Notes under the pieces: generated by a model
What the model was told of the DNA's origin: nothing
Databases searched by the model: none
What the model saw: the letters and a program-made list of their open reading frames with translations, nothing else
Made by a program: the position numbers and the translations under genes
Shown here: piece after piece, positions 1-64,000 of the stretch
How positions within the stretch are numbered: the stretch's first letter is position 1
How the letters are laid out: every line of letters begins with the position of its first letter
NCBI GenBank assembly: GCA_022825705.1
Contig: JAJDWH010000010.1
Coordinates: 62,001-126,000, forward strand
Source of the DNA: Alphaproteobacteria bacterium
GTDB lineage: Bacteria; Pseudomonadota; Alphaproteobacteria; TMED109
DNA length: 64,000 nucleotides
Direction: 5' to 3'

Positions 1-31
1 GTCGGCGGCTTTTTTGGCCCGCAAACTGCAG

Positions 32-439
32 TCAGGTCGTCGTCTCGGGTACCGGCGCCGCCCCGGGCAGTCGCGCAGCCCGGCTATCGAACGTGTACAG
101 GGTGCTTGCGCCGGAGCGCCGTGCCGCCGCCGCGATCATCTGATCGGAAAAGCCCGACCCACCCCGTCGGTAACCATCTGCCGAACGGATGACGTCGTCA
201 CCCGCTTCCACCTGAAGCTCTTCGGTCGCAACGAGCGCTTCGAACACCGTCGCAATTTCGTCGCGGGAAAATCCGTACGCCCGTTCCAACACCCACGCCA
301 GTTCCACCGCGACTTCCCTGCAGACGAAGCCCGGCTCCTCTCGTGTAAGGGTCGACAACAGGGCGCGTGCGGCTTCAGCCTGCCGTGAGTCGTCGTTCAC
401 CAGGTACCGGACCAGCACGTTCGTATCCAGTGCGATCAC
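32..439 (-). CDS. vapC: VapC-type PIN-domain ribonuclease toxin
   Basis: This 135-residue PIN-domain protein is the likely toxin of a type II toxin-antitoxin pair, an Mg-dependent RNase. It opens with the PIN motif IALDTNVLVRYL, which carries the first catalytic Asp. It has a central acidic ...AVELAWVLERAYGF segment, then GFSDQMIAAAA and a late TFDSRAARLPGA stretch carrying the C-terminal acidic residues. The length is normal for VapC. Its ATG overlaps the stop of the upstream antitoxin gene by 4 bases (ATGA), so the pair is translationally coupled. Family and pairing are clear; the RNA target cannot be read from sequence. Confidence 0.9.
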   Translation of the reverse strand: MIALDTNVLVRYLVNDDSRQAEAARALLSTLTREEPGFVCREVAVELAWVLERAYGFSRDEIATVFEALVATEELQVEAGDDVIRSADGYRRGGSGFSDQMIAAAARRSGASTLYTFDSRAARLPGAAPVPETTT

Positions 440-672
440 TGGTCATTGGCTCCTTCCGCAACCGCGCGCTCCATGTCCTGAAGCGTGACCGGCGGCCCTT
501 CCCGCTGCAGAGTTCCGAACAGTTGCGACAGGCGCCGAATGGGTAGGATGCGCACCTCGCGATCTTCGAGAATGACGTAGCGGACGCGGTCCCCGGGTAC
601 CACCCCAAGCGCTTGCCGAACCGATCGCGGCAATGTTGTCTGTCCTTTAGATGTGATCGTTGACGAATGCAT
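436..672 (-). CDS. vapB: AbrB/SpoVT-fold antitoxin (VapB)
   Basis: This 78-residue swapped-hairpin AbrB-type DNA-binding antitoxin begins STITSKGQTTLPRSVRQALG, the typical N-terminal beta-hairpin of the family. The C-terminal part (about residues 45-78, rich in E, R and Q) would be the toxin-neutralising tail. It lies directly upstream of the PIN toxin with a 4-base overlap, the usual antitoxin-first order. Antitoxins of this fold commonly repress their own operon, and direct repeats lie just upstream of the start. Confidence 0.88.
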   Translation of the reverse strand: MHSSTITSKGQTTLPRSVRQALGVVPGDRVRYVILEDREVRILPIRRLSQLFGTLQREGPPVTLQDMERAVAEGANDQ

Positions 673-689
673 CGCATTCTTCCCACTTT

Positions 690-721
690 CATTACTTTCT
701 GATCGTTTACATTACATAATG
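690..721 (-). promoter_or_regulatory. Candidate vapBC promoter/operator with CATTAC direct repeats
   Basis: Just upstream of the antitoxin start is an AT-rich stretch with the hexamer CATTAC (plus strand) at 690-695 and again at 710-715, exactly 20 bases apart. The second copy is part of the near-symmetric CATTACATAATG at 710-721. Spacing of two helical turns next to an AbrB-type antitoxin gene suggests an autoregulatory operator. The function is inferred. Confidence 0.4.
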
Positions 722-1131
722 AGGAAAGGCAAGGATGTTGACGGGAAAACCTTGTCGCTGCCCCGCAGTTCGAGGGGCTCGGAAATGTAAGCTCCGCCGG
801 CTTTTCGCCCGGTCCCGGCCAGCGGGCAGCACAGGCTGTGATGGCTTGACACGTACGTATGGCAGGTGAACCCGATTGCAGTCAGCAGCATCAAGCTGAT
901 CCGGAGGCTGCGCCGGTGCCCGGAAGATCGGGAACCGGGCGGGGTTCGCCATGGCCTCCGCAAGCAGGGGGCGGAGGCGTGCCGCGGTGCGCAGCTCTAT
1001 CTCAGTGGACGTGCCGTGCAGCCTCGGAGCGGCGGTCGCCCGATCACGGGGCGACACCCGCACGCGTGTCAGTGCCGGGTGAAAACTCACCGATAGCGCC
1101 GAAGTAAGGGTCCCCGGTTTTCGGCTGGTCG

Positions 1132-1163
1132 CACGAGCCCGGGGGCCTGCCCCCGGGCTCGTG
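1132..1163. repeat. Perfect 14-bp GC-rich inverted repeat
   Basis: The arms at 1132-1145 and 1150-1163 are perfectly complementary (CACGAGCCCGGGGG and its reverse complement) around a 4-base CCTG loop. No T-run follows on either strand, so it is not a textbook intrinsic terminator. It lies about 130 bases past the end of the thiolase gene and overlaps the upstream part of an antitoxin-like remnant frame. The rest of 722-1290 holds no gene I recognise. Confidence 0.6.
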
Positions 1164-1277
1164 GCCGCCCTGCGAGCCCTGGCGTCAGAACCCCTGAGCG
1201 TCGACGAGGCGAGGCGCCTGCGCGGGTCCGGATGGGACGGCGATCTGGCTGAGATGCGACGGAACCGCGGGCCCTAG
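1164..1277 (+). pseudogene. Remnant of a VapB-type antitoxin C-terminus
   Basis: An open frame ending at the TAG at 1275-1277 reads ...LSVDEARRLRGSGWDGDL followed by AEMRRNRGP. This resembles the C-terminal tail of ribbon-helix-helix VapB antitoxins (R-x-L-R-G-x-G/K-W-E/D-G-D-L-x-x-M-R). No antitoxin N-terminal domain can be read upstream in the same frame (a stop lies at 1080-1082), and no toxin gene follows, because the convergent thiolase begins at once. I read it as debris of a second toxin-antitoxin pair next to the intact vapBC. The homology rests on a short motif. Confidence 0.45.
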
Positions 1278-1292
1278 CCGCTGCCGGGGACC

Positions 1293-2498
1293 TCAGGCGC
1301 GTTCGAGCAGGAGCGCGATTCCCTGTCCGACGCCGATGCACATGGTGCAGACCGCATACCGACCGTCGCGAGCCGCGAGTTCCCGGGCGGCCGTCATGGC
1401 AAGCCGCGCACCCGACATCCCGAGCGGATGGCCGTACGCGATGGCGCCGCCGTTCGGGTTGACATGCTCCGCGTGGTCCGGAAGCCCGAGTTGGCGGAGA
1501 CACGCCAGTGCCTGACTGGCAAAGGCTTCGTTCAGCTCGATCACATCGACGTCGCCAAGGCTGACACCGGCGCGATCCAGAAGCTTCGGCACGGCGGCAG
1601 CGGGTCCCATGCCCATGACCCGCGGCGGGACACCGGCGACGGCCGCGCCGACGACCCGCGCCAGGGGCGTCAGTCCGTGTTCCTCGACGGCTTCCTCGGA
1701 GGCGAGCACGAGCGCGCAGGCGCCGTCGTTGACGCCGGACGCGTTGCCGGCCGTGACCGTGCCGCCCTCACGGAACGGTGCCGGAAGCTTGGCGAGTCCC
1801 TCCAGCGTGGTGCCTGGACGGGGATGCTCGTCCTCGGCAACGGTGAGCGGAGGGCCCCGTCGCTGCGGCACCTCGATCGGGGCAATTTCCGAGGCCATGC
1901 GCTCGACCGCCGCGGCATCGGCCGCCCGCTGCTGCGAGCGGAGCGCGAAGGCATCCTGGTCGGCGCGGCTGACCTGGTACTCCTCGGCAACGTTCTCGCC
2001 GGTCTCCGGCATGGAATCCGTGCCGTACAGCTTCTCCATCAGGGGGTTCACGAAGCGCCAGCCGATCGTGGTGTCCTCGATCTTGGCCGAGCGCGAGAAA
2101 GCGTGCTCGGCCTTCGGCAGGACGAAGGGAGCGCGCGACATGCTCTCGACGCCGCCCGCCAGCACAAACGCATGCTCGCCGGTGCGGATCGACCGCGCCG
2201 CCTGGGCGGTTGCGTCCAGTCCCGATCCGCAGAGGCGGTTGACGGTGCTGCCCGGCACCGATTCCGGCAGCCCTGCGAGCAGCAGCGCCATCCGGGCCAC
2301 GTTCCGGTTGTCTTCGCCGGCCTGGTTCACGCACCCCAGCATCACGTCGTCGAGCGCTGCCCAGTCGAGGTTCGGGTGTCGCTCCATGAGCGCGCGGATG
2401 GCGTGGGCCGCCAGGTCGTCGGGGCGGACACTCGAGAGCGCGCCGCCGAAGCGGCCGATGGGGGTGCGGACGGAATCGCAGACGAAAGCTTCGGGCAC
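1293..2498 (-). CDS. pcaF: Thiolase, 3-oxoadipyl-CoA thiolase type
   Basis: This 401-residue thiolase cleaves a 3-ketoacyl-CoA with CoA. It has the nucleophile motif NRLCGSGLDA (Cys near residue 90), the GGAIAYGHPLGMSGAR histidine motif and the C-terminal CIGVGQG cysteine motif. The N-terminus (PEAFVCDSVRTPIGRFGGALSSVR) and internal MPETGENVAEEYQVSRADQ closely match my memory of beta-ketoadipyl-CoA thiolases, which make succinyl-CoA and acetyl-CoA at the end of the ketoadipate or phenylacetate routes. No other pathway gene lies beside it, so a general acetyl-CoA acetyltransferase role is possible. It is divergent from the ATP synthase operon. Confidence 0.85.
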   Translation of the reverse strand: MPEAFVCDSVRTPIGRFGGALSSVRPDDLAAHAIRALMERHPNLDWAALDDVMLGCVNQAGEDNRNVARMALLLAGLPESVPGSTVNRLCGSGLDATAQAARSIRTGEHAFVLAGGVESMSRAPFVLPKAEHAFSRSAKIEDTTIGWRFVNPLMEKLYGTDSMPETGENVAEEYQVSRADQDAFALRSQQRAADAAAVERMASEIAPIEVPQRRGPPLTVAEDEHPRPGTTLEGLAKLPAPFREGGTVTAGNASGVNDGACALVLASEEAVEEHGLTPLARVVGAAVAGVPPRVMGMGPAAAVPKLLDRAGVSLGDVDVIELNEAFASQALACLRQLGLPDHAEHVNPNGGAIAYGHPLGMSGARLAMTAARELAARDGRYAVCTMCIGVGQGIALLLERA

Positions 2499-2722
2499 GA
2501 CAGGCTCCGGGTTGGGTCGAAATGGAGGGCCAATCCTACCGGAACCCGAGAGCAGCGGACCGGGGCCGCCACCCCGGGCCCGAGCCGCGCAGAACCCCCT
2601 GCGCGGCGGTTGGCAGTTGCAGGAGATTCAGCCCTGTGCTACGAAAAGTCCCTTGCCGGAGGCTGTCCGAATCCGTTGCGCACGGCGCGCACCCTCCGGG
2701 CGCCCACAGTCCCATTCCACCC

Positions 2723-3301
2723 ATGCGTCCGGACGCGGTCTTGGCTGATTCTTCCGAGGGGCTCGCGAGCCTTGCAGGCCCCTATGCGTCTGCGCTGTTT
2801 GCCATCGCGGCGGAACGCGATGCGCTCGAGCGAACCGAACAAGGTCTGGAAGCGGTGCTTGCCCTCACGGTCGGCAGCGCCGACCTTGGCCGCCTGATCC
2901 GGAGCCCCGTGGTGGCCCGGGCGGATCAGGAGCGCGCCATGGCGGCCATCCTCGACGCGATGGGGTCGGACCCGCTGGTGCGGAACTTCGTCGGCGTCCT
3001 GGCGAGGAATCGGCGACTGGGGGCGCTGCCGGCCATCGTTCGCCGGTTCCGGGCCCTGGCGGCCGAGCGCCGAGGCGAGGTCGAGGCGGTTGCCGAAACC
3101 GCCATTGACCTTGACGACGCCACGACGGGCCGCATCCGTGACGCCCTGTCCGACGCGCTCGGACGCCGGGTGGCGCTCCGCACTGAGGTCGACCCCGAAC
3201 TGCTGGGCGGCCTGGTGGTGCGGGTGGGTTCGATCCGGGTCGACGGTTCGCTCCGAACCCAACTCCAGTCGCTTGCCCATGTCATGAAGGGAGCCGCGTA
3301 G
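2723..3301 (+). CDS. atpH: F1F0 ATP synthase subunit delta
   Basis: This 192-residue OSCP/delta subunit links the F1 head to the peripheral stalk. It has the N-terminal helical domain (GPYASALFAIAAERDALE) and the C-terminal signature GGLVVRVGSIRVDGSLRTQL. The open frame extends upstream to 2522, but the homology begins at the ATG at 2723 (MRPDAVLADSSEG), so I use that start. It is the first gene of a five-gene F1 operon, and its TAG is immediately followed by the ATG of atpA. Finding delta-alpha-gamma-beta-epsilon without the F0 genes a, b and c is the alphaproteobacterial arrangement. Confidence 0.93.
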   Translation: MRPDAVLADSSEGLASLAGPYASALFAIAAERDALERTEQGLEAVLALTVGSADLGRLIRSPVVARADQERAMAAILDAMGSDPLVRNFVGVLARNRRLGALPAIVRRFRALAAERRGEVEAVAETAIDLDDATTGRIRDALSDALGRRVALRTEVDPELLGGLVVRVGSIRVDGSLRTQLQSLAHVMKGAA

Positions 3302-4831
3302 ATGGATCTTCGCGCATCCGAAATCTCCTCGATCCTCAAGCAGCAGATCGAGGATTTCGAGACCGGCGCCGAAGTCGCCGAAGTCGGTGAAGTGATCGCG
3401 GTCGGGGACGGTATCGCCCGGATCTACGGTCTGGACGAGGTCATGGCCGGCGAGCTGGTGGAGTTTCCCGGCAACATCGTCGGCATGGCGCTCAACCTCG
3501 AAGCCGACAACGTCGGCGTGGTCATCTTCGGTGACGACCGCACGATCCGCGAGGGCGACACGGTCAAGCGCACCGGGCGGATCGTGGACGCCCCCGTTGG
3601 TCCCAACATGCTCGGCCGGGTGGTCGACTCGCTCGGCAACCCGATCGACGGCGGGTCCGACATCGAAGTCACGGAGCGGCGTTCGGTCGATGTTCGGGCG
3701 CCCGGCATCATCGCGCGGCAGTCGGTCTTCGAGCCGATGCAGACCGGGCTCAAGGCGATCGATTCACTGGTTCCGATCGGCCGCGGTCAGCGCGAGCTCA
3801 TCATCGGAGACCGCCAGACTGGGAAGACTGCGCTCGCGGTCGACACCATCATCAACCAGCGGGACATCAACGCCCGCGGCCCCGTCGAGAAGCACCTCAA
3901 GTGCATCTACGTCGCGATCGGCCAGAAACGGTCGACGGTCGCCCAGGTCGTGCGCACCCTGCAGGATGCGGGCGCCATGGACTACACCTGCGTCGTGGCC
4001 GCCACGGCGTCGGAACCCGCCCCGCTCCAGTACTTGGCCCCCTATACCGGCTGCACCATCGGCGAATGGTTCCGCGACAACGGGCAGCACGCCCTCATCA
4101 TCTACGACGACCTGTCCAAGCAGGCGGTCGCCTACCGGCAGATGTCGCTGCTCCTGCGCCGCCCGCCGGGGCGCGAGGCCTACCCCGGCGACGTGTTCTA
4201 CCTGCACTCCCGGCTGCTGGAGCGCGCGGCCAAGCTCTCCGACGCGGAGGGCGGGGGATCGCTGACGGCACTGCCGATCATCGAGACGCAGGCGAACGAC
4301 GTGTCCGCCTACATCCCGACCAACGTGATCTCGATCACGGACGGCCAGATCTTCCTCGAGACCGACCTCTTCTACCAGGGCATTCGGCCGGCCATCAACG
4401 TCGGCCTGTCCGTGAGCCGGGTCGGCTCCGCCGCCCAGGTCAAGGCCATGAAGAAGGTGGCCGGCACCATCAAGCTCGAGCTGGCCCAGTACCGCGAAAT
4501 GGCGGCGTTTGCCCAGTTCGGCTCGGACCTCGATGCCTCGACGCAGCGGCTCCTCAAGCGGGGCGCCCGCCTCACCGAGCTGCTCAAGCAGGGGCAGTAC
4601 ACGCCGCTGCCCGTGGAGGAGCAGGTCTGCGTGATCTTCGCCGGGGTGAACGGCTACTGCGACGCGATCGAAACCGACCAGATCCAGAAGTTCGAGGAGG
4701 GATTGCTGGCCCTGCTGCGGACCGAGCACGACGACATCCTGGCCGCGATCCGCGACGACGGGGAGATCTCGGACGACACCGACGCCAAGCTCCGCGGTGC
4801 CCTAGACCAGTTTGTCGCGAGCTTCGGCTAG
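3302..4831 (+). CDS. atpA: F1F0 ATP synthase subunit alpha
   Basis: The 509-residue alpha subunit is the non-catalytic nucleotide-binding subunit of F1. It has the N-terminal [14 protein letters not shown] helix, the beta-barrel [21 protein letters not shown], the Walker A motif [11 protein letters not shown] (about residue 169 on) and the alpha signature [17 protein letters not shown]. The length is standard. It abuts atpH with no intergenic space, consistent with translational coupling. Confidence 0.98.
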
Positions 4832-4855
4832 GACTTTTCGGGAAAGCCGCCGGCC

Positions 4856-5740
4856 ATGTCGAGCCTCAAGGAACTCCGGACCCGGATCAGCAGCGTCCGG
4901 TCCACCCGGAAGATCACGCAGGCCATGAAGATGGTGGCGGCGTCAAAGCTGCGCCGGGCGCAGGAGCGCGCCGAGCGCGCCCGGCCGTACGCGGCCGGGA
5001 TGGAGGCGATGGTGGCACGGCTGGCGGGGACGGTTGCGCCCGAGGACGCCCCACCGCTGCTGGCTGGGACGGGCCGCAACCAGGCGTGCCTGCTGCTGGT
5101 GATCACGGCGGACCGCGGCCTTTGCGGCGCCTTCAACTCGGGCGTGGTCCGGGCGGCGCGGCGGAAGATGGCGGCGCTCGCCGAGGATTCGATCGAAGCC
5201 AAGATCTTCTGCGTGGGCCGCAAGGGCTACGACCTGCTGCGCCGCACGCACGGCCAGCGGATCGTGGGGCACCGGCAGCTGCCGCCGGGCCGTGACCTGC
5301 CGTTCGCCGAGGCCGAGACGGTCGCGGCGGAGATTCTCGGCTTGTTCGCGGACGACGGGTTCGATACCTGCACGATGCACTACAACCGGTTCCGTTCGGC
5401 GATGTCGCAGGTTGTCACCGAGACGCAGATCATTCCGCGGACGGCCCCGGAGTCGGACGAGCCGGCGGCCGAGCCGGACGCCGGCGCGCTGCACGAGTTC
5501 GAGCCCGGCGAGGACGAGCTGCTCGCCGACCTGCTGCCTCGCAACCTCGCCGTGCAGATCCACGGCGCGTTCCTCGAGAGCGCCGCCGGCGAGCAGGGTG
5601 CGCGCATGACGGCGATGGAGAACGCCACCCGGAACGCCGGTGACATGATCGGCCGGCTGGAGCTGTCGTACAACCGGCAACGCCAGGCGGCCATTACCAA
5701 GGAGCTCATCGAGATCATCTCGGGCTCGGAAGCATTGTAG
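4856..5740 (+). CDS. atpG: F1F0 ATP synthase subunit gamma
   Basis: The 294-residue gamma subunit is the central rotating shaft of F1. It has the N-terminal coiled-coil segment LKELRTRISSVRSTRKITQA with MKMVAASKLRRAQ, the ITADRGLCGAFNS motif, and the C-terminal helix ATRNAGDMIGRLELSYNRQR ending in TKELIEIISGSEAL. An acidic segment around residues 195-225 (ESDEPAAEPDAGALHEFEPG) is somewhat longer than in many homologues. It lies 24 bases after atpA. Confidence 0.97.
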   Translation: MSSLKELRTRISSVRSTRKITQAMKMVAASKLRRAQERAERARPYAAGMEAMVARLAGTVAPEDAPPLLAGTGRNQACLLLVITADRGLCGAFNSGVVRAARRKMAALAEDSIEAKIFCVGRKGYDLLRRTHGQRIVGHRQLPPGRDLPFAEAETVAAEILGLFADDGFDTCTMHYNRFRSAMSQVVTETQIIPRTAPESDEPAAEPDAGALHEFEPGEDELLADLLPRNLAVQIHGAFLESAAGEQGARMTAMENATRNAGDMIGRLELSYNRQRQAAITKELIEIISGSEAL

Positions 5741-7195
<1,455 letters not shown>

Positions 7196-7196
7196 C

Positions 7197-7616
7197 ATGG
7201 CGGACGCTCCGCTGATCGAACTCGAGCTGATCACGCCGGAGGCGACGCTGCTGGCGGCCACGCCCGAGATGGTGGTGGTGCCCGGGTCGGAAGGCGAGTT
7301 CGGCGTGCTGCGGGATCATGCGCCGATCCTGTCGGCCCTGCGGCCGGGAACGGTGCAGGTGCATGTGACGTTCGACGCCGAGCCGGAGTGCTACTTCGTC
7401 ACCGGCGGCTTCTCGGAGGCGGGACCGGAGCACTGCCTGATCCTGGCGGACGAGGCGGTTCCGGTGGCGGACATCGACACGGCGGCGGCGGATCGGGCGG
7501 TCGCCGATGCGGAAGCCGCCCTTCGCGAGGCGGAGAACAGCGCGGACGAAGCGGCGCACGACCGGGCGGCACAGGCACTCGAGGTGGCGACGGCGAGGCG
7601 CGCGGCGGCCGGCTGA
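7197..7616 (+). CDS. atpC: F1F0 ATP synthase subunit epsilon
   Basis: This 139-residue epsilon subunit couples and regulates rotation at the foot of the central stalk. It has the N-terminal beta-sandwich motifs LELITPEATLLAATPEMVVV and GEFGVLRDHAPILSALRPG, then a C-terminal helical pair rich in Ala and Glu (about residues 88-139). The open frame extends upstream inside atpD, but the ATG at 7197 one base after the atpD stop is the natural start. It is the last gene of the F1 operon; no clear terminator follows before the convergent lipoprotein gene. Confidence 0.95.
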   Translation: MADAPLIELELITPEATLLAATPEMVVVPGSEGEFGVLRDHAPILSALRPGTVQVHVTFDAEPECYFVTGGFSEAGPEHCLILADEAVPVADIDTAAADRAVADAEAALREAENSADEAAHDRAAQALEVATARRAAAG

Positions 7617-7739
7617 GCCTGTTCGGGAATACGCCGGTCGCGCGCATGTGCACGGCGTCCCGTTCCGGCATCAGGCCGCGATGGCACGCCGTTCGGGTTC
7701 AGGCGCCGGCCGTCGATCGCTCATGCGCCATTGACCGAA

Positions 7740-8720
7740 TCATGGTTCGGATGCCCGCGCGGTTTCGCTCAGGGCAACGAACGATCCGAAGAACTCGCCG
7801 ATGCTGCCGTCGCTTTCCTCGAAGTCCGCACCACTGAACCCAGCGATCAGGCGAGGATGGCCGGCCGCGTCGGGAACGTTGGACAGCGACCCGCCCCAGG
7901 ACCCCTCGGATTGCGTGACGGTTCGTTCAGGGTGCCGCACCGTGACGTCGTCGTGTTGGAACGTGCCGTCCGGGTTGAAGGCCGTTTCGCCGAAGTGCAG
8001 CTCATAACCAGCGGCAATGCCCTGCATGTCGAGCAATTCGTCTCCGAGGAAAATCCCGAAATGCGCGCGTCGGGTGACGAGATTGCCTGCACAGCCGATG
8101 CAGGCGCTCATGGTGGCGTCGGCGAAGTCCGTCGTGATCGTGATCACGCCCTCGTACTCGTCGATCACAACGGCGCCCTCGTCTTCCCCCCAGTCACTTC
8201 CCGCCAAGTAGGCGTAGAGCCCGCCAGCCTGGCCGGTATAGGTTGCCTGCCCCTCGAGCGGCAATTCGGGAGGCGAGGCGGGGTCGATCTCCGGACCATC
8301 GACGATGGCGTACTGAACGGTATCCCTGAACGACAGTTCCGGAAGGTGTTGACCCGGAAACTGGGCCCACCAGCCGGCCATCAGGTAGTCGGCCGGATTG
8401 TCGGGGTCCCAGCTCACCAGTGCATAGACCACCGACGTGCCTCGCTTCACGTCCTTGACGAACGTCCAGTCCCGCGCCCGATGACCGGGAATTGGCGTGC
8501 TGCCGGGCCGGGTCGCAATGGCGTCGTCCGCCGTGTTGACGGACGCTTCGCTGCCGTCGTCGAGCTGCAGGAACACTCGTAGGCTCGGGCCGGAGAACTC
8601 AGAGTTTCTTTCGAAACTGATGCCGTCCTGGTCGGGCGGCGGCGGTGAGGTGCCGATCCCTGCGCAGGCGCTCGCCGTGAGCACCAGGATGACAGCGAGA
8701 AGGTTCGCTAACGGTTTCAC
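7740..8720 (-). CDS. Transferrin-binding-protein-B-like surface lipoprotein
   Basis: This 326-residue predicted lipoprotein has a signal peptide (about residues 1-18) ending in the lipobox LTASAC, followed by a flexible Pro-rich stretch. The C-terminal half has the alternating beta-strand pattern of the TbpB-type lipoprotein barrel, with a motif around residues 225-320 that includes HFGIFLGDELLDMQG, GSWGGSLSN and GFSGADFEESDGSIGEFFG. Such barrels bind host or environmental iron proteins or other ligands in known cases; the ligand here is unknown. It is a single-gene unit convergent with the ATP synthase operon. Confidence 0.7.
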   Translation of the reverse strand: MKPLANLLAVILVLTASACAGIGTSPPPPDQDGISFERNSEFSGPSLRVFLQLDDGSEASVNTADDAIATRPGSTPIPGHRARDWTFVKDVKRGTSVVYALVSWDPDNPADYLMAGWWAQFPGQHLPELSFRDTVQYAIVDGPEIDPASPPELPLEGQATYTGQAGGLYAYLAGSDWGEDEGAVVIDEYEGVITITTDFADATMSACIGCAGNLVTRRAHFGIFLGDELLDMQGIAAGYELHFGETAFNPDGTFQHDDVTVRHPERTVTQSEGSWGGSLSNVPDAAGHPRLIAGFSGADFEESDGSIGEFFGSFVALSETARASEP

Positions 8721-8996
8721 AGTGCTGGTTGTCCAATGGACGCCCGATGTGGGAGCGCCTTGGCTCGGCTCGTGCGCTGGCGGAAGCGTCTCGGCACAAA
8801 CGATGTCAACGAGATCTCGCAGGGCGTCATGACCACCTGCGGCGGGATCCGGGAAGCGGACAAAGACCGCACGTCAGGCGGGGTAACCGATCGAGCGGGC
8901 GTGGGTTGGTGACACCTATCGTTGTGCCGTCGTCAACAGGAATGATCTCGGCTCCCGTCCGGGGTCGCGGCCACGGACGCAGGATAATCACATTAT

Positions 8997-9107
8997 TGCG
9001 CAGGCTAAAGCATTGATGACGTAATTGTGCGCAGTAATATGTTGGTATGCGTGTCATATAGTTGATGTGCGCAGTTAGTCGTTTCTATGCGCAACAATTT
9101 GTCTGTC
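8997..9107. repeat. AT-rich cluster of TGCGCA repeats with 20-bp period
   Basis: In a marked AT-rich island, units starting TGCGCA, TGCGTG, TGCGCA and TGCGCA begin at 9028, 9048, 9068 and 9088, exactly 20 bases apart. Each has a GT (mostly GTT) at unit positions 14-15. A fifth TGCGCA lies at 8997, 31 bases before the first. The hexamer is its own reverse complement. The phasing is close to two helical turns, as in iterons or arrays of regulator sites. It lies between the divergent lipoprotein gene (start 8720) and the SH3b-trypsin-Sel1 gene (start near 9529). Confidence 0.6.
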
Positions 9108-9528
9108 GTTTGCAGCGCGCGCCGAGGGTGGTGACGGGGCCGCGGGAAGCACCGCGGCGGTTCAATTGGGCATGTTGATAGTGGTCGCCTAGCGGCCACG
9201 GAGGGTTCCTGGTCGGCCCTGTCAGGCATCGTGCCGGCCAGTTCGTCCCCGCGACTGCGTGGCACCGGTCGGCTGCGACCTGTGGTTTGTGCCACAGGAG
9301 AGCCGGAACGGGCTCATGCCAGCTGCTCCGCAACATGCTACGGAGCACACCTTTGTTATGTTGCGCTTCGCAACCCGCCGCCCGGAAGCCGTGCCGCGGT
9401 TCCGGACGGGTTCCCGGAGGTGCGTGGCGAGTGCTGCCGCTCGAGTTCATTCACGGAATCCGAACCATTTGCATCGCGTGGTCGTTTGACGGAAGAGGGA
9501 GGCGTCGGGACCGACCTTCGCGGGCTGG
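9108..9528. other. Intergenic stretch without a recognised gene
   Basis: No frame here looks like a known protein. Small inverted repeats are present: GTTGCG-CTT-CGCAAC at 9360-9374, and CTCCG...CGGAG just upstream at about 9329-9348. These could lie in the leader of the downstream secreted protease-like gene, whose exact start is uncertain. Confidence 0.4.
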
Positions 9529-11031
9529 TTGTCATTCCCGACTCTCGTTCAAGATGTTGCCGCCAGCCGCCAGGGCGCATTCTTCGATCCCTTGGACTTC
9601 CCGTTCCTGCATTGCGGGCGGCTCCAATTGACCGGGGCGCTGGGCATCGCTGTGTTGGCGGCATTCACTGCCCTTGCCTCCGCCTTCCCACTCGGCATGG
9701 TCCACGCGCGGGATCCCGGCAGGGAGCCGTTCCACGAGGTCGAGCGCGCCGCGTTTGGGAACGGCCGCGTCATGCCGGCGGCAGGACGCGCAAACCTGCG
9801 CAGTGGCCCAGGTACCAGCTTCGAGACGGTCGGGCGGCTGCAGGCCGGGGAGAGAGTCGCTGTCAGCGGTGAAACGGGCGACCCGGTAAGGATTCGATGG
9901 ACCGGCGGCGGCCCGGCCTTGGTCGTCGCGCGACTGCTGACCGAGGTCAGTCCGTCCCACGACCAGGTGAGTTCCGGGGAAGCTGCCTGCAGACAGTCGG
10001 TCAACGGGTCGGAGGACGCCCGTCGTGCCGTGTGGCGGTTGCAGCGGTGGCGACCGGGTGCGAGTCACGTGAGGTTCAAGGACTATCTGGGAACGGCCTT
10101 TGCCGTCGGTCCCGATCGCTTCGTCACCAGCTTTCATGTCCTGTTCGACAATTACGCACGCGGTGACTTTCACGGTCGTCTGTACCTTTTTCGCAAGGGA
10201 AATCCTCCGCTGGTCGAGGTGTCGCAGATCGGCCGCGTCAGCATCACGCGTGACTTGGCCGAACTCCGAACGGCCGCACCCGTCGACGATTATTTGGACG
10301 TGCGCTGCTGGTCGGAGCCGCAAGGGGAGCTCACGGCGGTGGGCTATCGCAACGGGATCCTGTCGGCCGGGTCTTCCGTACGGCCGTCAGGTGCCGCGTA
10401 CAAGGATGCCGATCGATTTGCCTTTGCGGTTCCGTCGTCGCGGTTCCCGCATCTCATTGGCATGAGCGGAGGTCCGATCCTGAACGACGACGGGTTGGTG
10501 GGGGTCACGTTCCTGGGCGCCAGCAACGTCGTCTACGGAATCAAGACCAAGTACGTGCAGCAACTTCTTGCCGGCGATCTGGGTACCGACTGCTCGAAGG
10601 CCCGCGACTTGCGGCGCTGTTTCCAGGAGGAGGCGCATCGGGTGCGCGCGCTGGCCCTGCAGGGCGATCCTTGGGCGCAGTACGAGATGGGCACGGTACT
10701 GAAGAGCACCGTCCGTCGGATCGATTCGTCTCTCGGCCACGACGTGGAGGCCCTGCTGGAGGCCGCCGAAGGCGGGTTCTGGCGAGCCCAGGTGGAACTG
10801 GTGGACATGTACGTCGCCGGCCTCAGGGTCAATCGGAACCTCCCGGAGGCGTTCCGGATTCTTCGTGACCTGGCGTCACGAAACGACATCCCCTCCATGT
10901 ATGACATGGGCCGCTGGCACTACTTCGGATGGGCTACGCCCACGGACAAGGTTCTCGCCCGTCGGTGGCTGGACGAGGCTGCACAGCATGACTTTGGCCC
11001 GGCCAAGACGTTTCTGAGGCAGAAGTACTAG
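9529..11031 (+). CDS. Secreted SH3b - trypsin-like protease - Sel1-repeat protein
   Basis: This frame codes for up to 500 residues. A hydrophobic segment (about residues 34-55) would export or anchor it. After it comes a bacterial SH3 domain (about 78-138, with ANLRSGPGTSFETVGRLQ), then a trypsin-fold domain with a plausible triad: His203 (FVTSFHVL), Asp242 (ITRDLAELRT) and Ser313 (IGMSGGPIL). Sel1-type helical repeats follow (about 370-500; GDPWAQYEMG, GFWRAQVELVDMYVAG, DIPSMYDMGRWHYFGW). A periplasmic quality-control or cell-envelope role fits, but the substrate is unknown. The frame starts at a TTG at 9529; a TTG at 9628 just before the hydrophobic stretch is an alternative. Confidence 0.75.
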   Translation: MSFPTLVQDVAASRQGAFFDPLDFPFLHCGRLQLTGALGIAVLAAFTALASAFPLGMVHARDPGREPFHEVERAAFGNGRVMPAAGRANLRSGPGTSFETVGRLQAGERVAVSGETGDPVRIRWTGGGPALVVARLLTEVSPSHDQVSSGEAACRQSVNGSEDARRAVWRLQRWRPGASHVRFKDYLGTAFAVGPDRFVTSFHVLFDNYARGDFHGRLYLFRKGNPPLVEVSQIGRVSITRDLAELRTAAPVDDYLDVRCWSEPQGELTAVGYRNGILSAGSSVRPSGAAYKDADRFAFAVPSSRFPHLIGMSGGPILNDDGLVGVTFLGASNVVYGIKTKYVQQLLAGDLGTDCSKARDLRRCFQEEAHRVRALALQGDPWAQYEMGTVLKSTVRRIDSSLGHDVEALLEAAEGGFWRAQVELVDMYVAGLRVNRNLPEAFRILRDLASRNDIPSMYDMGRWHYFGWATPTDKVLARRWLDEAAQHDFGPAKTFLRQKY

Positions 11032-11583
11032 CGGGGTCTTGCAGACGACGGTGAGGAGGGCCTGTACGGTATGCGGGCAATCCCACTGTCGGCGCTGGAG
11101 CGGGTGAAGTCGCTGGTCGTTGTTCGGTTGACGCCGGCGCATGACCGGCGGCTTCGGGACGCGTTCGACATCAACGTCATCACACCGCAGACGGGTCCAC
11201 TGCGGCCGCCTCCCGTTCGCCAGAGACGGTGACAAGTACGGCATGGCCGCAGGGCACCGCGTCGCCGCATCGAGCCGGCACGAAGCCAAGTCAGCTGCGA
11301 ACCCCCGTGATCCTGCGAACACGTTGCTTGCAAATGTGCGACCTCGCCTGAATCTTCACCTCACTCAGTACCGTCACCGAGATATCAATAACTAGGTCGT
11401 ATCGCCATTGACCGGACACATATTCTTTTCGTAAACACCATTATGAATCCGCTCGATCGCGATCGATGCGGCAGTACCGGGTCGCCGGGCGCGCACGCCG
11501 TGAGCGCGGCTGCCGGGTGATATCGGATCAAGGACGACCGCCCCCGCTTGCTTCCGCACCCGGCTCATGAGGGAGGAAACCCG
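11032..11583. other. Long intergenic region, no recognised gene
   Basis: This 552-base interval between the protease-like gene and the sensor kinase carries only short frames without recognisable domains. The segment near 11380-11450 is AT-rich and would be a natural promoter region for the downstream kinase. A GGGAGGAAACCCG sequence just before 11584 gives that gene a good ribosome-binding site. Confidence 0.4.
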
Positions 11584-13932
11584 ATGACCACGTCCGGCAC
11601 ACCCGCAAGGGAAATCGAGGCGCTGCGTGAACGGATCTCCTCGCTCAGCGCGGCGATCCTGCGCATCAGTGCGAGCCTCGACGTCACCACGGTCCTGCAG
11701 GAGGCGGTCGACAGCGCTCGCGCGCTCACCGGCGCGCGCTACGGCCTGATCACGACCGTGGACGACTCGGGCACGGTCATGGAGTTCGTCTCCTCCGGTC
11801 TCACGAAGGAGGAGCTCCAGCAGCTCACCGAGTGGCCGGACGGGCCGAAGCTCTTCGCGCACTTCCGCGACCTGCCCGGGCCGATCCGGCTGACGAATCT
11901 CCCGGATTTCGTCCAGTCGCTCGGATTCTCCCCGGACCTGATGCGGTCGAACACCTTCCAGGGCACGCCCATGCGTCACCGCGGCGCGGACGTCGGCAAC
12001 TTCTTCCTCGCCGAAAAGGAAGGGGCGCCGGCGTTCACCGACGAGGACGAGGAGGTGCTGGTGCTGTTCGCCTCGCAGGCGGCGACGGCCATCGTCAATG
12101 CCCGCACCCATCGCGACGAACAGCGCGCCCGCGCCGACCTCGAGGCACTGGTCGAGACTTCGCCGGTCGGCGTCGTGGTGTTCGACGCCCGGACCGGTCG
12201 AGCGGTGTTGGTCAACCGGGAGGCGCGGCGCATCGTCGAGGCCCTGCGCATGCCGGGCCGGCCGGCGGAGGACCTGCTGGGCGTGATCACCTTCCGTCGC
12301 GCCGACGGCCGTGAAGTGTCCCTGAACGAGTTCTCCTTCGCGCAGCAGCTCCGCATCGGTGAGACGGTGCGCGCCGAGGAGATCGTGCTCTCGGTCCCGG
12401 ATGGGCGAAGCGTGTCGATGCTGGTCAACGGGACACCGATCCATGCCGAGGACGGCACCGTGGCGTCGATGGTCGTGACCATGCAGGACTTGGCGCCGTT
12501 CAAGGAGCTGGAGCGGCTGCGCGCCGACTTCCTCGGCATGGTGAGCCACGAGTTGCGGGCGCCGCTCACAGCCATCAAGGGTTCGGCCGCCACGCTGCTG
12601 GAAGAGGCGTCGGAGCTCGACGTGGCCGAGATGCATGAGTTCCATCGCATCATCCACGAGCAGGCCGGCCACATGCGCGGCCTGATCGGCGCTCTGCTTG
12701 ATGCGGGACGCATCGAGGCGGGCACGCTCTCGGTGTCGCCGGAATCCTCCGAAGTGGCGGCGCTGGCGGACCGGGCACGGAACACGTTCCTTTCGGGCGG
12801 CGGCCGGCACACGGTGCTCATGGACCTGCCCGAAGGCCTGCCTGGAGTGATGGCCGACCGGCGGCGCGTCGTGCAGGTGCTGAACAACCTGCTGTCCAAC
12901 GCCGCCAGGCAGTCTCCGGAGTCGGCGCCGATCCAGGTTTCGGCCGTGCGCGAGGGGGTGCACGTCGCGGTCTCGGTCTCAGACAAGGGTCGGGGCATCG
13001 CGCCTGAGCAGCTGCCCCATCTCTTCCACAAGTACGCCGGCCCCGGTGGCGCGCGCACTGCTGCGGGAACCGGCCTCGGGCTGGTCATCTGCAAGGGCCT
13101 GGTGGAGGCGCACGGCGGCCGCATCCGGGCGGAAAGCGACGGCCCCGGCCAGGGCAGCCGCTTCACGTTCACGCTGCCGGTGGTCGATGACGTTCAGGTG
13201 AGCGAAGCCGCCCGGATCGCGGGGCGCCCCGCGGCGCCGGCGCCGCGTGCCCCTGCCCGCATCCTCGTCGTGGACGACGATCCGGAGACGCTGCGCTTCG
13301 TGCGCGACGCCCTCAGTGCGGCGGACTACGCCCCGCTCGTGACGGGCGACCATGCGGACCTCGCGCAGATCATCCGCGCGGAGAAGCCGAGCCTGGTCCT
13401 GCTCGACCTCATGCTGCCCGGGACCGACGGCATCGCGCTGATGCAGGGCGTTCCGGAACTATCCGAGCTGCCGGTCGTGTTCATCTCCGGTTACGGCCGC
13501 GACGAAACCGTGGCCAGGGCTCTCGAGGCGGGTGCAATCGACTACATCGTCAAGCCCTTCTCACGGACCGAACTGGTGGCCAGGGTGGCCGCCGCGCTTC
13601 GCCGCACCGAACGGCCCGACCCCTTCGTGCTCGGCGCGCTTGCCGTCGACTACGACGCCCGCCGCGTCGCGGTGGCCGACCGCGAGGTGACGCTCACCGC
13701 CACGGAATACGAGTTGCTGCGCGTGCTCTCGCTCAATGCCGGACGGGTCGTCACCTACGAGACGCTGATGCGCCAGGTCTGGCGGAACGGGCGCGAGGGG
13801 GCCGACATCAATCTCGTGCGCAACTTCGTCAAGAAGATCCGGGCGAAGCTGGGCGAGGACGCGGCGGACCCGACCTGGATCTTCAACGTGCGGGGCGTCG
13901 GCTACCGGATGGCGGGGCCGGACGGCCGCTGA
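11584..13932 (+). CDS. Single-chain two-component system: GAF-PAS-histidine kinase-receiver-OmpR wHTH
   Basis: This 782-residue cytosolic protein combines a sensor kinase with its own response regulator. In order: GAF (about 25-175), PAS-like (about 185-305), HisKA with phospho-acceptor His322 (FLGMVSHELRAPLTAIKG), HATPase with NNLLSNA, DKGRGIAPEQ and GTGLGLVICKGL boxes, a Pro/Ala linker, a receiver with phospho-acceptor Asp608 (VLLDLMLPGTDG) and Lys657 (IVKPF), and a full OmpR/PhoB winged helix (about 683-776, ending FNVRGVGYRMAG). No membrane segment is seen. The ATG at 11584 has a strong upstream GGAGG; the frame extends slightly further upstream. Receivers on hybrid kinases usually lack an output domain, so the appended DNA-binding domain is unusual. 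No separate regulator gene lies beside it. Confidence 0.92.
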   Translation: MTTSGTPAREIEALRERISSLSAAILRISASLDVTTVLQEAVDSARALTGARYGLITTVDDSGTVMEFVSSGLTKEELQQLTEWPDGPKLFAHFRDLPGPIRLTNLPDFVQSLGFSPDLMRSNTFQGTPMRHRGADVGNFFLAEKEGAPAFTDEDEEVLVLFASQAATAIVNARTHRDEQRARADLEALVETSPVGVVVFDARTGRAVLVNREARRIVEALRMPGRPAEDLLGVITFRRADGREVSLNEFSFAQQLRIGETVRAEEIVLSVPDGRSVSMLVNGTPIHAEDGTVASMVVTMQDLAPFKELERLRADFLGMVSHELRAPLTAIKGSAATLLEEASELDVAEMHEFHRIIHEQAGHMRGLIGALLDAGRIEAGTLSVSPESSEVAALADRARNTFLSGGGRHTVLMDLPEGLPGVMADRRRVVQVLNNLLSNAARQSPESAPIQVSAVREGVHVAVSVSDKGRGIAPEQLPHLFHKYAGPGGARTAAGTGLGLVICKGLVEAHGGRIRAESDGPGQGSRFTFTLPVVDDVQVSEAARIAGRPAAPAPRAPARILVVDDDPETLRFVRDALSAADYAPLVTGDHADLAQIIRAEKPSLVLLDLMLPGTDGIALMQGVPELSELPVVFISGYGRDETVARALEAGAIDYIVKPFSRTELVARVAAALRRTERPDPFVLGALAVDYDARRVAVADREVTLTATEYELLRVLSLNAGRVVTYETLMRQVWRNGREGADINLVRNFVKKIRAKLGEDAADPTWIFNVRGVGYRMAGPDGR

Positions 13933-14482
13933 CATCGTTGCGCTACCGCCGCTGCGCACCGGCGGCGGGCGTGCGCCGGCCCCGCGGATCGGCTCGTGCC
14001 GTCCGGGCGGCCGTGGCTTGGGGCGCCGCACAGCCGGTGCCGCGGGCGAGGCCCGCCATGCGGTCCGCATCTCCCCGGAGAAGCTTCTTCAGGGCGGCCG
14101 CCAAGATGATGGACCGCCCGCCGCAGCTCCCTGGTCCGCCGGACTACCTGACGCATTGTTGGCATGACCGCGCCCGCCAGGCTCAAGGAGGTCGCGAGCA
14201 CTCGGCAGGGCGTCACTGCCGGGGGGCGTCTCGGCAGGCGCGTTGATCGGATTCCTCGCGGCAAGTCGGCATCAAGACCGGGCTCGATGTCGCGGAGTCG
14301 CAGTGGCGCGGGCAGCCTGTCGAACCCGGTCAGATATGGAAATGTTACGATTTGTCAAGATCTGGATACGCAATATTGATGGGAAGCTGTGTACCGTTCC
14401 AGCTCCGGGTCAGTGTGCCGCGCCGGTCTTCCGTGCCGGTGCCGGGAGACAGCCCGGTGGGATTCGCGTGTCGCGACGAGGA
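13933..14482. other. Intergenic region, no recognised gene
   Basis: About 550 bases separate the fused kinase from the HTH gene. The first part is very GC-rich and low-complexity; the part around 14335-14385 is AT-rich and could hold the promoter of the HTH gene. I find no convincing coding sequence or RNA gene here. Confidence 0.4.
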
Positions 14483-14725
14483 ATGCTTGTGTATCGATTT
14501 GATCAGGTCGCGCTCGGCAACCGATTCCTGCGGCCGCGCGAAGCGGCCGAGATTCTTGGTTTGTCCCCACGTACGCTTGGCCGCCGACGGAGCAGGGGGC
14601 TTGGACCGGCCTACTACAAGTTCGGGAGCGCGGTCCGATACCGGTTGTCGGACCTCAACGCCTGGGCAGGGATGCGGCAAGACGTGGCGGGAGACACCAA
14701 CTCCGGTGGGGAAGCAGATGCCTGA
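14483..14725 (+). CDS. Excisionase/MerR-like helix-turn-helix protein
   Basis: This small protein of about 80 residues carries a winged-helix HTH_17-type domain: FLRPREAAEILGLSPRTLGR, then RRSRGLGPAYYKFG and VRYRLSDLNAW. That is the pattern of excisionase and AlpA-like DNA-binding proteins, where the helix-turn-helix is followed by a short wing and a 'tY...DL..W' end. The frame is open further upstream, but the ATG at 14483 follows GACGAGGA and fits the domain best. Its stop overlaps the start of the next small gene, suggesting a two-gene unit. Such proteins are common on integrated elements, but no integrase is in the window. Confidence 0.7.
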   Translation: MLVYRFDQVALGNRFLRPREAAEILGLSPRTLGRRRSRGLGPAYYKFGSAVRYRLSDLNAWAGMRQDVAGDTNSGGEADA

Positions 14726-14954
14726 CTCGACCGTGAACCTGGAGGTTCAGTTCCTCAAGGTGCTGCTCGAGCACTCGGGAGAAGAGGTGTCGACTGCCAT
14801 CGTCGCCGAGCTAGCGGGCTGGTCGGCGATCGCCGGCGACGAGGATGCGTGGGCCACTGCGCGCTTCGTCGGCCAGAAGCTGGCGCAAGATGGACTGGTG
14901 CGATGCTGGCGGGCCGATGACGGCGAGTGGTACGCGAAGCTCGGACGGGACTAG
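14718..14954 (+). CDS. Small acidic protein coupled to the HTH gene
   Basis: This 78-residue protein starts at an ATG inside the last codons of the HTH gene, an 8-base overlap. The sequence is predicted helical (LEVQFLKVLLEHSGEE, ATARFVGQKLAQDGLVRCW) with a C-terminal WYAKLGRD. I recognise no family. The overlap with a DNA-binding gene suggests the two act together, perhaps as regulator and partner. Confidence 0.6.
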   Translation: MPDSTVNLEVQFLKVLLEHSGEEVSTAIVAELAGWSAIAGDEDAWATARFVGQKLAQDGLVRCWRADDGEWYAKLGRD

Positions 14955-15004
14955 CCGCGCGCTAGCTCAACCTGCCCGCGCCGATCCGCAGGGCGGGATT
15001 CCGG

Positions 15005-15478
15005 TCAGTCACGCGCGGGCGGCGGCAGGACGTCGGCAAACTCGGCAAGCAGCTCCACGTACATCGCCCGCTTGAAGGGCACGATCAGGTCCGGCAGCTC
15101 GCGCGGACACACCCAGCGCCATGCCGAGAACTCGCCGCCCGGGCGGATGTCGATTTCCGATTCGGGGCCGGTGTGCCGCATCGCGAACCACTTCTGCCGC
15201 TGCCCCCGGTAGCGTCCCTTCCACAGGTTACCGGCGAGCGCATCCGGCAGGTCGTAGTGGAGCCAGCCGCGCGAGCGGGCGAGGACTTCCGCGCTGGTGA
15301 CCCCCGTTTCCTCGCGAAGCTCGCGGAAGGCAGCGGCCTCCGGGTCTTCGCCCGCGTCGATGCCGCCCTGGGGAAGCTGCCAGGCGTCCGCCGTATCGAT
15401 GCGCTGGCCGACGAACGCCTTGTCGTCCGGACTGAGCAGCAGAATCCCTACGGCCGGCCGATAGAGACCGTCATTCAT
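15005..15478 (-). CDS. rppH: RNA pyrophosphohydrolase (Nudix)
   Basis: This 157-residue Nudix enzyme removes pyrophosphate from the 5' end of RNAs (or hydrolyses dinucleoside polyphosphates) to start mRNA decay. The Nudix box is at residues 38-60 (GGIDAGEDPEAAAFRELREE, then TG). The start YRPAVGILLLSPDDKAFVGQR and the later GRYRGQRQKWFAMRH are characteristic of RppH rather than a generic Nudix protein. The gene lies just downstream of the S41 peptidase on the same strand, a common alphaproteobacterial pairing. Confidence 0.92.
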   Translation of the reverse strand: MNDGLYRPAVGILLLSPDDKAFVGQRIDTADAWQLPQGGIDAGEDPEAAAFRELREETGVTSAEVLARSRGWLHYDLPDALAGNLWKGRYRGQRQKWFAMRHTGPESEIDIRPGGEFSAWRWVCPRELPDLIVPFKRAMYVELLAEFADVLPPPARD

Positions 15479-15493
15479 CGGTGGTCGGGCGGG

Positions 15494-16828
15494 TCAGGCC
15501 GCCTTCGGCCGGAAGAGATCCAGGCCGCGGAGCAGGTCGAGCGCCCGCTGCAGCTGATAGTCCTCGACCGCAGGATCGGCGACCACCTCGACGGCCTCGG
15601 TCGGCTCCTCGTCGGCTGGTTCCTCGGCCGGCTCCGTGTCCTCGTTCTCGAGGGCGTTCCGGAGCGTGGCCTCGCTCCGGGCGGCGCCTGTGTCCAGGAC
15701 CTCGATGCGGGCGAGCGGAACCTCGATGTCCGGCGAGACTCCGGTCGACTGGATGGAGCGCCCCTGAGGAGTGTAGTACCGGGCCGTGGTCAGGCGCATG
15801 GCGCCGTGTTCGCCGAGCTGGAGGACGGTCTGCACGGAGCCTTTTCCGAAGGTCTTCGTGCCCATCAGGATCGCGCGCCCGTGGTCCTGCAGCGCGCCCG
15901 ATACGATCTCGCTGGCGCTGGCCGAGCCGCCGTTCACGAGCACCACGATGGGCAGGCCATCGGCGATGTCCCCGGTGGTGGCGGTGAACTGCTGCTCGGG
16001 CTGGTTGCTCCGGCCCCGCGTCGACACGATGACGCCGCGGTCCAGGAAGAAGTCCGCCACCGCGACGGCCTGCGTCAGCAGGCCGCCCGGGTTGTTCCGC
16101 AGGTCCAGCACGATGCCCTGCATGTTGCCGGCCCCGATTTCCGAGCGCAGGTCCTCGACGCTCTTCTTGACGCCGGACTTGGTCTGCTCGGTGAAGGAGC
16201 TGATCCGGATGTAGCCGATGTCGCCCTCGGCCCGGGACCGCACGGACTGGACGTGGATGATTTCCCGGACGATGGTGACATCGAATGGCTCGATGCCGGG
16301 CCGGCTCACGCGGATCACGATCTCGGTGTTCGGCTCGCCCCGCATGCGGTCGACGGCCTCGGACAGGGTCAGCCCCAGCACGGCCTCGTCGTCGATATGG
16401 GTGATCAGGTCGCCGGAAAGGACCCCGGCTCGGTAGGCAGGCGTGTCGTCGATGGGCGCGACGACTTTCACGAAGCCGTTCTCCATCGTCACCTCGATCC
16501 CGAGCCCGCCGAAGCGGCCGCTGGTCTGAACCTGCATCTCCTCGAACTGGTCGGCGCTCATGTAGCTGGAGTGGGGGTCGAGTGCCTGCAGCATCCCGTT
16601 GAGCGCAGCGTGGATGAGCGTCTGATCGTCGACCGATTCCACGTAGTCTTCACGAACGCGTTGAAAGACTTGGCCAAAGAGGTCCAGCTGCCGGTAAGTT
16701 TCACTGCTCGTGGTGCCGGCACTGCTCTGCTGGTTGGGCGCACACGTTCCCATGAGCACCACGAGGAGTGCTGCCAGGGCACCGGCGCCAAAGTGGAGGC
16801 CCGTGCGGGTCAAGCGGGTCACGGTCAT
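15494..16828 (-). CDS. ctpA: C-terminal processing peptidase (S41, CtpA family)
   Basis: This secreted or membrane-anchored serine protease of about 444 residues trims proteins at their C-termini in the periplasm. It has an N-terminal hydrophobic anchor (ALAALLVVLMGT), an N-terminal helical region (LFGQVFQRVREDYVESVDDQ), a PDZ domain with GGLGIEVTMENGFVKVV and the carboxylate loop, and the S41 domain with VVLVNGGSASASEIVSGAL (catalytic Ser) and GTKTFGKGSVQTVLQL (catalytic Lys). I use the ATG at 16828; the frame is open to 16876. A Glu/Ala-rich tail ends the protein. It lies 15 bases from rppH. Confidence 0.93.
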   Translation of the reverse strand: MTVTRLTRTGLHFGAGALAALLVVLMGTCAPNQQSSAGTTSSETYRQLDLFGQVFQRVREDYVESVDDQTLIHAALNGMLQALDPHSSYMSADQFEEMQVQTSGRFGGLGIEVTMENGFVKVVAPIDDTPAYRAGVLSGDLITHIDDEAVLGLTLSEAVDRMRGEPNTEIVIRVSRPGIEPFDVTIVREIIHVQSVRSRAEGDIGYIRISSFTEQTKSGVKKSVEDLRSEIGAGNMQGIVLDLRNNPGGLLTQAVAVADFFLDRGVIVSTRGRSNQPEQQFTATTGDIADGLPIVVLVNGGSASASEIVSGALQDHGRAILMGTKTFGKGSVQTVLQLGEHGAMRLTTARYYTPQGRSIQSTGVSPDIEVPLARIEVLDTGAARSEATLRNALENEDTEPAEEPADEEPTEAVEVVADPAVEDYQLQRALDLLRGLDLFRPKAA

Positions 16829-16997
16829 GTCAGTGCTAAGGCGCAGGCAAGCCGCCCCGCCTCTCCGATAAGGCAATCTTGAATTTCTAATCTAGTCGGT
16901 CGGGACGCGGCGGGCTAGGCCTCACGGGGGCTTGCGACGGGTACGGACCGCGAGTAGCGTCGGGACGCCCGGAAGCCTTGGAGCAGGAAGAAATTCG

Positions 16998-17312
16998 ATG
17001 TCGACGATTCACGTAGTGGCCATGATCAAGGCCAAGCCCGGCCTGCGCGGGGAAGTTCTCGAAGCGTTTCAGGCCAACGTGCCGGCGGTCCATGCGGAGG
17101 ACGGTTGCATCGAGTACACGGCGACCGTCGACGCCGACGGCGTCGGCCGATTCCAGACCCGCTTCGGTGACGATTCGTTCGTCGTCGTCGAGAAATGGGC
17201 GAGTCTCGACGCGCTGATGGCGCACGCGGCGTCGCCGCACATGCGCGAGTACGCGGCCAAGACGAAGGACCTGATCGCCGAGCGCGCGGTGCACGTCCTG
17301 ACGGCCGCCTGA
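16998..17312 (+). CDS. Antibiotic-biosynthesis-monooxygenase-fold (ABM) protein
   Basis: This 104-residue dimeric alpha/beta-barrel protein of the ABM family has HVVAMIKAKPGLRGEVLEAF, GCIEYTATVD, FVVVEKWASLDALMAHAASPHM and AVHVLTA, the standard order. Family members include quinol monooxygenases and many proteins of unknown function, so the substrate cannot be stated. The ATG at 16998 starts the domain; the frame is open slightly upstream. It stands alone. Confidence 0.85.
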   Translation: MSTIHVVAMIKAKPGLRGEVLEAFQANVPAVHAEDGCIEYTATVDADGVGRFQTRFGDDSFVVVEKWASLDALMAHAASPHMREYAAKTKDLIAERAVHVLTAA

Positions 17313-17552
17313 CCCGGGACGACCATCGGCCGGCGCTGGAATGCCGGTCGCGGCTCGCCGAGGTCGGGGGCTACCACGTGAATTCCGTGGCTGCCACGGA
17401 CCGCATCAGGTTGTCACTCGTTGGCGCGCGATCCCGAAGGGGACCAAGGACCGAGAAACCGAGGCCGTGACGAGCGGACATTCCCTTCCGCAGGCCCGTG
17501 GATTGCGGTTCCCATCCCCATCCGGGTAGGCAGGTTTCCTGCGAACCGAATA

Positions 17553-17575
17553 CGCGGGATATGAACGTTCCCGCG
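17553..17575. repeat. Short palindromic element (REP-like)
   Basis: The heptamer CGCGGGA at 17553-17559 is repeated in inverted form at 17569-17575 around a 9-base spacer. It lies in a non-coding stretch (17313-17576) with no recognisable gene, just before an antitoxin-like remnant. It resembles dispersed palindromic repeats, but only one copy was noticed in this window. Confidence 0.35.
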
Positions 17576-17576
17576 T

Positions 17577-17747
17577 TTGCCATCGTGGCTGCAGCGCTTG
17601 GCCGGGGCCGATCTTTGCGCATCGGCCGCGGCCGATGAACGCTTCCTCCGCCCCGATCCCGACGTCATCTCGGCCTTCCGCGCCGGCGGCCCGGGCTGGC
17701 AAAGCCGCATCAACGACGCGCTGCGCAAGGCCGCCGGCCTGCTGTAG
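17577..17747 (+). pseudogene. Remnant of a BrnA-type antitoxin
   Basis: The frame ending at the TAG at 17745 reads FLRPDPDVISAFRAGGPG then WQSRINDALRKAAGLL. This matches the C-terminal ribbon-helix-helix of BrnA antitoxins (pattern L-D-x-D-V-x-x-W/F-R-A-x-G-x-G-W-Q-T-R-I-N-x-A-L-R). The BrnA N-terminal part cannot be read; the preceding residues do not fit and the frame is short (a stop lies at 17562-17564). No BrnT toxin lies upstream. I read this as a decayed toxin-antitoxin locus, though a small intact repressor starting at a TTG cannot be excluded. Confidence 0.5.
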
Positions 17748-17812
17748 CCGTTGGCAGCGGCCCCCCGCGTCTCTATCTATGCATAGCCGTCCCACCGCTG
17801 GCTCCGACCGTC

Positions 17813-18673
17813 ATGACCATCGCGTTTACAAAGATGCACGGGCTCGGCAACGATTTCGTCATCGTGGATGCGCGGCATCGTTCGCTCGAGCCGGCGCGCG
17901 ACCGGATCGCGCGGCTGGCCGAGCGCCGCACGGGGATCGGCTTCGATCAGTTGATTCTGCTTGAACCGGGCGCCGGCGCAGCCGACGTCGCCATGCGCAT
18001 CTTCAACCGCGACGGGAGTTCGGCCGAAGCCTGCGGCAACGCCGCCCGGTGCATCGGGCGCTTGCTCGCCGACGAGGTCCCCCCGGGGCGCAAGGTGCGG
18101 ATCGACACCCCGGCCGGCGTGATCACGGCGCAGCCGCGAACGGACGGACACGTGACGGTGGAACTGGGCCCGCCGGCATTCGACTGGGACCGGATTCCGC
18201 TCGCGGCACCGCGGGACACGCTCGATCTCGGCCTCGTCGCCGGCCCCCTGCAGGGGGGCGCGGCCGTCAACGTCGGCAACCCGCACGTGGTCTTCGTTGC
18301 CGACCATCTCCAGGACATCGACCTTGCCAAGCTGGGCCCGGAACTGGAACATCACCCGTTGTTTCCCGAGCGGACCAACGTTGAGGTCATCTGCATGGAC
18401 CGCGACACGACCACCGGGAACCCGGCCCGCGACCGGATCACCATGCGGGTCTGGGAACGGGGCACCGGCCTGACCCGGGCCTGCGGCACCGGGGCCTGCG
18501 CGGCGCTGGTGGCGGCGCACCGGCTCGGCATCAGCGACCGGGCGGCGGCAGTGCGCTTTCTCGACGGGGGCGTTCTGGACATCGAGTGGCGCGAAGCCGA
18601 TGGACATGTCCGCATGACCGGCGACGCGGAACTCAGCTTCCGCGGTGAAGTGCCCGAGGAGGCGCTGCTGTGA
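17813..18673 (+). CDS. dapF: Diaminopimelate epimerase
   Basis: This 286-residue enzyme converts LL- to meso-diaminopimelate for lysine and peptidoglycan synthesis. It has the N-terminal TKMHGLGNDFVIVDAR motif and the two catalytic cysteines in SSAEACGNAARCIG (about residue 73) and TRACGTGACAALVA (about residue 225). The length is normal. It is the first of three overlapping genes, dapF-mtaB-yciB; its TGA overlaps the GTG start of mtaB. Confidence 0.96.
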   Translation: MTIAFTKMHGLGNDFVIVDARHRSLEPARDRIARLAERRTGIGFDQLILLEPGAGAADVAMRIFNRDGSSAEACGNAARCIGRLLADEVPPGRKVRIDTPAGVITAQPRTDGHVTVELGPPAFDWDRIPLAAPRDTLDLGLVAGPLQGGAAVNVGNPHVVFVADHLQDIDLAKLGPELEHHPLFPERTNVEVICMDRDTTTGNPARDRITMRVWERGTGLTRACGTGACAALVAAHRLGISDRAAAVRFLDGGVLDIEWREADGHVRMTGDAELSFRGEVPEEALL

Positions 18674-19902
18674 CGGCCGCCCGGGTGGTCACCTTCGGAT
18701 GCCGGCTGAATCGCCACGAGTCGGAAGTCATCGACCGCCATGCCGCGGCCTCGGGGCTCCGCGATACCGTCATCGTCAACACCTGCGCCGTGACGGCGAG
18801 CGCCGTCCGCGAGGCGCGGCGGACGGTGCGGCGGGTCCGCCGCGAGACGCCCAACGCCCGCATCGTGGTGACCGGGTGCGCGGCCCAGACCGATCCGGAA
18901 TCGTTCGCGGCCATGGCCGAGGTCGATGCCGTCGTCGGGAACGAGGAGAAGCTCCGGGCGACCACTTGGTCGGCGGATCCGCCGGCCGGATCGCGGGTGA
19001 CGGCGACGGCGGACATCCGGGCCGTGGCCGGGAGCGTGGGCACGCTCGCCGGCCGGACCCGAAGCTTCGTGCCCGTCCAGAACGGCTGCGATCACCGCTG
19101 CACGTTCTGCATCATCCCGTACGGGCGCGGCCCCAGCCGCAGCGTTCCGCCGGAGGCGGTCGTGGCTGAGGTCCGCGAGGCCGTGCGGCGCGGCGTGCCG
19201 GAAGTGGTGCTGACCGGCGTGGACCTCACCGATTACGGCGCCGGGCTGACCAGCCCGGTGACGTTCGGTGAGCTGGTGCGCCGGATCCTCCGCGATGTGC
19301 CCGAGCTCCCCCGCCTGCGGCTGTCGTCGGTCGACGCCGCCGAGCTGGACGATGCGCTGATCGGGTGCTTCGCCGACGAGGCGCGCCTGATGCCGCACCT
19401 GCACCTCAGCCTGCAGTCGCATGATCCCATGATCCTCAAGCGCATGCGCCGGCGGCACACGCCGGAACAGGCCGAGCGCCTGTTCGAGCGGGTCCGGGCG
19501 GCGCGACCGGAGACCGCGTTCGGGGCGGACTTCATTGCGGGCTTCCCCACCGAGACTGACGCGATGTTCGCGAACACGCTGGCCGCCGTGGAACGGCTCG
19601 GGCTCGTGCACCTCCACGTGTTCCCGTACTCCCCGCGGCCTGGCACGCCGGCCGCGCGGATGCCGCAGGTGGCCCCGGAGACCCGGCAGGCGCGCGGCAA
19701 GGCCCTGCGCACGGCCGGCGAGCGGATGTTCCGCCGCCGCCTCCGCGACCGCACGGGCACCATGGCCGCCATCCTGGTGGAGGGCGAGGGCGGGCTCGGC
19801 TGGACCGAGGACTACCTTCCGGCGTCCGTCCCCGACGCGGCGCCGGGATCGATCGTGCAACGGCGGGTCGAGGCTGTGGGCCGAAGGCTGTGCGCGGCAT
19901 GA
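18670..19902 (+). CDS. mtaB: tRNA (N6-L-threonylcarbamoyladenosine37-C2) methylthiotransferase
   Basis: This 410-residue radical-SAM methylthiotransferase converts t6A37 to ms2t6A37 in ANN-decoding tRNAs. The N-terminal domain supplies three cluster cysteines (TFGCRLN, VNTCAVT, VTGCAAQ), and the radical-SAM cluster motif is CDHRCTFCIIPYGRG. A C-terminal TRAM-like segment (TMAAILVEGEGGLGWTEDY) follows. The short length and GCRLN start favour MtaB over MiaB or RimO. It starts with GTG inside the end of dapF (GTGA), and its own stop overlaps the next start. Confidence 0.93.
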   Translation: MTAARVVTFGCRLNRHESEVIDRHAAASGLRDTVIVNTCAVTASAVREARRTVRRVRRETPNARIVVTGCAAQTDPESFAAMAEVDAVVGNEEKLRATTWSADPPAGSRVTATADIRAVAGSVGTLAGRTRSFVPVQNGCDHRCTFCIIPYGRGPSRSVPPEAVVAEVREAVRRGVPEVVLTGVDLTDYGAGLTSPVTFGELVRRILRDVPELPRLRLSSVDAAELDDALIGCFADEARLMPHLHLSLQSHDPMILKRMRRRHTPEQAERLFERVRAARPETAFGADFIAGFPTETDAMFANTLAAVERLGLVHLHVFPYSPRPGTPAARMPQVAPETRQARGKALRTAGERMFRRRLRDRTGTMAAILVEGEGGLGWTEDYLPASVPDAAPGSIVQRRVEAVGRRLCAA

Positions 19903-20492
19903 CGGCGGGAGGGAACGGTCACGCGCTGCCGGGGCATGTGCGGACGGCGATCGACTTCGTCCCGCTGCTCGTGTTCTTCGTCGCCAACTACCTCTGGGGC
20001 ATCCTGCCGGCGACGGGGGTGCTCGTCGTCGCAACGGTCATCGCCACCGCGATCCTGTGGCTGGCCGAACGCCGCATTCCGCCGATCCCGGTGGCGACGG
20101 CGGTGCTGGTCGGGTTCTTCGGCGCCCTGACGCTCGTCTTCGACGACGCCTTCTTCATCAAGATCAAACCAACCGTCGTCTCGCTGCTGTTCGCCGCGGT
20201 GCTGGCGGGCGGCCTGGCGCGCGGCAAGCTGCTGGTGAAGTACCTGTTCGGTGCCGCCGGAATCCAGCTGCGCGATGCCGCCTGGCGCGTGCTCACGTGG
20301 CGATGGATCGCGTTCTTCGTCCTGCTGGCCGCGCTCAACGAAGTGGTCTGGCGATCGTTCTCGACCGACACCTGGGTGAGCTACAAGGTGTTCGGGATCC
20401 TGCCGCTCACCTTGGTGTTCGCCGGCCTCCAGATGCCGCTGATCCTCCGCGAGCAGAAGGCCGCATCCACGCCGGGCGAATCGCCGGACTGA
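19899..20492 (+). CDS. yciB: Inner membrane-spanning protein YciB (IspZ/septation protein A family)
   Basis: This membrane protein of about 197 residues has five predicted transmembrane segments. Family hallmarks are AIDFVPLLVFFVANYLWG near the N-terminus, FIKIKPTVVSLLFAAVL and LTWRWIAFFVLLAALNEVVW, then FGILPLTLVFAGLQMPLI. YciB proteins affect cell envelope and septation by a poorly understood mechanism. The ATG at 19899 overlaps the mtaB stop (ATGA). Confidence 0.92.
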   Translation: MTAGGNGHALPGHVRTAIDFVPLLVFFVANYLWGILPATGVLVVATVIATAILWLAERRIPPIPVATAVLVGFFGALTLVFDDAFFIKIKPTVVSLLFAAVLAGGLARGKLLVKYLFGAAGIQLRDAAWRVLTWRWIAFFVLLAALNEVVWRSFSTDTWVSYKVFGILPLTLVFAGLQMPLILREQKAASTPGESPD

Positions 20493-20618
20493 CACCGGGA
20501 TCCGACCTGCCCGCGTGGCGCGCGGCCGGTCGGCAGATCGGCTTGCCGTCGCGTCCGACTGGGGCCTGATGCCCTCGGGCTGCCCGCGGCGCGGCGGGCC
20601 GGCGACGCACCCCGACCC

Positions 20619-21380
20619 TCAGTAGGTGGCGCGACCGCCGCTCACGTCGAAGCAGGCGCCGGTGGTGAAGCTGCAGCGGGGACTGGCCACCCACGCGACC
20701 ATGTCGGCGATCTCCTCGACCGTGCACAGCCGCCCCATCGGGATCCACGCCCGCCGGTCGGCGAGGTAACCCGGATCGAGGCCGTCTAGGAGGGCGGTCT
20801 CCGTGAGTGCCGGCGTCACGCAGTTGACGGTCACGCCGGCATCGCAGAGTTCGCGGGCCAGGCTCTTGGTCAGGCCGAGCACGCCCGCCTTGGCCGCTCC
20901 GTAGGGGCTGGCCCCCGGGTTCCCTTCCTTGCCGGCGATCGAGGCGACGTTGATGATCCTTCCGTACCTGCGTTCGCGCATGTGCGGGATGACCGCCCGG
21001 CAGCCGAGGAACACGCCCGTCAGGTCGACCGCCAGGACCCGGTTCCATTCGTCGAGCGAGTACTCGGCCAGCGGCTTCGTCGGGCCGTTGACGCCGGCGT
21101 TGTTGACCAGGATGTCGACCTGGCCGAGGGCGTCGAGCGTGGCCTCGAATGCCGCCGCGACGGAGCGTTCGTCGGCGACGTCCGCCTGCCGGCGTTCGGC
21201 AAACGGTGCCGGATCCTCAAAGTCGGGGCGGAGGTCCCACCCGGAGACGGCAACCCCGAGACCGTGCAGTCGCCTGGCGATGCCGAGCCCGATGCCCCGT
21301 GCCGCGCCGGTGACGATGGCCGTGGAGCCCTCGAGTCCGAAGGCGTCATCTGCCGGTGGACGGGGAGACGTGTCCTGCAT
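20619..21380 (-). CDS. SDR-family oxidoreductase (FabG-like)
   Basis: This 253-residue classical short-chain dehydrogenase/reductase has cofactor motif TGAARGIGLGIARRL, the NNAG motif, the catalytic Ser region INVASIAGKEG and Tyr-Lys in SPYGAAKAG, with a CFDVSGGRATY end. The second Asp in GWDLRPDF at the end of beta-2 suggests NAD rather than NADP preference. The substrate is not deducible. It is a single gene between the mtaB operon and the M23/xseA pair. Confidence 0.88.
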   Translation of the reverse strand: MQDTSPRPPADDAFGLEGSTAIVTGAARGIGLGIARRLHGLGVAVSGWDLRPDFEDPAPFAERRQADVADERSVAAAFEATLDALGQVDILVNNAGVNGPTKPLAEYSLDEWNRVLAVDLTGVFLGCRAVIPHMRERRYGRIINVASIAGKEGNPGASPYGAAKAGVLGLTKSLARELCDAGVTVNCVTPALTETALLDGLDPGYLADRRAWIPMGRLCTVEEIADMVAWVASPRCSFTTGACFDVSGGRATY

Positions 21381-21491
21381 GCCGGCCGGTCTACCGACGG
21401 GCCGGCCCAGCCGCAGCGGTCGGTCTTGCGACCACGTCCGCGCCGGGTGTCCGACGGGGTCCCCGGCGGACCGTCGGGAACCGCGCCGCGC

Positions 21492-22319
21492 TCAGTCGCA
21501 TTGCCGCTGGTTCGGGCCGGCCGGGACCAATAGCTCCGGGTCGAGCCGCGCGTTCTCCCAGTTGAACCGCCAGTCCAGGTGGGGGCCGGTGCTTCTCCCG
21601 GTCGACCCGACCGTTGCCACGGGGTCCCCCTTGCGGACGCGGTCGCCGCGGGCGACCGCGATCGAGGACAGGTGCAGATAGGTCGAGGTCAGGCCCTGGC
21701 CATGGGCAATGATCAGCGTCCCGCCGCTGAAGTACAGGTCGCGCTCGGCCATGACCACGATGCCGTCGCCGGCCGCCCGGACCTGGGTGCCGCGCGGCGC
21801 GGCCAGGTCGATCCCGTAGTGCGGCTGGCGGGGCTCGCCGTTGAGGATCCGCCGGGTGCCGTAGACGCCGGTGATGCAACCGTCGGCCGGCCACTCGAAG
21901 CCGTTCAGGTAGTGCGGCGTGGTGACCGGGGCGGCGCGGGCCTCGCGGACCCGTTCAGCTTCGTCCCGGATCCGCTGCAGGATGTCGGTGGGCGGGGTGA
22001 CCAGGCCGGACGGCAGCCCGTCGATCCGCTGTTCGCCGTACTCGCGCTGGGCGACCTGCAGCTCGATGCGCTGCTCCTCCGTCTCGGGCTCGCGGATGCG
22101 CAGGACCACGGAACCCGGCGAATCCCGGTGGAACCCGACCAGGAACGAACCGTTCTGCGCCACCGGGATCGGCTTGCCGTCGAGCGATGCCGTGGTGCCG
22201 GGCGCGCCCTGCACGAACAGCAGGCCGCCCTCGACGGGCTGGCCGGTCACGGTCGCGGACTGCGCCGGAAAGGCGGCGAGAAGCAGCAGCAGGGCCGGGA
22301 CGGCGGCACGGCCCGTCAT
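21492..22319 (-). CDS. M23-family metallopeptidase (LytM-type, periplasmic)
   Basis: This 275-residue secreted protein has a signal peptide (ALLLLLAAFPAQSA, about residues 9-22), an N-terminal beta-rich region, and a C-terminal M23 domain. The zinc-site motifs are HYGIDLAAPRGTQVRA (H-x-x-x-D) and HLDWRFNWE (H-x-H-equivalent region, here H-L-D), with YLHLSSIAV between. The last motif departs from the classical HxH, so hydrolase activity is likely but not certain. Its start overlaps the stop of xseA by 4 bases. Confidence 0.85.
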   Translation of the reverse strand: MTGRAAVPALLLLLAAFPAQSATVTGQPVEGGLLFVQGAPGTTASLDGKPIPVAQNGSFLVGFHRDSPGSVVLRIREPETEEQRIELQVAQREYGEQRIDGLPSGLVTPPTDILQRIRDEAERVREARAAPVTTPHYLNGFEWPADGCITGVYGTRRILNGEPRQPHYGIDLAAPRGTQVRAAGDGIVVMAERDLYFSGGTLIIAHGQGLTSTYLHLSSIAVARGDRVRKGDPVATVGSTGRSTGPHLDWRFNWENARLDPELLVPAGPNQRQCD

Positions 22320-23770
22320 GGCTGCGCGTCGGAACTGGGTCCCGGTTCGACGATCTGCGCGGGGGTTGGCTTGCCCGGAGGTGAATCCTGAAACAGCAAC
22401 GTCACGGCTTGCCCGGCCGCGAGGTCCCCGGCCCGCCGGATCACCGTTTCCTGTTCGCTCTGCACGATCACGAACCCGCGTTCCAGGATCCGCTTGTGGC
22501 TGGAGGCTTCCAGCAGCCTGGCCTGCGCGGTCCAGCGGCGGCGCGCCTGTTCGACGCGCTGGGTCGCGAGGTCCCGGAGCCGCGACCCGTCGGCGGTCAG
22601 CTGCATGCGCAGGCCGGCGTTGCCAAAACGGGCGTTGATGCCTCGGTTAGCCGCGGCGAGCGCGGCGCCGGTGCGGTCGCGCAGGGCGCGAACCTGGTCC
22701 GTGGGCGTGCGGAGGCGCCCGGACACCTGCGCAAGTGCCGTGCGGAGGCGCTCGACGCGCTGGCCGCCGTCGGCCGTGACCCGGTTCCACGCGTGATCGA
22801 CCCGCTGGGTGAGCCGCTCGATGCGCGTCGAGGGCCGGGCCAGCCGCTGGCGCACCGTCTCGAGGCGATGCTGCCGTGCGGCAGCGGCGCGCTGCAGGCC
22901 GGCGGCGAGCCGGGCCGTGGTGGCCATGAGGTTGGCCCTGAGCTCGGCCCGGACGGGCACGGCCATCTCTGCGGCCGCGGTCGGCGTCGGCGCGCGGAGG
23001 TCGGCGGCGAAATCCGCGATCGTGGTATCGGTCTCGTGGCCGACCGCGGAGATCACCGGGATCTCCGACGCCGCGATTGCCCGCGCGACGTTCTCCTCGT
23101 TGAACGCCATGAGATCCTCGACGCTGCCGCCGCCGCGCCCCACGATCAGGACATCGGGCCGGGGGACCGGACCGGCCGGCCCGAGGCCGTTGAAGAATGC
23201 GATCCCGTCCGCGATCTGCTCGGCCGCACCCTCGCCCTGGACGAGCGCCGGCCACAGGACCACCTCGCGCGGAAACCGCTCGCGCAGGCGGTGAAGGATG
23301 TCGTGAATGACCGCACCCTGCTCGGACGTGACCACGCCGATCACCGACGGCAGGTAGGGGATGGGGCGCTTCCGGTCCTGGTCGAACAGCCCTTCCGCGG
23401 CGAGCCGTTCACGGCGGTCGTGGATCATCTTGAGGAGGGCGCCCTCGCCGGCGACCTCGACCGATTCGACGATCAGCTGGTACTCGGATCGTTGTCCGTA
23501 GGTGCTGACCCGGCCGGTGACGACCACCTCGAGCCCGTCCTCCGGGCGCACCGAGAGACGCTGCGCGGCCGACCGGAAGCAGGCGCACTTCAGGCCGCTC
23601 CGGTCATCCTTGAGCGTCCAGTAGAGATGTCCGGCGCTCGAGCGGAAGAAACTGGAGATCTCGCCGCGCACGCGCGCACGGCTGAACGCCTCTTCCAGCG
23701 TGCCCTTGATCTGCTCCGCGAGTTCGCTGACCGAGTACTCGGGTAGGTTGGAGCCGGTGCGCGAGTCCAT
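22316..23770 (-). CDS. xseA: Exodeoxyribonuclease VII large subunit
   Basis: This 484-residue large subunit of the single-strand-specific nuclease acts with XseB. It has the N-terminal OB domain (YSVSELAEQIKGTLEEAF...VRGEISSF, GHLYWTLKDD), the catalytic region with PDVLIVGRGGGSVEDLMAFN and VISAVGHETDTTIADFAADL followed by RAPTPTAAAE, and a long coiled-coil C-terminus. The start at 23770 (MDSRTGSNLPEYSV) fits the family; the frame is open further upstream. xseB is not in the window. Confidence 0.95.
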   Translation of the reverse strand: MDSRTGSNLPEYSVSELAEQIKGTLEEAFSRARVRGEISSFFRSSAGHLYWTLKDDRSGLKCACFRSAAQRLSVRPEDGLEVVVTGRVSTYGQRSEYQLIVESVEVAGEGALLKMIHDRRERLAAEGLFDQDRKRPIPYLPSVIGVVTSEQGAVIHDILHRLRERFPREVVLWPALVQGEGAAEQIADGIAFFNGLGPAGPVPRPDVLIVGRGGGSVEDLMAFNEENVARAIAASEIPVISAVGHETDTTIADFAADLRAPTPTAAAEMAVPVRAELRANLMATTARLAAGLQRAAAARQHRLETVRQRLARPSTRIERLTQRVDHAWNRVTADGGQRVERLRTALAQVSGRLRTPTDQVRALRDRTGAALAAANRGINARFGNAGLRMQLTADGSRLRDLATQRVEQARRRWTAQARLLEASSHKRILERGFVIVQSEQETVIRRAGDLAAGQAVTLLFQDSPPGKPTPAQIVEPGPSSDAQP

Positions 23771-23818
23771 GCGCGGGATACTACTGATCCAGCGCCGGCG
23801 CAGGTGGGAGGACCAGCG

Positions 23819-25081
23819 ATGCACATCCTGCTGATTGGGAGCGGTGGTCGCGAGCATGCCCTGGCGTGGGCGCTCGCGGCGTCACCCCTGGTGGACCGGC
23901 TGTCGTGCGCGCCCGGCAATCCCGGCATGCTCGAGCTGGGCGAAGCGGCCGAATGCGATCCGGCCGATCCCGATTCCGTCGTGGCGTTTGCCCGGGAGAC
24001 GGCGGTGGACCTCGTGGTGCCGGGACCGGAGGCGCCCCTGGTGGCCGGGCTCGTGGACCGGCTGGAGGCGGCCGGCATCCGGGCGTTCGGCCCGACGGCC
24101 GCCGCGGCCCGTCTCGAGGGATCGAAGTCCTTCACGCGACTGCTCTGCGCCGAGGCCGGAATCCCCTGCGCGGCCGGCCGTTCGTTCGATGATGCCGACG
24201 CGGCGGTCGCCTACATCCGGGCCCAGGATGCGCCGCCGGTCATCAAGGCCGACGGGCTGGCCGCGGGCAAGGGCGTCACGGTGGCCACCACCATGGAGGA
24301 GGCGGTCGACGCGGCGCGCGCGGCCTTCGACGGGCGGTTCGGCGCGGCAGGCCGGCGCGTCGTGGTCGAAGAGCGCATGGAGGGAACGGAGGCCAGCCTG
24401 TTCGCGATCGCCGACGGGACCAACGTCCGGATGCTCGCCGACGCGCAGGACTACAAGCGCATCGGCGACGGTGATCAGGGGCCGAATACCGGTGGCATGG
24501 GCGCGGTATCGCCGGCACCGGCCATGACCGACGCGCTGCGGGCCGGGGTCATGGAGCGGATCGTTCAGCCGGCCGTGGCCACGATGGCCCGCCGCGGCAC
24601 GCCGTTCCGGGGGATCCTGTATGCGGGCCTGATGCTCACCGGCGCCGGCCCCAAGCTGGTCGAGTTCAACGTCCGGTTCGGAGACCCCGAATGCCAGGCG
24701 CTGCTGGTCCGCCTGCGCTCCGACCTGGTGCCGGGTCTGGTCGCGGCCCTCGAGGGCGAGCTCGACAACTTCGATCTCCGCTTCCGTCCCGACCCCGCGG
24801 TCTGCGTGGTGATGGCGGCGCCGGGCTATCCCGACGCGCCGGTGACGGGGAGCGAGATCCGCGGCCTCGCCGCCGCCGAGCAGTCGGGGCCCGACGTCCA
24901 CGTGTTCCAGGCGTCGACGGCCCGCCGCGAGGGTCGTCTCGTGGCGGCGGGCGGGCGCGTGCTGGGGGTCACGGCCACCGGTAGCGACGCCGCGGCGGCC
25001 CGGCGCGCCGCCTACGCCGGGGTGGCGGCCATCGACTGGCCCGAGGCGGTGTGGCGGCGGGACATCGCCGCCACCGCCTGA
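23819..25081 (+). CDS. purD: Phosphoribosylamine-glycine ligase
   Basis: This 420-residue ATP-grasp enzyme is the second step of de novo purine synthesis, making GAR. It has the N-terminal MHILLIGSGGREHALAWAL, the conserved VPGPEAPLVAGL, the KADGLAAGKGVTVATTMEEA nucleotide loop, and the GARS signature RFGDPECQ with PNTGGMGA. The length is standard. The ATG at 23819 begins the homology. It is divergent from xseA. Confidence 0.97.
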   Translation: MHILLIGSGGREHALAWALAASPLVDRLSCAPGNPGMLELGEAAECDPADPDSVVAFARETAVDLVVPGPEAPLVAGLVDRLEAAGIRAFGPTAAAARLEGSKSFTRLLCAEAGIPCAAGRSFDDADAAVAYIRAQDAPPVIKADGLAAGKGVTVATTMEEAVDAARAAFDGRFGAAGRRVVVEERMEGTEASLFAIADGTNVRMLADAQDYKRIGDGDQGPNTGGMGAVSPAPAMTDALRAGVMERIVQPAVATMARRGTPFRGILYAGLMLTGAGPKLVEFNVRFGDPECQALLVRLRSDLVPGLVAALEGELDNFDLRFRPDPAVCVVMAAPGYPDAPVTGSEIRGLAAAEQSGPDVHVFQASTARREGRLVAAGGRVLGVTATGSDAAAARRAAYAGVAAIDWPEAVWRRDIAATA

Positions 25082-25116
25082 GCGGCGCACGCGTCGGACC
25101 GGGCTGGGGGTTGCCG

Positions 25117-25572
25117 TCAGCCGCGGAGCGTCCGGAAGAAGTCCCTGAGCAGCGCCGCCGCGGCCCGCTCGCCGACCCCGCCGTAGACCTCCGGCGTGTG
25201 GTGGGCGCTGGTGCTGTGGAAGATCATGGGACCGTGCTCGACGCCGCCGCCCTTCGGATCGGCGGCGCCGTAGTAGAGGCGCCGGATGCGGGCCAGCGAG
25301 ATCGCATGGGCGCACATCGGGCAGGGCTCCAGCGTGACGAAGAGGTCGCAGTCCGCCAGGCGGTGGCGGCCGAGCGCGCTTGCCCCGGCGCGCAACACGA
25401 GCAGTTCCGCATGGGCGGTCGGGTCACCCTGCGCCTCCACGCGGTTCCCGTCCCGGGCCACGATGCCGTCGTCGTTGGCGAGGACGGCGCCCACCGGCAC
25501 CTCGCCGCGCTCGGCCGCCGAGCGGGCCTCGGCCAGCGCCGCGGCCATCAGGGGATGGTCCGCGACCGTCAC
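25117..25572 (-). CDS. tadA: tRNA(Arg) adenosine-34 deaminase
   Basis: This zinc-dependent deaminase of up to 151 residues makes inosine at the wobble position of tRNA-Arg(ACG). It has the HAELLVLRAG motif (zinc His and catalytic Glu) and the LEPCPMCAHAI motif (zinc cysteines), plus the GEVPVGAVL start and a C-terminal ...ALLRDFFRTLR. The GTG at 25572 keeps the DHPLMAAAL segment typical of TadA; the ATG at 25548 is an alternative. Confidence 0.92.
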   Translation of the reverse strand: MTVADHPLMAAALAEARSAAERGEVPVGAVLANDDGIVARDGNRVEAQGDPTAHAELLVLRAGASALGRHRLADCDLFVTLEPCPMCAHAISLARIRRLYYGAADPKGGGVEHGPMIFHSTSAHHTPEVYGGVGERAAAALLRDFFRTLRG

Positions 25573-25649
25573 CGGTCGCCGATTGCGCCGGCGTCGGTAT
25601 GGTGTGCGCTGGCGCGGAGGATGCCAGCGGGTCCTCCGGGGAGATCTGC

Positions 25650-26333
25650 ATGCCCGAAGTGACCCCTCGCGACGCGGCGACCCTCATCCTGATTCGCAAC
25701 GCGCCGCGGCAACCCGAGGTGCTGCTCGGCCGGCGGCAGACGTCGGCCCGGTTCATGCCCGGCTTCTACGTGTTCCCGGGCGGCGGGATCGAACAGGACG
25801 ACTACCGGGTCGGAGCGGCCAGCGAGCTCGCCCCCGAACTGGTCGAGCGGGCCGCGCGGGTGCCCGAATTCGGGGGCGACCGCGAGTACTTCCGGGCCAT
25901 GGCGTGTGCCGCCGTGCGCGAGACGGTGGAGGAGACCGGCCTGATGCTGAGCGCCCCGGGGGCGATCGGCGAGGACCTGGAGGGCGGCTGGAAGATGATG
26001 CGGGCGGCCGGCGTGGCCCCGGCCCTCGAAGCCATGCGCTACGTGGGGCGGGCGATCACCCCAGCCGAGAGTCCGATCCGGTTCCACGCCCGGTTCTTCG
26101 CTGCCTCGGCGGACGCGGTCGAGGGCGACCTGCAGCCGACGGCCGAGCTTGATGATGTGGTCTGGGTCCCGCTCTCGGAGACCCTGGACCTGGCCCTCGC
26201 GTCCCCGACCCGATTCATGCTGAAACTGATGATGGACCGGGGCTCGGACCCGGCGCAATTCGAGCATCTGCACCCGACTCCGCTGTTCACGAAGATCGAC
26301 GGGCGCCGCGAGGTGATCTGGGACCCGGCGTAA
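25650..26333 (+). CDS. Nudix hydrolase with interrupted Nudix box
   Basis: This 227-residue Nudix-fold protein has GFYVFPGGGIEQDDYR, then an insertion before the helix motif CAAVRETVEETGLML. That split is typical of the NUDT8/NUDT19-like CoA-diphosphatase-like branch. The C-terminal part has LDDVVWVPLSETLDLALASP. The likely substrates are CoA or acyl-CoA diphosphates, but this is family inference. A GGGGAG ribosome-binding site precedes the ATG at 25650. Its 3' end overlaps the 3' end of the convergent Rieske gene by 47 bases. Confidence 0.85.
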   Translation: MPEVTPRDAATLILIRNAPRQPEVLLGRRQTSARFMPGFYVFPGGGIEQDDYRVGAASELAPELVERAARVPEFGGDREYFRAMACAAVRETVEETGLMLSAPGAIGEDLEGGWKMMRAAGVAPALEAMRYVGRAITPAESPIRFHARFFAASADAVEGDLQPTAELDDVVWVPLSETLDLALASPTRFMLKLMMDRGSDPAQFEHLHPTPLFTKIDGRREVIWDPA

Positions 26334-26652
26334 TCCGGGCCAGACCGTCTGTCACGGCCACGCCGACCCGGGTGAGGCGCCGCCCGCGGCACGGGCCCCG
26401 AACGCACATCCCGTCACTGGTCCGGAACAGCGCCCCGTGGTTGGCACACAGCAGGTGCCGCCCGTCCCGCGCCATGACGCGCCCGGGAATGAGATCGAGC
26501 GGCAGATGCGCGTGCGGGCAGTCGTTCCGGAACGCCGCGACCCGCGTGCCGGAGCGGGTGACGATGATGCCGGGATCGGCCGAGTCCGTTCCGGCCAGCA
26601 GCCGGGCGCCCCCGTCCGGAATCTCGGCAACAGGGATCGTGAGTTCCGTCAC
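26287..26652 (-). CDS. Rieske-type 2Fe-2S ferredoxin-like protein
   Basis: This small protein of about 121 residues has the Rieske ligand motifs FRNDCPHAHLPLDL (C-x-H) and HLLCANHGALFRTSDG (C-x-x-H), then a conserved CVRGPCRGRRL segment with extra cysteines. Likely roles are electron transfer or a small regulatory iron-sulfur protein. The GTG at 26652 overlaps the EVE gene stop (GTGA), which supports this start; an upstream ATG at 26682 is an alternative. The C-terminal tail is basic and Pro-rich and overlaps the convergent Nudix gene. Confidence 0.8.
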   Translation of the reverse strand: MTELTIPVAEIPDGGARLLAGTDSADPGIIVTRSGTRVAAFRNDCPHAHLPLDLIPGRVMARDGRHLLCANHGALFRTSDGMCVRGPCRGRRLTRVGVAVTDGLARITPGPRSPRGARRSS

Positions 26653-27074
26653 GGCTCGGTGGTGAGGCCCGCCATCGTGCACAGGAGGTCCCAGTGGGCG
26701 TCCGCAACGGGGACCACGGACAGCCGGGACTGACGGACCAGGGCCAGCTCGGCCAGCTGCGGTTCCGCCTTGATCTCAGCGAGCGTGACCGGGTTGGGGA
26801 CCGCGGTGACCGCGCGCACGTCCACCATGCCGAACCGGCCCGAGGCGTCCGTCGGGTCGGGATAGTAGGTCCGGATGACCTCGACCACGCCGACGATGCG
26901 CTTCTCGTTGACCGAATGGTAGAAGAAGCCGCGGTCGCCGACGTTCATCGCCTTCATGTTGTTGCAGGCCTGGTGGTTGCGGACACCGTCCCATTCGCAG
27001 CCCTTGTCGCCGCATTTCACCTGGTCGTCCCAAGACCAGGCCCCGGGTTCCGATTTGAAGAGCCAGTACGCCAT
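26649..27074 (-). CDS. EVE-domain protein (PUA-like modified-base/RNA binding)
   Basis: This 141-residue EVE-domain protein has MAYWLFKSEPGAWSWDDQ, WDGVRNHQACNNMKAMNVG, GFFYHSVNEKRIVGVVEV and MVDVRAVTAVPNPVTLAEIK, the canonical order. Residues 20-28 carry a CGDKGCEWD insertion with two cysteines. EVE domains bind modified bases in nucleic acids; in housekeeping contexts the role is unclear. The ATG at 27074 starts the domain. It lies between ubiE and the Rieske gene on the same strand. Confidence 0.9.
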   Translation of the reverse strand: MAYWLFKSEPGAWSWDDQVKCGDKGCEWDGVRNHQACNNMKAMNVGDRGFFYHSVNEKRIVGVVEVIRTYYPDPTDASGRFGMVDVRAVTAVPNPVTLAEIKAEPQLAELALVRQSRLSVVPVADAHWDLLCTMAGLTTEP

Positions 27075-27096
27075 CGTCGTGACCTCCGGTCCGGGT

Positions 27097-27831
27097 TCAG
27101 GTGCGCCGGGCGCTGTACAGGCAGGCGATCCCCCCGGCATAGCGACTGACGCGGACCGTGCCGAGCCCGGCGTCGCCGAGTTCGGTGGTCATCGCTTCGG
27201 GGGTGAGGAACCGCCGGATGCTTTCCGCCAGGTACTCGTACGCGTCGCGCCGGCCGGCCACGGCGTGGCCGAGCCACGGCACCACCTCGAACAGGTAGCG
27301 CTCGTAGAGCGTGTCCAGCCATCGAGCCTGCGGCGCGAATTCCAGCGCCATGAACCGCCCGCCGGGACGCAGCACGCGGCGGACTTCCCGGAGCGAGCGC
27401 CCCAGTTCGGCGAAGTTGCGCAGTCCGAAGGCGCACACGACCTGCGAGAACGACCGGTCCGCGAACGGCAGGGACGCCGCGTCGGCGCAGATCCAGTGCG
27501 GTTCGCGGACCAGGCCCCGGTCGAACGCGCGCGCGCGGCCGACGCCGAGCATGTCGGCCGAGGCGTCCGCCACGACGACCGCCGCGCCCCTGAACCGCCG
27601 GCGGATCCGAAACGCCATGTCGCCGGTGCCGCCTGCCAGATCGAGGGTTCGGCGGGCGTCCCGCTTCGTCATCCGCAGCATCAGGTCCTGCCGCCAGACC
27701 CGGTGCAGGCCGGCGGACATCAGGTCGTTCATCAGGTCGTAGCGGGCGGCCACGCCGGCGAAGACGTCGTCGACCAGCGCGCGCTTTTCCGCGCGCCCGA
27801 CCTCGCGAAATCCGAACGGCACCGTCTGCAT
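27097..27831 (-). CDS. ubiE: Ubiquinone/menaquinone C-methyltransferase UbiE
   Basis: This 244-residue class I SAM-dependent methyltransferase does the C-methylation step of ubiquinone synthesis. Family motifs are FGFREVGRAEKRALVDDVF, ARYDLMNDLMSAGLHRVWR and SAM motif LDLAGGTGDMAF, then VCAFGLRNFAELGRSLREV and LRPGGRFMALEF. I choose the ATG at 27831 (MQTVPFGF) because homologues begin about here; an ATG at 27849 is equally open. It is divergent from mutM, as in many alphaproteobacteria. Confidence 0.93.
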   Translation of the reverse strand: MQTVPFGFREVGRAEKRALVDDVFAGVAARYDLMNDLMSAGLHRVWRQDLMLRMTKRDARRTLDLAGGTGDMAFRIRRRFRGAAVVVADASADMLGVGRARAFDRGLVREPHWICADAASLPFADRSFSQVVCAFGLRNFAELGRSLREVRRVLRPGGRFMALEFAPQARWLDTLYERYLFEVVPWLGHAVAGRRDAYEYLAESIRRFLTPEAMTTELGDAGLGTVRVSRYAGGIACLYSARRT

Positions 27832-27917
27832 GGCCGGACCATAGGGCATTCATCGGCCGGACGGCAGTCGCGGCGTGGCTCGCCTATCGTGCCGGGGCGG
27901 AGCGGGCGGAGGAGCGC

Positions 27918-28748
27918 ATGCCGGAACTGCCAGAGGTCGAGACCGTCTGTCGGGGCCTCCGGGACCGGGTCTACGGCTACACCGTGGGCGCCGTCACGCT
28001 GCGCGGGCCCGGCCTCCGGTTCCCGTTCCCGCCGGATTTCGCCGCGCGGATCACCGGCGCCCGCATCGTCGCCGTCCGGCGCCGCGCCAAGTACGGGATC
28101 ATCGTGCTGGAAGGTGCGCCCGCGATCCTGTTCCATCTCGGCATGTCGGGGCGGTTCCTGCTGGAGCCGCCGCCGTTCCCGGCACCCGGTCCGCACGACC
28201 ACGCCGCGCTTGACCTCGTGTCGCCGCTCGGCGCGCCCCTCAGGCTGACGTTCCGCGATCCGCGCCGCTTCGGCTCGCTCGACCTCCTGCCGGACGCTGC
28301 CGCCGCGGGTCATCCGCGCCTCCGGGACCTGGGCCCCGAACCCCTCAGCATCACCGGCCCCGAGCTCCGCGCAGTCCTGCGCGGGCGCGCGTCGCCGATC
28401 AAGGCGGCGCTGCTGGATCAGCGGGTGCTCGCCGGTGTCGGCAACATCTATGCCTGCGAGGCGCTGTTTCGCGCCCGGATCAGTCCGCGCCGGCGCGCCG
28501 GCACGATCGGGCCCGGCCGCGCGGAAGCGCTGGCCGCGGGCATTCGCTCGGTCCTGGCCGACGCCATCCGCGCCGGCGGCTCGACGCTCCGGGACCACGC
28601 GCAGATCGGCGGCGAGGAAGGCTGGTTCCAGCGCCGGCTGCTGGTCTACGGGCGCGGCGGCGAGGCCTGCGTCGAGTGCGCGGGCCCGATTCGCCAGTTC
28701 CGCCAGGGCGGGCGATCCACCTTCCACTGTCCGGCGTGCCAGCGCTAG
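27918..28748 (+). CDS. mutM: Formamidopyrimidine-DNA glycosylase
   Basis: This 276-residue base-excision repair glycosylase/AP lyase removes 8-oxoguanine and Fapy. It has the catalytic N-terminus MPELPEVETVCRGL (Pro1 nucleophile, Glu2), conserved GRRAKYGI-like RRRAKYGIIVLE, the H2TH region ALLDQRVLAGVGNIYACEAL, and the C-terminal zinc finger with CVECAGPI and CPACQR. The length is standard. Confidence 0.97.
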   Translation: MPELPEVETVCRGLRDRVYGYTVGAVTLRGPGLRFPFPPDFAARITGARIVAVRRRAKYGIIVLEGAPAILFHLGMSGRFLLEPPPFPAPGPHDHAALDLVSPLGAPLRLTFRDPRRFGSLDLLPDAAAAGHPRLRDLGPEPLSITGPELRAVLRGRASPIKAALLDQRVLAGVGNIYACEALFRARISPRRRAGTIGPGRAEALAAGIRSVLADAIRAGGSTLRDHAQIGGEEGWFQRRLLVYGRGGEACVECAGPIRQFRQGGRSTFHCPACQR

Positions 28749-28822
28749 GCGGCAGGCCGCGGCCGACTGTGTCAGATTCCGGGGAGGCTGGCCGGCAGAG
28801 GCCCGGCGCGGGGACGGAGAGC

Positions 28823-29197
28823 ATGCGGCGATCATGGCAAGCGGGCGTCCTGGCCCTTGGACTGACCGCCGCGGCCGGCGAGGCCCGGGCCGACGGGTTC
28901 CTGTCCTGCGTCGACCAGCTGCCGCTGGCCCCCGGGCTGGTGGAGACGGCGGACAGCTGCCTCAACTTTGACACCGCGGCGGGGCGGGTGGCCCAGGCCG
29001 AAGCGCGTGGCACGGTGGCGGTCACGGAGGTCCGGGCGTTCTATCGCTCGGTCCTCCCGGCGTTCGGCTGGAACCTAGTGGACCCCGACGCGCTCGATGC
29101 GACCCGGTCCGGGGAGCGGCTCAAGATCTCGGTCGAGGTGACGGCAGGCAACGAGTTGCGGGTTCACTATGCTCTCGCGCCGTCGCCCGGACACTAG
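28823..29197 (+). CDS. Small secreted protein of unknown function
   Basis: This 124-residue protein has a signal peptide (GVLALGLTAAAGEARA, about residues 8-23) and a mature domain of about 100 residues with YRSVLPAFGWNLVDPD and KISVEVTAGNELRVHYAL, which looks like a compact alpha/beta fold. I do not recognise a named family. It sits between mutM and the enoyl-CoA hydratase on the same strand, 17 bases before the latter, so the two may be cotranscribed. Confidence 0.7.
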   Translation: MRRSWQAGVLALGLTAAAGEARADGFLSCVDQLPLAPGLVETADSCLNFDTAAGRVAQAEARGTVAVTEVRAFYRSVLPAFGWNLVDPDALDATRSGERLKISVEVTAGNELRVHYALAPSPGH

Positions 29198-29214
29198 ACA
29201 GGAGGACATCCGGC

Positions 29215-29988
29215 ATGCCGTTCAACTGCATCAAGACCGAGACCCGGGGCCGCGTCGGGCTGATCACGCTGGATCGCCCGAAGGCGCTGAACGCCATCAA
29301 CGCCGAACTGGTCGGCGAGCTGGCGACGGCCCTCGATGGGTTCGAGAGCGACGACGGCGTCGGGGCGATGGTTCTGACCGGGTCCGAGAAGGCGTTCGCG
29401 GCCGGGGCGGACATCAAGGAGATGCTGGCCAAGGAATTCGTCGACGTGGTGCGGCATGACTTCATTCAGCCGTGGGAGTGCCTGTCTCGCTGCCGCAAGC
29501 CGATCGTGGCGGCGGTGTCGGGCTATGCGCTCGGGGGCGGCTGCGAGATCGCCATGATGTGCGACATCGTGCTCGCCGCCGATACCGCCCGCTTCGGCCA
29601 GCCGGAGATCCTGCTCGGCACCTTTCCCGGCGCGGGTGGGACCCAGCGGCTCCCGCGCGCGGTCGGCAAGGCGAAAGCCATGGAAATGGTCCTGACGGGG
29701 CGCATGATGAACGCGGAGGAGGCCGAACGCGCCGGCCTGGTCAGCCGGATCGTCCCGGCGGCGGAGCTGCTGGACGAGGCCATGAAGGTGGCCGCCAAGA
29801 TCGCGGAGCAGTCCCTGCCGTCCGTGATGATGGCCAAGGAGTCGGTGGACCGGGCGTACCAGCTGACGCTCGACGAGGGGATCCGGTTCGAGCGGCGCCT
29901 GTTCCAGTCGACGTTTGCCACCGAAGACCGCCGAGAGGGGATGCGGGCGTTCGCGGACAAGCGCAAGCCCGACTTCAAGAATCGTTGA
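29215..29988 (+). CDS. Enoyl-CoA hydratase
   Basis: This 257-residue crotonase-fold enzyme hydrates trans-2-enoyl-CoA. It has the oxyanion-hole motif FAAGADIKEM, the VSGYALGGGCEIAMMCDI signature with the first catalytic Glu region, and QPEILLGTFPGAGGTQRLPR carrying the second. The C-terminal ...EGMRAFADKRKPDFK is typical of short-chain enoyl-CoA hydratases. A strong AGGAGG precedes the ATG. Its place just before rpsT and dnaA is a recurrent alphaproteobacterial arrangement. Confidence 0.95.
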   Translation: MPFNCIKTETRGRVGLITLDRPKALNAINAELVGELATALDGFESDDGVGAMVLTGSEKAFAAGADIKEMLAKEFVDVVRHDFIQPWECLSRCRKPIVAAVSGYALGGGCEIAMMCDIVLAADTARFGQPEILLGTFPGAGGTQRLPRAVGKAKAMEMVLTGRMMNAEEAERAGLVSRIVPAAELLDEAMKVAAKIAEQSLPSVMMAKESVDRAYQLTLDEGIRFERRLFQSTFATEDRREGMRAFADKRKPDFKNR

Positions 29989-30046
29989 CCCTGGGCCGAA
30001 AGCGCGCTAGGAACGCGTCGCTCCCACGTAATTCCCGGAGAATCCC

Positions 30047-30310
30047 ATGGCGCATCACGCGTCCGCGAAGAAACGCATCCGTACCAACGGCCGCCGCCGG
30101 AAGATCAACCGCAACCGGATGAGCCGTGTCCGCACGTTCGTGCGGAAGGTCGAGGAAGCCCTCGAGGCCGGCAACCACGAGACTGCGCACGCGGCACTGC
30201 GCGGCGCCGAGCGGGAAATGCGGCGGGGCGTGAACAAGGGCGTGCTGCGGCTGGGCACCGTCTCGCGCAGGGTTTCCCGCCTGAACGCCCGCGTGCGGGC
30301 GCTCGCCTGA
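30047..30310 (+). CDS. rpsT: 30S ribosomal protein S20
   Basis: This 87-residue basic protein binds 16S rRNA. The start AHHASAKKRIRTNGRRRKIN and the ending GTVSRRVSRLNARVRALA are classic for S20, with long helices between. A GGAG site precedes the ATG. It immediately precedes the dnaA region, as in other alphaproteobacteria. Confidence 0.97.
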   Translation: MAHHASAKKRIRTNGRRRKINRNRMSRVRTFVRKVEEALEAGNHETAHAALRGAEREMRRGVNKGVLRLGTVSRRVSRLNARVRALA

Positions 30311-30777
30311 ACGGGCGCCGGTGACGGGCGGGCACCGCAGCGGAAAGACCGGTCCGGGCGGACCGGACCGTTGCCCGCGGACCGCCGGTCCGGACCGCGC
30401 CGACCGAACATTTGTTCGGGCCCCCGGGAGGGCTGAAATAACCGTTTAGCTATAGGACCCAACGAATCGCTTATTTGACGAACACAGGACCCTGATGGAC
30501 GATTTCTTGGCGAGCAATCTATTTCTTCCGGCATCGTCCAGATTTGACAAAGAATTTGCGTTTCAGTGACAGAAATGGGTCAGGTTGCTGAAATGCCCCG
30601 CTTGTGCGAGGTCTCGGCCCGGGCCTATTCTGGCCAAGCGTTGCAGGAGCACGGCGCTTCCCCAGAAGTCTGCTAACAGACGGTTTCGCATAGGTTTTTG
30701 TGGGCTTAGTCGGGACTCCTGCCGAGTTGGGTGCGGCCATGGCAGTGGGTGCCAGGACCGGAGGGGAGGAGCGCCGG
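30311..30777. promoter_or_regulatory. rpsT-dnaA intergenic region: inverted repeats and AT-rich leader
   Basis: Downstream of rpsT is a GC-rich inverted repeat (CCGGTCCG at 30349-30356 and its complement at 30359-30366), followed by the related GGTCCGGACC and by GAAC-ATTT-GTTC, a possible transcription end for rpsT. From about 30430 to 30590 the DNA becomes AT-rich and would hold the dnaA promoter. I looked for DnaA boxes (TTATNCACA and one-mismatch forms) and saw none that convince. This does not look like a classical oriC, consistent with alphaproteobacterial origins lying elsewhere. Confidence 0.5.
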
Positions 30778-32091
30778 ATGGACGGACATTGCTGGCATGC
30801 GGCGCAATCGCGACTCCGTGACGAAATCAGTCCGGCGGCCTTCGAGAACTGGCTGTTGCCGCTGCAACCGGTAGGTCCGGGAATCGACCCGCTGGTCCTC
30901 GCTGCACCGTCGGAATTCCATCGGCAGTGGGTGCGGAGCCAGTACCTCGGGCAGATTCTCTCCAGCTGTTCGGCGGCGGACCCGTCGGTGCGGCGCGTCG
31001 AGATCGTCGTCAAGGAGGACGGGACGGCCGCGCCGGGGGAGGCGCCGCCGTCGGCAGCGCCCTCGCATGTCGGCAGCGTGCTCGATCCGCAGCGGACGTT
31101 CGACTCCTTCGTGGTCGGCGCGAGCAACCAGGTCGCCTACGCCGCCGCCCGGCGGGTGGCCGAGGGGCGGACCAGCGGCAACCGGAACCTCCTGTTCTTC
31201 TCCGGGGGTGTCGGCCTCGGCAAGACGCACCTGATGCACGCGATCGCCTGGGAGATCATTGGCCGCGGGAAACGCAACGTCGCCTATCTGTCCTCCGAGA
31301 AGTTCACGTCGGAGTTCGTGGCGGCGCTGCGCGCGAAGGACACCGACGCGTTCAAGCGGCGGTTCCGGACCGTCGACGTCTTCATGGTTGACGACGTGCA
31401 GTTCCTGGCCAGCCGGGTCCAGACCCAGGAGGAGTTCTTCCACACCTTCGACGCACTCTCGAACGAGGGGAAGCAGATCGTCGTCTCGGGCGACCGGGCG
31501 CCGGTGGACATGGAGGACGTCGACCGGCGGCTGCGTTCACGGCTCGGCGGCGGTCTCCTGGCCGAGCTGCGCTCGACCACCTACGAACTGCGCCTCAGCA
31601 TCCTGCAGCGGCACCGGAGCCGCTACGACGAGGTCAGCGTTCCCGACGCGGCGCTCGAGTTCCTGGCCACGAAGATCACGAACGACATCCGGGAGCTGAC
31701 CGGGGCGCTGGCGCGCGTCGTTGCGCACGCGGAGTACGAGAAGCGCCCGGTGACGCTCGATCTCGTGCGTGACGCGCTCCCCGACCTGCTGCGCGCCAAC
31801 CAGCGCCGGGTGACGGTGGAGGCCATCCAGAAGGCGGTCACGGAGTACTACGGCCTGCGCCGGGGCGACCTGGTCTCGGCCCGTCGCGAGCGCCGCATCG
31901 TGGGTCCGCGCCAGGTGGCGATGTGGCTCTGCAAGCAGCTCACGCCGATGAGCCTTCCGGACATCGGTGGCCGGTTCAACCGCGACCATTCCACCGTGGT
32001 GCATTCCACGCGGCGTGTCGACGAACGGCTCGCGAACGAGCCTGTCCTGATGGAGGACGTCGAGAAGCTGAAGCACTGGATTCTAGACTGA
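30778..32091 (+). CDS. dnaA: Chromosomal replication initiator DnaA
   Basis: This 437-residue AAA+ initiator has an N-terminal DnaA domain I (CWHAAQSRLRDEISPAAFENW), a short linker, an AAA+ core with Walker A GGVGLGKTHLMHA and Walker B VFMVDDVQFLA, arginine-finger box RLRSRLGGGLLAEL, and the DNA-binding domain IV with the signature FNRDHSTVVHSTRRV. The frame is open upstream; the ATG at 30778 is preceded by GGGGAGGAG and matches the usual protein start, so I prefer it over 30700 or 30739. It heads the dnaA-dnaN-recF-gyrB block. Confidence 0.97.
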   Translation: MDGHCWHAAQSRLRDEISPAAFENWLLPLQPVGPGIDPLVLAAPSEFHRQWVRSQYLGQILSSCSAADPSVRRVEIVVKEDGTAAPGEAPPSAAPSHVGSVLDPQRTFDSFVVGASNQVAYAAARRVAEGRTSGNRNLLFFSGGVGLGKTHLMHAIAWEIIGRGKRNVAYLSSEKFTSEFVAALRAKDTDAFKRRFRTVDVFMVDDVQFLASRVQTQEEFFHTFDALSNEGKQIVVSGDRAPVDMEDVDRRLRSRLGGGLLAELRSTTYELRLSILQRHRSRYDEVSVPDAALEFLATKITNDIRELTGALARVVAHAEYEKRPVTLDLVRDALPDLLRANQRRVTVEAIQKAVTEYYGLRRGDLVSARRERRIVGPRQVAMWLCKQLTPMSLPDIGGRFNRDHSTVVHSTRRVDERLANEPVLMEDVEKLKHWILD

Positions 32092-32201
32092 TTCCAGGTG
32101 CAAGAGGGGGCGCATCCTGCTAGACTGACGCCCCTGAAGTTCCATCGCGAAAAGACGTGTGGCTGCACCGGTCGCAGGGCCGGTTCCGATCACGTGGATC
32201 A

Positions 32202-34616
32202 ATGAAATTTACGCTTGATCAAAAGGATCTGCTGGCACCTCTGAAGCACGTGTACGGGGTGGCGGAACGCCGCGACCGCACGCGCGCGCCGATCCTGGCC
32301 CACACGCTGATTCGGGCGCAGCGCGGCGCAGACGGGGAGAACGGCACGATCGCGTTCGATGCCTGCGATGACGAGGTCCTCTACGAATCCGAACGGCTGA
32401 CGGGCACGGTCGAGGAGGAGGGCGAGGCCACCGTCGAGGCGCATCTCCTGCATGACCTGGTGAACCGGATTCCGCGCAACACGGCGATCCAGGTGCGGAT
32501 GACGCCGGTCGCCGAAGCGGCCGGCTCGGAACCCGACGGGGCCGTTACCGAACTGCCGGATGCCCTGGGCGGAGAACCCGAGAAGCGGGTGATCATCGAA
32601 GCCGGCGGGAGCACGTTTGCCCTGCCCTCGCTGGCCCCGGGCGACTTCCAGAAGTTCGCCGAGCCGCCCGAGGATGCGCCGCTGCAGTTGCCCGCCGCGG
32701 AGCTCCGGCGGCTGATCGATTCCTGCCGGGTCTCGATGTCGGATGACGATGCGCGGCTCCACCTCAACGGGATCTTCATGCACACGGCCGACGAGGACGG
32801 GAAGACGCTGCTGCGAGCGGCCGCCACCGACGGCCATCGGCTGGCGTGCTCGGCGCACGTGCTGGAGGCGGGCGGCGGCGCGATCAAGGACGGGATCACG
32901 CTCCCCAAGAAGGCGGTCGAGCAGGTGGACGGGCTCCTTCGCAATGCGGACGGCGACGTGGCGCTGTGGTCGGGCGACAACCTGCTGCGGCTGGACGTCG
33001 GCTCGGTGTCCATGACCGCGCGCCTGAGCCAGGGCGGCTTCCCGGACTACCGGCGCGTGATTCCCCAGTCGCTCGAGAACCGCCTGCAGGTCAACCGGCA
33101 GTCCCTGTTGCAGGCCATCGACCGGCTGAGCGCCGTGACCGATCCCAAGAGCCGCGGGATCACGTTTCAGCTGGGCGGCGACACGCTCACCCTGAGTGCC
33201 GGCAATCCGGCCAGCGGCCTCGGCCGCGAGCTGATCAACGTCAAGTACGAAGGCAAGGCGCTGACCATCGGCTTCAACGGCGACTACGTGACGGCCTGCT
33301 GCCGCGTGATCCCCGACTCGGATCTCCTCCTGGAGTTCGACAGCCCCAAGCATGCGGCGGTCATCCGCGGCGCCACCAGCGACGAGACCGTGCACGTGGT
33401 CATGCCGCTCAACGTGTCCGCCCAGGGACACGCGGCGCTCCTGCGCGAGGTCGGCGCCGGGTCCGATGCCGGTCTGCAGTTCACCCAGGGGCGAAGCGCG
33501 CTGCTGGCGCCCCTGGCGCACATGCACGGCGTGGTCGAGCGGGTGGGGACCCGCCCCATCCTCTCGCACGTGCTGATCCGGGCGGAGGCGGGCAGCGTCG
33601 TGTTCGATGCCGGCGACAATCAGGTGCTGTACGAATCCGAACGCTTGGCCGCCCAGGTCGAGACCGCCGGCGCGGCCACCGTCGAGGCACCGCTTTTCTA
33701 CAGTGTCGTCGGCAAGCTGCCGGAGGGCGTGGACGTGCGCGTCTCCCTGGCCCCGGGCAGCGAATCGGACGGCGACGGTGCATGGCTGGTCGTCGATGCC
33801 GGGCAAAGCAAGTTCGTTCTGCCGTCGCTGCCGACCGACGATTTTCCGACGCTGCACGATCTGGAGTGGGAGCAGGTCTTCGAGCTGCCCGTTTCGGACC
33901 TGCGGCGGCTCCTGAGCTGGTGCCGGATCTCGATGTCGGGAGATCCGGCCCGCATGCACCTGAACGGCATTTTCCTGCACACCGTGGAAGACGGCGGGCA
34001 GCATCTCCTCCGGGCCGGTGCTACCGACGGTCATCGCCTGTCGCAGGCCGAATGCCAGTGCCCGCCGGGGGCCGAGGCGCTGGCGGAGGGCGTGACGCTT
34101 CCGCGCAAGGCGGTCGAGCAGATCGAGCGGCTGCTGGCGGATGCGGACGGCGCCGTGGGCGTGGGCATGGGGAACGGCTGGATGCGGCTCGCGGTCGCGG
34201 ATGTCGTGGTCGTCACCCGCCTGCACGAGAGTAAGTTCCCCGACTACCAGCGCGTCATTCCGACGACGTGCAACAGCACGCTGCAGATCAACTGCGGGGC
34301 CCTGCAACGGGGCCTCGAACGCCTGGCCCTCGTGGCCGACAAGAAGAGCCGGGCAATCCGGTTCGAACTGAGCGAGGAGAGTCTCACCGCGAGCGCCGGC
34401 GACCACCAGCACGGTGCGGGGCGGGAGGTCTTCGATGGCTCGTTCCGGGGTGACCCGGTCGTGATCGGGTTCCGGTCCGAATACCTCATGGAGTTTTGCC
34501 AGACCGCGCAGGGCGACGAGATGATCATCGAGTTCCAGGCCTCCGGCCAGCCGGCGGTGATCCGCGACACCGGAGAGGTCGGCAGGCTGCACGTCATCAT
34601 GCCGATAAGGGTCTGA
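32202..34616 (+). CDS. dnaN: Tandem-fused double sliding clamp (two DNA polymerase III beta protomers in one chain)
   Basis: One frame of 804 residues holds two complete beta-clamp protomers; the family norm is about 370, acting as a homodimeric ring. Copy 1 is residues 1-405 and copy 2 is about 425-804, joined by a linker of about 19 residues (from SAQGHAALLREV to GAGSDAG). Both copies have the three-domain pattern: domain I with LLAPL...ILAHTLIRA / ILSHVLIRA and VLYESERL; domain II with LRRL...SMS...LHLNGIF / MHLNGIF and ATDGHRL (208-214, 607-613); domain III with FPDYRRVIP / FPDYQRVIP (280-288, 679-687), SRGITF / SRAIRF and a C-terminal MPLNV (401-405) or MPIRV (800-804). These are the client-pocket elements. 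The halves are clearly diverged, so it is not an exact duplication. The ATG at 32202 lies 110 bases after dnaA and recF follows, the normal dnaN position. Confidence 0.93.
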   Translation: MKFTLDQKDLLAPLKHVYGVAERRDRTRAPILAHTLIRAQRGADGENGTIAFDACDDEVLYESERLTGTVEEEGEATVEAHLLHDLVNRIPRNTAIQVRMTPVAEAAGSEPDGAVTELPDALGGEPEKRVIIEAGGSTFALPSLAPGDFQKFAEPPEDAPLQLPAAELRRLIDSCRVSMSDDDARLHLNGIFMHTADEDGKTLLRAAATDGHRLACSAHVLEAGGGAIKDGITLPKKAVEQVDGLLRNADGDVALWSGDNLLRLDVGSVSMTARLSQGGFPDYRRVIPQSLENRLQVNRQSLLQAIDRLSAVTDPKSRGITFQLGGDTLTLSAGNPASGLGRELINVKYEGKALTIGFNGDYVTACCRVIPDSDLLLEFDSPKHAAVIRGATSDETVHVVMPLNVSAQGHAALLREVGAGSDAGLQFTQGRSALLAPLAHMHGVVERVGTRPILSHVLIRAEAGSVVFDAGDNQVLYESERLAAQVETAGAATVEAPLFYSVVGKLPEGVDVRVSLAPGSESDGDGAWLVVDAGQSKFVLPSLPTDDFPTLHDLEWEQVFELPVSDLRRLLSWCRISMSGDPARMHLNGIFLHTVEDGGQHLLRAGATDGHRLSQAECQCPPGAEALAEGVTLPRKAVEQIERLLADADGAVGVGMGNGWMRLAVADVVVVTRLHESKFPDYQRVIPTTCNSTLQINCGALQRGLERLALVADKKSRAIRFELSEESLTASAGDHQHGAGREVFDGSFRGDPVVIGFRSEYLMEFCQTAQGDEMIIEFQASGQPAVIRDTGEVGRLHVIMPIRV

Positions 34617-34627
34617 CCAGGACCCGA

Positions 34628-38283
<3,656 letters not shown>

Positions 38284-38304
38284 TCGGAATCGGGGCCAGG
38301 CCCG

Positions 38305-40191
38305 ATGGCGTCACGCCGTTTGCGACCGACATCACCGAAGGCAGGGAAGGCTGGCGCGCGGGGCGCGAAAGCCTCCGCGGCGGCGGCTGCCGGCAAGGGG
38401 AGGCGGCGTCCGCGCGCTCCCTCCGAGCAGCCGCGATCGTGGCGTGCGGCCGTCGGTCGGTTCGTGGGGCGCCTGGTTGCGCGCGTGGCCGGACTGGCCC
38501 TGGTGGCCACGTTCGGCTTCGTCGCCTGGTGCGCGCTCGGGTTGCCGGACATTTCGGACATGGGCGGCGGCGACCGTGCCGGCAGTGTCTCCGTGTTTGC
38601 CGCCGACGGGACGTTTACCGCGGCATACGGCGACGTCTACGGCGGTTACGTCAACCTCGAGAACGTCTCGCCGACGCTGATCGATGCGGTGCTCGCGATC
38701 GAGGACCGGCGGTTCTTCCGGCACTGGGGCTTCGACCCGCTGGCGCTGGGGCGCGCGGCATTGGCCAACTGGCGCGCGGGCCGGGTGGTGCAGGGCGGCT
38801 CCACGATCACGCAGCAGCTTGCGAAACTGGCGTTCCTGACCCCGGCCCGCACCCTGGAGCGCAAGGTGCAGGAGATGCTTCTCGCCTTCTGGCTGGAGCT
38901 TCGCTTCGAGAAGGCCGAGATCCTCGCAAGCTACCTCAACCGCGCCTATTTCGGCGCCGGCGCCTACGGCATCGCGACCGCGGCGCGCCGCTATTTCGGG
39001 ACCACACCGGCGAGACTCACCCTGGCCCAGTCGGCGATGCTGGCGGGCCTGCTGCGGGCCCCTTCGCGACTGGCCCCGACCCGGCACCCGGATCGCGCAC
39101 GGGCCCGGGCGGAGGTGGTGCTGACCGCCATGGTTGCGGCCGGCCGCGTCGAGGCCTCGGCCGCGGCGGCGGCCCGTGAGCGGCCGGCGCGGGTGACGGG
39201 TGGCGACGGAACCGCCTGGGGCGGGCGCTTCTTCGCGGACTGGGTCGTAAACCAGACCGGTCCCGCCCGTGACCGGACCAAGGATGTCGAGATCGTCGCC
39301 ACGCTCGTGCCGCCCCTGCAGCTGGCGGCCGAACGGGCCCTCCGGGCGGGGCTCGCCGACCATCCGGGGATCGAGGGCGGACTCGTGGCCATGAGCCTCG
39401 ACGGCGCGGTGCTGGCGATGGCCGGCGGGCGGAGCTACGCCCGCTCGCAGTTCAACCGGGTGACGCAGGCGGCGCGGCAGCCGGGCTCGGCGTTCAAGAT
39501 CTTCGTCTACCTCGCCGCCCTCGAGGCCGGTCGTCACCCGGATGACCGCGTGCGTGATGCCCCGGTGACCGTGGGGAACTGGAGCCCGCGCAACTACAAC
39601 AACGTCTACCGTGGCGAGATCACGCTGCGCGAGGCATTCGCGCGCTCCTCCAACTCGGTCGCAGTCCGGCTGGTGCAGGACATCGGCAGAGGACGGGTGA
39701 TCCGCCTTGCCGAACGCCTCGGGATCACGGCGGAACTCGACGACGCCCCGAGCCTGGCGCTCGGGGTATCCGAAGTGACGCTCCTCGACATGACGGCAGC
39801 GCTGGTGGCGGTCGCGAACGGCGGGTCACCGGTCCTGCCGTACGGGTACGTGGAGGTCCGCACCCGTCCCGAGGGGACGGTCTGGGAGCGGACGCCGGCG
39901 CCGCGCCGGGACGGTCTGTCCGCATCGACGATCGAGGCCATGCGGGACCTGCTCGGAAGCGTGGTCACGAGCGGAACCGGCCGCCGGGCCCGCCTCGACG
40001 GCGTGCAGGCGTTTGGGAAGACCGGGACCACGCAGGATCACCGCGATGCCTGGTTCATCGGGTTCGCCGGCGACGTGGTCTGCGGCGTATGGATCGGCCG
40101 GGATGATTCCGGCCCGATGGACGGCATCGTCGGCGGCGGCCCGCCTGCGGAGATCTGGCAGGCCTTCATGCAGGAGGCGCTGGCGCCGTAG
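38305..40191 (+). CDS. Class A penicillin-binding protein (GT51 transglycosylase plus transpeptidase)
   Basis: This 628-residue bifunctional peptidoglycan synthase has a basic, Ala-rich cytoplasmic tail (1-48) and one membrane anchor (about 58-75). The GT51 domain shows AIEDRRFFRHWGFDPLALGR and GGSTITQQLAKLAFL. The transpeptidase has SxxK in QPGSAFKIF, SxN in RSSNSVAV, and KTG in FGKTGTTQDHRDAWFIGF. It is shorter than E. coli PBP1A and lacks the OB insert, like the compact PBP1A/PbpC group of alphaproteobacteria. It lies 21 bases after gyrB. Confidence 0.94.
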   Translation: MASRRLRPTSPKAGKAGARGAKASAAAAAGKGRRRPRAPSEQPRSWRAAVGRFVGRLVARVAGLALVATFGFVAWCALGLPDISDMGGGDRAGSVSVFAADGTFTAAYGDVYGGYVNLENVSPTLIDAVLAIEDRRFFRHWGFDPLALGRAALANWRAGRVVQGGSTITQQLAKLAFLTPARTLERKVQEMLLAFWLELRFEKAEILASYLNRAYFGAGAYGIATAARRYFGTTPARLTLAQSAMLAGLLRAPSRLAPTRHPDRARARAEVVLTAMVAAGRVEASAAAAARERPARVTGGDGTAWGGRFFADWVVNQTGPARDRTKDVEIVATLVPPLQLAAERALRAGLADHPGIEGGLVAMSLDGAVLAMAGGRSYARSQFNRVTQAARQPGSAFKIFVYLAALEAGRHPDDRVRDAPVTVGNWSPRNYNNVYRGEITLREAFARSSNSVAVRLVQDIGRGRVIRLAERLGITAELDDAPSLALGVSEVTLLDMTAALVAVANGGSPVLPYGYVEVRTRPEGTVWERTPAPRRDGLSASTIEAMRDLLGSVVTSGTGRRARLDGVQAFGKTGTTQDHRDAWFIGFAGDVVCGVWIGRDDSGPMDGIVGGGPPAEIWQAFMQEALAP

Positions 40192-40265
40192 GCAAACGGC
40201 CTCGGCCACGCCGGTGGGCGCCAGCCGGGTCGCCTAGACTGCGCTACCGCGGCGAGGATCTCTAT

Positions 40266-41174
40266 ATGCCGACCGTTCCCGCACTGGAAGACCTCGTCGT
40301 CCGCGAGGACGACGTCACCTACGGCGTGGCCGAGCGCCTGTCGCCGCTCGTGCAGCGGGTGGTCGCGAACAACCCGGGGCCGTACACGCTGTACGGGACC
40401 GCAACCTTCGTGGTGGGCGCGGGCGACCAGGTGGCGGTGATCGACCCCGGACCGCTCATCCCGGCGCACGTGCAGAACCTGGTCCGGGCCACCGCGGACC
40501 GGGCGGTATCGCACATCCTCGTGACCCACACGCACATTGACCATTCGCCGGCGGCCGCGTCGTTCAGCGAGGCCACCGGCGCTCCGGTGTACGGCTGTGG
40601 TCCGCACGCTGGCGGCGCCGGGTCGGGTCTGGATGACGAGGGTGCCGATACCGCGTTTGCGCCGGACACCGTGATGGCGGACGGCGACACGGTGGCGGGC
40701 GACGGCTGGACTCTCCAGGCCGTGCATACGCCCGGCCATACGTCCAACCACCTGTGTTTCCGCCTGCCCGAAGAAGGGACCCTGTTCTCCGGCGATCACG
40801 TCATGGGCTGGGCGAGCACGGTCATTTCGCCGCCGGACGGTGATCTCACGGCGTATCTCGCGAGTCTCGACCGCCTGCTGCAGGACGATGACCGCCTGCT
40901 GCGGCCGACCCACGGCCGCGCGATCACCGAACCGGCAAGGTTTCTGACTGCGCTAAAGGCGCACCGGCTGCGTCGCTGCGACGGCGTGCTGGCAAGCCTG
41001 CGCGCCCGCCCGCGCCCGATCCCGGAGATCGTGGCCGACAACTACGTGGGGCTGGAGGCGGCGTTGTTCGGGGCGGCGTGCCGTTCCGTGTACGCGACCC
41101 TGCTGCACCTCCAGGCGCAGGGGAAAGTGCGCGCCGAGGGCGTGGACGAGGAGGCCGTGTGGCACCCTCTCTGA
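40266..41174 (+). CDS. MBL-fold metallohydrolase (LACTB2/RNase-Z-like, with winged-helix tail)
   Basis: This 302-residue metallo-beta-lactamase-fold hydrolase has the dinuclear-metal motif HTHIDHSPAA, further ligands in HTPGHTSNHLCF and LFSGDHVMGWAST, and LRPTHGRAI. A C-terminal winged helix (about 235-302, RPIPEIVADNYVG...) is the BLACT_WH extension. Members act as ribonucleases or thioester hydrolases; the substrate here is not known. Confidence 0.88.
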   Translation: MPTVPALEDLVVREDDVTYGVAERLSPLVQRVVANNPGPYTLYGTATFVVGAGDQVAVIDPGPLIPAHVQNLVRATADRAVSHILVTHTHIDHSPAAASFSEATGAPVYGCGPHAGGAGSGLDDEGADTAFAPDTVMADGDTVAGDGWTLQAVHTPGHTSNHLCFRLPEEGTLFSGDHVMGWASTVISPPDGDLTAYLASLDRLLQDDDRLLRPTHGRAITEPARFLTALKAHRLRRCDGVLASLRARPRPIPEIVADNYVGLEAALFGAACRSVYATLLHLQAQGKVRAEGVDEEAVWHPL

Positions 41175-41184
41175 GCGACGGGAA

Positions 41185-41221
41185 GAAAAAAGGGGCGGGC
41201 GGCGAGGTCCGCCGCCCGCCC
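41185..41221 (-). terminator. Intrinsic terminator of the SMP-30-like gene
   Basis: Read on the minus strand, a perfect GC-rich hairpin (arms 41211-41221 and 41193-41203, GGGCGGGCGGC and its complement) is followed by a TTTTTT run at 41185-41190. It lies 9 bases past the stop of the SMP-30-like gene, so it is a textbook Rho-independent terminator. It may also slow plus-strand transcription from the MBL gene. Confidence 0.88.
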
Positions 41222-41229
41222 GCGAGTGG

Positions 41230-42342
41230 CTACGGAAGCTCGTAGGCGTCCTTGCCCAACTTGATCTTGTAGAGGCTCTTGCCGGACGTCACGTAGAGCA
41301 CGTCCCGCTCGACACCGCGGCCGAAGCCAACGTTGGTCGGCAGTTCCTCGCCGGTCGAGATGAACGCGACCTCGTTACCGTCCGCATCACGCACGGCGAT
41401 GCCGGGGCGATGCTCGCAGCGCTCGGCCATGTAGATGTTGCCGTCGACATCGGCGACCAGGCCGTCGGGACCGCTACAGGGCTGGCCCGGATAGAGCTCG
41501 GAATAATCGATCACGACCCGGCGGTTGCTCACCGTGCCGTCGGCGTTCAGGTCGTAGGCCTGAAGCAGGTGCCGGCTGACCGTGGGCGCCTGGTCGGTTT
41601 CATCGAGCTGCATGAAGCCGAGCCAGCCGTTGTCGTTGCTCACGACGTACAGCGTCGACTGGTCGGGCGAGACCAGCACGCCGTTGGTCTTGCCGCCGTT
41701 GGTGATGATGCGGTCGACGGTGCCGTCCGGATCGAGGCGGTAGACCGCGAAGCCCGGCTGGAAGACCGGCTCATGGCCCAGGTAGCGCGGGTCGGAGAAG
41801 TAGATCCGGCCCTGCTCGTCGATCGTGATGTCGTTGAGCGCGTTGTACGACTTGCCGTTGTAGGTACCGGACAGGATGTAGGTCTGGCCGGTCGACATGT
41901 CAGTCTTGACCAGCATGCGGCCACCGAAGTCGGCCCCCAGCGCGGCAAGCATGTTGCCGTCACGGTCGAACTTGATGCCGTTCGACATGCCGCTCGGGCT
42001 GCGGTAGATGACCGTTTCACCCGACGCCGGGTCGTAGCGCCAGATGTTGCCGGCCTGCATATAGAGGCCGGACGGGTCCTTGCAGAACTTCGTGAACGTG
42101 ATGTCGCTGAAGTACATGTAGCCGTCGTGGCCAGCGGCTACGCCCTCGGTGAGGATGCAGCCACCGTCGAACAGGCGCATGAGCTTGGAGCCTTCCGGAA
42201 CGATGTCGCTGGACCCCGTGGGAGCCGGGAAACCGGCGTCCTCGCCTTGGAACCATGTCGCGTGTTCATGGGCCGAGACCGATGCGGACCACGCAAGGGC
42301 CGCAGCGGCGATGGCCATTGCGGCCAGTCTGTAGATGTGCAT
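41230..42342 (-). CDS. Periplasmic SMP-30/gluconolactonase-like beta-propeller protein
   Basis: This 370-residue secreted protein has a signal peptide (AAMAIAAAALAWSASVSA, ending near residue 24). The beta-propeller repeats include GLYMQAGNIWRYDP, SGMSNGIKFDRDGNML, LNDITIDEQGRIYFSDP, KTNGVLVSPDQSTLYV and GPDGLVADVDGNIYMAE, the SMP-30 / strictosidine-synthase-like pattern with metal-site Asn and Asp residues. It may act as a lactonase or hydrolase on a sugar-derived lactone; the substrate is unknown. A good AGGAGG lies upstream and a strong terminator downstream, so it is monocistronic. Confidence 0.88.
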   Translation of the reverse strand: MHIYRLAAMAIAAAALAWSASVSAHEHATWFQGEDAGFPAPTGSSDIVPEGSKLMRLFDGGCILTEGVAAGHDGYMYFSDITFTKFCKDPSGLYMQAGNIWRYDPASGETVIYRSPSGMSNGIKFDRDGNMLAALGADFGGRMLVKTDMSTGQTYILSGTYNGKSYNALNDITIDEQGRIYFSDPRYLGHEPVFQPGFAVYRLDPDGTVDRIITNGGKTNGVLVSPDQSTLYVVSNDNGWLGFMQLDETDQAPTVSRHLLQAYDLNADGTVSNRRVVIDYSELYPGQPCSGPDGLVADVDGNIYMAERCEHRPGIAVRDADGNEVAFISTGEELPTNVGFGRGVERDVLYVTSGKSLYKIKLGKDAYELP

Positions 42343-42789
42343 ATCGATGTGTTCCCTCCTGCCGCAGGACCGTCGACCGACAGGTGATCCGTTCCGCGCC
42401 CTGCAGCTGCCAGATCAGACCCGGAAAGTCGCGCGTGCGGCTGTTCCGGGCCTGCGCCTATAGGCTACTGATTTCGTCAACTATGTGGATAGGCACGGCG
42501 CAGGGCCCGCGACGGGCCTCGCGGACGCGGGTTCGCGGACAGATTTCCGACTCCCGGTGAGGCACCCGTGCACACGTGGTAGTGCCCGCATCACCGGCCA
42601 GCGAGCAGGCCGGCGGGGACGTATCGGTGCCGGCGGCGACCGGGAATCATCACGCGGAGCTTCCGACGTCGCCGTTGAGCGCGTCTCCGGTTCGGACTAC
42701 GCTCCGTCGAAGCGACCGAGCGGATTCCCGCGAGAACAGCGGCGGCGGCCGATCCGCCGTCAGCCGGCAGCCCCCACGGAAGTTCGACC
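42343..42789. other. Divergent intergenic region between SMP-30-like gene and SDR gene
   Basis: I see no gene in these 447 bases. The stretch near 42465-42495 is AT-richer and includes TGTGGATAG, one mismatch from a DnaA box on the complementary strand, but it is isolated. The region presumably holds the two divergent promoters. Confidence 0.4.
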
Positions 42790-43590
42790 ATGCGACTGGA
42801 AGGCAAGACCGCCGTCATCATGGGGGCGGGGCAGAGTCCGGGCGAGGGCCTCGGCAACGGCCGGGCCACGGCACTGCTCTTTGCGCGCGAGGGCGCCCGG
42901 GTGTTGTGCGTCGATCGCGATCTCGCATCGGCGACCGAGACGGCAGAAATGATCGGCGGGGAGGGCGGTGACGCCGCGACCTTCGAGGCCGATGTCACCC
43001 GCGAGGCACAGGTCGCGGCGGCGGTGGAGCAATGCAGGACTCGCTGGGGACGCCTCGACATCCTGCACAACAACGTCGGGGTCAGCGTTGCCGGCGGGGA
43101 TGCGGGCGTGACCGAGATCACCGAGGAGGCATTCGACCGGGTGATGTCCGTGAATCTGCGCGGCACGGTCATGGCGTGCAAGCACGCGATCCCGGTCATG
43201 CGCGAGCAGCGCTCCGGCGCGATCGTCAGCATCTCCTCGGTCGCCGCCGTCGAGTCCTATCCCTGGGTGGCCTACAAGGCGAGCAAGATGGGCATGGTGG
43301 CGTTCACGAAGCAGATCGCCATCCAGAACGCTGAGTACGGCATCCGCGCCAACGTGATCCTGCCCGGATTGATGGATACGCCGATGGCGGTCGATACCAG
43401 GGCCCGGGCGTGGAACCGCTCGCGGGAAGAGGTCGCCGCTGAGCGCGATGCGCGAATTCCCCTCGGCGGAAAGATGGGCACCGCGTGGGATGTCGCCTAC
43501 GCGGCCCTCTACCTGGCGTCCGACGAGGCCGGCTTCGTCACCGGGGTCGCGCTGCCGGTCGACGGAGGCACCGGCTGCCGGATCGGGTAG
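42790..43590 (+). CDS. SDR-family oxidoreductase
   Basis: This 266-residue short-chain dehydrogenase has a cofactor-binding segment starting KTAVIMGAGQSPGEGLGNG, a slightly expanded glycine-rich loop compared with the classical TGxxxGxG. It has NNVG in place of NNAG, catalytic Ser in IVSISSVAAVES, Tyr-Lys in YKASKMGMVAF and the C-terminal GVALPVDGGTGCRIG. The Asp in VLCVDRD after beta-2 favours NAD. No substrate can be named from context. Confidence 0.87.
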   Translation: MRLEGKTAVIMGAGQSPGEGLGNGRATALLFAREGARVLCVDRDLASATETAEMIGGEGGDAATFEADVTREAQVAAAVEQCRTRWGRLDILHNNVGVSVAGGDAGVTEITEEAFDRVMSVNLRGTVMACKHAIPVMREQRSGAIVSISSVAAVESYPWVAYKASKMGMVAFTKQIAIQNAEYGIRANVILPGLMDTPMAVDTRARAWNRSREEVAAERDARIPLGGKMGTAWDVAYAALYLASDEAGFVTGVALPVDGGTGCRIG

Positions 43591-43762
43591 CCGTTGCCGT
43601 TGCGAACGGCGGCGGTTCGCCACACTTGAGGTCCGCCTCCCAGGCGTAGCCGGGCTTCCGATTGCAGGCAGGTGCTAGGTGCGGCCACCGGTCGTCGGAA
43701 CTGACGCGCCGCGGCTCCCGCGTTTCGGTAGATGTGGCGTCCCTGGAAGCCTGGCCTCTCGC

Positions 43763-44608
43763 CTACGTGACGATTCGCTGGCCGATCAGGTCGCCGCCGC
43801 CGACGCGGTGCTCGATCGTGGCCCCGCGATATTCCTTGATCTCCAGCCCGTGGAAGGCGTTGACGATCATGTACTGCGTGGGCAGGTCCTCCCAGCGGGC
43901 CTGGTGGAAGGTGAGTTCGCCGTCGCCCGTGTACAGGGCCTGCGGCGGCGCACCCGGACCCGCGGCGGGGCTGAGCACCGCGTAGGCGGCATCCGCTTCG
44001 CCCCAGGCGCCGGTCTTGGGCATGTACTTGTAATGCAGCACGCCCTTCAACGTGCCATCGTTCGGGGCGGGCGCCGACACGGCAGCCTGCGGATCGCCCT
44101 CTTCCAGGTTGCGCACCTTCATGTCGAGGAAGCGGAACCCCTGCCAACTCGCCGTGCAATGGGTCTCGCCGTCGAATTCGACGGGCTCGGGGAGTTCGCA
44201 ATAGACCTTCGAGAAGCCGAGCTGCTCACGGCCCGTGAGGATCGGGTCCGTCAGGTTTTCCCACAGCACCATGAGGAAGGGGCCAGAGGCGCGGTCCTCG
44301 CTGCCCTGGAAGACCACCGGGACCCGCACGCCGAGCACGTTGTAGCCGCGCCCCGCCAGCCAGGCGATCCGAGTCATGTAGGAGGCAAACACCTCGACCA
44401 CCGGTTCGCCGTCGAGCGTGAAGCCGGGCGGCAGGAACGGTTCGACCTGACCGCCGTCGGTCAGGAAGCGCACCGACACGGTCATGGTCTTGCGCTGGTC
44501 AGGCGAGAAGACGCCCGACTTTCCACCCGGTCCCTGCCGCGGCCCCGTCATCGGGCCAAAATGGGTCGGCATCATGTACATCGTTCCCGGTTTCAGCGGG
44601 TACGGCAT
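43763..44608 (-). CDS. Acetoacetate decarboxylase family protein
   Basis: This 281-residue ADC-family protein starts at the ATG at 44608, preceded by AGGAGA. Motifs include PFLPPGFTLDGEPVVEVFAS, GYNVLGVRVPVVFQG, FLMVLWENLTDPILTGREQL then GFSKVYCELPEP, and a C-terminal GLEIKEYRGATIEHRVG. Family members decarboxylate beta-keto acids or act as aldolase/dehydratase-like enzymes; many in this branch are of unknown reaction. A same-strand FAD oxidoreductase gene lies 128 bases upstream and may belong with it. Confidence 0.82.
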   Translation of the reverse strand: MPYPLKPGTMYMMPTHFGPMTGPRQGPGGKSGVFSPDQRKTMTVSVRFLTDGGQVEPFLPPGFTLDGEPVVEVFASYMTRIAWLAGRGYNVLGVRVPVVFQGSEDRASGPFLMVLWENLTDPILTGREQLGFSKVYCELPEPVEFDGETHCTASWQGFRFLDMKVRNLEEGDPQAAVSAPAPNDGTLKGVLHYKYMPKTGAWGEADAAYAVLSPAAGPGAPPQALYTGDGELTFHQARWEDLPTQYMIVNAFHGLEIKEYRGATIEHRVGGGDLIGQRIVT

Positions 44609-44736
44609 GGATCTCTCCTGGTGTGAGTCGCAGTGGTTACGCCGTGTGCGAAACTCGGCGCCGGTGCACGCTTCGACCATACATCGGGCCCATGGGTATC
44701 CGTAGCCCGGCCGGCAGCAGGCAGGGCAGAACCGCC

Positions 44737-46077
44737 TCAGTAGGGGCCGGGAACGACGGGGCTGCCGTCGGCGAAACGCTCGAAGCGGAACCGTGACAGG
44801 TCGAATCCGGTCGGCCGTCCGAGAACGAGATCCGCGAGGACCCGCCCGGCCCCGGGACCGATCCCGAAGCCGTGCCCGCTCATGCCGGTGCCAATGAACA
44901 GCCCGGCGGGCGACGGCACTTCGCAGATGTAGGGCACCGCGTCGGGAGTCACGTCGATCATGCCCGCCCACATCTCCGCGACGCCGGCCTCGTCCAGCCA
45001 CGGCGCCCGCTCCAGCAGCCGTTTCGCCAGGCGCTGACTGACCCCGTCGGACGGGGGCGGGTTCAGTACCCGCATCCGCTCGAACGGTGTGACCTCCTCG
45101 GGGGACCAGCGCTTCTTCGCGCCCCATGCGCCCGGATAACCTGCCGGCGGCTTCGGCCGGAGCTTCAGTTCTCTGGCCGACTTCTTCAGCAGCGGCAGGA
45201 ACTTGGGGAGGTCCCTGAACGACCGCGCGCACAAGTAATGCTCCACGACGTCGCCGGTCGTCACGGTGTAGCCGCCGTCCGCGCGGCTGTTCATGGCAAG
45301 CCCCGGCGTGGAGATGTTCGGGAGTCGCCGGTCTGGCACCGGGCGGGTGCGTCCCACGCTGGACCGCACGATGAGCTGCGGCAGGTCGAGGCCGGCGTTC
45401 CGCGCGAAGTACGTCGACCAGGCACCGCCCGCGAGCACCACCCGGTCGGCCCGGACGGGTCCGGACTCCGTGTGCACGCCGCGGACACTGCCATTTTGGA
45501 TGTCGACGGTGCGGACCGCGCAGTTCTCGGTGATCGAGACTCCGAGGCGCTTCGCCGCGCGCGCCAGCGCCGGTACCGCGACGGCCGGCTCCGCGCGCCC
45601 GTCGCTCGGCGTCAGCATCCCGCCGATCCAGCGGCCCTCCACGCCCGGCGCCGCCTCCCGTGCCTCCTCGGGTGAGAGCATGCGGGTGTCGAGCTGGTGC
45701 TCCCTGGCCACGTCGTGCCAAGCCTCGAACCGGGCGAGCCCTTGCTGGTTCTCGGCCAGATACACCAGGCCGGCGCCGGTAAACGTGAGGTCCTTCTCGC
45801 CGGTGTGCTTCGCGAGGCTCCGCCAGATCCGGTTCGACTCCATCATGATCGGCAGTTCGTCACGGTCCCGGCCTTGCTGACGCACCCAGCCCCAGTTGCG
45901 GCTCGACTGCTCGCCTGCAACCCGCCCCTTTTCGATCAGGGCGACCTTCGCCCCGCGCTGCGCGAGAAACCACGAGGTTGCGGTGCCAATGATGCCGGCG
46001 CCGATGACCGCGACGTCGACGGCGTCCGGAAGCGGATCGGCATGGACGACCGGGGTGGCCTCGGAGATCATCGGCAT
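44737..46077 (-). CDS. FAD-dependent amino-acid/amine oxidoreductase (DAO family)
   Basis: This 446-residue flavoprotein begins with the dinucleotide-binding fold VDVAVIGAGIIGTATSWFL, then the flavin-contacting SSRNWGWVRQQGRD, and ends with ...FIGTGMSGHGFGIGPGAGRV, the second FAD-binding motif of the D-amino-acid oxidase / dehydrogenase and sarcosine-oxidase group. It probably oxidises a secondary or D-amine; the substrate is not fixed by sequence. There is no signal peptide. Confidence 0.87.
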   Translation of the reverse strand: MPMISEATPVVHADPLPDAVDVAVIGAGIIGTATSWFLAQRGAKVALIEKGRVAGEQSSRNWGWVRQQGRDRDELPIMMESNRIWRSLAKHTGEKDLTFTGAGLVYLAENQQGLARFEAWHDVAREHQLDTRMLSPEEAREAAPGVEGRWIGGMLTPSDGRAEPAVAVPALARAAKRLGVSITENCAVRTVDIQNGSVRGVHTESGPVRADRVVLAGGAWSTYFARNAGLDLPQLIVRSSVGRTRPVPDRRLPNISTPGLAMNSRADGGYTVTTGDVVEHYLCARSFRDLPKFLPLLKKSARELKLRPKPPAGYPGAWGAKKRWSPEEVTPFERMRVLNPPPSDGVSQRLAKRLLERAPWLDEAGVAEMWAGMIDVTPDAVPYICEVPSPAGLFIGTGMSGHGFGIGPGAGRVLADLVLGRPTGFDLSRFRFERFADGSPVVPGPY

Positions 46078-46406
46078 GAGGGGATTCTACGTCGGTGCGA
46101 TCGGCGAGTGAGTCGTCGTCGACGGTCGCGCGGTTTCAACCGACTACGCCCCGACGTGCGCGACCGCAAGGCCGGACTTGCCTGCGGCCGTTGCTGCTCC
46201 GCGGCACCTCCGCAGGCTTGCAACACGCCCGCACCTAGATCGGGAAGAGGTCCGATCGGAGCCAGCCGGACATATAGGCTCTCGAACGGGGCGGGACATC
46301 ATGACGCGCCGAAGCTTCGGTCAGGCCAGCAGGGATTCGGCTTTGACTTCGACCCGGTCACCCGTCAAGACTCGATCGGCCAACCGCGACCCAACCCGGA
46401 GGGAAG
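46078..46406. other. Divergent intergenic region without a recognised gene
   Basis: These 329 bases lie between the FAD oxidoreductase start and the small YHS-like gene. A ribosome-binding site GGAGGG lies just before 46407. Nothing else could be recognised. Confidence 0.4.
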
Positions 46407-46601
46407 ATGCCTGCTCTCGACATTGCTGACTGCATCAATGAGACGTGCCCCTGGTCCGGCAAGCCGGTGCAACCCGATTCGCTCACCGAGTTCGGCGGGC
46501 AGGTCGTCGGGTTCTGCAACACGGGTTGCCGCGACAAGTTCGAACTCGCGATCCGGCACTTCGAGAGTGCACGAGGGGAGGGCGGCAGCCCGGCATCCTG
46601 A
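46407..46601 (+). CDS. Small YHS/TRASH-like cysteine-motif protein
   Basis: This 64-residue protein has the arrangement CINETCPWSGKPVQ, then FGGQVVGFCNTGCRDKFELA. That is the YHS-type metal-binding pattern (C-P-x-x-G-x-x-V ... G-x-x-V-x-F-C-x-x-x-C-x-x-x-F). Such stand-alone domains are thought to bind a metal ion or act as small redox or metal chaperones. The start has a clear GGAGGG. It has no cotranscribed neighbour. Confidence 0.75.
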   Translation: MPALDIADCINETCPWSGKPVQPDSLTEFGGQVVGFCNTGCRDKFELAIRHFESARGEGGSPAS

Positions 46602-46765
46602 CGATCATGCCCGGCGGCTAAGAACCGCGCGCGTTCCCCTTCCAGTTTTCCCCTGCCAGCCCGGGATCTGGTCTGCCGGGTGATCGCGAGGGCCGCATGG
46701 CTGGCCAAGGGTGCGGAAACCGAAGCCGCCGGCCGGCCGCAGGAAGTGGCAGCAGGCTGTCGGCA

Positions 46766-47290
46766 TCAAGTGCGTTGGTCGCAGGCGTGCTCGTTGGCGT
46801 CGATGAAGTCGACCAGAAATCCGTGAACCAATCCGGCCAGCGCGTCCAGTATGTGGCCGGCTTCTCCGAAGTGGGCTCCCTCCGCGCTCCTGATCCAGGC
46901 ACTCGAAGAGCCGGGTTCGCTAGAGCGGGGGTCGTAGATCACTTTGAGGAAAACCACCGTCATATTGAAGCTCGCTTCGTTGGCGATGACGCGGACGTTG
47001 AGAACGTCTGGAGCGTCACGATCAAACAGGGTGGCGGCACGCAGGCGGCTTTCGGCTGCAGTCTCGATGTCGGCCGTGGTGAGCTCAATCACGGGCGCGG
47101 CGTCCTCGCCCGCTGCGTGAAAGAACGTGCGGAGGCTCACCGGATTGCAACCGGTAAAGAGAGCGGACGCCGTGCGCGAGGGCTCATCAGCGGCTGCGTG
47201 GTTGCCCGCGAGCAGCCAGAGAGCCAGGGTCGATAGAGCGAGCGATGTCGCCAGACCGACCTTTAGTCGTCGGTTAAGTCGGTAATTCAA
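46766..47290 (-). CDS. Secreted protein of unknown function
   Basis: This protein of about 174 residues has a basic N-region (NYRLNRRLK), a hydrophobic core and a likely cleavage after NHAAA. The mature part includes FTGCNPVSLRTFFHAAG, TTADIETAAESRLRAA, FNMTVVFLKVIYDP and ILDALAGLVHGFLVDF. It looks like a small alpha/beta periplasmic protein; no family recognised. I use the TTG at 47290 because it gives a proper signal peptide; a GTG at 47341 gives 17 more residues. Neither start is strongly supported. Confidence 0.55.
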   Translation of the reverse strand: MNYRLNRRLKVGLATSLALSTLALWLLAGNHAAADEPSRTASALFTGCNPVSLRTFFHAAGEDAAPVIELTTADIETAAESRLRAATLFDRDAPDVLNVRVIANEASFNMTVVFLKVIYDPRSSEPGSSSAWIRSAEGAHFGEAGHILDALAGLVHGFLVDFIDANEHACDQRT

Positions 47291-47341
47291 GTCGCATGCT
47301 CCAGTCCGCAATATGGCAACCCTTGGGGAAATCACTTCCAC

Positions 47342-47722
47342 AAACTTGGCGTTCGCGGTCGAGAACTTCCTAACCGTCTGTGCAAACCTGCAAGATATCC
47401 GGGCGACATTGGCTCTGCGTTCGAAAACGAAAATGTGTGGTGGGTGGGGCCTGTTCTGTCCGCCGCGCGGGTGAGGGTCGGCAGGATAGTCGAACGATGG
47501 CCTGGGACGGCGCGCGGTTCGGGACCCGTTGACCGGCCCGTCGAGTGGTGCGTCGCCATGGTCGCCTACCCTCTGCGACGGAAGGCGTGATCACCGGTCG
47601 GCCGGAGCGGCAGACGAGTTAGGTCACAGGCCGCGCGACCAGTGCGCCCGACGTGAGCGTTTTCTGGTCGAGGTTGCGCGCGTCCGGCAGTTCCGCCGGG
47701 AAACGTGTTCGGGGACTGCCGT
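47342..47722. other. Intergenic stretch without a recognised gene
   Basis: These 381 bases separate the secreted protein (start region) from the 3' end of the LysR gene. Short frames are present on both strands, but none has recognisable domains. No hairpin with a T-run was seen. Confidence 0.35.
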
Positions 47723-48598
47723 CTACCGGGTTGCGGGCGCCGTTTCGCGCAGGCATCGCAGAAATTCCTGCACCTTCGCGGTCCGGTGGAGGTCCGCGTG
47801 GGTCACGATCCAGAGAGCGGTCTTCCATTCATCCTGCGATGGTATCACTTCGATCAGATTCGGGCACCTGCTGGCTTCGTATTGCGGCAGGAAGCCCAGC
47901 CCGAGGCCAGCCATGACTCCCTGCATGACGACCTGCGGATGGCCGGCGCGCAACGCCAGTGCGGCGCTCGAAACCTGCGCCGCCAACCAGTCGGCGTACG
48001 GATACGGAAGCGCATGGTCCACCGAGCCGACGAAGCGATGCGCTCGGAGGTCGTCTCGGTCACCAGGCAAACCGTATCTCCCGGCGTAACGCTTATGGGC
48101 GTACAGCCCGAACCGGATGTGCGTGTACGGCAGGATCACGTAGTCCAGATCCTCCGGCTTCGGACCGGCACGAAGCGCCACGTGGGCCTCGCCGTACTCG
48201 AGCCGAGCGAGTTCGGCGCCGGCGATGTACTCGATCGTGGTGTGGGGGTGGTCCCTCCGGAAAAGTGCAATTGCCGGCATGACGAGCGGAGCCACCCCCG
48301 GAAGCGCCGTGACGACCAGCTCGCCCGGCAGTTGCCCGGTCTCTCCGCGGGTTCGCCTCTCGAGATCGGTGAACATCTCGTCCGCCCGGCTGGCCACCTC
48401 CAGCATTGCCTGGCCTGCCTCCGTGGGCATGTAGCCCCGGGCGTGACGGAGAAACAGCGGCATGCCGAAGGAGGTCTCCAGGGAGTCGACCCGGCGAGTC
48501 ACGGTGGCCCGGTGGACGCCAAGCGCCGCAGCCGCCGCGCTGACCGTGCCCAGCTTTGCCACAAGCCACGCGGTGCGCAGCTCGGTCCAGTGTTCCAC
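47723..48598 (-). CDS. LysR-family transcriptional regulator
   Basis: This regulator of about 291 residues has an N-terminal winged HTH (LRTAWLVAKLGTVSAAAAAL, GVHRATVTRRVDSLE) and a C-terminal effector domain (GELVVTALPGVAPLVMPAIA ... GVMAGLGLGFLPQY). I use the GTG at 48598 (VEHWTELRTAW), which has GAGGGG upstream and matches LysR N-termini; the frame is open to 48652 with a weaker start that would cover the putative operator. It is divergent from the cytochrome b561 gene and may control it. Confidence 0.88.
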   Translation of the reverse strand: MEHWTELRTAWLVAKLGTVSAAAAALGVHRATVTRRVDSLETSFGMPLFLRHARGYMPTEAGQAMLEVASRADEMFTDLERRTRGETGQLPGELVVTALPGVAPLVMPAIALFRRDHPHTTIEYIAGAELARLEYGEAHVALRAGPKPEDLDYVILPYTHIRFGLYAHKRYAGRYGLPGDRDDLRAHRFVGSVDHALPYPYADWLAAQVSSAALALRAGHPQVVMQGVMAGLGLGFLPQYEASRCPNLIEVIPSQDEWKTALWIVTHADLHRTAKVQEFLRCLRETAPATR

Positions 48599-48633
48599 TT
48601 GAGCGGCCCCTCTCAGCCCGAGTTGCACATTGA

Positions 48634-48650
48634 GCGCACATGTTATGCGC
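48634..48650. promoter_or_regulatory. Candidate LysR operator between regulator and cytochrome b561 gene
   Basis: The inverted repeat GCGCA (48634-48638) / TGCGC (48646-48650), with a 7-base spacer, sits in the only space between the divergent LysR and cytochrome b561 genes. Position and symmetry suit a LysR binding site. Binding is inferred. Confidence 0.45.
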
Positions 48651-48719
48651 ATTTCTCGACGTTATGCTCGTGACATCATCAAAGTATATTGGGGAAACGA
48701 CTGCCAAAGGGAGCCTTCG

Positions 48720-49250
48720 ATGGAGCGGTACCATCCCCTTCTCGTCACGCTGCACTGGGTCATGGCGCTGATGGTCCTGATCTCGCTGGCCGCCGGTGGC
48801 CTGATCCTGGAGAACATGGCCAATGACAATCCCGACAAGATCCTCGCCCTGACCGGGCACATGAGCGCGGGCATGGTGATCGGCGCACTGCTGATCCTGC
48901 GCCTCGTCACGCGTCTGCGAACCCGCACGCCGCCGCGCGCGACCACCGGCAACGCCTTTCTGGATCGGATTGCTTATTGGACGCACCGGGGCTTCTACGT
49001 ACTCATTGCCGGCATGGTGCTTACCGGGCTCGCCACTGCCCTTGGTGCGGGTCTTTTTCCGATCGTCTTCGGCGGCGCGGCAGAGGTTCTGCCAGCTGAA
49101 CTGTCGACGCTGCCGCAGCATGCTGCCCACGGCTGGATCGCGACGGCGCTGGCGACACTGGTTGCCCTGCATGTCGCCGCAGCTCTGTACCACCATCTGG
49201 TGCTGAAGGACGGGCTGCTGCGGCGCATGTGGTTTCGACCGCGCAGCTGA
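48720..49250 (+). CDS. Cytochrome b561 (di-heme membrane protein)
   Basis: This 176-residue four-helix membrane cytochrome has heme-ligand histidines in YHPLLVTLHWVMALM, LTGHMSAGMVIG, LPQHAAHGWIAT and LVALHVAAALYHH, the bacterial b561 (CybB) arrangement. It would pass electrons from ubiquinol or to a periplasmic acceptor such as superoxide. The ATG at 48720 has AAGGGAG upstream. It is divergent from a LysR gene. Confidence 0.9.
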   Translation: MERYHPLLVTLHWVMALMVLISLAAGGLILENMANDNPDKILALTGHMSAGMVIGALLILRLVTRLRTRTPPRATTGNAFLDRIAYWTHRGFYVLIAGMVLTGLATALGAGLFPIVFGGAAEVLPAELSTLPQHAAHGWIATALATLVALHVAAALYHHLVLKDGLLRRMWFRPRS

Positions 49251-49553
49251 CCTGCCAGCGCCAATCCCGGCGGGGCTCGAGAAACCCGGGGAAGCGATGG
49301 CCGCCCCCGAAGGTGCGCAGGAAACGGAACCGGTAGCCGGTGCGGACGCCGGCGCCACGACCGTGAGATTCCGGACACTGACCGTGTCGACCGGTCTTCC
49401 CCCTAGTGCTGACATCGGTGGGGCGAGGTCGGCTCCCACAGCAAGTACGGCGGCGGCGGGCAGTGGCGCTGTCGGCCACAACCGCGGGAACCTGCCCGCG
49501 GCGCCAACCGGAGGCGTGCTGTACGCCACGCCGAGAAGGAAGGAGCAAGGGCC
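49251..49553. other. Intergenic gap with low-complexity frame
   Basis: About 300 bases between cytochrome b561 and the next membrane protein gene. A short Ala/Gly/Thr-rich frame (49297-49557) overlaps the next ATG but has no recognisable domain, and I do not call it a gene. Confidence 0.4.
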
Positions 49554-50012
49554 ATGACCCATACACACAATCTGGTGCTCAGGGCCGCCGCCATTCTCTG
49601 GGTGATCTGGGGCCTCGTCCATGCGCTGGCGGCCGGCATGATCATCCCGGCCGATCCCCAGGCGGCCATCTCCGCAATCTTGGACGGGGTTGACCCAGCC
49701 CGACTTGCCGCCGAATACCCGGCCGAACTGTCCGGCATCCTGTCTCAGCACGGCTGGAACCTCGGCTGGTTCGGGATTGCCACCATCGTCGGTGGCGTGT
49801 TCATCTGGCGAGCCAGCATGACCGCCATCTGGGTGACCGCACTGATCGGCGGTCTCGCCGATGTCGGCTACTTCGTGTTCGTTGACCTGCCGGGATACAA
49901 CAACTTCCTTCCCGGCACACTGATGACCATCGTTTCGGCCACCGCCATCGTGCTGAGTTTCTGGGTCTGGTGGTCGCGCCGTGGAGGCGCTCCGGCTGGG
50001 ATGGCGGAATGA
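49554..50012 (+). CDS. Small four-helix membrane protein of unknown function
   Basis: This 152-residue protein has predicted membrane segments at about 10-30, 70-88, 90-108 and 118-140 (ILWVIWGLVHALAAG, WFGIATIVGGVFIW, VTALIGGLADVGYFVFV, IVSATAIVLSFWVWW). There is a good GAAGGAG before the ATG. I recognise no specific family. It is on the same strand as cytochrome b561 and may be coexpressed. It converges with the next LysR gene. Confidence 0.75.
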   Translation: MTHTHNLVLRAAAILWVIWGLVHALAAGMIIPADPQAAISAILDGVDPARLAAEYPAELSGILSQHGWNLGWFGIATIVGGVFIWRASMTAIWVTALIGGLADVGYFVFVDLPGYNNFLPGTLMTIVSATAIVLSFWVWWSRRGGAPAGMAE

Positions 50013-50025
50013 CGAGGCCGCTCCG

Positions 50026-50934
50026 CTACGAGACCTCGTAGCGGTCTGCCAACGCCGAGGAAATCTGGGCAGCGAAACGGGCGGCCGCCACCGGGAGCAC
50101 CCGCCCCTTGAGCTGACCCATGTAGAGGACGCCCGTGGGTACGTCGCGCGGGTCGACCGGAATCCGGCAGGTGCCGCCCTGGCCGTCGGGATCCGGCAGG
50201 CCGATGGGAATCTGGAACGTGACCACGGACTCGGCCAGGACGGCATGGCGAAGGAATTCGAAGCTGTCCGATTCGACGGTGGGTTCGAGGCGCAGTGCGG
50301 AGCCCTGCACCGCGACCTCCAGCAAGTGCCGGACGCCGTAGTGCGCAGTCGGGAGAGCGATCGGATAGGACAGGCATTCTCCGAGCCGCAGGATGTCGCG
50401 GCCCGCGAGCGGATGCCGCTCGCCGACCACGGCGCAAACCGGTTGCGGCACGCGCAGCAGCGTGTGGAAATCCGCCAGTCGCACCGGTTCGAACACGATT
50501 GCCAGGTCCGCCGCATGGTCGACCAGCGCGGCTTCCGCGTCCGCGCGGTCACGCAGGTGCACGCCGAACGTGACCTGCGGATGTTCAGACCGATACGCCG
50601 CGATCTGTTCAGGGAGGAAGTACGGCAATAGCGCCTGGCTGCACGCGATTGCGACGTGCCCGCGCCGGACCCCGGACAGATCGGCGATCTGGGACCGCAC
50701 CCGCTCCAGGTCGGAGAGCTGGTGGCGGATGTAATGGATCAGGATCTCTCCGGCGCTGTTGAGCCGGACGCCCCGTGGCAGGCGCTCGAAGATGGGAACG
50801 CCGAGCTCGTCCTCGATCGCAAGGATTCGCCGGTTCAGCGCCGTGGAAGTGATGGCTAGCGCTTCGGCAGCGCCGCGGATCGAGCCGATCCGGGCAACTG
50901 CATCGATGTAGCGGACCGACGTCAGGTAACGCAT
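50026..50934 (-). CDS. LysR-family regulator of the ureide/biuret operon
   Basis: This 302-residue LysR protein has the winged HTH MRYLTSVRYIDAVARIGS...AAEALAITSTALNRRI and a C-terminal ligand-binding domain (VRRGHVAIACSQALLPYFLPEQI, HPLAGRD, FLRHAVLAESVVTFQIP). The ATG at 50934 has an AAAGGTG site; a GTG lies 9 bases further upstream. It is divergent from the importer/hydrolase operon starting at 51148, the standard LysR placement, and so likely senses the imported compound or its product. Confidence 0.9.
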   Translation of the reverse strand: MRYLTSVRYIDAVARIGSIRGAAEALAITSTALNRRILAIEDELGVPIFERLPRGVRLNSAGEILIHYIRHQLSDLERVRSQIADLSGVRRGHVAIACSQALLPYFLPEQIAAYRSEHPQVTFGVHLRDRADAEAALVDHAADLAIVFEPVRLADFHTLLRVPQPVCAVVGERHPLAGRDILRLGECLSYPIALPTAHYGVRHLLEVAVQGSALRLEPTVESDSFEFLRHAVLAESVVTFQIPIGLPDPDGQGGTCRIPVDPRDVPTGVLYMGQLKGRVLPVAAARFAAQISSALADRYEVS

Positions 50935-50954
50935 CAGGGGCACCTTTCAACTGC

Positions 50955-50967
50955 TGCACTTTTTGCA
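50955..50967. promoter_or_regulatory. Candidate LysR box (T-N11-A) in divergent promoter
   Basis: The 13-mer TGCACTTTTTGCA fits the LysR consensus T-N11-A with TGCA at both ends. It lies between the divergent LysR gene (start 50934) and the transporter operon (start 51148), within an AT-rich promoter stretch (about 50955-51015). A regulator site is the natural reading, but binding is inferred. Confidence 0.5.
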
Positions 50968-51147
50968 TCACAGATAGAGAAAAATAGCAGTAGACAGTGC
51001 CAATTCGCCGTTCTAATCGTCTTGGCAGCGCGGTGCTGCTGGCTTTGGGCACCAGTCCTCCCGGGTGCTCGAACAGCAGGCGCCGCCCAGTCCCGGTCCC
51101 CGGCGTCGAGCCGACCTGGGCCGCGACGACAGCACCAGGAGGGTGAG

Positions 51148-52275
51148 ATGAACCGCAAGCGAAACCAGAGCCGTCGTGATCTGCTGACGACAACTGCCGG
51201 AATGGCGATCGCCGCCACCGCAGGAACCCTGATGCCATGGCGAGTCGGCCAGGCCGCCTCTTTAACGGTGGGCTTCCTGTATGTCGGTCCGAAGGATGAC
51301 TACGGCTACAACCAGGCTCACGCCGAGGGCGCCGCCGCCCTCCGGGCGATCGATGGCGTGACGCTGGTGGAGGAAGAAAACGTCCCGGAAACCGTCGACG
51401 TCCAGAAGAGCATGGAGAGCATGATCAATTTTGATGGTGTCACGCTCCTGTTCCCGACGTCCTTCGGCTACTTCGACCCGCACATCCTGGCGGTAGCGCC
51501 CGACCACCCGGGCCTCCGCTTCCAGCACTGCGGCGGCCTTTGGAACGCCGGCGATCACCCTGCGAACGTGGGCTCATATTTCGGCTACATCGGCATGGGG
51601 CAGTACCTGAACGGCATCATCGCCGGGCACGCGACGGCTTCGAAGAAGATCGGCTTCGTTGCCGCCAAACCGATCCCGCAGGTACTCCTGAACATCAACT
51701 CCTTCCTGCTCGGGGCCCGCGCCGTGGACCCGTCGATCGCCTGTCAGGTCATCTTCACGGGTGAATGGTCGATGCCGGTCAAGGAGGCCGAGGCGACGAA
51801 CGCCTTGATCGATCAGGGGGCCGATGTCGTGACCTGCCACGTTGACGGCCCGAAGGTCGTCATGGAAACGGCCGCGGGACGCGGCGCCTATCTGTGCGGC
51901 TATCACGCCAACCAGAGCCCGCTCGCACCGGAACAGTACCTCACGGGGGCCGAGTGGAACTGGGCCAAGGTCTACCAGGACATGGTCGAAACGACGCTCG
52001 CGGGCGGCACGATCAGCAACTTCGTGCGCGGCGGGCTGGCCGAGAATTTCGTCAAGATGAGCCCGCTCGGGCCAGCGGTGTCCGGACCGGCCCGCAAGCA
52101 GTTCGAGGCGGCGAAGGCGGAGATCATGCAGGGTGGCTTCGCCGTCATTCGGGGGCCCCTGAAGGACAACCGGGGCAACGTGGTCGCCACGGAAGGCCAG
52201 AGTTTCGTGGAGACCGACGTGGCCCTCGAAAGCATGGATTACCTGGTCGAAGGGGTGATCGGCTCGACCTCCTGA
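51148..52275 (+). CDS. BMP-family ABC transporter substrate-binding protein
   Basis: This 375-residue periplasmic binding protein of the BmpA/Med type is associated with nucleoside-like solutes. The N-terminus NRKRNQSRRDLLTTTAGMAI is a twin-arginine-type signal rather than a lipobox. Mature motifs include VGFLYVGPKDDYGYNQAHAEGA, PTSFGYFDPHILAVA and KIGFVAAKPIPQVLLNINSF. It is the first gene of an operon that also encodes two Nup-type permeases and a double ATPase. Confidence 0.9.
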   Translation: MNRKRNQSRRDLLTTTAGMAIAATAGTLMPWRVGQAASLTVGFLYVGPKDDYGYNQAHAEGAAALRAIDGVTLVEEENVPETVDVQKSMESMINFDGVTLLFPTSFGYFDPHILAVAPDHPGLRFQHCGGLWNAGDHPANVGSYFGYIGMGQYLNGIIAGHATASKKIGFVAAKPIPQVLLNINSFLLGARAVDPSIACQVIFTGEWSMPVKEAEATNALIDQGADVVTCHVDGPKVVMETAAGRGAYLCGYHANQSPLAPEQYLTGAEWNWAKVYQDMVETTLAGGTISNFVRGGLAENFVKMSPLGPAVSGPARKQFEAAKAEIMQGGFAVIRGPLKDNRGNVVATEGQSFVETDVALESMDYLVEGVIGSTS

Positions 52276-52332
52276 CCCTGGTTGCCACCAGGGCGCACTG
52301 CGGCGACATCCGCCGGCCAGGGTGACCGGGAC

Positions 52333-53433
52333 ATGACAGCGGCGGCGATGCACGGGGCGGCGTTGTCCGTCCTCGACGGCGGTCTTGCCGCCGTCCGCCG
52401 CCGCGGCGAGGCGGTCATCATTCCCGTCGGCGCGCTGGTCGCGGGTCTCCTCGCGTTCGCGATTTTCCTGGCCTTCATCGGCCGCTCACCAGTCGAATTC
52501 TATGGCCTCGTCTACAAGGCCGCGTTCGGGTCCGCGTTCTCCTGGGAAAACACGCTGGCGCGCACCGCCCCCTTGCTCCTGGCGGCGTTGTGCACGGCGC
52601 TGCCGGCCCGCCTCGGCATGATCATGATCGGTGGTGAAGGCGCCATCGTCCTTGGCGGCGTGGCGGCCGGCGTCTTTGCGATGTCGTGGCCGGCGCTGCC
52701 GGGCGCCCTGGGCATCGCCGGCATGGCCGCGGCCGCGGCACTCGCCGGCGGGATCTGGATCGGCGCGATCGGCCTGGTCCGTCACGTCCGCGGCGTCAAC
52801 GAAACCATCGCCAGCCTGTTGATGGCGTACGTGGCGGTTGCCTTGATGAACCACCTCGTCGAGGGACCGTTCCGTGACGCCGGGAGCCTCAACAAGCCCT
52901 CGACCGCACCGCTCGCTGACGGCTTCCGGACCGGCACGATCCCGGGCTTCGACGTGCACTGGGGGCTGGCGATCGGGATCGCCGCCTGCGTGCTGTGCTG
53001 GATCCTGCTCGAACGGACGAGCTGGGGGTTTGCTGCCCGGATCGTGGGCGGGAATGTCCGTGCCGCGCATGTGCAGGGCCTGCCCGTCGGCCGCCTGGTG
53101 GTCGGTTTCTCCGTCCTGGCCGGCAGCCTCGCCGGGATCGCCGGCATGGTCGAGGTCGCGGCCGTGCATGGCGCGGCCAACGCGTCGCTGGCCGCCGGGT
53201 ACGGCTACACCGGCATCCTGATCGCGTTCCTGGCACGCCACCACATGCTGGCGATCATTCCCGTCGCGACGCTGCTCGCGGGCTTCGATGCCGCCAGCGG
53301 GCTGGTGCAGCGGCGCATGGACCTGCCCGATGCCACGGTCCTCGTGCTCCAGGGGATGGTGTTCGTCTCGATTCTGGCCGGCGAGGCGCTGCACGGGCGC
53401 CTGACCTGGCTGCGTGGCCCGGCGCGAAGCTGA
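52333..53433 (+). CDS. ABC transporter permease (Nup/BMP-type, first)
   Basis: This 366-residue membrane protein of the branched-chain/sugar/nucleoside permease fold has AFIGRSPVEFYGLVYKAAFG, the EAA-like RLGMIMIGGEGAIVLGG, VNETIASLLMAYVAVALMNH and GFAARIVGGNVRAAHVQGL. It is the NupB/YufP-type partner of the BMP-family transporter. It follows the binding-protein gene by 57 bases, and its stop overlaps the next start (TGATG). Confidence 0.9.
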   Translation: MTAAAMHGAALSVLDGGLAAVRRRGEAVIIPVGALVAGLLAFAIFLAFIGRSPVEFYGLVYKAAFGSAFSWENTLARTAPLLLAALCTALPARLGMIMIGGEGAIVLGGVAAGVFAMSWPALPGALGIAGMAAAAALAGGIWIGAIGLVRHVRGVNETIASLLMAYVAVALMNHLVEGPFRDAGSLNKPSTAPLADGFRTGTIPGFDVHWGLAIGIAACVLCWILLERTSWGFAARIVGGNVRAAHVQGLPVGRLVVGFSVLAGSLAGIAGMVEVAAVHGAANASLAAGYGYTGILIAFLARHHMLAIIPVATLLAGFDAASGLVQRRMDLPDATVLVLQGMVFVSILAGEALHGRLTWLRGPARS

Positions 53434-54362
53434 TGGCGAGCATGCCCGACGTCGATCTTTGGGGCGTGCCCCTCGCGATGCTCGGCGGTGCGATCCGGGT
53501 GTCGACGCCGTTTCTCTTCGTGAGTCTCGGCGAGTGCCTCACCGAGCGTGCCGGACGCGTCAACCTCGGTCTCGAGGGGACGCTGGTGCTCGGTGCGATG
53601 ACGGGCTACGGCGCCGCGTACGAAACGGGGTCCGCCTGGCTTGGCGTCGGTGCGGCTGCACTAGCCGGCACCCTGTTCGGCGCCGTCCACGGCGTGGTCT
53701 GCCGGCTCCCCAGGGTCAACGACATCGCGACCGGCATCGCCCTGATGCTGCTCGGTATCGGCCTCGCGTTCTTCTTCGGCAAACCGTACATCCAGCCGGT
53801 CGCACCGGACCTGCCGGCAATCCCGTTCGGCTGGTGGAGCGAAAGCCCGCAGGTCCGGACGGCGCTCAACGTCAACGTCCTGTTCCTGGCCGGCTGCGCG
53901 CTGGCGGTGGCGCTGGCCTGGATGTTCCGGGCCACGCGGATCGGTCTCACGATCCGGGTGGTGGGCGACAGCAGCGACGCGGCGCGGGCCATGGGCGTTC
54001 GGACCCACACGGTACGCCTGCTGGCCACGGCGGCGGGCGGGGCGCTGGCAGGTGTCGGCGGCGCCTATCTGTCCCTCTACTACCCGGGCAGCTGGAACGA
54101 GGGAATCTCGTCGGGCCAGGGCCTGATGGCCGTGGCGCTGGTGATCTTCGCGCGCTGGAACCCCGTTCGCTGCCTGGGAGCGGCGCTGCTGTTCGGCGGT
54201 GCCGGCGCCCTCGGCCCGGCGCTGCAGTCGGTCGGGATCACGCAGGGCTACCACCTCTTTTACGCGGCGCCGTACGTGCTGACCCTGGGCTTGCTGGTTG
54301 CGACCAGCTCGCCCACCCGCGCACTGGCCGGCGCCCCGGGCGAGCTGAGCATCAGCAGATAG
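53433..54362 (+). CDS. ABC transporter permease (Nup/BMP-type, second)
   Basis: This 309-residue second permease has TPFLFVSLGECLTERAGRVN, LGLEGTLVLGAMTGYGAAY, VNDIATGIALMLLGIGLAFF and IGLTIRVVGDSSDAARAMGV, matching NupC/YufQ-type proteins that pair with BMP-family binding proteins. The frame is open far upstream; the ATG at 53433 overlapping the previous stop is the start. It completes the two-permease importer. Confidence 0.9.
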   Translation: MASMPDVDLWGVPLAMLGGAIRVSTPFLFVSLGECLTERAGRVNLGLEGTLVLGAMTGYGAAYETGSAWLGVGAAALAGTLFGAVHGVVCRLPRVNDIATGIALMLLGIGLAFFFGKPYIQPVAPDLPAIPFGWWSESPQVRTALNVNVLFLAGCALAVALAWMFRATRIGLTIRVVGDSSDAARAMGVRTHTVRLLATAAGGALAGVGGAYLSLYYPGSWNEGISSGQGLMAVALVIFARWNPVRCLGAALLFGGAGALGPALQSVGITQGYHLFYAAPYVLTLGLLVATSSPTRALAGAPGELSISR

Positions 54363-54372
54363 GAGATACGTG

Positions 54373-55386
54373 ATGAACGGACTGGGCGGATTGAACAAGT
54401 CGCCGCACGGCGTGGTGATCGGACTCGTGCAGCAGCAGCTGCCAGTAGTGGATACGCCGGCACACGTCGAGCTGCAGGTCCGGCGGATCGTCGAGGTGGT
54501 CGCGAAGGCGCGGCGCGGCATGCCGACCATGGACCTGGTGGTATTTCCGGAATATGCGCTCCACGGGCTCTCGATGAACACCGACCCCGCGCTCATGTGC
54601 TCGCTCGACGGGAGGGAGGTCGAACGCTTCCGGGAAGCCTGCGCCGAGCACCGGATCTGGGGCTGCTTCTCGCTGATGGAATGGAACCCGGACGGCAACC
54701 CGTGGAACGCCGGGATCGTAATCGACGACCAGGGCGACCTCCGGCTGCACTACCGGAAACTTCATCCGTGGGTGCCGGTCGAGCCCTGGGAACCCGGGGC
54801 AGGCGAGATTCCGGTCATCGACGGCCCGAACGGATGCCGGCTCGCACTCATCATCTGCCACGACGGCATGTTTCCGGAGATGGCCCGCGAATGCGCCTAC
54901 AAGGGGGCGGAGATCATGATCCGAACGGCCGGCTACACGGCGCCGATTCGCGACTCCTGGCGCTTCACCAACCAGGCCAATGCTTTCTGCAATCTCATGG
55001 TCACGGCGAACGTGTGCATGTCGGGTTCCGATGGCACCTTCGATTCCATGGGCGAGGGCATGATCGTGAACTTTGACGGGTCGGTTCTTGCGCACGGAAC
55101 GAGTGGACGGCCCGACGAGATCATTACCGCCGAGGTTCGCCCGGACCTGGTGCGCGAGGCGCGTACGGGCTGGGGAGTCGAGAACAACATCTATCAGCTG
55201 GCCCATCGCGGGTACACCGCCGTTAAGGGGGGCGCCGGCGACTGCCCGTACACGTACATGCGCGATCTGGTCAACGGCAGGTACCGCCTGCCGTGGGAGG
55301 ACTGGGTCGTGGTCACCGACGGCACCTCGTGCGGGTTTCCGACGCCCGCCCGGCGCTACGGCGAGAAGCTGGCCGGTGCGGCATGA
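54373..55386 (+). CDS. amiF: Formamidase
   Basis: This 337-residue nitrilase-superfamily amidase hydrolyses formamide to formate and ammonia. The triad is Glu60 ([10 protein letters not shown]), Lys129 (HYRKLHPW) and Cys162 ([10 protein letters not shown]), and the sequence tracks the AmiF family from FGxxxx start to [17 protein letters not shown] near the end. The ATG at 54373 has AGGAG 7 bases upstream; a GTG at 54370 is in frame. Its presence inside a biuret-type operon suggests the substrate may be a formyl or carbamoyl amide made by neighbouring enzymes. Its last codons overlap the next gene (ATGA). Confidence 0.9.
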
Positions 55387-56060
55387 CCGGAATTCCGGCA
55401 GACCCGTACCCGTGGCCATTCGACGGAGACCTCGGGCCCGGCAACACCGCGCTGCTCGTGATCGACATGCAGACCGACTTTTGCGGCAAGGGCGGGTACG
55501 TCGATGCCATGGGCTACGACCTCTCGTTGACCAGGGCGCCGATCGTTCCCCTGCGGGCCGTGCTGGCCGCCATGCGCGCGAAGGGCTACCCCGTCGTCCA
55601 TACGCGTGAAGGGCATCGTCCGGATCTCTCGGACCTGCCCGCGAACAAGCGCTGGCGTTCGCGGGCAATCGGGGCCGGGATCGGCGACGTCGGCCCCTGC
55701 GGCAGGATCCTGGTGCGCGGTGAACCCGGCTGGGAGATCGTCGACGAGCTCGCTCCGCTCCCCGGCGAGGTAATCGTCGACAAGCCTGGCAAGGGCAGCT
55801 TCTACGCCACCGATCTCGAATTGCTGCTTCGGACGCGGGGCGTTCGCAACCTAGTGCTGACCGGAATCACGACCGACGTATGCGTCCACACCACGATGCG
55901 CGAGGCCAACGACCGCGGTTTCGAATGCGTACTCGTGGCGGACTGCTGCGCGGCGACCGACCGGAGCAACCATGACGCGGCGATTCGGATGGTGACCATG
56001 CAGGGCGGAGTGTTTGGGGCCGTCACCGACAGCGACCGTCTGCTCTCCGGGCTGCCGTGA
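55383..56060 (+). CDS. biuH: Biuret-hydrolase-like cysteine amidohydrolase (isochorismatase fold), first copy
   Basis: This 225-residue cysteine hydrolase of the isochorismatase-like family has triad Asp28 ([12 protein letters not shown]), Lys134 ([10 protein letters not shown]) and Cys167 ([18 protein letters not shown]). It strongly resembles the biuret amidohydrolase BiuH as I remember it (DPYPWPFDG start, [47 protein letters not shown]). Biuret hydrolase makes allophanate plus ammonia. It is translationally coupled to the formamidase (ATGA) and to the next ABC gene (GTGA). Triuret or a related ureide is possible. Confidence 0.85.
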
Positions 56061-57586
56061 CCGGGTTCGCGGCCGCCGCCGGCGCGCTCAGCGTGGAGGC
56101 GGTAGGCGTCTCCATGCGCTTCGGCGACGTCGTGGCCCTCGACGACGTCTCGGTCCGGGTCGAGGCCGGCACGATGCACGCGTTGCTCGGCGAGAATGGC
56201 GCTGGAAAGTCGACCTTCGTGAAGTGCCTGATGGGCTTTCACCGGATGACCGCGGGCCAGATCGTGGTCGGCAGTCGCGAAGTAGACGTTCGGGATCCCC
56301 GCGCCGCGCACGCGCACGGCCTCGGCATGGTCTACCAGCACTTCACGCTGGTGCCGTCCCTGAGCGGGGCCGAGAACATGGTGATCAGCCGGGAGCGCGT
56401 ACCGACGGTGATCGACTGGCAGGCCGAGCGGGCGGCGCTTGCGCGTTTCGTTGACACGATGCCGTTCACCGCGCCACTGGACGTGCCGGTACAGCGCTTG
56501 GCTGCGGGCGAGCGGCAGAAGCTCGAAATCCTCAAGCAGCTCTACCTCGGGCGGCGCTTCCTGATCCTGGATGAGCCCACGTCCGTGCTCACCCCGGGCG
56601 AGGCGGACGAGCTGCTCGGCACCCTTCGGGACCTGACCCGCAGCGGGCGGCTGACGGTCCTGATGATCACGCACAAGCTCCGCGAGGTGAGCGCGTTCGC
56701 CCACGTGGTATCGGTGCTGCGCCAGGGCAGGCACGTAGGGACCGGCAGGGTCGCGGATCTGGATCACGGCAGCATGGCCGCGATGATGATCGGTGAGAAG
56801 ACCGTACGGGCCGGAACCGAGCGAGGGAACGCGGTGGGGTCGGTCGGGCTCCGGGTGCAGGACCTCCGCACGCCCGACCGCACGGGCCGGAAGGAAATCG
56901 TGATCGATTCGCTCTCGGTGAGGAGTGGCGAGATTGTCGGCATCGCCGGGATCTCGGGGAACGGCCAGACCGAGCTGATGGAAGTCCTGACCGGCCAGCG
57001 GCGCCCGCAGTCGGGCGGCATCCGGATCGACGGGCGTTCCTACGTCCCCTCACGGGCCGCGGTGCACGCCACCGGTGTTCGCTGCCTGCCGGAGGAGCCG
57101 CTGCGGAACGCCTGCGCCAGCCGGATGAGTCTTGCGGAGAACCTGGCGTTTCGGACGTTCGATCGGACCGTCGATGGCCGCCGGCGGTTCTGGCTTGACC
57201 GGCCCGCCCTCCGGTCCCGGGCGCGCGACCTGGCAGCGCGCTTCCGGATTCACGCCGCTTCCGTCGAGCACCCCATGGCTTCGCTCTCCGGCGGCAATGT
57301 GCAGCGCGCCGTACTCGCCCGCGAGCTGACCGGGACAATCCGGGTTCTCATTGTTGCCAACCCGTGCTTCGGCCTCGACTTTGCTGCGGTCGCGGAGGTG
57401 CGCTCGCGGATCCTGACCGTTCGCAACAGCGGTGCCGCCGTGCTGCTGATCAGCGAAGATCTAGACGAGATCCTGGAACTTGCCGACCGCATCCTGGTGA
57501 TGTCGGAAGGGCGCATCGTGCACGAGACCGCACGGGCGTGCGCGGATGCCGCCGTCATCGGTCGGCATATGGCGGGCCGACCGTGA
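56057..57586 (+). CDS. Double ABC-domain ATPase of the BMP/Nup-type importer
   Basis: This 509-residue ATPase has two fused ABC domains. The first has Walker [17 protein letters not shown], signature [14 protein letters not shown] and Walker [21 protein letters not shown]. The second has degenerate Walker [15 protein letters not shown], signature [15 protein letters not shown] and [10 protein letters not shown] in the Walker B position, lacking the usual catalytic Glu, as is common in the second half of this family. It starts with GTG overlapping the biuH stop and completes the transporter. Confidence 0.93.
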
Positions 57587-58248
57587 CTCGCCGCATCCCG
57601 GCTGAGCCGTTCCCGTTCGTGGTCGACACGGCGGCGCTGGGACTGGTCGTGATCGACATGCAGCGGGATTTTCTTGAAGCTGGCGGGTTCGGCTCCAGCC
57701 TCGGCAACGACACGCGCCCGCTGCGCGCGATCATTCCGACCGTCCGGCGCCTGCTCGACGGCTTCCGGGTGCTCGGCCGGCCGGTGATCCATACCCGCGA
57801 ATGCCATCGGCCGGATCTCTCGGACTGTCCCGGCGCCAAGCGCAGCCGCGGGAGACCCTGCCTGCGCATCGGCGATCTCGGTCCGCTGGGGCGGGTGCTG
57901 GTTGCCGGGGAGCCGGGCAGCGAGATCGTGCCGGAACTGGCGCCCCGCCCGGGTGAGTCCGTGATCGACAAGCCCGGGAAGGGCGCGTTCTGCCGGACCG
58001 GGCTGGACGACTTGCTTCGGCGCCTCGGCGTGCGGCAGCTCGTCGTTGCCGGAGTCACGACCGAGGTCTGCGTCCAGACGACCATGCGCGAGGCCAACGA
58101 CCGGGGGTACGAATGCCTTCTGGCCGCGGACGCGACTGCCAGCTACGTCCCGGGATTCAAGACGGCCACACTGTCGATGATCACGGCGCAGGGCGCCATT
58201 GTTGGCTGGACGGCACTCACCGGCACGATCCTGGGCGCCCTGCAATGA
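57583..58248 (+). CDS. Biuret-hydrolase-like cysteine amidohydrolase, second copy
   Basis: This 221-residue paralogue of the upstream cysteine hydrolase has triad Asp25 ([12 protein letters not shown]), Lys130 ([11 protein letters not shown]) and Cys163 ([18 protein letters not shown]). The region that frames the substrate differs from copy 1: [10 protein letters not shown] becomes [10 protein letters not shown], the DPYPWPFDG start is missing and the [10 protein letters not shown] segment becomes [11 protein letters not shown] different ureide substrate is therefore plausible, for example triuret versus biuret or a ureidoacrylate-type compound. It starts with GTG overlapping the ABC stop. 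Confidence 0.85.
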
Positions 58249-58589
58249 GCGAGCCGTTCGCCGTGCCGGACCTGTTGGCGGGCGGCTGGCGCCGACTGCC
58301 GTTCCGGCCATTCCGCGACGGGGTCGAGATCTGCCGGCTGCGCGCGGATGATCCGGTGATCGCGGTCCTGCGCTACGCCCCCGGCGCAAGTGTCCCGCGC
58401 CACCGCCATCAGGGTCTGGAAACGGTCATGGTGCTTGAGGGCTCGCAGCGCGACGAGCGCGGCGAGTACAGCGCCGGTACGCTCGTGGTCAACCCGTCCG
58501 GCAGCGAGCATGCGGTGGCATCGGACGACGGCTGCGTCGTGCTGATCCAGTGGGAACGCTCCGTTCGGTTTGTAGCGGGTGGGGGTTGA
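58245..58589 (+). CDS. Small cupin (ChrR-like) protein
   Basis: This 114-residue single-domain cupin has the metal-site motifs [18 protein letters not shown] and [12 protein letters not shown]. The His ligands match the ChrR-cupin type, often an anti-sigma or sensory or enzymatic module. Here it is embedded in a catabolic operon, between the second cysteine hydrolase (ATGA overlap) and the amidase. It might handle a carboxylated ureide intermediate, but no family member with that role is established. Confidence 0.8.
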
Positions 58590-58592
58590 CCG

Positions 58593-60065
58593 GTGACGCG
58601 CGCATTCGAACTCTCTGACCTGCCCTTTACCGTCACGGATCTGCACCGCGCCTACCGCGGCGGCGTGCCGCCGCAGGCCGTGATGGCCGAGACCTTTCGC
58701 CGCATCCGGACGGTCGACGACGCCGGCATATTCCTCCACCTGATCGACGAGGAGCAGGCGGTCGCCGCCGCCGAATGCCTGCGCGGTTTTGAACCTGGCC
58801 GTCGACCGCTTTGGGGCATTCCGGTCGCGGTCAAGGACAACATTGATGTCGCCGGCATGCCGACCACGGCAGCGTGCACCGCGTTCGCATATCGGGCCGA
58901 CGCCGACGCGTTCGTCGTCAAGCGGCTACGCGACGCCGGTGCCTTGGTGGTCGGCAAGACCAACCTCGATCAGTTCGCGACGGGCCTCACGGGAATGCGG
59001 ACCCCCTATCCGGTCCCGCGGAACGCTCTGGACTCGCGGCTCGTACCGGGTGGTTCCAGCTCGGGCTCGGCCGTGGCGGTCGCGCACGGCTTGGTGAGCC
59101 TTGCGCTGGGAACCGATACGGCCGGCTCCGGCCGTGTGCCGGCCGGCATGAACAATGTGGTCGGGCTGAAACCGACCTTGGGCAGTCTGTCGGCAAGCGG
59201 TGTCGTGCCGGCCTGCCGCACCGCCGAAACCGTATCGATCCTGGCGCTCACGACCGAGGACGCGTGGGCGGCATTCGAGGTGATGGCGGCGTTCGACCCC
59301 GACGATGCATGGTCGAAGCCGGCCGCCCGTGCGATCCGGCAATCGCCGCGGCCGGCCTTCACGGTCGGCGTTCCGACGCCGGGGACGCGGCATTTCTTCG
59401 GCGACGAGGAACAGGCAACCGCGTATGAACGTGCGCTGGAAGGAGTTGCAGCACTCGGCGGCGAAATTGTCGAAGTCGATTTTGGACCGTTCTACGACGT
59501 GGGGCAGCTGCTCTATGGCGGTCCCTGGATTGCCGAGCGGTACGCTGCGGTGGAAGCACTGCTCGACCGTGAACCGTCTGCGCTGCACCCCGTCACGCGC
59601 CAGGTAATCGCCTCGGCCTGCGGGCTCTCCGCCGTCGATGCCTTCAGGGGCATCTACCGCCTGGCCGAGTTGCGGCGCGCCCTTGAACCGCAGCTGGCAG
59701 AGCTGGACCTTCTCTGCGTGCCGACGGTGCCGACGCTGTACACCCGGGCGGACCTGGAAGACGATCCCATTGAACCCAATGCACGCCTCGGCACCTACAC
59801 CAGTTTCGTCAACCTGTTGGATCTGTGCGCGATCGCGGTACCGACGGCTCCCCGGAACGACGGATGGCCGGGCGGCGTCACGCTCCTCGGCCGGGCGGGA
59901 ACTGACGGCCTGCTGGCCGCGGTCGGCGGCGCGTTGCATCGGCGTGCCAACGTGCCGCTGGGTGCCACTGCCTGGCCCGTCGGAGCGGCCTATCAGGCAC
60001 CGGGGAACGGCGGGAGCGCTCGTATCGACAGCGCGGCCTCCCGTGGACCTCTAGCGTTCGGCTAG
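58593..60065 (+). CDS. atzF: Allophanate-hydrolase-type amidase lacking the C-terminal domain
   Basis: This 490-residue amidase-signature enzyme has the triad Lys81 (PVAVKDNIDVAGMPTTAAC), cis-Ser (PGGSSSGSAVAVA, Ser155-157) and nucleophile Ser179 (GTDTAGSGRVPAG). The sequence is much closer to allophanate hydrolase (AtzF / DUR1,2-type) than to generic amidases. AtzF proteins are about 600 residues, with a C-terminal decarboxylase-like domain; here the chain ends soon after the amidase domain. It would hydrolyse allophanate or a related N-carboxyurea to N-carboxycarbamate and ammonia. GTG start, 3 bases after the cupin. Confidence 0.85.
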   Translation: MTRAFELSDLPFTVTDLHRAYRGGVPPQAVMAETFRRIRTVDDAGIFLHLIDEEQAVAAAECLRGFEPGRRPLWGIPVAVKDNIDVAGMPTTAACTAFAYRADADAFVVKRLRDAGALVVGKTNLDQFATGLTGMRTPYPVPRNALDSRLVPGGSSSGSAVAVAHGLVSLALGTDTAGSGRVPAGMNNVVGLKPTLGSLSASGVVPACRTAETVSILALTTEDAWAAFEVMAAFDPDDAWSKPAARAIRQSPRPAFTVGVPTPGTRHFFGDEEQATAYERALEGVAALGGEIVEVDFGPFYDVGQLLYGGPWIAERYAAVEALLDREPSALHPVTRQVIASACGLSAVDAFRGIYRLAELRRALEPQLAELDLLCVPTVPTLYTRADLEDDPIEPNARLGTYTSFVNLLDLCAIAVPTAPRNDGWPGGVTLLGRAGTDGLLAAVGGALHRRANVPLGATAWPVGAAYQAPGNGGSARIDSAASRGPLAFG

Positions 60066-60217
60066 GCGATCGGGCCGGGCTGCACTGCGGATGCGACGGA
60101 GCTCCAGCTGACGTCCGGACCATCGAGCGTCGCGCTGCCGCCACAAGCATGGCATTCGGAACGGCCCGAACTCCGTTGCGGCCTCGTGCTGCTTGCTCTC
60201 GACCCGGTGCGCGAAAG

Positions 60218-61303
60218 TCAGGACGAGGCCTCGCGGGCCAGCAGCACCCGCTTGCGTTCCACGCCCCAGCGGTAGCCACCAAGCTTGCCATCGTTCCGGA
60301 CCACGCGATGGCAGGGGACCGCGACGGCGAGTGGGTTAGCGGCGCATGCGCGCGCGACTGCTCGCGCGGCCTTCGGTGAGCCGACACGATCGGCGATCTC
60401 GCTGTAGCTGGCGGTCGTACCCGCCGGAACCTCGCGAAGCGCCTGCCAGATCCGCCGCTGAAACGTCGTCCCGCGGATGTCGAGCGGCAAATCGAGACCG
60501 AGCGCAGGGGCTTCGACGAGGCCGACGATCCGAGCCACCACCGATTCGAACTCACCGTCTCCCCCAACCAGCTCAGCCTGCGGAAAACGGTCCTCCAACT
60601 CATGTGCCAGCGCTTCTGGATCGTCGCCAAGCAGGACCGCGCAAATCCCCCTCGCCGTCGTCGCCACCAGGATCGAACCCAGCGAACACTCGCCGACGGC
60701 AAACCGAATCGTTTCGCCCGCGCCACCGCCCCGGAATTTCGCGGGAGCCATCCCGAGCATCTCCGGCGACGCTGCATAAAACCGTCCGCTCGAGTTGAAG
60801 CCAGAGTCGTAGATGGCTTCGGTGATTGTTTGCGACCTCCGCAGCGCTTCGCGGGTCCGGTCCGCGCGATGCGCGGCGGTGTAAGCGCGCGGCGTGAAAC
60901 CGGTGACGGCCTTGAAGACCCGGTGGAAGTGGAATCGGCTCATGCCGGCTGCCTGTGCGAGCGCGTCGAGATCCGGCAGTTCCTCTGCCGTCTCGACGAG
61001 GCGGCACGCGACCGCCACCGCCCGCGCGTGCCGTTCGGCAAGGGGCGGCTCGTTTGGGCGGCAGCGCCGGCATGGCCGAAAGCCGGCATACTCGGCGTCC
61101 TGGCAGGATGTGTGGAAGCGCACGTTCTCGCGTCGCGGGTGTCGCGCCGCACAGCCCGGGCGACAATAAACGCCGGTCGTCGTGACGCAGTAGACGAACC
61201 TTCCAACCGCGGCATGATCGCGGTTTACGACCGCCGCCCAGCGCTCGTCGTCGCTACGGAACCGCTTTGCCACCGACGTTTGCATCCTCTGCGCTTCGAC
61301 CAT
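60218..61303 (-). CDS. ada: Ada-type methylation-repair protein: AraC-type HTH plus O6-methylguanine methyltransferase
   Basis: This 361-residue protein has an N-terminal Ada zinc domain with cysteines at about 47, 51, 78 and 81 (GVYCRPGC, RPCRRCRP), the methylphosphotriester acceptor. An AraC-type HTH (LDALAQAAGMSRFHFHRVFK) follows, and a C-terminal methyltransferase with acceptor in VAVPCHRVVRNDGKLGGYRWG. It repairs O6-alkylguanine and regulates the adaptive response. The ATG at 61303 follows a purine-rich GGGGGGAG. The frame is open further upstream. Confidence 0.95.
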   Translation of the reverse strand: MVEAQRMQTSVAKRFRSDDERWAAVVNRDHAAVGRFVYCVTTTGVYCRPGCAARHPRRENVRFHTSCQDAEYAGFRPCRRCRPNEPPLAERHARAVAVACRLVETAEELPDLDALAQAAGMSRFHFHRVFKAVTGFTPRAYTAAHRADRTREALRRSQTITEAIYDSGFNSSGRFYAASPEMLGMAPAKFRGGGAGETIRFAVGECSLGSILVATTARGICAVLLGDDPEALAHELEDRFPQAELVGGDGEFESVVARIVGLVEAPALGLDLPLDIRGTTFQRRIWQALREVPAGTTASYSEIADRVGSPKAARAVARACAANPLAVAVPCHRVVRNDGKLGGYRWGVERKRVLLAREASS

Positions 61304-62033
61304 GATATCTCCCCCCTCGGCTCTCTTGGTGCTGGCCGCCCCTGTGGGCTGCCCGCCGCGATGGCGCACCCTGACGGGTTCCGAACTGCCGTGCAGCCCG
61401 AATCTTGCTCCCAAATTGTCCTCCCGAAGGTGGGTATCGGCCCCTTGCTGCGTTACGTAGACGGCTTCCGGATGAGCCCCGCCGTTGGTCATGCCCGCCC
61501 GCCCCGTTAGGCGCAATTCCCCGAGGCAGAGAGACCGGCGTTGCGAAATGACACGCCCGCGCAAGCCCCGAAGAGCCTGGTCCCGCCGGCAGGGCGGGCT
61601 ACAGCCCTGCGTGAGTTGAGACCAAGTATGGAAGGGACCCGCAAGCGACGCCTCGGTAGCGCCCCGACATGCTGTCGAGGCGCTGCCACGGGGGGCGTTG
61701 TGGTTGGCCGGTTGAATTCACGTCGACCGCTCGGAGCGATGCCGTCTTGGTCACTGCCTTTGGGTCAAGCGGAATTGCAACGCGGCCAGACGGATCCGTT
61801 CCCACGCTATGCGAACGGGATCGCCAGCGAGATGGGCGTGCCGGGCAGTTGTTCCCGGGTTGCCTAGGCACGTCATCGGTAACGCTCACGTTACCGATCA
61901 TCAAGATTTCTCGGGAAGTCGCTTGGCAGGAAACGGTGGCTCGAACGGCGACTGCGGCTCAGGTTGCTCCGCTACGTGAGCGGCTTCCGGAGAGTTGCGC
62001 AGCGCCTCGTGAACTCACCTGCAAACTCCCCCA
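61304..62033. other. Intergenic region with imperfect 28-bp direct repeat
   Basis: This 730-base region lies between ada and the TonB-receptor 3' end. It has no gene I recognise; a 101-residue minus-strand frame (61599-61904) shows no domain. Two imperfect copies of a 28-base sequence (TTGCTSCGYTACGT...GGCTTCCGGA) lie at 61445-61472 and 61964-61991, 23 of 28 bases identical by eye. They may be relics of a duplicated element. Confidence 0.5.
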
Positions 62034-64000
62034 TCATCGTTCCCAGCGCAGCCGGGCGTAGTAGTAGCCGCCGTCGAAACCGAACGGGGACCGCCGCAGG
62101 TACGGCAGTCCAACCGTCTCCCCGTCTCGCGCGTCGGTGCGGGGCGGGTAGGTGTCGAATAGGTTCTCCGCCCCAACGGCGAGCGTGAGACCGTCCGTGA
62201 TCCGCAGCGCGACTTCTGCATCGAAGAGCGCGTGGGTACCCACCTCCCGGGCGGACGAGAGATCGGAGGTGTAGTAGACGTTCGTGAACGGACCGTAGAG
62301 TCGCAGGCGACCGGAAAGGGTCAACTGCCCGCGTTCGTGGCTCGCACCGAGCACACCGCGCCACCGCGGTACGCCCCGTTCCGCGGCCAGGGTTTCGCCG
62401 GCGTTCAGGAGCGTGGATGTGCCGTCGACACGCGTCCGATTCCAGTTCAGGACTGCATGGAGACGCGTCGCCGAATCGTTCCCGTGCGCAATCAGCCGCT
62501 CGGCGCTCACGTCGACCCCCTGCGTGGTCGTGCCGAAATCATTGGTCAGGAACTTCACCCTGGCATAGGCGTCGGCATCTGCGATGCCTTGCTCGCGAAG
62601 GGCCGCCTTGTCGCCCTCCGACAGGTCGAACTCGGAGGTCACCGCAATGCGATCCTTCATCCGGATCTGGTAACCGTCGAGCGTCACCGTGAATCCGGCC
62701 AGGCGCGTGACGACACCGGCATTCACCGAGCGGGCGGTCTCTGGCGTCAGGGGCTTCGCCCCCTTCAGGATCGCAATGGGGTTGTCCACCGAAAGGGTCG
62801 CAATGTCGATCAGGTCGCCCAGGTCGGGAACGAACTGCGTGATCACCTTCTCGATCGACGCCTGACCCACGGTCGGCGCGCGGAAGGCGCTGCCGACGGA
62901 GGCTCGCAGCGCGATTTCGTCGCTCAGGTCGTAGCGCGCGGCTACCTTGCCGTCCGTGTTGCTGCCGATGCTCTCGTGCCGCTCGTGGCGAAGCGCTCCG
63001 TGGACGAACAGTTCTTCACTCAGATCCGTCGACAGATCCAGCCAGACGCCTTGGGCCGTTCGGGACGCCGCCCCTGCGGTGCGTTCCTGGAATCCCGGGA
63101 AGCCGTTCGTGCCGATCCCAAATCCCTGTTCCCGCAGCCCGCCCGGGCGCGTGTCGACGAAGGTCGAATTGAAGTCCCCTGCCACGACCTCGAAGCGTTC
63201 GTTGCGAACTTCCGTTCCGAGCGCCACGGTCAGCGGCCAGGCAGCTCCGACATCGAGCCGCCCCACCACGCTGCCCTCCACGATCCAGTCGCGTTCGCTC
63301 CATCCTCCGACCCGGTAGCTGGTCGGCAACTCGCGTCCGAGGGCCAGCAGCTGCGGGTTGATTGTCCGTTCCATGAAGAAGTCGACCGAGTGCTGGCCCA
63401 TCCCGGCGGAAAGATCCCAGTCCCACCCGGAGAGCAATGGAGCGTCATTCGGCAACGTGCCGCGCACGCCGGCATGGTAGGAGACGTCTTCCACGTCGCC
63501 GCCGAACCGGGGCGTGAAGCCGCCCGGAAACTGGGTGCCGATCCAGTAGCAATTCGGGTTGTCCTCGACGAAACGGCGGATCGCCGCGACGTGACCAGAC
63601 CAGTCTCCGGAATCCGGTGTCAGTCCGGATCGACACCTGACCGCGGTCGGGTTCGCGGAAAGGTCGGCCAGCAGTACCTCGTCACCCAGGCTGAAGACGC
63701 CGCCGCGCCGCGCCGGGTTGCGGAAGAAGAATCCGTTTTCCACGGTCCGGCGATGCCAGTTGCCGAAGCCGTAGATTTCTGTCGAAGCGCCGAATGGAAG
63801 GCCGGCGTTCACCATCGTCTTCCAGTCGCCGCGCCCTTCAGGCGTTCCCCACGTCTGCGCGTACGGATGGTCGATGTAGCCGTAGCCGGGGTCGTTGATC
63901 CAGGCATTGCCGGCAGCGGCGAGCTGCCGGGCACTGGCATGCTGCACCGACCGGGTCGACGGCGCCTGATGCGACCGCTCAAGAGACAGCGCAACGAACC
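62034..64000 (-). CDS. TonB-dependent receptor, C-terminal part (runs off the window)
   Basis: This frame is open to the right edge of the window; the translated C-terminal 655 residues are those of an outer-membrane TonB-dependent receptor barrel. Seen: AEIYGFGNWHRRTVENGFFF, the periplasmic/extracellular barrel pattern through AALREQGI...YARVKFLTNDFGTTTQGVDV, and the typical end DGLTLAVGAENLFDTYPP ... GGYYYARLRWER. The N-terminal plug and TonB box lie outside the window. It would import a large chelate or vitamin across the outer membrane; the ligand is unknown. Confidence 0.9.
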   Translation of the reverse strand, partial: FVALSLERSHQAPSTRSVQHASARQLAAAGNAWINDPGYGYIDHPYAQTWGTPEGRGDWKTMVNAGLPFGASTEIYGFGNWHRRTVENGFFFRNPARRGGVFSLGDEVLLADLSANPTAVRCRSGLTPDSGDWSGHVAAIRRFVEDNPNCYWIGTQFPGGFTPRFGGDVEDVSYHAGVRGTLPNDAPLLSGWDWDLSAGMGQHSVDFFMERTINPQLLALGRELPTSYRVGGWSERDWIVEGSVVGRLDVGAAWPLTVALGTEVRNERFEVVAGDFNSTFVDTRPGGLREQGFGIGTNGFPGFQERTAGAASRTAQGVWLDLSTDLSEELFVHGALRHERHESIGSNTDGKVAARYDLSDEIALRASVGSAFRAPTVGQASIEKVITQFVPDLGDLIDIATLSVDNPIAILKGAKPLTPETARSVNAGVVTRLAGFTVTLDGYQIRMKDRIAVTSEFDLSEGDKAALREQGIADADAYARVKFLTNDFGTTTQGVDVSAERLIAHGNDSATRLHAVLNWNRTRVDGTSTLLNAGETLAAERGVPRWRGVLGASHERGQLTLSGRLRLYGPFTNVYYTSDLSSAREVGTHALFDAEVALRITDGLTLAVGAENLFDTYPPRTDARDGETVGLPYLRRSPFGFDGGYYYARLRWER

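What the first reader, a model, noticed from the sequence alone, without database searches (positions are those of the whole stretch)
32202..34616. Two complete DNA sliding clamps fused in one dnaN gene
The dnaN position holds one 804-codon frame without stop or frameshift, in which two beta-clamp protomers (about 1-405 and 425-804) follow head to tail. Every bacterial beta clamp I know of is about 370 residues and forms a ring from two identical chains. Here the linker would cover one of the two protomer interfaces, so a single chain could make the whole ring with just one openable joint. The halves are homologous along their whole length but clearly diverged, so this is not an exact duplication or an assembly repeat. 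I know of no described natural single-chain bacterial clamp.
Basis: partly seen in the sequence, partly recalled or inferred. Interest (0 to 1): 0.95.

Follow-up and report, generated by a model that had tools for sequence, protein, structure and literature searches.

The report
Sliding clamp built from one chain
In one genus-level group of uncultured bacteria (probably alphaproteobacteria), the only DNA sliding-clamp gene found encodes two different clamp halves joined in one protein, so a single molecule would likely close the ring around DNA that other bacteria build from two identical copies.

Summary
Confirmed. Window 32202-34616(+), between dnaA and recF-gyrB, is one open frame of 804 codons holding two complete DnaN beta clamps (residues 1-405, 426-804) joined by 20 residues. 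It is the only clamp found in this genome. Not an artefact: seven full-length tandem proteins of 803-811 aa, 63-100% identical, are in the protein database, and 6 of 7 genomes of the genus carry it; the seventh shows no dnaN. The family's seven other genera have single clamps (20 of 21 genomes; one without match). N and C halves form two sister clades: one duplication-fusion, then divergence to 38-49% identity. Both are under purifying selection. Pocket subsite I is intact in both halves, subsite II differs; position 272 is Ala at the joint the linker would span and Leu at the other, Thr in most single clamps. AlphaFold2: pLDDT 87, pTM 0.79. A single-chain, asymmetric ring with one openable joint is the best reading; ring closure, oligomeric state and loading are untested. 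An engineered E. coli tandem clamp had its linker proteolysed (PMC3022782).

The parts
32202..34616 (+). fused dnaN: 804-aa tandem beta sliding clamp (stop codon included)
32202..33416 (+). N half, residues 1-405: complete three-domain clamp protomer
   Evidence: split set on the alignment
33417..33476 (+). linker, residues 406-425; predicted helix 407-419
33477..34613 (+). C half, residues 426-804: complete three-domain clamp protomer
33132..33137 (+). residues 311-312 (E. coli I272/L273 positions) of the N half, at the joint the linker would span: Ala-Val
   Evidence: interface residues from PMC11139829
34329..34334 (+). residues 710-711 (same positions) of the C half, at the joint left open: Leu-Val
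30778..32091 (+). dnaA, upstream neighbour (start codon approximate)
   Evidence: TIGR00362, 459.6 bits over cut-off 343.9
34658..35779 (+). recF, downstream neighbour (start approximate)
   Evidence: TIGR00611, 224.7 bits over cut-off 172
35776..38283 (+). gyrB (start approximate)
   Evidence: TIGR01059, 940.9 bits over cut-off 882.4

Best explanation
The gene encodes two diverged beta-clamp protomers in one 804-residue chain, and this single chain would likely fold on itself into the complete six-domain ring that likely serves as the cell's replication clamp. Shown: the tandem frame, its conservation, that it is the only dnaN found in the genome, and purifying selection on both halves. Inferred: the linker holds the N half's domain III against the C half's domain I, so the clamp loader opens only the other joint (C-half domain III against N-half domain I). 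Inferred too: with the two protomers now encoded separately, the two joints and the two partner pockets could diverge. The tethered joint has Ala where E. coli has Ile272 and most related single clamps have Thr; the open joint has Leu. The first pocket subsite stays intact in both halves while the second differs, which would let loader and polymerase prefer different halves. The usual clamp users (delta, a DnaX-like protein, the polymerase DnaE1 with a QSSLF motif, a second DnaE) are in the genome.
For: Tandem frame and domains; sole clamp: one dnaN match and only two PF02768 matches, both inside this gene, in a genome 93.6% complete, and likewise only the two matches of the tandem frame in the five other genus genomes that hold it. 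Six of 7 genus genomes tandem; seven database proteins. One duplication: N clade 100/100, C clade 100/98, joined 100/100; of 119 columns conserved in 37 single clamps, 9 carry the same new residue in both halves, e.g. E149D and Y154H at E. coli positions. dN/dS 0.04-0.17 and 0.10-0.14. Over 13 distinct tandem proteins: pocket subsite I 155 of 156 residues as in E. coli in each half; position 272 Ala 12 and Pro 1 (N), Leu 13 (C), against Thr in 35 of 37 singles; position 320 Asn 13 (N), Arg 13 (C), Asn 37 of 37 singles; position 365 never Arg in N, Arg 12 in C. AlphaFold2 pLDDT 87.2, pTM 0.79 on a 33-row alignment. holA, a DnaX-like match, two dnaE; Q[SA]SLF in DnaE1 of 7 of 7 genus genomes. 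A single-chain PCNA with 11-residue linkers crystallised as a closed ring, its linkers not resolved (PMC2824762, passages).
Against: No ring was observed: I saw no coordinates, ran no dimer model, and pTM 0.79 leaves room for error in domain placement. Residue 272 in related single clamps is Thr (35 of 37), so Ala in the N half is a modest loss and Leu in the C half a gain. Charged interface positions changed at both joints, not only the tethered one (positions 298 and 103). In 4 of 7 nucleotide sequences an in-frame ATG stands at the C-half start, in 3 of these with GGAGGAGG about 23 nt upstream, so a separately started C half cannot be excluded there. The laboratory E. coli tandem was proteolysed at its linker (PMC3022782).
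Confidence: 0.8

Rival explanations
1. Two tandem chains assemble together (N half of one against C half of the other, or N-N and C-C rings), so the ring is not made by one chain.
For: The two halves are both complete clamps and E. coli protomers pair at picomolar affinity (PMC11139829); linker geometry was not measured.
Against: A 20-residue linker with a predicted helix joins the C end of one protomer to the N end of the next, the natural head-to-tail order of the ring; local concentration would favour intramolecular closure (inference). Single-chain PCNA crystallised as a closed ring, linkers not resolved (PMC2824762).
Confidence: 0.1
2. The chain is split in the cell, by cleavage in the linker or by an internal start, and acts as an ordinary heterodimer of two separate protomers.
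For: The engineered E. coli tandem was proteolysed at its linker (PMC3022782). Met is kept at the old start of the C half in 4 of the 7 proteins of A1, and in 3 of 7 DNA sequences a Shine-Dalgarno-like GGAGGAGG lies about 23 nt upstream of that ATG.
Against: At that place the window has Leu (CTG), and P0007 and P0008 have Ala; 23 nt is too far for usual initiation (general knowledge). No stop or frameshift in the tandem members found.
Confidence: 0.08
3. Only the C half works as a clamp; the N half is a degenerating passenger.
For: The N half has the longer stem branch (1.63 against 0.72), a low-confidence loop at residues 105-125, and no Arg at position 365.
Against: dN/dS of the N half is 0.04-0.17, pocket subsite I is intact in 155 of 156 residues, and it keeps R24 and N320, which the C half lost; it is full length in the seven database proteins.
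Confidence: 0.03
4. Assembly or annotation artefact.
For: The named records are metagenome-assembled genomes.
Against: Separate assemblies with 63-98% identical tandem proteins, halves only 38-49% identical, no stops.
Confidence: 0.005

Closest known systems
Bacterial beta sliding clamp, DnaN (TIGR00663; E. coli, Caulobacter)
   Same: Both halves match along their whole length; pocket subsite I residues; locus between dnaA and recF; predicted fold of the N half
   Different: Known ones are single protomers of about 370 residues that pair as identical chains; here both protomers are in one chain and differ from each other
Engineered tandem E. coli dnaN (PMC3022782, passages seen)
   Different: Synthetic; linker cleaved in vivo (cited there as unpublished results); here natural, diverged and conserved over a genus
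Engineered single-chain yeast PCNA (PMC2824762, passages seen; PDB 3K4X)
   Same: One chain carries all subunits of a ring, with one unconstrained interface
   Different: Synthetic, three PCNA copies with 11-residue linkers; different clamp family
E. coli beta clamp mutant with interface cysteines, PDB 3pwe (R103C, I305C; title seen)
   Same: Cysteines at the protomer interface (that they were meant to cross-link it is recalled)
   Different: Engineered, two identical chains; no fusion
PCNA heterotrimers of some archaea and the 9-1-1 clamp (recalled)
   Same: Non-identical protomers allow division of labour among partner sites
   Different: Separate chains, three subunits

Membership tests
Bacterial DnaN beta sliding clamp (sequence family) | Match to the DnaN family model over its cut-off | tested here: met
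   TIGR00663 396 bits, cut-off 137.65, two stretches
Bacterial DnaN beta sliding clamp (sequence family) | Three clamp domains per protomer | tested here: met
Bacterial DnaN beta sliding clamp (sequence family) | Partner-binding pocket subsite I | tested here: met
   155 of 156 residues identical to E. coli in each half over 13 tandem proteins
Bacterial DnaN beta sliding clamp (sequence family) | Partner-binding pocket subsite II | tested here: inconclusive
   67 of 104 (N) and 63 of 104 (C) residues as in E. coli, against 260 of 296 in 37 single clamps
Bacterial DnaN beta sliding clamp (sequence family) | dnaA-dnaN-recF-gyrB neighbourhood | tested here: met
Canonical homodimeric clamp (ring of two identical chains of about 370 aa) | One protomer per chain, identical protomers | tested here: not met
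   804 aa, two protomers 44.9% identical; no second dnaN found in the genome
Canonical homodimeric clamp (ring of two identical chains of about 370 aa) | Closed ring around DNA, loaded by the clamp loader | not testable with these tools
   only a single-chain prediction, pTM 0.79, no coordinates

The most novel reading that the evidence does not exclude
A natural, obligately asymmetric single-chain sliding clamp: one permanently tethered joint, one loader-operated gate, and two partner pockets specialised for different clients (for example loader on the C half, polymerase on the N half), so that the replisome's clamp is no longer two interchangeable halves.
Probability: 0.4. Interest if true: 0.92.

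Novelty: new variant of a known kind. Interest (0 to 1): 0.83.

Why it matters
The bacterial clamps described in the reviews seen here (PMC11139829, PMC9690074, passages) are symmetric dimers, so it has been hard to ask which of two identical joints opens or whether one pocket or two are used; PMC3022782 says that a tandem dnaN was built for this purpose and that another strategy was taken because its linker was cut. This lineage made such a clamp naturally and kept it, with conserved differences between the halves. Each joint and each pocket can be mutated separately in one chain, which makes the one-cleft or two-cleft (tool-belt) question directly testable. It would also show that a homodimeric ring of the replisome can become a single chain.

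Tried and rejected
Co-evolution of the loader: the delta subunit of the genus reads ISLD where the E. coli clamp-binding plug has Leu73-Phe74 (7 of 7 genus genomes), and the 15 sister-genus sequences aligned had F, L or I at the second place. This looked like a matching change, but across a wider draw (51 of 52 loci aligned, 44 of them outside the genus; L086 gave no frame) that place holds F 15, T 8, L 8, M 6, G 3, I 3, D 1, so it is a variable site and I make no claim.

Other natural tandem clamps: the class draw (289 genomes, 280 with a match) and the phylum draw (397 genomes, 394 with a match) list full-length matches only in this genus (3 genomes and 1 genome); both outputs cut their match lists, which are ordered by score, so a distant tandem could hide below. 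The profile search with 33 sequences showed, among the 120 of 186 hits listed, only the seven tandem proteins above 514 aa. Long hits P0012 and P0014-P0017 (817-941 aa) look like one clamp plus an unrelated tail (read by eye).

Long-branch worry: both halves sit on a long common stem (2.41) and treekit warned that long branches meet; the nine shared new residues support common origin, but the place of the tandem clade among alphaproteobacterial singles is unsettled. Holding the C halves together with the family singles was rejected, p-AU 0.0003.

Rows left out: the tree used 8 of 13 distinct tandem proteins, 9 of 20 family singles, 13 of 17 class singles, 6 of the homologues and E. coli. The alignment A2 used 26 of the 32 single-clamp hits and seven tandem proteins, without the fragment P0009. 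First AlphaFold2 run with 7 rows: pLDDT 79.0, pTM 0.63. Fold searches listed no chain that I could read as covering both halves; the rows span residues 1-405 and one search gives no model ranges.

G024 (genus) and G015 (family) show no clamp domain at all, probably missing sequence; not resolved. The organisms behind P0005-P0008 could not be named.

Full report
What is there. The frame at window 32202-34616(+) encodes 804 residues without interruption. Pfam places all three beta-clamp domains twice, and the dnaN equivalog TIGR00663 matches twice at 396 bits, cut-off 137.65. By sequence each half finds the solved bacterial clamps: the N half best 5wce at 6.3e-51, the C half 6izo at 2.7e-62 (both are Caulobacter by the titles). 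Neighbours are dnaA, recF and gyrB, all over an NCBIfam cut-off. The genome (3.49 Mb, 55 contigs, 93.6% complete) shows no other dnaN: one match with the whole protein and two with the C-terminal domain model, both inside this gene. The five other genus genomes that hold the tandem also show only its two matches.

It is real and conserved. The protein search gave seven full-length tandem proteins, one of them a near-identical copy of the window's own, of 803-811 aa and 63-100% identity, on contigs up to 4.6 Mb, plus a fragment, P0009. In the window's genus 6 of 7 genomes hold it; the seventh, G024, shows no dnaN or clamp domain at all. In the seven other genera of the family, which are also all that the order holds here (repeats the same 28 genomes), 20 of 21 genomes have a single clamp in an open frame of 371-410 aa and one has no match. 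A draw of 289 genomes of the class listed full-length matches in the genus alone, and a draw of 397 genomes of the phylum in the window's genome alone; both lists are cut by score. Six loci in named records carry it: one is titled Rhodospirillales bacterium and three Alphaproteobacteria bacterium, two bear titles from other phyla. These overlap with the unnamed genus genomes: three encode identical proteins and L028 has the same coordinates as G022.

How it arose. In a tree of 45 rows the N halves form one clade (100/100), the C halves another (100/98), and the two are joined (100/100) on a long stem. So a single duplication and fusion preceded the split of the members found, including the most distant, P0007 and P0008. 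Of 119 columns at least 90% conserved in 37 single clamps, 9 carry the same new residue in both halves, 13 carry different new residues, 7 changed in N only and 7 in C only, one of the last being the start Met lost by my cut; others vary within a half or are unchanged. The gene had thus already drifted from its relatives before it doubled, for example Tyr154 to His and Glu149 to Asp (E. coli itself has Gln at 149). Long-branch effects make the outer placement uncertain.

Both halves are kept. Between genomes dN/dS is 0.041-0.172 in the N half, 0.099-0.142 in the C half and 0.037-0.528 in the linker, taken there as 21 codons, over four pairs. The linker keeps Leu413, Leu414 and Gly418 in 7 of 7 proteins and is predicted to form a helix at 407-419.

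What differs between the halves. I took interface and pocket residues of the E. coli clamp from PMC11139829 (passages) and read them off an alignment of 13 distinct tandem proteins and 37 single clamps. Pocket subsite I is as in E. coli in 155 of 156 cells in each half. Subsite II is not (67 and 63 of 104; singles 260 of 296): position 320 is Asn in all 13 N halves and 37 singles but Arg in all 13 C halves; position 365 is Asn, Asp, Ser or Gly in N halves, Arg in 12 of 13 C halves, and Arg (26) or His (11) in singles. R24 is kept in all N halves and is Val in all C halves; that it touches DNA is recalled, and the N half has an insert next to it. At the domain III side of the interface, position 272 is Ala (12) or Pro (1) in N halves, Leu in all C halves, Thr in 35 of 37 singles; position 273 is Val in both. 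The domain I side keeps Phe106 in 12 of 13 and 13 of 13. Changes in charged residues affect both joints (positions 103 and 298). PMC3022782 and PMC11139829 state that I272A with L273A breaks or weakens the E. coli dimer; loss of side chain at the joint that a linker would hold is what one would expect if the linker replaces part of that contact. This is inference.

Separate products. Met stands at the old start of the C half in 4 of 7 proteins of A1, Leu in the window, Ala in P0007 and P0008. Of seven nucleotide sequences four have an ATG there, three of them with GGAGGAGG about 23 nt upstream. A conserved internal start is therefore unlikely but not excluded.

The rest of the machine. The genome holds holA, a second weaker holA match that reads as DnaX (recognised by eye from the translation), and two dnaE. 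The translated DnaE1 has LSQSSLFGD, and all seven genus genomes have Q[SA]SLF there, near the motif consensus given in PMC11139829. A change in delta's plug looked promising and was dropped after a wider comparison.

How it most likely works. One chain closes head to tail: N-half domain III meets C-half domain I under the linker, and C-half domain III meets N-half domain I as the only joint that can part. E. coli needs only one joint to open for loading (PMC11139829), so tethering the other should cost little in loading, keeps the two protomers in fixed ratio, and lets them diverge. Shown here: frame, conservation, sole copy, selection, unequal residues. Predicted: fold. Inferred: intramolecular ring, gate, division of pockets.

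Known or new. Lab-built equivalents exist. PMC3022782 (passages) reports a synthetic tandem E. coli dnaN whose linker was proteolysed in vivo (cited there as unpublished), and PMC2824762 (passages) a single-chain yeast PCNA with two 11-residue linkers that crystallised as a closed ring with the linkers unresolved. No natural single-chain bacterial clamp appeared in the listings of eight searches of open-access papers; two of these returned nothing. The review passages I saw describe bacterial clamps as dimers (PMC9690074; PMC11139829). I call it a new variant of a known kind: a DnaN by family, a new architecture by chain.

Noticed in passing
P0012, P0014-P0017: Metagenomic proteins of 817-941 aa with one beta clamp at the N end followed by a long tail in which I see no second clamp: another kind of oversized clamp; only P0017 carries a name (DNA polymerase-3 subunit beta).
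   Followed up: no
L061, L072-L077 (holA of the genus): Delta subunit reads ISLD at the clamp-binding plug in 7 of 7 genus genomes, Asp at the E. coli Phe74 place; the site is variable across the class.
   Followed up: yes
L027 and L030: Records titled Thermoanaerobaculia bacterium and Vicinamibacteria bacterium carry this genus's clamp (100% and 87% identical), so their titles look wrong.
   Followed up: no
G024: Genus genome reported 96% complete with delta and two dnaE but no clamp domain found; probably missing from the assembly.
   Followed up: partly
residues 100-128 of the fused clamp (window 32499-32585): An insert in domain I of the N half, variable in length between members, low in predicted confidence (105-125 under pLDDT 50), and absent from the four single clamps and E. 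coli shown; the C half has a shorter one.
   Followed up: no
window 32199-34649, minus strand: An 816-aa open frame lies opposite the fused dnaN; likely a by-product of high G+C coding sequence.
   Followed up: no
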